Virus record (IMG/VR): IMGVR_UViG_3300037574_000317
Location: 1-21,603 of that record
Strand: one strand, 5' to 3'
DNA: 21,603 nt
From: a virus
The notes below the pieces were generated by a model. It did not search any database and was not told where the DNA came from. It worked only from the letters and a program-made list of their open reading frames with translations. This document shows, piece by piece, positions 1-21,603 of the stretch. The position numbers and the translations under genes are program-made. Positions within the stretch are counted from its first letter, which is position 1. Each line of letters opens with the position of its first letter.

Positions 1-131
1 CCGAGGTCGAAGGGCCTGGCGCGCATCACAAATTCGAGGATGGGCGCACCGTCAGACGCGTGGGCAAGGCCCGCGCCGGTCGCCTGCTGGATGGCCGCGA
101 ACACAACGGCTTTCCGGGGGCGCTGACATGA
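1..131 (+). CDS. 3' end of a phage Gp37/Gp68 (DUF5131) family protein
   Basis: The reading frame beginning at base 3 is open from the left edge to a TGA at 129-131. It ends with RVGKARAGRLLDGREHNGFP, which matches the typical C-terminus of the DUF5131 (Gp37/Gp68) family: a Gly-Lys-x-x-Ala-Gly-Arg-x-Leu-Asp-Gly-Arg stretch followed by a short Phe-Pro tail. Only about 42 residues are visible and the start lies outside the window. Members are common in phages of proteobacteria and their biochemical role is not settled. The stop overlaps the start of the next gene as ATGA, so the two are translationally coupled. Two other frames are also open here, but only this one gives the family signature. 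Confidence 0.65.
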   Translation, partial: EVEGPGAHHKFEDGRTVRRVGKARAGRLLDGREHNGFPGALT

Positions 132-424
132 GCAACATCATCAGTCCAGCCAACCCGCAAGATCCGAAGGTACAGACCATTATCCGCAAGAACCAGCGTG
201 TGGCGAAAGAAGCCATAAAGATCATCGTTCACCGACACCGGAAGAATGAACCGGAAGTGGCTTTCGAAAATGTGGTCAACACCGTCGGGGTAATCTGCGC
301 AGAACTGGTGCGTGATGCCCATGAAATCGCCGGGGATCAATTCTCAGAAGCTATCGCCGATCTGTTCAAGCATCACATCGACCGCGCCGTCATGCTGGCG
401 GGCACAAAAGGCGGTGCCAAATGA
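128..424 (+). CDS. Small hypothetical phage protein, predicted helical
   Basis: This 98-residue protein is not one I recognise. Its middle (residues 18-60) is rich in Lys, Arg, Ile and Val, and the second half looks alpha-helical. There is no signal peptide, membrane segment or cysteine cluster. The ATG overlaps the stop of the upstream DUF5131 gene, and its own stop overlaps the next start (ATGA at 421-424). It therefore sits in a continuously coupled run of small rightward genes. That coupling, together with normal composition, is the main reason to call it real. Alternative frames in the region are broken or uncoupled. Confidence 0.7.
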   Translation: MSNIISPANPQDPKVQTIIRKNQRVAKEAIKIIVHRHRKNEPEVAFENVVNTVGVICAELVRDAHEIAGDQFSEAIADLFKHHIDRAVMLAGTKGGAK

Positions 425-660
425 GCAAGGACAACCCCAGCATCGTCACCTGCACCATCTGCGGCAAGCAGACCACCGGCGCCAAAGCAATGCAGGCCCA
501 CCTTCGCGACAAGCACCAGCTGACCGGTCGCAGGGCGCACCTGATTGCCAATCCCCACGACAAGCAGGCCCGTGACAACCACCGTCTGCCGAAGCGCAGG
601 GTTGCGCCGATGGTTCGCCCTGCAAGAAATCCGGATGATGATTTTGAGGTGATCGAATGA
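421..660 (+). CDS. Small C2H2-type zinc-finger-like protein
   Basis: The protein has 79 residues. Near the N-terminus it carries Cys11-x2-Cys14-x12-His27-x4-His32, which fits a single C2H2 zinc finger (CTICGK then MQAHLRDKH). The remainder is basic, with many Arg and Lys between residues 36 and 66, and ends in an acidic tail (DDDFEVIE). This architecture suggests a small nucleic-acid-binding protein, but target and role are unknown. Start and stop both overlap neighbours by four bases (ATGA at 421 and 657). Prokaryotic single-finger proteins of this kind are sometimes regulators such as Ros/MucR, but those are longer with a different finger spacing, so no such assignment is made. Confidence 0.7.
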   Translation: MSKDNPSIVTCTICGKQTTGAKAMQAHLRDKHQLTGRRAHLIANPHDKQARDNHRLPKRRVAPMVRPARNPDDDFEVIE

Positions 661-911
661 CCAACAAAGATGCTCAAGACCGCACTCGGGCGGCGATGTA
701 CGCCGGCATGGTGGCATACTCGAAAGAACACAGACGGCTGCGCCGACCCAAGGATACATCGCGTATCGACGCCCGGTGTTTCCTGATCGGCGCGCGGGCC
801 TTTATCGAGGCCATGAAAGACGAAGATGTCGAACTGATTGAGGATGACGCTGACGCTTCAGATCCGACCAACCCCGCGGACAGAATGTATGAAAACGAGG
901 TGATCAAATGA
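657..911 (+). CDS. Hypothetical phage protein with acidic C-terminus
   Basis: I do not recognise this 84-residue protein. The first half is basic and probably helical (residues 8-35). The second half is strongly acidic, with EDVELIEDDADASD around residues 56-69. It has no cysteine motif, membrane segment or known domain that I can see. It begins at an ATGA overlap with the zinc-finger gene and ends at an ATGA overlap with the HNH gene at 908, so it is expressed with them. Confidence 0.65.
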   Translation: MTNKDAQDRTRAAMYAGMVAYSKEHRRLRRPKDTSRIDARCFLIGARAFIEAMKDEDVELIEDDADASDPTNPADRMYENEVIK

Positions 912-1408
912 GCGTGTCAGAAGCCAAGATCAAGCGCTTCATCGAGTGGGCCGAAGGCCAGGGCGGCGAGAGCGTTCCACTCACCAATGAATACGAGATC
1001 GCCCGGATCAAGCACAAGGGCGGCACCTTTGTCCTATACGTCAACAAGAAGGGCGCAATGTCGTTCTCGGACAGCGCCGCCCGGCGCGCATGGGCTGCGT
1101 TTCTGGAGGGTAAGGGCTGGCCGATGAACGTCAGGCACAAGCGCAGCAAGACCGAGGCCAAGGTTGCGCGGCTCCGCGAACGCGACGGTAACGCCTGTTT
1201 CTTCTGCGGCCAGCAGTTCAGCCTCCAGAATCCGCCCACCCTCGAACATCTGCTGTCGATCGTCCACGGCGGCAGCAACGTCATCGCGAACCTCGCCCTC
1301 GCTTGCGAGCCCTGCAACCAAGAGGTCGGCTCGATGGATGTCGCCGACAAAATGAAATTCCGGGATCAGAAAAGGAGATCACATGACCAGCTTGACCGAA
1401 CTGCATAA
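908..1408 (+). CDS. HNH endonuclease
   Basis: The C-terminal half of this 166-residue protein is a clear HNH domain: Cys97-x2-Cys100 (CFFC), Glu113-His114 (EHLLSIVHGGSN), Asn128 and Cys133-x2-Cys136-Asn137 (CEPCN). The four cysteines form the structural zinc site. His114, Asn128 and neighbours form the beta-beta-alpha-metal active site that cuts DNA with a divalent metal. Residues 1-80 have no domain I know and may bind DNA or a partner. In tailed phages HNH proteins can act with terminase during packaging or be free-standing homing nucleases. The absence of a terminase here leaves the role open. Its end overlaps the next gene by 26 bases. Confidence 0.85.
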   Translation: MSVSEAKIKRFIEWAEGQGGESVPLTNEYEIARIKHKGGTFVLYVNKKGAMSFSDSAARRAWAAFLEGKGWPMNVRHKRSKTEAKVARLRERDGNACFFCGQQFSLQNPPTLEHLLSIVHGGSNVIANLALACEPCNQEVGSMDVADKMKFRDQKRRSHDQLDRTA

Positions 1409-1895
1409 AGAGGCCGCACGGCTGACCGCCCAGATCAAGGCAGAGGAAGAAGCCAGAGACAAGACGCTGAAAGACCTCACAGCGCAGCGCCGTGCTTGCC
1501 GCGAGGCGATCAGCATGGCCGGATCCGCTCTGGACCTCGAGAAGATCAAACTGGCCGAGCAGGTGATATACGTGCGGGGCTCTTTCAAGGAAGCGGGCGA
1601 TGATCGCCAGTACGCTTTGAGCAAAGCCATCTCCGCTCTGGCATCGTACAATGGAGGCTTCCTTTGGCGTGAATATGTCGGCACCAAAGATTACGCCGAT
1701 TGGCACGGGCAGTATGTCGACACGCCATACGGCATGAGTCCGACCTACGGCTATGTGATCTTCGCAATTGGCTTGAACCAATCCATTCGTGATCACCGCG
1801 CATGCGGAAATCTGACACCGGAAGAGATTGAGGCATGCCTTTACTATTTGGGGGCGCTCGAGTTGATCCAGGCGTCGAAGGCTGCGGCGGCGTAG
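1383..1895 (+). CDS. Hypothetical protein with N-terminal coiled coil
   Basis: This is an unrecognised 170-residue protein. Residues 1-60 are charged and heptad-like (LTAQIKAEEEARDKTLKDL), consistent with a coiled coil. Residues 85-130 are rich in Tyr and Trp and look globular. The ATG at 1383 lies inside the end of the HNH gene but has a strong ribosome-binding site, AAAGGAGA, eight bases before it. It is the last gene of the first rightward run and is followed by a 10-bp hairpin and then a promoter. Confidence 0.7.
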   Translation: MTSLTELHKEAARLTAQIKAEEEARDKTLKDLTAQRRACREAISMAGSALDLEKIKLAEQVIYVRGSFKEAGDDRQYALSKAISALASYNGGFLWREYVGTKDYADWHGQYVDTPYGMSPTYGYVIFAIGLNQSIRDHRACGNLTPEEIEACLYYLGALELIQASKAAAA

Positions 1896-1903
1896 TCTTG
1901 GAC

Positions 1904-1933
1904 CTGGGCCAGTTCACGTTTGGACTGGCCCAG
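1904..1933 (+). terminator. Perfect 10-bp hairpin after the first gene run (possible terminator)
   Basis: CTGGGCCAGT (1904-1913) and ACTGGCCCAG (1924-1933) are perfect reverse complements around a 10-base loop. The hairpin starts nine bases after the stop codon at 1893-1895. No U-tract follows directly; the nearest T-run is at about 1959-1966. It is therefore not a textbook intrinsic terminator, and could instead stabilise the mRNA end or pause RNA polymerase. Its position between a stop and a promoter supports a boundary role. Confidence 0.45.
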
Positions 1934-1975
1934 AACTCTCAAGCATCTGTTTTGAAAACTTTTTTCCGAATTTCA

Positions 1976-2012
1976 CTGTACAAAAGTAGTGCTTATCGCT
2001 ATATGTAGTGCA
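1976..2012 (+). promoter_or_regulatory. Promoter of the second rightward gene run
   Basis: The hexamer CTGTAC (1976-1981) lies 18 bases before TATATG (2000-2005), preceded by TTATCGC. The segment aligns without gaps to the promoter before the recE-like gene at 14264-14293. The two share TGT in the -35 region, AAAAGTA after it and TTATCGCTATA over the -10. GTAGTG occurs twice, at 1986-1991 and 2005-2010, flanking the -10, and may be an operator. Transcription would start near 2012, and the ribosome-binding site GGAGA at 2039-2043 serves the ATG at 2051. The promoter call rests on this conservation, since the hexamers alone are weak matches to consensus. Confidence 0.6.
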
Positions 2013-2050
2013 TGGGGCAATGAAGCCCGACCAATTTTGGAGAGAAACAG

Positions 2051-2263
2051 ATGCAAACCATCATCCTAGAACTGCCCCATCAAACCCCCAACGGAATGTT
2101 CCGCGCGGTGATCTGGAACAGCGCATTGTTCATCTGCGACGACATCACCGAGGCCTGCACCTTCACCGAGGCCGTCGATCTGGCCATTGAGATGCACCCA
2201 GACGCGGAGTTGACCGACGCGGCCCGCGAACAGCTTCACGAAGAGCAGCTGGTGGCGGCATGA
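2051..2263 (+). CDS. Small hypothetical protein
   Basis: This 70-residue acidic protein (MQTIILELPHQTPNG...) is the first gene after the promoter at 1976-2005. GGAGA eight bases upstream gives a clear start. No motif is recognisable: it has a short beta-like N-terminus and a helical acidic C-terminus. Its stop overlaps the next start (ATGA at 2260-2263). An ATG at 2008 in another frame lies over the presumed transcription start and lacks a ribosome-binding site, so it was not used. Confidence 0.65.
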   Translation: MQTIILELPHQTPNGMFRAVIWNSALFICDDITEACTFTEAVDLAIEMHPDAELTDAAREQLHEEQLVAA

Positions 2264-2718
2264 TGGATACAGCGATCACACCCACCACCGTTCACATTCA
2301 ATGGTCGGAGGCCGGGGGCGACCTCGGCCAGGACCGCATCATGCCGTTCTCGGAATTTGAAGCCGCCGCAGCCAAGGCCGCTGCAGAACATACCACCGGC
2401 GGCTATCTCAAGACGATGGTAACGGTCCAGTTCGACAGTGGCGACGCTTACGAATGCCGCCTCGATCTGGGGGCCCACGAGCCATGCGAACGTGGTTTCG
2501 CCCACGGCATCCGCCAGCGCATCAAGCACTTCGAAAGCGCGGCGGGACGTCGCCGGATGGCCGAATGGCCCGAGAGTATGCGTCTCGATTGGGAGCGCAA
2601 ATACGATCTCTGGAAGCGGATGGACTTTGGCGACACCGAGCGCTGGTGGCTCTGGGAGATCGAAGATCTTCGCCAACCCATCGACGGGTCATTCTGCACC
2701 CTGACAACCCGCCATTGA
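2260..2718 (+). CDS. Hypothetical protein, possible LPD25-like fold
   Basis: The protein has 152 residues. Residues 45-75 read as beta strands with a 'VTVQFDSGDAYECRLDLG' pattern. This resembles small polyvalent-protein-associated domains (LPD25 type) that occur as stand-alone proteins on alphaproteobacterial plasmids and phages. The resemblance is from memory of the pattern only and is tentative. The C-terminus is rich in Trp and Arg. It starts at an ATGA overlap (an alternative ATG at 2263 would remove one residue) and is followed nine bases later by the RadC-like gene. Confidence 0.6.
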   Translation: MMDTAITPTTVHIQWSEAGGDLGQDRIMPFSEFEAAAAKAAAEHTTGGYLKTMVTVQFDSGDAYECRLDLGAHEPCERGFAHGIRQRIKHFESAAGRRRMAEWPESMRLDWERKYDLWKRMDFGDTERWWLWEIEDLRQPIDGSFCTLTTRH

Positions 2719-2727
2719 GGATCAGCC

Positions 2728-3174
2728 ATGCTCACAACATCTGAACAAGCAACTGTGCTCGAAGCCCGCGAAATTCTGCGCCGGTTCATCTCTGACAAGC
2801 CGATCCTGTCATCATACGCCAGCGTGATCGACTATCTGGCATTCGGCGCGGCCGGTGCCAAGCGAGAGGTCTTTCGCGTCCTGTTTCTCGACCGCCGCAA
2901 CAGGCTAATCGAAGATTGGGAAGCGGGCACAGGCACCATCAGCTTCGTCGCCGTCTATCCTCGCGAGATCATCGCCAAGGCCCTGGAGTTGTCCTCGTCG
3001 GCGATCATCCTATCGCACAATCACCCCAGCGGAGACCCGGCGCCATCCGCTGCGGACGTCGAAATGACCAAGAAGATCATCGAGGCATCCAACGTATTCG
3101 AGATCACCGTTCACGATCACATCATTGTCGGCGCCGATGGCGATTACAGCATGCGCGCCAACGGCCAAATCTGA
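2728..3174 (+). CDS. RadC-like JAB/MPN-domain protein
   Basis: This 148-residue protein is a short RadC-family member containing only the JAB (MPN+) domain. The metal-binding signature is complete: His97-x-His99-Pro-Ser-Gly-Asp with Asp110 downstream (SHNHPSGDP...SAAD), then HDHIIVG near residues 129-135, all typical of RadC. The N-terminal helix-hairpin-helix of chromosomal RadC is absent, as is usual for copies on mobile elements. JAMM-type proteins are zinc hydrolases, but the biochemical role of RadC proteins is unclear; a recombination or repair role has been questioned. GAGGA lies about nine bases before the ATG. It sits in an accessory run, not the recombination module. Confidence 0.88.
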   Translation: MLTTSEQATVLEAREILRRFISDKPILSSYASVIDYLAFGAAGAKREVFRVLFLDRRNRLIEDWEAGTGTISFVAVYPREIIAKALELSSSAIILSHNHPSGDPAPSAADVEMTKKIIEASNVFEITVHDHIIVGADGDYSMRANGQI

Positions 3175-3187
3175 AAGGGAACCACCT

Positions 3188-3628
3188 ATGCACATCCAAC
3201 ACCCAGCCCAACGTCCAGGCGAAATCATTGTCGATCATCCAGCCTTTTCCATCCACAAGCCTGACGGAAAAACCGCCCTTTTCGGTGATCTACGACTGCC
3301 AGTTTTCGCAGCCGGTGAAATGATCGGGCTGCCGTTCAAGTCGGCAAGCTACGGCATCATTCACAGTTGGTTCTTGTTCGGATCGGTTGCCAGCTACTCC
3401 CTGCAATACCACGAATGCCCGATCAAGGCGTTCCACACCGCCGCAGCCCACGGCCACAAGCTGCACTGGCTTACCACTCTGCCGGTCACCCTCTCAAATG
3501 ACCGCCGCGAAAAGGAACAGCGCATCGGGATGAATTTCGGGGACCGCGTGATTTTCGAGGGCCGGATCTTCGAGATCGTCACTGAACCGAACGGCAACGC
3601 CGGGCTGAGAGAAATCGCCGCCCTATGA
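3188..3628 (+). CDS. Hypothetical protein
   Basis: This 146-residue protein begins MHIQHPAQRPGE. The frame is open further upstream, but the ATG at 3188 is preceded by AAGGGA at a good distance and lies 13 bases after the RadC-like stop, so it is preferred over an ATG at 3125 inside that gene. Beta-rich segments such as FGDRVIFEGRIFEIVTE near the end suggest a small barrel or similar fold. I recognise no named family. Co-directional placement in the accessory run suggests co-expression with the RadC-like gene. Confidence 0.65.
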   Translation: MHIQHPAQRPGEIIVDHPAFSIHKPDGKTALFGDLRLPVFAAGEMIGLPFKSASYGIIHSWFLFGSVASYSLQYHECPIKAFHTAAAHGHKLHWLTTLPVTLSNDRREKEQRIGMNFGDRVIFEGRIFEIVTEPNGNAGLREIAAL

Positions 3629-3698
3629 CGCATCGCCGGTCCCGCCGCGCGCGGGGCCGCACCATGCGACAAGCATGACAACACCGAAAGGAACCAGA

Positions 3699-4052
3699 AT
3701 GGACACCCAGAAGATTTATGAAGAGATCGAAGCCGATCCGGTTGCCTGCTTCATCGAACACGCCGGCGGCACCACCGACACGCTGCTCCAGCGGATCCCG
3801 ACCTACATGCAGCCGGGGCTGGTCCGATACCTGTTGCTGGGTATCAAGCCGGGCAGCTTCCTCCTGTCGGTTCTCGCAGGCGAAAAGGAACTGGCCGAGC
3901 GCCGCGCCGATGCGGTGAACTCCTGCATCATTCCGACATACTTCGCCTATCTCGCCCAGGAGTGGCCAGCGGACAGCTGGGGATCGCCTGACAAAGTGCG
4001 CGGATGGGTCGAGCGCGGCGGCAAGATGGGAATGGAGATGGCAAATGGCTGA
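3699..4052 (+). CDS. Small phage-family protein of unknown function
   Basis: The start at 3699 is supported by AAAGGA seven bases upstream; an in-frame ATG at 3675 has no such site. The 117-residue product has a pattern common in small phage proteins: a Gly-Ser-Phe-Leu-x-x-Val-Leu segment, an AD-x-x-N pair (RRADAVNS), and WGSPDKVRGWVERGG near the end. I know this pattern as recurring in phages but know no function for it. It ends in an eight-base overlap with the next gene. A GC-rich inverted segment lies before it (about 3638-3656) without a T-run. Confidence 0.65.
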   Translation: MDTQKIYEEIEADPVACFIEHAGGTTDTLLQRIPTYMQPGLVRYLLLGIKPGSFLLSVLAGEKELAERRADAVNSCIIPTYFAYLAQEWPADSWGSPDKVRGWVERGGKMGMEMANG

Positions 4053-4611
4053 TCGGACAAATTGCTCGCTGACCATTTACGGTCGCCTGACAAAAGAACA
4101 GCACGACGCCTTCAAGTCTGCCTGCGACGACATTGGTTTTGATGAAGGGGATGGCTGCTGGTCTTTTGAAGAAATCGCTTATGGCGAAATGCCCAGCGAA
4201 ATCTATGCTGGGCTGCAAGATTTGAACATCGGATATGAATGGGACATCAGTAGCGATTATGGCATTGCCCCCCAGAAGGTTTGCCGGTTGGAAAATGGCC
4301 GCGAAGTGACTGTTCCAACATGTGATGGCGAGATCATGGTGCCGCTGGATCAATTGCAAATTTCGGAGGTCGTCGCGGACGCGAAGGCGGTATCCGATAT
4401 GATTAAAACCGGAACTTTCAAGATCATCGGGGATACCTCTGTCACGCTGTCATATCGCGAACATGCGACCATGCTGGCTGCGCTGCGGTATTACCAGAAT
4501 GACCTGCGTGACGATCACAACTGGCTGCACGGCGAGATTGCGACCGACGGCGGCACGCTGGACCCCCTCACCGTTGAAGAGATCGACGCACTCTGCGAGC
4601 GGATCAACTGA
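4045..4611 (+). CDS. Hypothetical acidic protein
   Basis: I do not recognise this 188-residue protein (MADRTNCSLTIYGRL...). It is acidic, beta-rich near the N-terminus and helical near the end, with no membrane segment or metal motif. The opening resembles the start of small phage proteins with a ferredoxin-like strand pattern, but that is only an impression. It overlaps the previous gene by eight bases and the next by one (TGATG at 4609-4613). Its base composition is slightly more AT-rich than its neighbours over 4130-4420. Confidence 0.65.
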   Translation: MADRTNCSLTIYGRLTKEQHDAFKSACDDIGFDEGDGCWSFEEIAYGEMPSEIYAGLQDLNIGYEWDISSDYGIAPQKVCRLENGREVTVPTCDGEIMVPLDQLQISEVVADAKAVSDMIKTGTFKIIGDTSVTLSYREHATMLAALRYYQNDLRDDHNWLHGEIATDGGTLDPLTVEEIDALCERIN

Positions 4612-5237
4612 TGTCGTCGCAGCTGGATATGTTCGGGATCCTCGAGCCCAAGCCAGCGCCGCGCCCCTACGTCCCGCCGGTCACGCGGGACGTGGAAACG
4701 CGGGCCTACGGCGGCAGCGTTCTTGCGATCGAGGAGGGGCAACCTGACCCGGTAGAGATCGACGTGGATGGTACGCCCTGCGTGATCAAGTTCGGGTTCG
4801 GTTGGTCTACCTACGCGGTTAACAGACCCGGCAGCCTGTTCTGGTCGGCCACAGGATTTCGATCCTTTAGCGTCAGTGATGGTTCGCGCGAAGACATCGA
4901 CACGATACGTCAGTCAATCCGCGACTATATCGCTGCTCCATCAAAGAACGGCAACGGTTGCTCGGGAAAACTGGTCCCTTGGTGGCCGTCCTACGTGCTT
5001 CAATGGCGACAGAACCTGTCCTTCGAACTGCGCTGCGGGCGGGAAACGACTTGGACACAGTGGGGCCCGGAGAAGCATGCGGAGTGCTGGGCAGCGCACG
5101 ATGCGAAACTTGCCGACGCCCTCGCCCAGATGGAAGCCGACGGCATCGACCCGAACGACGTCGGCCCTCCTGCATACCACAATGGCCCATGGCCGAAATT
5201 TGGCCCGGACCTCTTTAACAGAAAGGATGGACCATGA
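4611..5237 (+). CDS. Hypothetical protein with N-terminal clamp-binding-like peptide
   Basis: This 208-residue protein opens with SSQLDMFG. Residues 4-8 (QLDMF) fit the bacterial beta-clamp-binding pentapeptide consensus (Gln-Leu-Ser/Asp-Leu/Met-Phe). The rest, including a Trp-rich middle (WSTYAVNRPG, VPWWPSYVLQW), has no domain I recognise. The ATG overlaps the previous stop by one base and its own stop overlaps the next gene by four. The next gene ends in QLSLF, so two adjacent proteins carry such peptides. A contact with the host replication sliding clamp is an inference from the peptide alone. Confidence 0.65.
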   Translation: MSSQLDMFGILEPKPAPRPYVPPVTRDVETRAYGGSVLAIEEGQPDPVEIDVDGTPCVIKFGFGWSTYAVNRPGSLFWSATGFRSFSVSDGSREDIDTIRQSIRDYIAAPSKNGNGCSGKLVPWWPSYVLQWRQNLSFELRCGRETTWTQWGPEKHAECWAAHDAKLADALAQMEADGIDPNDVGPPAYHNGPWPKFGPDLFNRKDGP

Positions 5238-5704
5238 ACGACCCGGAGAAAGATCTGCGCGCCAGTTGGACCGCCGATGGAGTTTCGCAAGAGCGACAGG
5301 ATCAGATGATTGCTCAGATCGTGGCCAAGGCTCAGCCAGGCGCGATGGTGGGCCCCTTCCATATCAATGCCGATTTCATCAAGGCCACCCAGACCACAGG
5401 CCACGCAGCTACTGCGGTCTATTGTCCGACCTGCCAAGCCAAGGCTATGACATGGTGCATCAGGCCGAGCGGTCACCGGGCCGACATCCACGCCGAACGC
5501 AAAGCGCTGGCGGACCAAGTGTTCATCGCGCAACATGGCGAGGATGCTTGGATGGAAAGCCGCGAGGTCAAGGGGCGAGTTGAAACCACGATCCACCCGA
5601 CCGGCTACCGATCAGAATTGACCGAAGCCGGTGAGCAGACCGTCATTCCCGGATGCGAAGCCGATGCGCCCCAGACCGGCGCCAAGCAGTTGAGCCTGTT
5701 CTGA
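5234..5704 (+). CDS. Zinc-binding phage protein ending in a canonical clamp-binding motif
   Basis: The protein has 156 residues. A short zinc-finger-like segment holds Cys64-x2-Cys67, Cys75, His81 and His86 (CPTCQAKAMTWCIRPSGH...H). It resembles small CHC-type fingers seen in actinobacterial and phage proteins. The very last five residues are QLSLF, the ideal bacterial beta-clamp-binding peptide, exposed at the C-terminus as in several clamp-interacting proteins. It starts and ends in short overlaps (ATGA at 5234; TGATGG at 5702-5707). It may bring a DNA-binding module to the sliding clamp or compete for it. The function is inferred, the motifs are seen. Confidence 0.72.
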   Translation: MNDPEKDLRASWTADGVSQERQDQMIAQIVAKAQPGAMVGPFHINADFIKATQTTGHAATAVYCPTCQAKAMTWCIRPSGHRADIHAERKALADQVFIAQHGEDAWMESREVKGRVETTIHPTGYRSELTEAGEQTVIPGCEADAPQTGAKQLSLF

Positions 5705-5937
5705 TGGATCCAGCCCTGCACGAAAACGGCACCGCCTGCCCCGCCTGCGCCCTTCGACGCGAAGAGGCAAACCGGAAGTTCTCCGGCCCCGCAAACGTCC
5801 CTTGCAACAACTGTGGCGACACAGGGCGGGTATCGGCTGGCGCTCATGCTGTTGCTCATGCAAACGTCACATGGGCTCGCGCTCACTACTGGCCCGAACG
5901 GGAACGACGTTGGCGAATACAGAACGAACGGGTATAG
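5704..5937 (+). CDS. Small four-cysteine zinc-binding protein
   Basis: Translation most likely begins at the ATG at 5704, which overlaps the previous TGA by one base, giving 77 residues. Two CxxC pairs, Cys12/Cys15 (CPAC) and Cys34/Cys37 (CNNCGDTG), suggest a single zinc-ribbon-like site. The second pair resembles a DnaJ-type zinc repeat. The basic, Trp-rich C-terminus (WARAHYWPERERRWR) could bind nucleic acid. No family assignment is made. It is followed by a C-rich, G-poor spacer before the XRE-like gene. Confidence 0.6.
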   Translation: MDPALHENGTACPACALRREEANRKFSGPANVPCNNCGDTGRVSAGAHAVAHANVTWARAHYWPERERRWRIQNERV

Positions 5938-6012
5938 GTCTCACCCGTCCGACCACCCTACCCCCCAAATATCAGACAACGCGCCCCACGACCCCTTCCA
6001 GGCGCCCCACCG
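5938..6012 (+). promoter_or_regulatory. C-rich, G-poor spacer: candidate Rho-utilisation site
   Basis: The 75 bases between the zinc-protein stop and the next ribosome-binding site are dominated by C on the coding strand, with runs such as CCCTACCCCCCAAATATC and CGCCCCACGACCCC and very few G. Such C-over-G bubbles with many YC dimers are what Rho binds in nascent RNA. The spacer sits just before a gene that runs head-on into the leftward operon, where termination would be useful. No hairpin or promoter is evident here. Confidence 0.3.
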
Positions 6013-6021
6013 GAGAAAAAA

Positions 6022-6267
6022 ATGGCCTTCACCCAGATCAAGATGACACCCGCAGAGTTTCGCGAGGCGCGGCTGGCGTTCGGGCTGTCCAGAAAGGAAC
6101 TGAGCCGAGAGCTGAACGTCAGCTTCGACGCCATCAAGAAGTGGGAAGATGACAATGGCTACGGGCCTCACCCGACAGCGATCATCGCCATGATTTGGTT
6201 TCGAGAGGGGTTTCGCCCGAAGGGTTCGGTTTTGCCCAAGGTCGATGCGGAGGCAGGTGGTCGGTAA
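6022..6267 (+). CDS. XRE-type helix-turn-helix protein
   Basis: This 81-residue protein carries an HTH at about residues 10-45 (FREARLAFGLSRKELSRELN, then a VSFDAIKKWE recognition helix), in the style of XRE/Cro regulators. GGAGA is positioned seven bases before the ATG. The last 86 bases overlap, in antisense, the end of the leftward gene at 6182-6880. It may control the accessory run or the antisense gene, but no target is visible. Confidence 0.75.
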   Translation: MAFTQIKMTPAEFREARLAFGLSRKELSRELNVSFDAIKKWEDDNGYGPHPTAIIAMIWFREGFRPKGSVLPKVDAEAGGR

Positions 6268-6880
6268 TCTCGATCGTATCCAGGTCGACCGACGTGCGCA
6301 GATACTCACGAAGCCATTCCAGCGCGACCACCCATCTCGTGTAATCCGCCCTGGCTGTCCGGATCTCCTGCGGATGGAGCGACCAGACGCAGGGGCACCA
6401 GCTTTCCTCCACCTTCACGCGCCGACGGATCTTGTGTTTCGGGTTTTTCGGGTGTGGCGTCTCGACATACCGATTGTACCGGCGGATCACCACGCTCTTG
6501 CCCATCGGCTTCATCGCGAAACCGCGCCGGGGCATCCATTCGGCAGGTTCCATCTTCGCGACAGCACCCGGCATCCAGTCTGGCACCCGCCCGGCGCGGG
6601 CATGCTCTGCCACCGAGATGGCCAGACGGATCCGGCCGGGCATCATGGCAAGCCTCGTCAATCCAGCCGCGATCAGATCAGCATCACGGTGCGGGAAACT
6701 CCGCCCACCGCCGTCAATCCGAATCCCACCCAGCTTCATGCGCTGCATCAGGACGTATTCTGTGCCGATCGCCTTGACGTGTTCGGCCTTCCCGTCGTTG
6801 AGATCCAGATGGGCACACTCGGTCATGAACGCCCACTCCAGCGCCATACGAACCGACAACTGACGCTTATCGAGGGCCAT
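6182..6880 (-). CDS. Hypothetical phage protein, last gene of the leftward operon
   Basis: This 232-residue basic protein has a ribosome-binding site GGAGGA before its ATG at 6880, and the start overlaps the previous gene by 14 bases. I recognise no domain. It contains a CPCVWSLHPQE segment and many Arg, Lys and Trp, and may bind DNA. In gene order it lies where lambdoid phages place late regulators (Q/antitermination or RinA-like), which is positional inference only. The 3' end converges on the XRE-type gene with an 86-base antisense overlap. Confidence 0.65.
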   Translation of the reverse strand: MALDKRQLSVRMALEWAFMTECAHLDLNDGKAEHVKAIGTEYVLMQRMKLGGIRIDGGGRSFPHRDADLIAAGLTRLAMMPGRIRLAISVAEHARAGRVPDWMPGAVAKMEPAEWMPRRGFAMKPMGKSVVIRRYNRYVETPHPKNPKHKIRRRVKVEESWCPCVWSLHPQEIRTARADYTRWVVALEWLREYLRTSVDLDTIEITDHLPPHRPWAKPNPSGETPLETKSWR

Positions 6881-7076
6881 ATTGTTCCTCCGCCCATGCT
6901 TGGATCTGACTGCGCAGCGGTTCCGGCAGATCCGCAGGTAAAATCGCGACGACGCCGGTTTCGAGCCAAGCGCGGCGGCGAAGTCTTTCGATCCGGTTCC
7001 AGACCTCCCAATCAGTCGGCTGGGTATCGGGCATTGCCGATCGGTAAATTGGGCTGATGCGCGCTTGGCCCCTCAT
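6867..7076 (-). CDS. Small hypothetical protein
   Basis: The ATG at 7076 overlaps the TGA of the upstream gene (ATGA), giving 69 residues beginning MRGQARISPIYRS. A TTG at 7091 would extend it by five residues but lacks a spaced ribosome-binding site. The product has a Trp- and Arg-rich helix (WEVWNRIERLRRRAW) and no known motif. It ends inside the start of the 6182-6880 gene. Confidence 0.55.
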   Translation of the reverse strand: MRGQARISPIYRSAMPDTQPTDWEVWNRIERLRRRAWLETGVVAILPADLPEPLRSQIQAWAEEQYGPR

Positions 7077-7342
7077 TCCGTCGGCCCCCAACCTGGATAG
7101 ACTGGATGATCACCACGCGCATAGGTGAGATACCCGATCCAGATTCCATCCTCGACCTTGACCCGACGATACTGCGCAGAGCCATTCGCGCAGTTGATAT
7201 GCAGAACATCTTCGGAGAAATAGAGGGCATCCGAAGCAACAGCCGGATCGACGCGGATTTGTTTCGGCCAAAACGAAACGGCATACAGGCGGCGGACTCC
7301 ATTTTCTATGCGCTCTTGAAATTTCATCTCATGGTTTTTCAC
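7073..7342 (-). CDS. Small hypothetical protein with GTG start
   Basis: This is an unrecognised 89-residue protein. Its likely start is a GTG at 7342 that overlaps the preceding TGA as GTGA; an in-frame ATG lies five codons later at 7327. The sequence is beta-rich (RRLYAVSFWPKQIRV, RRVKVEDGIWIGYLTY), suggesting a small compact fold. Its stop forms an ATGA overlap with the next gene, so it is one link in a coupled chain. Confidence 0.6.
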   Translation of the reverse strand: MKNHEMKFQERIENGVRRLYAVSFWPKQIRVDPAVASDALYFSEDVLHINCANGSAQYRRVKVEDGIWIGYLTYARGDHPVYPGWGPTE

Positions 7343-7512
7343 TTCGCTGCCCCCTTCTGAAATTCGATTTTCATGTTCGCAATCCTGTGCCTGTCCTGTT
7401 CCGTGTAGGGTTTGACGACAACACCGGGCGGTGGGTTGAACAGCATCTGAGCGAAGCCCTCCAATTCCTCCAGCGTTGAAATCCGATCTAACTGATCACT
7501 CACGGCGGTCAC
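7339..7512 (-). CDS. Short hypothetical protein between coupled genes
   Basis: A 57-codon frame fills the gap between the double-HTH gene and the 7073-7342 gene exactly. It can start at GTG 7512, which overlaps the upstream TGA as GTGA with AGGG nearby, or at GTG 7503 (54 codons). It ends at a TGA (7341-7339) overlapping the next GTG. The product (SDQLDRISTLEELEGFAQML...) has an acidic helix followed by a Pro-rich turn and a basic tail. I do not recognise it. The perfect fit of both ends to overlapping neighbours supports it despite its size. Confidence 0.6.
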   Translation of the reverse strand: MTAVSDQLDRISTLEELEGFAQMLFNPPPGVVVKPYTEQDRHRIANMKIEFQKGAAK

Positions 7513-8015
7513 CCGTTGGCCCTCTTCATGGCTTTCGTCTGGAGGCCCAACGCCTTCAGGTGACGAACAACGGACCGTTCGGAAATGCCAAGCCGCCGCG
7601 CCAGCTCGGCTCCGCTGATGTCATTCGTGAAGGCCGCTTTGACCCTTGCGAGTTCGTCAGCGCCTCCATTTTTCATGTGAGTTTCCGAGCGGGAGAAATG
7701 CAGCCCCTGCGAGGACGCATCGGCATAGACCTGGTGGATCTTGACGTTGAGAAGAGAGGAAATCTCTTCCGCGGTCATGCCAGCGTTATAGTGTTTCGCG
7801 ACCGCAGCGCGCCGTTTCTGAACCCTCTCGGATCGACCTTTCGAGGCTGCGCTACCGGCCCATCTGGTCTTCTCGACATCTTTCGAAACGAGGTGTTTTC
7901 CGTCCCACTCATACCCAGGATGCCAGGTCGCGCCGTTCGCGCATTTGGTGACGCCTTGTTTTTCGATATGCTGGTCGATCAGGGCCCGCTCTGCGGCTGT
8001 GATGATGTCCGTCAT
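7509..8015 (-). CDS. Protein with two helix-turn-helix segments
   Basis: The protein has 168 residues. A first HTH-like segment covers about residues 80-105 (MTAEEISSLLNVKIHQVYAD). A second, stronger one covers about 132-158 (ISGAELARRLGISERSVVRH). The N-terminal part contains GATWHPGYEWDGKHLVS and a basic stretch. It is probably a DNA-binding regulator or a recruiter for the neighbouring methyltransferase, whose stop overlaps its start by four bases (8012-8015). Target and partner are unknown. Confidence 0.7.
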   Translation of the reverse strand: MTDIITAAERALIDQHIEKQGVTKCANGATWHPGYEWDGKHLVSKDVEKTRWAGSAASKGRSERVQKRRAAVAKHYNAGMTAEEISSLLNVKIHQVYADASSQGLHFSRSETHMKNGGADELARVKAAFTNDISGAELARRLGISERSVVRHLKALGLQTKAMKRANG

Positions 8016-9169
8016 AGCAGCGACCCTTGAACGATTTTCCCTTGCTCATCTTTTTGAACACCTTGGTCGCGCTCGATCCTTTGGAGTGCGAGGTGCGCAT
8101 AGTCAGGGTTCAGTTCGATCAGGGTGGCGTCCATTTGCATCCGGTCGGCCACCAGCCCGGTTGTTCCAGCGCCGCCGAACGGATCAAGGACGGCACCACC
8201 AGGCGGGCACCCGGCAGCGAGGCAACGCTCAACCAACTCGGGAGGAAAGGTCGCAAAGTGCGCGTCTTTGAATGGTTTGGTGGCGATCTTCCAGACCTGG
8301 ACCGGGGCTGGTTCATAGTTGCGAAGATTGCGGCCGTTTTCCTGCTGCTCTTCTTTCGACATCTGGTCCCAGCGCTCGTTGAAACCGACATGACGCCGAC
8401 CGTGGCCGCGCTGCTTATTTCCCACAACGCTTCTTTTTCCCATTTCTGAATTGTTGGTGCGGCCGCAGGTGTATGCTCCACCTCGGAAGATCTTTGCATC
8501 TTCGTCACTTGCTCGACCCTGACGCACCGCCTCGCGATCGTAGAGATAGCGCGGGGCCTTGGTGAACATGAAAATCTTCTCATGCGCGGTTGCGGGCCGG
8601 TCCCGGATGCTTTCCGGCATCGGGTTCGGCTTGGCCCAGATGATTTCAGACCGGACCCACCAGCCCCATTCCTGCATTGCGATGGCGAAACGGTTGGGCA
8701 CCATGCACAGGTCTTTGGGTTTGAGATAGCCGCCAGAAATTACACGGCCTTTATGTGCAGCCTGCCCATTGGAGCCCTTGTTATTTGTCCGCCCGCGCCG
8801 ATCCTGGGCTTCATGATCAGGTGAAAAGATTGGACCCACCGTGGAGAAATGTTTGTCGCGGAACGTCCGGTCATCACCTCCGGCAGCCTTTGTGTCGGCA
8901 GCACTTCTTCCGTTCGGCGTGGTCGCATAGCAATCGCCATAATTGACCCAGAGCGTACCTGTGTCCTTGAGAACGCGATGGATCTCAGCAAAGACGGTCA
9001 ACATCACATCCAGGTGCTCAGCCAGCGTGGGTTCCAAACCGATCTGGCCTTCAACACCATAGTCGCGAAGCCCCCAATAGGGCGGCGACGTGACCACGCA
9101 ATCAAAAGTCTCGTCAGGAATTTCGCGCAGGCGATCCATAACGTCGCCAATGAGAACAATTACCGTCAT
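8012..9169 (-). CDS. Phage DNA methyltransferase (N4-cytosine/N6-adenine, beta-class order)
   Basis: This 385-residue protein is an S-adenosylmethionine-dependent DNA amino-methyltransferase. Catalytic motif IV is TSPPYW at residues 27-32. The SAM-binding motif I, DPFGGAGTTG, lies at about 329-338. Motif IV before motif I with a long central target-recognition region (about 90-300) is the beta-class arrangement found in many N4-C and N6-A enzymes. The target sequence cannot be read from the protein. No cognate restriction endonuclease lies beside it, so it is an orphan enzyme that probably protects phage DNA from host restriction or regulates the phage. It starts in an ATGA overlap with the gene at 9166-9633. 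Confidence 0.92.
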   Translation of the reverse strand: MTVIVLIGDVMDRLREIPDETFDCVVTSPPYWGLRDYGVEGQIGLEPTLAEHLDVMLTVFAEIHRVLKDTGTLWVNYGDCYATTPNGRSAADTKAAGGDDRTFRDKHFSTVGPIFSPDHEAQDRRGRTNNKGSNGQAAHKGRVISGGYLKPKDLCMVPNRFAIAMQEWGWWVRSEIIWAKPNPMPESIRDRPATAHEKIFMFTKAPRYLYDREAVRQGRASDEDAKIFRGGAYTCGRTNNSEMGKRSVVGNKQRGHGRRHVGFNERWDQMSKEEQQENGRNLRNYEPAPVQVWKIATKPFKDAHFATFPPELVERCLAAGCPPGGAVLDPFGGAGTTGLVADRMQMDATLIELNPDYAHLALQRIERDQGVQKDEQGKIVQGSLL

Positions 9170-9633
9170 ACCAAGGACACCCGAAGCGGGGTTTGACCGT
9201 TCTCGTGCCTCTGCAGGGCGATCTCAGCGGTGCGAATAGGTTCCATCTCGGTCTTGATGCGCGCAGCAATCTGCCCAGGCAGAGGTTTCCTTGCGCAGTT
9301 CGGGTTGTTCGGGCCGATCCACCAAATGCAGGCATCGTGCAATGCCCACTCCGGAGGGTTGCCGATAATTTCCAGCCAGTCGTTGGCGACATCGGCGGCC
9401 TGCCCCGCTGGCAATGGGCTGACGAAATAATGGTTCAGCAATGACACGACCCGCTTTGCAACAGTCCGATCACAGGCGGGTTCACTCGCCACCACCAGAA
9501 CTGCCTTTACCTGTTCAGCCTCAGCTGCGTCGGCGAAGGGCAGCGTCAAGAAATGCGTCTGCTTGTGCCTGATGGACGTTACCGCCAGCCGGGCCGCGCC
9601 GAGGGTTGTGGGGTGAGATATTTCCGTTGTCAT
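9166..9633 (-). CDS. Hypothetical protein of the replication operon
   Basis: This 155-residue protein starts at 9633, where GGAGG lies six bases before the ATG, and ends in an ATGA overlap with the methyltransferase. Its first 113 bases lie inside the end of the initiator gene in another frame. I recognise no domain. The C-terminal half is Trp- and Pro-rich (WLEIIGNPPEWALHDACIWW). Position directly after the initiator suggests a replication accessory role, which is inference. Confidence 0.65.
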   Translation of the reverse strand: MTTEISHPTTLGAARLAVTSIRHKQTHFLTLPFADAAEAEQVKAVLVVASEPACDRTVAKRVVSLLNHYFVSPLPAGQAADVANDWLEIIGNPPEWALHDACIWWIGPNNPNCARKPLPGQIAARIKTEMEPIRTAEIALQRHENGQTPLRVSLV

Positions 9634-10381
9634 CGACGGCCTCCATCTTCGGGGTTCTGCAGTTGCGCATCCAGTTGCGCCAGGTCGCTTTCCAGTCGGC
9701 TTTCCGACCAGGTGCGCCCGGTTTCGCTATCCAGTAATCCTTGAACTTCTCGGCCTCGCTCCGAACCGCATCGACCGACCACCCTTCGGCTACGGCCCAA
9801 TCGCCCCAATCCTTTGGCAGTTGCCAATCGTCCGGTAGCCTTGTGCCGCGAGGACTTGCCTTGGGTGAGGAAGTGGGTTGCGAAGGAACAGCGAGGGCGA
9901 GTTGTTGGGTAGGCGCGGAAGCGCCGTCCCCACCCTGAATTTCATCAGGTATTGAATCTATATTAGGTTTGTCCCGCTGCTGTCCCGCTGCTGTCCCACC
10001 GGTGTCCCGCTGCTGTCCCGCATCGTGTCCCGATGCTGTCCCATTATAGTTTGGAGTGTTTTGGATTTCGTCGTAATCACAGACGGTTATGATGTTCCCA
10101 CCTGTCCCGCTTTCGATTTTGATTATGTCCCGCTTTTCGAGACGCTTGAGAAACCTATCGACCGTCGACTTTGACCAATCCCAGGCTTCGGCCATAAAGC
10201 GAACAGAGACAAAAAGCTGTCCTCGATCAGTGTGTGCGGTCGTGTTCAGGATCCGGCGTTCGCGAGGTTTGTATGAAGCCTCCATCACGATCCAGATGTA
10301 GGCCTCTCGCTCAGTGAGCGGCTGGGACTTGAAAGCTGGATCTTTCCAGATGGTCCTCGCGATATTGACCGTCCCACTCAT
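9521..10381 (-). CDS. Lambda-O-like replication initiator (winged helix plus DnaT-like C-terminus)
   Basis: The start at 10381 is chosen because its ATG overlaps the helicase TGA (ATGA), giving 286 residues beginning MSGTVNIARTIWKDPAFK. A winged-helix domain lies at about residues 20-90 (DRGQLFVSVRFMAEAWDWSK, then STVDRFLKRLEKRDII). A low-complexity linker of Gly, Gln, Arg and Asp follows (about 112-140). A Trp-rich C-terminal domain (LPDDWQLPKDWGDW ... FKDYWIAKPG ... ATWRNWMRN) resembles the DnaT-like/replisome-organiser ends of phage replication proteins. The DNA for the linker holds seven TGTCCC iterons. By analogy with lambda O, the N-terminus would bind these and the C-terminus would load the helicase. 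The gene ends within the next one by 113 bases. Confidence 0.8.
   Translation of the reverse strand: MSGTVNIARTIWKDPAFKSQPLTEREAYIWIVMEASYKPRERRILNTTAHTDRGQLFVSVRFMAEAWDWSKSTVDRFLKRLEKRDIIKIESGTGGNIITVCDYDEIQNTPNYNGTASGHDAGQQRDTGGTAAGQQRDKPNIDSIPDEIQGGDGASAPTQQLALAVPSQPTSSPKASPRGTRLPDDWQLPKDWGDWAVAEGWSVDAVRSEAEKFKDYWIAKPGAPGRKADWKATWRNWMRNCRTPKMEAVDDNGNISPHNPRRGPAGGNVHQAQADAFLDAALRRRS
9937..10136. other. Putative phage replication origin inside the initiator gene
   Basis: The iteron block is flanked by AT-rich DNA: 9939-9970 (with TATTGAATCTATATTAGG) and 10041-10080 (with CATTATAGTTTGGAGTG). Iterons plus an AT-rich unwinding region in the linker part of a winged-helix initiator gene is the organisation of lambda ori within gene O. 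The outlying copies at 10103 and 10126 lie 66 and 89 bases beyond the last core repeat, close to the same helical phase. Origin function is inferred from structure and location and is not demonstrated. Confidence 0.65.
9970..10047. repeat. Seven iterons of TGTCCC(GCTGC) at 11-12 bp spacing
   Basis: TGTCCC begins at 9970, 9981, 9992, 10003, 10014, 10026 and 10037, giving spacings of 11, 11, 11, 11, 12 and 11. The commonest unit is TGTCCCGCTGC. Because 11 is not a multiple of three, successive units are read in different frames of the initiator gene, so the regularity is at DNA level, not protein level. One unit per helical turn puts every copy on the same face of DNA. Two further TGTCCCGCTTT copies occur at 10103-10113 and 10126-10136. 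Confidence 0.85.
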
Positions 10382-11823
10382 ATCAGTCCATCCGCGACAT
10401 GGGACCGGTCGTCGTAGACGTTCGACGTCGCCAGATCGACATAAAGGGGAACGGTTTTCAGGGGGCCAGAACGCTGCTTGGCGATGATCACGTCCATCTT
10501 GTCGTGGCAACGCTCTAGCGCTGCGCGCAGGTCGGCTTCCTTCTCGACATCACCGCCGCCGAGGTTGTTCAGGCGCCGCTCAAGGTAATAGGCCTCGCGA
10601 TAGGTGAACATCACAACATCAGCGTCTTCTTCCAGCTTCCCGGACTCCCTGAGATCAGCCAGCATCGGCGTGGGAGGATCCCGCTGTTCGACCTGTCGGC
10701 TCAGCTGGGCCAGGGCCACGACCGGCACGTTCATCTCGGTCGCAAGGCTCTTGCAGAGGTCGGACGCCTCGGACACGCGGTCGTAGGTGGACTTTGCTCG
10801 GGATGACTGGATCAGTTGCAGGTAATCGAGGACGATCAGGCCCAACGGACATGCGCTATCGTCCATGCGCTGTTTCGCGCGCTTCGCCGCCGCTCGTAGC
10901 CGGGACACCTCGCGCACATCGCGCTCACCCATGTAGATCGGCAAGGACTCCTGCCGCTTGCTCTCTTCGACAAGGGCGCGCATTTCGGCCTCGCTCAAGT
11001 CACCCTTGAGCATCCGATTGTAAGGGATCGTCGCCTTCCGCCGCGCAAGCCCCAAAGACAGGAACCGCGTGGCGACCGCTTCAGCGTTCATTTCCAGTGA
11101 TGGAAAGAACACGCCAGTGCCAGCTTCGGCCGCGTTGAAGATGAAGTTCTGGGCCAACGTGGTCTTACCCATCGAAGGCCTGGCCCCGATCAGGATCATG
11201 TCGCCGCCGCGCATCGTGCCAATGGCGGCGTCCAGCCGACCGAGGCCGGTCGGAACGCCAGGCGGGCTCACACCCTGGTAGGCATCATTGATCTGCTGCA
11301 CGGCGCCGATGATGGCGCTCAGGTGGGACCGGATCAGGGGCTTCACGCTGGTCTTGTTCAGAAGGCCCCCCGCGGCGGTTTCGACGTCGGTTGCAATTGC
11401 CGCAGCGGCATCCCCGCCTTCGATCCGCAGTCGGGCATCATCAAACGACGCAAGCATCTGTCGCTTGGCCGACAGGTCCGAAATAATCGAAGCGTAATCG
11501 ACAACTGCAAACGAACTGATGGCAGCCCCGGCAAGACGCACGAGATACTTCGGTCCGCCCAGCTCAGCCAGGCCTTCATCGTTTTGCATCGCGGCTTTCA
11601 AGGTCACCGGAGACGCCAGCTGACCGGCGTCGATCCGCTCCTTGATCTTGTCGAAAATCCGCTGGTGAACCGGGTCGTAGAAGTCCGACGTGTCGATGAC
11701 CCCCAGAACTCTGGAATAGGTCTCGTTGTTCGTCAGCAAAGCCCCCAGCAACTGCTGCTCGGCTTCGGGGCTGCTCGTGCAAGACGACAGGTCTTTCTGG
11801 GCTAGGCTATTGATCTCTGGCAT
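10378..11823 (-). CDS. dnaB: Replicative DNA helicase, DnaB family
   Basis: The product starting at 11823 has 481 residues, a normal DnaB length. The N-terminal helical domain (about 15-115) begins with the family pattern PEAEQQLLGALL. The RecA-like domain has Walker A GARPSMGKTT at about 213-222, Walker B LIVLDYLQLI at 329-338, and the QLSRQVEQR motif at 373-381. It forms a hexameric 5'-3' helicase at the fork. The frame is open further upstream, but those residues overlap the RuvC-like gene and look spurious; an ATG three codons earlier (11832) is possible. Having its own DnaB, the phage need not hijack the host helicase. The initiator gene follows with an ATGA overlap. Confidence 0.95.
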   Translation of the reverse strand: MPEINSLAQKDLSSCTSSPEAEQQLLGALLTNNETYSRVLGVIDTSDFYDPVHQRIFDKIKERIDAGQLASPVTLKAAMQNDEGLAELGGPKYLVRLAGAAISSFAVVDYASIISDLSAKRQMLASFDDARLRIEGGDAAAAIATDVETAAGGLLNKTSVKPLIRSHLSAIIGAVQQINDAYQGVSPPGVPTGLGRLDAAIGTMRGGDMILIGARPSMGKTTLAQNFIFNAAEAGTGVFFPSLEMNAEAVATRFLSLGLARRKATIPYNRMLKGDLSEAEMRALVEESKRQESLPIYMGERDVREVSRLRAAAKRAKQRMDDSACPLGLIVLDYLQLIQSSRAKSTYDRVSEASDLCKSLATEMNVPVVALAQLSRQVEQRDPPTPMLADLRESGKLEEDADVVMFTYREAYYLERRLNNLGGGDVEKEADLRAALERCHDKMDVIIAKQRSGPLKTVPLYVDLATSNVYDDRSHVADGLI

Positions 11824-12331
11824 GAAGTTCATCACCGAATAGGCCTGGGACCATCGAGACCCCGAACAGACGCACGCGGCCCAAGTGCCAAGCCGCCGCC
11901 GCATCGCTTTCATCGAAGTTGGCAACCTTCCATCCGAGGCGCTTGCAGGCCTCGAAGACCCGCGGTTTAGCCATGTCGGTGCGCAGGCTGCGCTCACCGA
12001 TCAGATATTCACGAATGTCACCGACGGAATATTCAGCAACCTTGACGCCCTTCATCCGGGCCACCCCGAAAATGCAGCCACGGTAACCGAAGGCCTGCTG
12101 CACGCGGGCTTCCTTTCCAGCGACACCAGCGGCAATCCCCTTTTCGATCACCACGGCATCAGGCTTCCACTTGTCGATCAGTCGCGAGGTCATGCGAAGC
12201 GCTTGGCAGAACCGGATCTCTTGCGGATCATTCGGCTCTGCCAAGATCTCCGTGTGGCAGGCAGGCGCACCACGAACGTCGCCAAAAGCAACGCCCGTGA
12301 CACGGCCCATATCGAAAGCCAGCAACTTCAC
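11807..12331 (-). CDS. RuvC-like Holliday-junction resolvase
   Basis: This 174-residue protein has the RNase-H-fold resolvase pattern. LLAFDMGRVTGVAFGD carries the first catalytic Asp7, AVVIEKG carries Glu63, and NFDESDAAAAWHL carries the C-terminal acidic pair Asp140/Asp143. These positions match RuvC-family proteins found in phages of alphaproteobacteria. It would resolve four-way junctions or branched DNA made during phage replication and RecET-type recombination, before packaging. It starts in a four-base overlap with the upstream gene and overlaps the helicase gene by 17 bases. Confidence 0.87.
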   Translation of the reverse strand: MKLLAFDMGRVTGVAFGDVRGAPACHTEILAEPNDPQEIRFCQALRMTSRLIDKWKPDAVVIEKGIAAGVAGKEARVQQAFGYRGCIFGVARMKGVKVAEYSVGDIREYLIGERSLRTDMAKPRVFEACKRLGWKVANFDESDAAAAWHLGRVRLFGVSMVPGLFGDELHARDQ

Positions 12332-12663
12332 TTCGCAGGCTCAGTTGTGGTGGTATCGGAGAAGATGTCCTGCGCTTCGTCACGCCATTTCTTCGACAGC
12401 ATCACGTCAAACATCGGCTCGAAGGTGCGCAGAAAATCGGCACGCGTCGTCTCGCTCATGGCGTTGATCTCGCGGATCATGCCGGCTGCCCGTTTGTGCC
12501 AACCCGTGTCAGCCAGAACCGACTTCAAATGAGATCGCAGAGAGCCGGTTGCTTCAGATATGGCCTTCTGCTTGTTCTCCATGTCTGAAATGAATGTTTC
12601 GAGATCTGCATAATCGACCTCAAGTTGCGAGTTGTCGCCGATGGTCTTGTCGTCCTTGGGCAT
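12328..12663 (-). CDS. Small helical protein, possibly GapR-like (DUF2312-like)
   Basis: The start at 12663 follows GGAGAAAC at a good distance and gives 111 residues. The frame is open upstream to 12735, but without a site. After a polar N-terminus (MPKDDKTIGDNSQL) comes a long charged helix (residues 17-60), then a second helical region (KRAAGMIREINAMS), and a Thr-rich tail. The layout resembles GapR, the alphaproteobacterial DNA-supercoiling sensor with coiled-coil helices, but the characteristic GapR sequence is not clearly present, so this is tentative. It precedes the resolvase with an ATGA overlap. Confidence 0.6.
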   Translation of the reverse strand: MPKDDKTIGDNSQLEVDYADLETFISDMENKQKAISEATGSLRSHLKSVLADTGWHKRAAGMIREINAMSETTRADFLRTFEPMFDVMLSKKWRDEAQDIFSDTTTTEPAK

Positions 12664-12724
12664 GATGTTTCTCCTTATGCCGATGGTGGAAGTCGGGTGA
12701 CCGGCTCTGCCCGAAGGCAAGCAG

Positions 12725-12844
12725 TCACATCCCAAGGCGTCTGAAATATTTTTCCGCCTTGGTTTTCAGTCGGATGTAGGCCTTGAAGGCACGCTCCGCG
12801 CGCGCCTCGTAAAAGCGTGCGCGGAGATAATCGAACAGCCTCAT
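12725..12844 (-). CDS. 39-residue basic protein
   Basis: The ATG at 12844 overlaps the TGA of the upstream HTH gene (ATGA). GGCCGGAGATG also places a purine-rich segment just before it. The product, MRLFDYLRARFYEARAERAF and a further 19 residues, is strongly basic, with alternating Arg/Lys and aromatic residues, and is probably one amphipathic helix. The frame is open further upstream, but that part is the shadow of the HTH gene. No function is known; DNA or membrane binding would both fit. It is followed by a 61-base gap without a gene. Confidence 0.55.
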   Translation of the reverse strand: MRLFDYLRARFYEARAERAFKAYIRLKTKAEKYFRRLGM

Positions 12845-13173
12845 CTCCGGCCCTCGATCTTGTCGAACACGACCTCGGCCCCTGCGATCGCCATGACGGC
12901 CATCACGTAGCGCAGGCTCGCGTCGTTGTTGCAGCGCAACCAATTGGTGACCTGACGCGGTGACACGTCCAGGACCCGGGCTGCACGCAGGGCCAAATCG
13001 GCCTCGGAATGCGTCGGGAAGGCACGCCACAAAAGGGCGGCAAACCATTTACGGGAGGCTTCGGCCTGATCCCGGCCAGTTCTTGCAAGATTTTTCAAGG
13101 CTTTGTCTCCATGTTTCACATGTGAAGATGAAACAGGTTCAAAACTTGAGGGGGTTCGAAAGGCGGCGGTCAT
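12841..13173 (-). CDS. HTH protein in CII-like position
   Basis: This 110-residue protein has a helix-turn-helix at about residues 56-85 (SEADLALRAARVLDVSPRQV then TNWLRC), followed by an alanine-rich helix. It is the second gene after the Cro-like gene, the place where lambdoid phages carry CII or another early regulator. The first 30 residues are polar and basic. The ATG overlaps the Cro-like stop (ATGA). A transcription-regulator role is inferred from motif and position. Confidence 0.7.
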   Translation of the reverse strand: MTAAFRTPSSFEPVSSSHVKHGDKALKNLARTGRDQAEASRKWFAALLWRAFPTHSEADLALRAARVLDVSPRQVTNWLRCNNDASLRYVMAVMAIAGAEVVFDKIEGRR

Positions 13174-13421
13174 TGTGCCGCCGCCTTCAACTCTTCTTCG
13201 GCTTCGTCATCTGGAAAGAAATCATTTGGCGTGATCTCGATATTCAGACGCTTCGCCTCTCGCAACAGAACGACCGAGCGCTTCATTGGAATAAGCCCGT
13301 CCGTACCGCCGCGCTCTTTGGGCTGCGTCCATTTCCAGACCTGGGAGGAGTGAACCCCGGTCAGATCGGAAACGGCCTTCGTGCCGCCAAAGGCTTTTAT
13401 GATGCTGTTTGCTGGTTCCAT
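13170..13421 (-). CDS. Cro-like/YdaS-like repressor
   Basis: This 83-residue protein is the first gene of the leftward operon and diverges from the CI-like gene. Residues 5-35 form an HTH (IIKAFGGTKAVSDLTGVHSS then QVWKWTQP), with the Gly-Gly-x-x-x-Val and a later GLIPMKRS segment typical of Cro/YdaS-type phage proteins. It would compete with the CI-like protein for operators in 13422-13515 and favour lytic development. The gene order cro, cII-like, replication is lambdoid. The next gene overlaps by four bases. Confidence 0.8.
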   Translation of the reverse strand: MEPANSIIKAFGGTKAVSDLTGVHSSQVWKWTQPKERGGTDGLIPMKRSVVLLREAKRLNIEITPNDFFPDDEAEEELKAAAQ

Positions 13422-13515
13422 GACACATCAACTTGCGAAAATCCCTACAACTGTCAAGCATTTTGTATCGTATTTCACCATATGCAGGTGGTGATCTTTT
13501 CGCTTAGGTCAGGTA
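13422..13515. promoter_or_regulatory. Divergent immunity control region (cro-like / cI-like)
   Basis: These 94 bases separate the divergent Cro-like and CI-like genes and are more AT-rich than their surroundings. Visible elements are TACAA (13446-13450) and TTGTA (13463-13467) as an inverted repeat with a 12-base spacer, CACC (13477-13480) and GGTG (13488-13491) as a second inverted pair, and TTGACA on the minus strand (13457-13452) as a possible -35 of the leftward promoter. No convincing -10 partner could be fixed for either direction, so exact promoters remain open. Confidence 0.6.
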
Positions 13516-14151
13516 ATGGACGTGATTGATAGCAACTGGATCAAGGCGAGGATGACCGGCAAGCGCGGCGAGCAAGCCCGCCTGGCTGAGGCTATGGGCA
13601 TCGACAATGACAAGATGTCGAAGGTCTTGCGTGGCGACCGTCGAGTTCAGCCAGAAGAGATACCGGCCGTCCTGAAATTCTTCGGCGATCAAGTAGAGCA
13701 AACGACGATCTCCGGGTTCTCCGAAGATTCGCAGGCGCTAGAATCGCTGATACCTGTCTACTCCGTGGATGCCAGCGCAGGCGGTGGTTCCGTCGTGCTG
13801 GAGGAAGAGGTCACGCACAGCCTCGCGTTTCCGGCTGAATATCTTAAGAAACTGACCAGCAGCCAGATGGGCGATTTGGCCATCATCAGCGTCAAGGGCG
13901 ACTCCATGGAGCCAACGCTCCTGGACGACGACGTGGTGCTGCTCGACTTGAGTAAAACGAACCTGTCTTTTGACGGCTTGTTCGTCCTGCGGTTTGACGA
14001 CGTTCTACACGTCAAGCGGGTCGGGAGATCTGGACGCAAAGATCATGTGACCATCCTATCCGACAACCGCGACATCTACCCGCCGATCGAGGCGCCGACC
14101 AAAGACATCACGCCCGTTGGCAAGGTTCTCTGGTACGGACGCAAGGTCTGA
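13516..14151 (+). CDS. CI/LexA-like phage repressor with S24 peptidase domain
   Basis: This 211-residue protein has an N-terminal HTH at about residues 18-50 (GEQARLAEAMGIDNDKMSKV) and a C-terminal S24 (LexA/CI) peptidase domain. The nucleophile Ser130 lies in KGDSMEPTL and the general base is Lys167 in LHVKRV. An Ala88-Gly89 pair in VDASAGGGS is placed where self-cleavage occurs in LexA and CI. It should keep the prophage silent by binding the divergent region at 13422-13515 and be inactivated by RecA-stimulated self-cleavage after DNA damage. AGGTCAGG lies just before the ATG. A terminator follows, so it is probably a single-gene transcript. Confidence 0.9.
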   Translation: MDVIDSNWIKARMTGKRGEQARLAEAMGIDNDKMSKVLRGDRRVQPEEIPAVLKFFGDQVEQTTISGFSEDSQALESLIPVYSVDASAGGGSVVLEEEVTHSLAFPAEYLKKLTSSQMGDLAIISVKGDSMEPTLLDDDVVLLDLSKTNLSFDGLFVLRFDDVLHVKRVGRSGRKDHVTILSDNRDIYPPIEAPTKDITPVGKVLWYGRKV

Positions 14152-14175
14152 ACACCCCAAAATTTAGGCAGTCGC

Positions 14176-14200
14176 ACCCGCTCTGAGCGGGTTCTTTTTT
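14176..14200 (+). terminator. Rho-independent terminator after the repressor gene
   Basis: ACCCGCT (14176-14182) and AGCGGGT (14186-14192) form a perfect 7-bp stem around the loop CTG. The T-rich tail TCTTTTTT follows at once (14193-14200). It lies 24 bases after the repressor stop and ends its transcript before the next promoter. Confidence 0.9.
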
Positions 14201-14238
14201 GCGTTACGTTTCAGCAAGCTACACCGTTTGCGGGTTTT

Positions 14239-14300
14239 GTAGTCCTTTTCACTACTTTTAGGCTTGTCGAAAAGTATCGTTTATCGCTATAAAGGGTCAG
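14239..14300 (+). promoter_or_regulatory. Promoter and operator-like repeat of the recombination/integration operon
   Basis: TTGTCG (14264-14269), an 18-base spacer and TATAAA (14288-14293) form a good housekeeping promoter. It shares AAAAGTA and TTATCGCTATA, in the same register, with the promoter at 1976-2005. Upstream, GTAGT (14239-14243) and ACTAC (14251-14255) form an inverted repeat with a 7-base spacer. CACTACTTTT (14250-14259) is the exact reverse complement of a stretch at 1982-1991. This suggests a common repressor for both promoters. Transcription would start near 14300, with GGAG before the ATG at 14328. Confidence 0.7.
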
Positions 14301-14327
14301 AACAAAACCGCCACACGGAGACCCCAA

Positions 14328-15374
14328 ATGCGCGATCACTTCGATCACGAGATCAGGACGCTAGAGCCTGACGAACTGATTACCGAGCCCGGTTTCTACA
14401 ACATTCCGATGGAGAGACACCACAACCAGCCCTGTGATGGCTACAGCGTGACAAGCTCGGTGCTGCGGACAGTCGAGTTGAACAGCCCCGCCGATCTCTG
14501 GCTCCGGCACCCGGACAATCCCGACCGCGAAGTCGAGGACGACAAGACCGCGTTTCGGCTTGGCAGGGTCATGGCCGCATACATCGAACGCGGACCCGAA
14601 GGCATGGAGGAATTTGTAAGGATCCTCCCTTCTGCTCCAGCTGCCATGTCCGTCCCGGAAATGATGAAACTGGCGAAGTCTGGCGGAGTAAGGCCGAAAG
14701 CGCCACCTCAGCGCCCGACCTTCGAACAGATCGTCCGGTATGTGGAAGGCAACCCGACACCTGCCGGGGCGCGCGCTGTCGAATACTGGTACGACGTCGA
14801 CAGAGATCCCAGGGAAAAAGTTTCCGAAAAAGAGTGGGAGATGATCGCAGGTATGGGCCGGTCTTTAGCCGCGGACCCCGCAGCCTGCGCTGCGCTTGGC
14901 GGTATTCCTGAAATCACGATGGCATGGCAGGATGATCGCACAGGCATCTGGTGCCTCGCTCGGCCTGACCAGATTTCCTTCTCAGGCATGATCTCCGACT
15001 ACAAGAAGGTCAACACTCAAGGTCGACCGTTCAACGGCTGGCTGGTCGACGGCCGGATTACCCAGCACGGCTACGACATGCAAATGGCCTTCGCGGCCAC
15101 GGGCTTCGAAACATTGACCAGAAACAAGCCCGATCAGGTTGGTCTGGTGTTCCAGTGTGATGCGAAGCCTCACCATGTCATCCTGCGCGAGATCGAGGAA
15201 GAGGATCTGCGCATTGGTGAGTTCCGAAACAATCGCGCGCTCCAGACCATCAGCAACTGCATTGCCAGTGGAGATTGGCCCGGTCCCGGCGAACACGTCG
15301 AAGCCTATCGGCGCAACAAGGCGCAGCGCGAACGGCTGCTTGAAGAAATGAACTTTGCGGGAGTTGCACCATGA
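14328..15374 (+). CDS. RecE-like PD-(D/E)XK exonuclease
   Basis: This 348-residue protein precedes a RecT gene and has the core of a RecB/RecE-type nuclease. Glu195 is in IPEITMAW, Asp214 in LARPDQIS, and Asp224-x-Lys226 in ISDYKKV, followed by HGYDMQMAF, the helix that carries the conserved Gln/Tyr of this fold. The N-terminus (PGFYNIPMERHH ... YSVTSSVLRTV ... SPADLWLRHP) matches the usual opening of phage exonuclease-VIII-like proteins. The enzyme would degrade one strand of duplex DNA 5'-3' to expose single strands for RecT. GGAG lies before the start, and the stop overlaps the RecT start (ATGA). Confidence 0.87.
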   Translation: MRDHFDHEIRTLEPDELITEPGFYNIPMERHHNQPCDGYSVTSSVLRTVELNSPADLWLRHPDNPDREVEDDKTAFRLGRVMAAYIERGPEGMEEFVRILPSAPAAMSVPEMMKLAKSGGVRPKAPPQRPTFEQIVRYVEGNPTPAGARAVEYWYDVDRDPREKVSEKEWEMIAGMGRSLAADPAACAALGGIPEITMAWQDDRTGIWCLARPDQISFSGMISDYKKVNTQGRPFNGWLVDGRITQHGYDMQMAFAATGFETLTRNKPDQVGLVFQCDAKPHHVILREIEEEDLRIGEFRNNRALQTISNCIASGDWPGPGEHVEAYRRNKAQRERLLEEMNFAGVAP

Positions 15375-16339
15375 ACGAACAGACCAACCTTCGACCGACC
15401 ACGAACATTCACGTTGCCAAGGAGGTTGAGGGCATCGCCAGTATCGACCCCGGTCTTGGCGCGTACCAGTTCGAGAACCTTGGCGAACTGGTGCAGTTTT
15501 CGGACCTGATGTCGAAGGCCGACGTCATGCTGCCGCCGCACCTGCGCAACAAGCCTGCAATCTGCCTCGCGGTCACCATGCGCGCGATACAGTGGAAGGT
15601 CGATCCCTTCGCGCTGGCAATGGAGACCTATCAGGCCAAGGACGGTGGGCCCATCGGCTATCAGGCGAAGGTGTTTGTGTCCGCTCTCGAGGCTTGTGCC
15701 GGCATTCAGCTGAATTACGAGTACGAGGGCAATTTCACCATCACCAACGAACCGGCCAAGAGTTCCAAGGGCAACATCGTTGCGCAACGTGCGGCAGTCG
15801 GAGATCGGCGCTGCATCGCATGGGTCGAATTGAAGGGGCGCCGGTTCGAATACGTCAGCCCCCGCCTTGATGAAATCACCGTCAAGAACTCACCGCTCTG
15901 GCACCTGGACCCCGATCAGCAACTTACCTATTACGCTGCGCGCGGTTGGGTGCGGCGCCACAAACCCAGCGTGATGATGGGCGCCTATTCGGCTGATGAA
16001 GTCGAAAGCATGGAGCCAATGCGCGACGTCACGCCGAAGCGTGGGGCTTTCGCTCAGTTGGCGGCGGACGCGCGCCACGCCGCTGCTGAGGCGACCGATG
16101 AAGATGAAGCCCGACCGGAAGGCGAGACCTCGCCGGAAGACGATCAAAGCGGCACGAATACGCAGGTCGAAGAGCCCGACGTAGATACAGAATCGCCGGC
16201 CTACCTGAACGGTGTCGAGGCTCGGGAAGGTGGCCTGTCGCGAGGCGATTGCCCCTACCCCAAAGACCCCGTTTCCGCCGCCAACTGGTTCGCCGGGTGG
16301 GATTCCGTCGAAAGTGACAGCAGCGAGGACTCTGAGTGA
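15371..16339 (+). CDS. recT: RecT single-strand annealing protein with C-terminal RMF/CrpP-like domain
   Basis: Residues 40-215 are a RecT core: IQWKVDPFALAMETYQ, GPIGYQAKVFVSAL, VKNSPLWHLDPDQQLTYYAA, and a MMGAYSADE end. RecT coats single strands made by the partner exonuclease and anneals homologous DNA. An acidic linker (240-275) follows. Residues 277-312 (AYLNGVEAREGG ... CPYPKD ... NWFAGW) keep the spacing of ribosome modulation factor/CrpP-like domains: Gly-x2-Ala, Gly, Cys294-Pro-Tyr296, and Trp306-x2-Gly-Trp310. RecT proteins are usually about 270-310 residues and normally lack this tail. The function of the extra domain is unknown. Confidence 0.92.
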   Translation: MNEQTNLRPTTNIHVAKEVEGIASIDPGLGAYQFENLGELVQFSDLMSKADVMLPPHLRNKPAICLAVTMRAIQWKVDPFALAMETYQAKDGGPIGYQAKVFVSALEACAGIQLNYEYEGNFTITNEPAKSSKGNIVAQRAAVGDRRCIAWVELKGRRFEYVSPRLDEITVKNSPLWHLDPDQQLTYYAARGWVRRHKPSVMMGAYSADEVESMEPMRDVTPKRGAFAQLAADARHAAAEATDEDEARPEGETSPEDDQSGTNTQVEEPDVDTESPAYLNGVEAREGGLSRGDCPYPKDPVSAANWFAGWDSVESDSSEDSE

Positions 16340-16656
16340 TGACCGAGCAGCAGAAACTCACCCTCCGGTTCATCCGGGAATACATCGACCAGCACGGCCA
16401 CAGCCCAGCCTACCGCGATATTTCCAAAGGCATCGGTTTGAAAAGCGTCGGCCAGATCCGTCCAATTCTCACGCAGTTGCAGAATCTGGGTAAGATCCGC
16501 TTCATCGCCGGTCGGCACCGCAGCGTCGAGATTGTCCAGCCCTGGGAGGTTAGGGTTAAATCCATCCTCGATCGCTACGACGGCGGACGCATCGGACCAA
16601 CCGAAGCGATCGAATGCGTCCGCGAGATTGCGACGGCGACGGAGGCGTTCCAATGA
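16339..16656 (+). CDS. LexA-type winged-helix protein without peptidase domain
   Basis: The start is taken at ATG 16339, overlapping the RecT TGA, with GAGGA upstream; a GTG one codon earlier is possible. The 105-residue product opens with a LexA DNA-binding pattern (QQKLTLRFIREYIDQHGHSP, then AYRDISKGIGLKS and LQNLGKIRFI). It lacks any S24 peptidase sequence, so it cannot cleave itself. It could bind LexA-like sites and act as a constitutive regulator of the recombination operon or host SOS genes, which is inference. Confidence 0.78.
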   Translation: MTEQQKLTLRFIREYIDQHGHSPAYRDISKGIGLKSVGQIRPILTQLQNLGKIRFIAGRHRSVEIVQPWEVRVKSILDRYDGGRIGPTEAIECVREIATATEAFQ

Positions 16657-17066
16657 ACAGCTTCGAGTATCGACCTCACATGCTGCCAAAGGTCCGCTCG
16701 GAGGCGCTGATGAATGCGATCGGTGGCAAGTTCGCCGGTCACCATATGCGCGCACCGATGTTCTGCACAATGCGGATCGCAGGGTTAGTCGGCCTTCAAT
16801 GTGCCGACAGGTCAACGGTTGTTGGCTGCCATTCTGGAAGCCTCGGAAAAGGCATGTCCACCAAGGTCTCAGACCTGTCCGCCGTGGCGGGTTGTATGGT
16901 CTGCCACGGCCTATGGGACCGCGTGCTGACAGGGTGGAAGTCCTTGCATCTGGACCCGGAGTTGAAGGCGCTGATGTATCAGCGCGTCCTCACGGCAACC
17001 CATGAAACACAGGCGATGTTGGTGGCCACGAGCATCATCAAGGTTAAGGGAGCGACCATCATATGA
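16653..17066 (+). CDS. DUF1364-type HNH-like phage protein
   Basis: The ATG at 16653 overlaps the previous TGA (ATGA), giving 137 residues. The order Cys38-x2-Arg41, Cys50, TVVGCH with His60, GKGMSTKVSD with Lys71 and Asp74, then CMVCHGLWD with Cys81, Cys84, His85 and Asp89, fits the DUF1364 family, which is regarded as nuclease-like (HNH-related) and is common in phage recombination regions. It probably processes recombination or replication intermediates. An upstream in-frame start at 16614 lies inside the previous gene and is not supported. The next gene overlaps by four bases. Confidence 0.8.
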   Translation: MNSFEYRPHMLPKVRSEALMNAIGGKFAGHHMRAPMFCTMRIAGLVGLQCADRSTVVGCHSGSLGKGMSTKVSDLSAVAGCMVCHGLWDRVLTGWKSLHLDPELKALMYQRVLTATHETQAMLVATSIIKVKGATII

Positions 17067-17284
17067 ACGAACGCTACAAAAGTTTGGACGTCATTCTGCC
17101 GCAGGGTGCGCGCTCCAAGTTCATGAAGGCCGCGCAGGCCATCGAGCAAGCTGATGACTTGCTGCCTTCCGATGCTTTGGACGGCACGTCACAGGACATC
17201 CGCCAGGCCATCAAGCACCTCCAGGCTGCGGCCGAAAATCTCACTGAAATGATGGCCTATCGCAAGATCATGGGCGTCGACTGA
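17063..17284 (+). CDS. Small hypothetical helical protein
   Basis: This 73-residue protein of unknown function appears entirely alpha-helical, with an Ala- and Gln-rich middle (QAIEQADDLL ... AIKHLQAAAENLTEMM). It has no motif. It is coupled to the DUF1364 gene through ATGA and followed 14 bases later by the coiled-coil gene, so it belongs to the recombination operon. Confidence 0.65.
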   Translation: MNERYKSLDVILPQGARSKFMKAAQAIEQADDLLPSDALDGTSQDIRQAIKHLQAAAENLTEMMAYRKIMGVD

Positions 17285-17298
17285 AAAGGAACCGACTG

Positions 17299-18549
17299 AT
17301 GAAAGACGAAATCGAAACAACCGAAACTGCACTGGTCGCCATCGAACCGAACCAGATCGCGACAGCCTTCTCTGAGGGCAACGTCGACCCCATCCTGACC
17401 CGGATCAAGGAAGAGGTAGCGCTGCACACGCCCGATGTCAGTACAAGGAAGGGCCGTGATGCGATCAAATCCCTCGCCTACAAGGTGGCTCGGTCCAAAA
17501 CGCTGTTGGATGAAGCAGGTAAGGAACTGACCGCCGAAGCGCAGAAACAGATCGACCAGGTGAATGTGGAGCGTCGGAAGATCCGAGAAACGCTGGACGA
17601 ACTGAAACAGCAAGTTCGGAAGCCCCTGGAGGTCTGGGAAGCCGCCGAAGAAAAGCGCAAAGCCGCGCTTCGCGAACGGATGAAGGTCTTCGACAAGGAC
17701 CGGACGCATTTCAACATGACATCCGTGGAAATCGCAACCGTGATCGCCGAAGTCGAAGCGATCGAGGTTGAAGAGGGCTGGGACGAATTGAAGCCAATGG
17801 CGGTCGACGCCAAGGCCGATGCACTGTCGAAGTACCAGGTAGATCTCGAATCCGCTGAGGTCCGCGAACAGCAGCAGATCCAGATCGAAAAGCTGAAGAA
17901 GGAAGCCGAAGAACGCGAGGCCCGGGAGGCCGAAGAGCGGCAGGCACGGGAACAAAAGGAAGCGGAAGAACGTGCCGCCCGCGAAGAGCAGGCCCGGATT
18001 GAACAGGAAAAGCAGGCCCGGATCCGGCAAGAAGAGGCTGAGCGTCAACGACTTGCCGAAGAACGCGCCGCCAAGCAACAAGCCGCTTCCGACATCATGG
18101 ACCACATCAGCGGGTGCGGTGCCGGAAAAATCGGTCCCGACGATCAGCCGTTGGGCCTGATCCGGTACGAGCTGGAAAAGAAGATTCCGCCCGAGATCGA
18201 AAAGCTTCTGGACGAAGACAAGAAGCGTGTCGAGCAGCACCGCCTTGCCACGCTCGAAATCGTCACCCACCGGATCCAGGTCGCCGAGGAAGAGGCGGAA
18301 CGCCAACGGGTGGCCGAGCGGGAGCGTGCTGAGAGTGAGGCTGCCGAGCGCGCCTTGGAGGAAGCGGCAGAGCGGGAGGCTGAGGTAGCCCGTCTGGCTG
18401 CTGAGGAACTGGAAAGACGCAGATCCGATCAGGCCCGTCGTGACCAGATGCTGAAAGAAGTTACAGCTGCCCTGGCTGAATATCCGATCGAGGAAATGGC
18501 CCAGGCCATTTGCGACGGCAAGATCCCCCATGTGCAGATGGTGTTCTGA
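17299..18549 (+). CDS. Large coiled-coil phage protein
   Basis: The protein has 416 residues. Residues 1-190 are globular and helical. Residues about 195-275 and 315-395 are highly charged Glu/Arg/Ala heptad repeats that predict long coiled coils. Between them lies a short folded piece (DIMDHISGCGAGKIGPDDQP). The end (PIEEMAQAICDGKIPHVQMVF) resembles the last segment of other phage proteins of recombination operons (DUF1351-like neighbourhood), but I cannot name the family. AAAAGGA precedes the ATG. A structural or scaffolding role with RecE/RecT is possible by position only. Confidence 0.8.
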   Translation: MKDEIETTETALVAIEPNQIATAFSEGNVDPILTRIKEEVALHTPDVSTRKGRDAIKSLAYKVARSKTLLDEAGKELTAEAQKQIDQVNVERRKIRETLDELKQQVRKPLEVWEAAEEKRKAALRERMKVFDKDRTHFNMTSVEIATVIAEVEAIEVEEGWDELKPMAVDAKADALSKYQVDLESAEVREQQQIQIEKLKKEAEEREAREAEERQAREQKEAEERAAREEQARIEQEKQARIRQEEAERQRLAEERAAKQQAASDIMDHISGCGAGKIGPDDQPLGLIRYELEKKIPPEIEKLLDEDKKRVEQHRLATLEIVTHRIQVAEEEAERQRVAERERAESEAAERALEEAAEREAEVARLAAEELERRRSDQARRDQMLKEVTAALAEYPIEEMAQAICDGKIPHVQMVF

Positions 18550-18550
18550 G

Positions 18551-18736
18551 ATGGGACGGAGAGATGACCTCCCGCACTTCGCCAGCCTGCGGGAGCCGGT
18601 GTATGAGGATGGCTGGCGGGACAAAGCTCAGATGATCGTTCTGAAACTCTTGGCCGGGGTGTTGGCTTTGACGGCCCTCTACTGCGTCACGATGTTGATC
18701 AGCGTGATCTATCGGATCTGGAAGATGGGAGTTTGA
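18551..18736 (+). CDS. Small single-pass membrane protein
   Basis: The ATG at 18551, one base after the previous stop, gives 61 residues. A charged N-terminus (residues 1-26) is followed by one hydrophobic helix at about 29-54 (VLKLLAGVLALTALYCVTML) and a short basic end. Most likely it is an inner-membrane protein with one transmembrane helix. Possible roles include superinfection exclusion, but nothing in the sequence proves this. No strong ribosome-binding site is seen, so translation may depend on the upstream gene. Confidence 0.55.
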   Translation: MGRRDDLPHFASLREPVYEDGWRDKAQMIVLKLLAGVLALTALYCVTMLISVIYRIWKMGV

Positions 18737-18737
18737 C

Positions 18738-19127
18738 ATGACCGCGCAGAAGTACACTGAGACCCAGATCCAAGACGCCATGGCTCTACGAGAGCGGGGC
18801 CTGTCCTACGGGCAGATCGCCAGGAAGGTCGAGATGACAGCGAAAGCGGTCTCGCACCATTGCCTGATGCGAGGCGTGGACAGCCCAAGTACCGCTGACA
18901 AGCCAACGGTCAACAGCAATCCTCGCACCTATCTTCGCAATGGCGTGGTGGTACGGGAGTTCACTCCGGAAGAGGACCGCAAGATCCTCGATTGGGCCCT
19001 GGATGGGATGTCTCGCTATGAGATGGCGCGCCGTCTGGACCGACCGAACAATTCGGTCATTGCCAGGCTTGCCACTCTGGCCCGCAACGAACAGCGGGCC
19101 GAGAGAGCATCAGGGGTCGAGATATGA
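18738..19127 (+). CDS. Double HTH/Myb-like DNA-binding protein
   Basis: This 129-residue protein has two similar helix-turn-helix units: residues 8-46 (ETQIQDAMALRERGLSYGQI, then AKAVSHHC) and residues 75-116 (FTPEEDRKILDWALDGMSRY, then NNSVIARLATLAR). Both follow the SANT/Myb-like or GcrA-like layout of a charged first helix, a Gly-Leu/Met-Ser turn and a recognition helix. Two units suggest binding to a split site. It lies just before the excisionase-like gene and may control integration or act as an architectural factor at the attachment site. It overlaps that gene by four bases. Confidence 0.72.
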   Translation: MTAQKYTETQIQDAMALRERGLSYGQIARKVEMTAKAVSHHCLMRGVDSPSTADKPTVNSNPRTYLRNGVVVREFTPEEDRKILDWALDGMSRYEMARRLDRPNNSVIARLATLARNEQRAERASGVEI

Positions 19128-19477
19128 GCCTGGTGCGCTTGCTGGACATAAAGGAAGCCGCAAGTGAAATTGGCGTACCGCGCGACTCCCTGCGCAAGGT
19201 CGCCGATCTGCACGGCAAGACCATCATCATGGGTCGGGCGGTAAAGCTGCATCCTGATGATATACCGGAGTTGATCGAACTATGCCGCGTAAAGCCAAAG
19301 GTGCCCGCCTCCATTGGCGGGAAAGGAAAGACGGACCCTCAGTCTGGGAAATCCGGGACACCGGCATCCTGCCAATCTCGACCCGCACAAATGACCGCGC
19401 AGAAGCTGAAATCCAGTTCGAAGCGTACCTCGCGCGGAAGCGCCGCGCAGGTGGTCCCGTTCAACCGGACGAAATGA
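19124..19477 (+). CDS. xis: Excisionase-like (Xis) protein
   Basis: Residues 1-55 form a small winged-helix of the excisionase/MerR type (LLDIKEAASEIGVPRDSLRK ... MGRAVKLHPDDIPELIELC). The last 62 residues are low-complexity and basic, and are encoded by DNA that also encodes the start of the integrase in another frame. The functional part may end near residue 56. A position immediately before the integrase supports a recombination-directionality role. It overlaps the previous gene by ATGA and the integrase by 196 bases, an unusually long overlap. Confidence 0.7.
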   Translation: MSLVRLLDIKEAASEIGVPRDSLRKVADLHGKTIIMGRAVKLHPDDIPELIELCRVKPKVPASIGGKGKTDPQSGKSGTPASCQSRPAQMTAQKLKSSSKRTSRGSAAQVVPFNRTK

Positions 19478-20421
19478 CAGTGAGCGAAGCTCTGAGCTTA
19501 TACGGCGAGGAACACGCCCCATCCGTGGCAGACCCGGCCCGCATCGGCTATGCCATCGAAGCCCTTGATCGGTTCTGGGGCGACCTCGCCGTCAACGAAA
19601 TTTCTCGTGCCACCTGCAAGCGATATGTCGCCGGGCGCGGCGTTGCCTCTGGCACATGCCGACGGGAGCTTGGCGTGCTGCAGGCCGCAATCAATTTCTG
19701 CTTTGACGAGGGCTACCTGCTGAGTCCGAAAAAGGTTCACCTGCCCGACGCGGCAGAGCCGACCCATCGCTGGCTCACCCGTCAGGAAGCGGCGTGGCTA
19801 TTGCGTGGGGCCCGCGCGCTCAACGCGGACGGAAAGCACCTGGCCGATTTCATCATGCACGGCCTCTATACCGGATCCCGCAAAGCAACGATCCTCGCAA
19901 TGCACATCGACATCGCATCGGTCCACGGTGGCCGGGTCGATACCGTGAACGGCGTTCTCTACCGCAAGCCCTACGACAAGAAGGCCACGAAGAAGCGGCA
20001 GGGAACATCCCGGATCCCGCCAAGGTATCTGGCCCAGCTGCGGCGCCAGGCTGCGAACGGGCGGCGCTACGTGGTGGAGCGGTCAGTCCAGAAGAAGGTG
20101 GACGGCGAAACCGTCATCCAGCGCGGCATGGTGGGTGACATCAGGAAAGGCTGGAAGCGGGCTGTGGAGATGGCCGAGGCCATGGCCAAGAAAGCCGAGA
20201 TCCAGATTGACCTGACGATGGACACGGAATCGGGCCGCAAGCCGATCACCCCCCATGTCCTGAAGCACACCGCCATCACATGGGCGCTCCAGAAAGGCGC
20301 GACCATCTGGGATGCCGCCGGCTATTTCGACACGTCCACGGCGACGATCGAGAAGGTCTACGGGCACCACAGCCCGGATCACCAGAGCAGCGCCGTCGAG
20401 GCCGTGAACAGGAGAGGATGA
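19282..20421 (+). CDS. int: Tyrosine-type site-specific integrase
   Basis: The protein has 379 residues. It has an N-terminal arm-binding region (HWRERKDGPSVWEIRDTG), a core-binding domain (about 65-150) and a catalytic domain (about 160-365). Catalytic residues visible are Arg200 in LYTGSRKATIL, His325 and His329 in HVLKHT, and the nucleophile Tyr360 in IEKVYGHHSPDH. The second arginine of the usual HxxRH box is Lys328 here. The ending resembles a family of alphaproteobacterial integrases with 'YGHHHPD' after the nucleophile. It integrates the phage at the tRNA-Arg gene 361 bases downstream. GGAG lies before the ATG. Confidence 0.93.
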   Translation: MPRKAKGARLHWRERKDGPSVWEIRDTGILPISTRTNDRAEAEIQFEAYLARKRRAGGPVQPDEMTVSEALSLYGEEHAPSVADPARIGYAIEALDRFWGDLAVNEISRATCKRYVAGRGVASGTCRRELGVLQAAINFCFDEGYLLSPKKVHLPDAAEPTHRWLTRQEAAWLLRGARALNADGKHLADFIMHGLYTGSRKATILAMHIDIASVHGGRVDTVNGVLYRKPYDKKATKKRQGTSRIPPRYLAQLRRQAANGRRYVVERSVQKKVDGETVIQRGMVGDIRKGWKRAVEMAEAMAKKAEIQIDLTMDTESGRKPITPHVLKHTAITWALQKGATIWDAAGYFDTSTATIEKVYGHHSPDHQSSAVEAVNRRG

Positions 20422-20782
20422 TGGAATACCGCAATCATAGGCATATGGCTGCGGATAGTCGGGAGGCCGCTGAACGTGAGCGGATGAACGGCGGACTCTG
20501 GTGGCGTAAGCGCCGCCACACACTTTGCAGGAGCCCCTTGGACGTGGGTAGCGCCACGTATCTAGGACGACACTTGTTGGTCGGCGGGTCGCGCGCTACG
20601 CGGCCTAGCAGTCGAGCGAAGGGGACCGGGTGGACATCTGAGAACGCGTCAATCAGTCCGAGGCGAGTCACCGAGGAAGAGGGCACTGTTGTGTGGAGCG
20701 GGTTGAAGGCCCGCAACCGAGTTTATCCAAACCGAAACCAAACCGGCGGAAAAGTCGTGATGGCTGAAAGGTCAATGAAATA
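20422..20782. other. Attachment-site arm between integrase and tRNA, no clear gene
   Basis: These 361 bases hold no gene I can support. One frame is open from the integrase stop (ATGATGG) right through the tRNA, but its later part is the antisense translation of the tRNA. The region is expected to contain integrase arm sites. CCAAACCG occurs twice as direct repeats at 20727-20734 and 20738-20745, 11 bases apart, and GGCG/CGCC forms a small hairpin near 20502-20513. The phage-host boundary should lie near 20783 or within the 3' part of the tRNA. Confidence 0.5.
20727..20745. repeat. Direct repeat CCAAACCG x2, candidate integrase/excisionase arm site
   Basis: CCAAACCG is present at 20727-20734 and again at 20738-20745, separated by AAA, so the copies are 11 bases apart. 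They lie 38 bases from the tRNA 3' end on the integrase side, where arm-type binding sites of tyrosine integrases or Xis sites are found. The assignment is positional inference. Confidence 0.4.
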
Positions 20783-20859
20783 TGGCGCACCCAGCAGGAT
20801 TCGAACCTGCGGCCTCTGCCTTCGGAGGGCAGCGCTCTATCCAGCTGAGCTATGGGTGC
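20783..20859 (-). tRNA. tRNA-Arg (anticodon CCG), prophage attachment target
   Basis: On the minus strand the acceptor GCACCCA pairs with TGGGTGC. The D-arm is GCTC...GAGC, and the anticodon arm CTGCC-CTCCGAA-GGCAG gives anticodon CCG after T33 (arginine, codon CGG). The T-arm is GCAGG-TTCGAAT-CCTGC. Discriminator G and an encoded CCA end follow at 20786-20783. The gene is complete, and its 3' end faces the integrase, the usual situation when a tyrosine-integrase phage uses the tRNA 3' part as core and restores it on insertion. The exact core cannot be read without the other junction. Confidence 0.95.
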
Positions 20860-21195
20860 TTACCGTGTCGCAATGCTGTGGCAATGCTTACGTGAACTTT
20901 TCGCGAGTTGAAAGATCAGAAAGAGGGCCTCGCAAATCCCGTTCCGATAATCCTTTTCTTCTCCTCTTTGTCCCCCCGGCCCCTTCGCATCTGCCATCCG
21001 AAGGCAATGCTCTGGCCGAAGAGCTGGTTCACAGATGCTCCTATACATAAGCCATCCGGCCCCCGCAATGCCTCCGGGTATGGTTTTCCGGACTTATGCG
21101 ACGGGGCGGTCATGCATCAAGATACCCGCAATAAGGGAATCTGTTAGCCAGTAGCCTTCAGTACCAAATTTTTTTTCAAAGAAATGGAGATTATC
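20860..21195. other. Host intergenic region between tRNA-Arg and peroxidase gene
   Basis: No convincing gene is seen in these 336 bases. GCAATGCT recurs at 20870-20877, 20881-20888 and 21004-21011. The first two copies, 11 bases apart, lie just upstream of the tRNA on its own strand, where its promoter must be. CATAAG (21046-21051) and CTTATG (21093-21098) with inner CCGG segments form an inverted repeat. A T-run at 21169-21177 precedes the peroxidase ribosome-binding site. Confidence 0.5.
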
Positions 21196-21603
21196 ATGAC
21201 CAAGCAATATCACGGGCTGTCGCGTCTCGACCAACTTGCCAAGACCTGCCTTGAGGGCAACGGCCCCAATGCCGTCTTTCCCCGCGTGCTGGACCGGATG
21301 CTCAAACGCAACCCGGTGCATATCGAGAACATCAGCCATGCCGATGTGATCGACGCGCTGACGGACCTTTCCGTGACCATGGGCAAGGACGAACAGACCG
21401 ATGGCCCGGCAGAGGCCGGGATGACCTTTCTCGGACAATTCGTCGACCATGACATCACGCTGGATGCCACCAGCGCATTGGGGTCGCGCATCGACCCTGC
21501 CACCATCACGAATGTGCGCACCCCCAACCTGGACCTTGACTGCGTCTATGGCGCGGGGCCCGAAGCCTCGCCGCATCTCTATGGCAACGGGGCAGCCGAA
21601 CAA
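21196..21603 (+). CDS. Start of a heme peroxidase (animal-peroxidase-like) family gene, host
   Basis: The frame from ATG 21196 is open to the window edge (136 codons) and is preceded by GGAG six bases upstream. LGQFVDHDITLDATS at residues 79-93 is the distal-heme segment of the peroxidase-cyclooxygenase (An_peroxidase) superfamily: Gln81, then Asp84 and the catalytic distal His85. Such bacterial members use hydrogen peroxide to oxidise substrates and are several hundred residues long. The rest lies outside. No signal peptide is seen at the N-terminus (MTKQYHGLSRLDQLAK). This is the first host gene beyond the prophage. Confidence 0.85.
   Translation, partial: MTKQYHGLSRLDQLAKTCLEGNGPNAVFPRVLDRMLKRNPVHIENISHADVIDALTDLSVTMGKDEQTDGPAEAGMTFLGQFVDHDITLDATSALGSRIDPATITNVRTPNLDLDCVYGAGPEASPHLYGNGAAEQ

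Follow-up and report, generated by a model that had tools for sequence, protein, structure and literature searches.

Iteron array inside the gene of a predicted DnaD-like phage initiator, with sites that co-vary with the encoded winged helix

The window analysed here, i.e. the whole 21,603-nucleotide stretch of IMG/VR virus record IMGVR_UViG_3300037574_000317, carries on its minus strand an initiator gene that is composed of three parts: an N-terminal winged helix, a linker encoded by iterons, and a C-terminal domain of the primosomal type (Table 1). As the earlier note had stated, the phage supplies its own DnaB, the gene for which lies directly upstream and overlaps the start of the initiator gene by 4 nt. 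A DNA N6/N4 methyltransferase gene (8012-9169) is found shortly downstream of the initiator. Elsewhere in the window, positions 15371-16339 encode a RecT-like annealing protein with a C-terminal match to the family of ribosome modulation factors (PF04957, E 1e-5, slightly under the curated cut-off), an odd fusion.

Table 1. Positions of the initiator gene, its domains, the iterons and neighboring elements in the window
Feature	Position	Strand	Basis or remark
DnaB-type replicative helicase of the phage	10378-11922	minus	PF03796 1e-69, PF00772 1e-24
Initiator gene	9521-10381	minus	ORF; ATG at 10381, stop at 9521, 286 aa
Winged-helix DNA-binding domain, residues 1-107	10061-10381	minus	AlphaFold2 model and Foldseek
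V60 codon, fourth specificity position, predicted start of HTH helix 2	10202-10204	minus	co-variation and model
Predicted recognition helix, residues 71-83, with specificity residues K71, S72, D75	10133-10171	minus	model; top co-variation with iteron motif
Iteron 1 (GGGACA), wing cluster	10126-10131	minus	exact word
Iteron 2, wing cluster	10103-10108	minus	exact word; the middle site of many relatives is missing in the window
Spacer between clusters, partly AT-rich	10043-10102		second A+T peak in homologs
Iteron 3, linker cluster	10037-10042	minus	exact word; 66 bp from site 2
Iteron 4	10026-10031	minus	exact word
Iteron 5	10014-10019	minus	exact word
Iteron 6	10003-10008	minus	exact word
Iteron 7	9992-9997	minus	exact word
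Iteron 8	9981-9986	minus	exact word
Iteron 9	9970-9975	minus	exact word
AT-rich element directly after last iteron, candidate unwinding element	9940-9969		A+T excess conserved in homologs
C-terminal domain (RGTRLPxDW ... KFKDYWIA ... WxATWRNW)	9596-9889	minus	alignment of homologs, model, Foldseek

In comparisons with PHROG profiles, residues 1-150 of the initiator matched phrog_35955 (7e-61) and the DnaD-like helicase loader phrog_2514 (6.8e-16), and the C-terminal part matched the primosomal phrog_3992 (5e-21). The Pfam matches were to winged-helix families and all were weak. The AlphaFold2 model of residues 1-118 is confident (mean pLDDT 88) and places a helix at residues 60-67, the recognition helix at 71-83, and wing strands at 87-91 and 96-100. 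When the modelled N-domain was compared with viral structures using Foldseek, the matches were replisome organizers (E 8e-10 to about 1e-9); the matches in the PDB were weak ones to wHTH proteins (CAP/CodY/MarR, E>0.01). The model of the C-terminal domain is modest (pLDDT 72), and its best PDB match, a weak one (Foldseek E 1.9), is the C-terminal domain of DnaT (2ru8). PF07261, the DnaD/DnaB_2 helicase-loader C-domain, was absent from the window initiator in the Pfam search and present in PVL orf46 and A118 gp49. The homology of the N-domain can be followed through Vibrio phage 1.064 to Staphylococcus PVL orf46 and Listeria A118 gp49, and Vibrio phages connect it in this way to the replisome organizers that phages of Staphylococcus, Bacillus, Listeria and Lactobacillus encode. 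By sequence and predicted fold, the window initiator is classified as a DnaD-like phage replisome organizer.

The initiator gene contains nine GGGACA sites (TGTCCC on the plus strand), at exactly the starts that had been claimed for them. In gene coordinates, two sites are located under wing-coding DNA (nt 250 and 273) and seven in the linker at an 11/12-bp pitch (nt 339, 350, 362, 373, 384, 395 and 406). TGTCCC has only 5 further copies elsewhere in the 21.6 kb, so its count for the window as a whole is ordinary and its clustering is not. Comparison with relatives indicates that the iteron is a 7-bp non-palindromic sequence, CGNNNCA, with CGGGACA as the version in the window. The codon phases of the nine sites, in the same order, are 1, 0, 0, 2, 2, 1, 0, 2 and 1, and the hexamer encodes RD, GT or GQ/GH depending on the phase. 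Synonymous recoding of the initiator with the codon usage of the window gave on average 1.0 GGGACA and at most 5, and nine were reached in 0 of 20,000 recodings. Because the sites occupy all three codon phases and no synonymous recoding reaches nine, selection in the array acts on DNA, in agreement with the earlier proposal that an 11-bp period breaks the codon frame.

Homologs were fetched from viral and bacterial genome collections with the N-terminal domain alone (the first ~83 residues), the array playing no part in the search, which yielded 150 unique genes, 116 of them non-redundant. Among the latter, 102 beat 99% of 200 protein-preserving shuffles and 14 fell short of the 1% synonymous null; adjacent pairs of sites at 11/12 bp averaged 3.47 in the homologs and 0.29 in the shuffles. 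GT dipeptides of the homologs are coded by GGGACA in 148 of 168 cases in the array zone versus 5 of 46 elsewhere. The motif derived from the linker recurs in the wing DNA of the same gene in 95 of 105 genes, compared with 11.7% for motifs taken from other genes. Across the homologs, 732 sites lie on the same strand and 47 on the opposite one, the spacings are dominated by 11 (282 cases), 12 (122), 66 (50) and 23 bp (40), and the three codon phases are used by 356, 206 and 170 sites.

These data bear on the possibility that the repeats reflect a low-complexity linker selected at the protein level, built from an 11-residue GTAAGQQRDxx repeat, with the DNA periodicity as a mere by-product. A peptide repeat of this type is conserved among the GGGACA members, and an 11-residue repeat would likewise yield an 11-bp-related DNA pattern. 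However, the synonymous nulls reject this explanation by a wide margin, both for the window and for the homologs, and spacings of 11 and 12 bp are mixed, so the frame shifts inside single arrays. Moreover, the encoded dipeptides switch together between relatives (GT/GQ/RD, DT/IQ/RY, DA/TQ/RR and ET/KQ/RN), because the 11/12-bp pitch rotates the reading frame; such a change of all three in concert is what one expects only when the unit is a DNA word, and it excludes a purely protein-level explanation. We therefore regard a protein-level origin of the array as barely credible.

Nearly all of the 150 unique homologs share the wing-plus-linker arrangement of the sites. Most members with GGGACA have 2-3 wing sites, spaced by 11/12 or 23 bp, followed by a gap of usually 66 bp and 3-6 linker sites at 11/12 bp. 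Accordingly, the two wing sites of the window, which the earlier note had set apart as outliers, belong to a cluster found in most relatives. The core motif differs from gene to gene (GGGAC, GACGC, GATAC, GAAAC, GAGAC, GGGGC and others), and homologs without GGGACA fill the same layout with a different word (CGATACA, CGACGCA, CGAAACA, CGAGACA, CGGCACA, CGGGGCA and others). In the cultured Sulfitobacter phage pCB2047-A, the product of SUAG_00025, annotated in its record only as a hypothetical protein, is 50% identical to the window initiator, and its gene contains an array of CGGGACA with spacings of 11 and 12, then 66, then 22, 11, 11 and 11 bp. In S. aureus phage PVL, orf46 carries ACATCA at nt 276 and again at nt 344-410 in seven 11-bp steps; matches in a scan of Firmicutes for relatives were mostly identical copies of PVL. 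Significant arrays were also present in Bacillus phage Page, Lactobacillus AT3, Listeria A118 gp49, Cronobacter ENT47670 and Pseudomonas KLEP17-4. Exact-word arrays were not significant in phi575, 279BB001, A403, Shewanella 3/49 and two Vibrio phages, and Vibrio 1.064 had no significant exact-word array. Homologous initiators without repeats had been named beforehand as the observation that would count against the proposal; close relatives without GGGACA bear a different repeat in the same place, whereas some distant relatives have no significant array. Some genes depart from the usual numbers: extra clusters of sites occur further downstream in the initiator genes of L350 and L356, the initiator gene of L610 has up to twelve sites, and in three replisome-organizer-like genes (L061, L103 and L018) the hexamer is in the opposite orientation (VPQLSPNCPPTVPQLSGHCP-type linkers) at an 11-bp pitch.

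Several candidates were set aside. F10, LESphi2 and Fishburne, considered as array-bearing relatives, showed no significant array; their similarity was either distant or confined mostly to the C-terminal domain. The Rep protein of pUSA03, considered as a possible phage-type hybrid for which replication has been tested, has an N-domain of the RepA_N type that places it outside the initiator family, and its gene has no significant 10-12 bp array. A search of viral contigs by pattern only (three GGGACA, with a reversed control) gave matches of mixed causes; among those listed were true arrays, protein repeats of the DVWDSVRDSV type at 12 bp, and GQGQGQ repeats at 6 bp. Its counts were discarded. 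In L024, L052, L057, L096 and L120, GGGACA recurs at strict multiples of 12 bp due to DSVRDSVWDSV repeats of an unrelated family, a false positive when arrays are sought. Another phage replication family, with a 'FMPLDVxRLRDSDL' N-terminus (L178, L190, L214, L222, L511 (CF140a) and others), has 6-bp GGGACA/GACAGG tandem repeats that encode GQGQGQ in the linker and possibly represents a different iteron pitch. At least CF140a and L195 also have the same 'RxSRLPEDW' C-terminal domain.

The predicted co-variation of the repeats with the winged helix was analysed and is strong. An aligned-residue scan for information on the motif, which set aside wing residues 92-93, themselves encoded by an iteron, was led by K71 (z 17.4), D75 (14.4), V60 (12.8) and S72 (7.8), with a median of 1.5 across all columns. 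These z values are based on automatic, uncorrected motif labels; for the tree, the held-out test and the within-cluster permutation, the labels of L437, L439, L368, L337, L338 and L332 were corrected by hand. The same four residues lead when labels are permuted inside sequence clusters. In pairs of matched identity, residue 71 differs in 75-87% of cases if the motifs differ and in 11-22% if they agree. In the AlphaFold2 model, residues 60, 71, 72 and 75 map to the starts of HTH helix 2 and the recognition helix. Of 66 genes with K or R at residue 71, 64 have G as the middle core base, and of 34 genes with E or D at this position, 24 have C. This pattern follows the familiar preferences of Lys/Arg for G and of Glu/Asp for C.

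Shared ancestry, i.e. a correlation that arises only from subfamilies that differ in everything, has to be weighed here. The tree of homologs, built from 70 columns, has few well-supported branches, which left 6 usable independent pairs, and no single pair test reached 0.05. Since the independent-pair tests are underpowered, the analysis turned to pairs of matched identity, permutation within clusters, and held-out genes. Even so, all tests of the independent pairs show differing residues that change in the expected direction, and an opposite pairing occurred only once in 200, in a single test. The other 70-odd columns, which have the same ancestry, reach z about 5 at most, and 44 motif changes are required on the best tree. 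Furthermore, the closest unlike pairs change just the specificity positions: L442 (GGGAC, V-K-S-D) and L443 (GGGGC, Q-K-S-D), which are 76% identical, and L431 (GAGAC, V-R-G-E) and L470 (GGGAC, V-K-G-E). The held-out set comprised 35 genes from genome searches, some of them known before, and 13 were within 0.55-0.90 identity to the training set. For these 13, a lookup of the four residues named the motif in 11 cases, compared with 7 for the nearest neighbor on the rest of the domain, and won all four disagreements between the two predictors; as the bracket was picked once identities were seen, 11 of 13 is indicative. Below 0.55 identity, the table fails for unseen residue combinations, and several of these held-out genes have strong arrays of new words. 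Taken together, we consider shared ancestry alone a quite improbable cause of the co-variation.

The composition around the array is consistent with the AT-rich flanks proposed earlier. A+T content is 70% at 9940-9959 and 60-65% at 10040-10079, compared with 41% for the whole window. An A+T excess (+0.22/+0.18) over the 40 bp that follow the last site is conserved in 105 homologs; A+T climbs again in the inter-cluster gap and is near the local mean elsewhere. Judged by composition, the AT-rich element of the origin-in-initiator layout is present.

Because the sequence of the sites co-varies with the winged-helix residues, we strongly infer that the iterons within the initiator gene are bound by its product and, by analogy with known systems, we infer that the region of the array is a replication origin; composition, gene order and precedent point to unwinding, helicase loading and origin function. 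In the mechanism that we propose with high confidence, the N-terminal winged helix of the DnaD-like replisome organizer would bind GGGACA, the core of CGGGACA, and several initiator molecules would line up on one DNA face at the 11-12 bp pitch. The adjoining AT-rich element (9940-9969) would then melt, and the C-terminal domain would help to place the phage's own DnaB.

The repeats might instead be operators through which the initiator regulates its own expression or copy number, with the true origin elsewhere. Iteron binding often also regulates initiators. At most, co-variation proves that the protein recognizes its cognate sites; it does not prove that they act as an origin. The array could serve to regulate the initiator gene, either in place of starting replication or in addition to it. 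Nevertheless, we find operators with an origin elsewhere unlikely. The array is located far inside the gene and is abutted by the conserved AT-rich element in 105 genes, no second array like that of the initiator was found in the whole record, and no sigma-70-like promoter was found at 9400-10700, although the latter is weak evidence. In addition, the precedents with the same layout are origins (PMC6316719, PMC5703833, PMC7466680). Another factor that could bind such sites is a partition protein, a repressor or a host protein, given that direct repeats also form centromere sites, as in the mycobacteriophage parS arrays near repA (PMC7157519). This is very improbable, as the sequence of the sites changes in step with the recognition helix encoded by the gene in which they lie.

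An origin placed inside the initiator gene is a known plan, found in lambda O, SPP1 gp38 and pSK41 RepA_N. The SPP1 protein gp38 binds to direct repeats that lie within its own gene, gene 38, and adjoin an AT-rich DUE; theta replication starting at oriL has been reconstituted (PMC6316719). The window shares with this system the direct repeats and AT-rich element within the initiator gene and a phage-encoded DnaB-type helicase (gp38 being compared by description; PMC6316719). SPP1 differs in having oriR as a second origin and gp39 as a separate loader; neither a second origin nor a separate loader was recognisable among the scanned genes of the 21.6-kb record, which is possibly a fragment. The winged-helix N-domain of pSK41 Rep binds Rep boxes that are central in rep, the linker encoded by the origin is dispensable for protein function, and both the NTD and CTD resemble DnaD (PMC5703833). 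The window initiator is similar to this RepA_N protein as a winged-helix initiator with sites central in its own gene that encode the linker (PMC5703833). However, there are four boxes in pSK41, the C-domain of its Rep interacts with DnaG, and the RepA_N Pfam domain PF06970, found in the Rep of pUSA03 for comparison, is absent from the window initiator. Lambdoid origins have iterons in the middle of gene O and an adjacent AT-rich region (PMC7466680), as observed here. In contrast to the nine 7-bp non-palindromic sites in two clusters of the window, lambda has 4 iterons (6 in Stx phages) with a longer dyad, and the window initiator matched O-like PHROG profiles only weakly (2e-5 to 5e-4). The earlier note had described a lambda-O-type origin with a DnaT-like winged-helix initiator. 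The repeats do encode the linker of a winged-helix initiator, but the protein appears DnaD-like and has more in common with SPP1 gp38 and plasmid RepA_N than with lambda O, and the site sequence varies among relatives.

The co-variation has a parallel in PLE satellites of Vibrio cholerae, in which the RepA_N domain co-varies with the origin and replication is restricted to cognate pairs (PMC8263062). As in the family described here, the DNA-binding domain of the PLE initiator RepA co-varies with its sites; unlike in the window, the PLE origin lies between genes and has three semi-palindromic iterons of ~30 bp, and the description used here gives no residue-level code (PMC8263062). A T5orf172 (GIY-YIG type) gene lies directly upstream of the initiator in Sulfitobacter pCB2047-A (L146:3462-4004) and Vibrio phage 1.276 (L519:574-1161). 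The origin-directed nuclease Odn of ICP1 is a RepA_N-like domain fused to T5orf172 (PMC8263062), which makes a link between T5orf172 and the origin worth checking.

In summary, the family-wide wing-plus-linker layout and the residue-level specificity code appear to be new; subscription journals and preprints aside, the literature searched gave no account of the alphaproteobacterial group, the wing-plus-linker array or the residue-level code. The members are probably self-specifying initiators, a reading in which we place moderate confidence: residues 60, 71, 72 and 75 would largely set the central triplet of CG-NNN-CA (K/R71 for middle G, E/D71 for middle C, Q60 for GGGGC), ~7 sites in three frames would be rewritten together per specificity change, and origin and initiator would form one mobile, fast-diversifying incompatibility unit common to phages of Proteobacteria and Firmicutes. 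With the protein and its binding sites in one gene, each sequenced member is a matched protein-DNA pair obtained without experiment, with over a hundred in the homolog set and probably thousands in databases, and a natural data set for the rules of winged-helix recognition is possible. The layout could also locate origins in many unannotated phages. It makes testable how an initiator and its whole site array shift specificity together under coding constraint, and whether the force behind this diversification is incompatibility, satellites or origin-directed nucleases.
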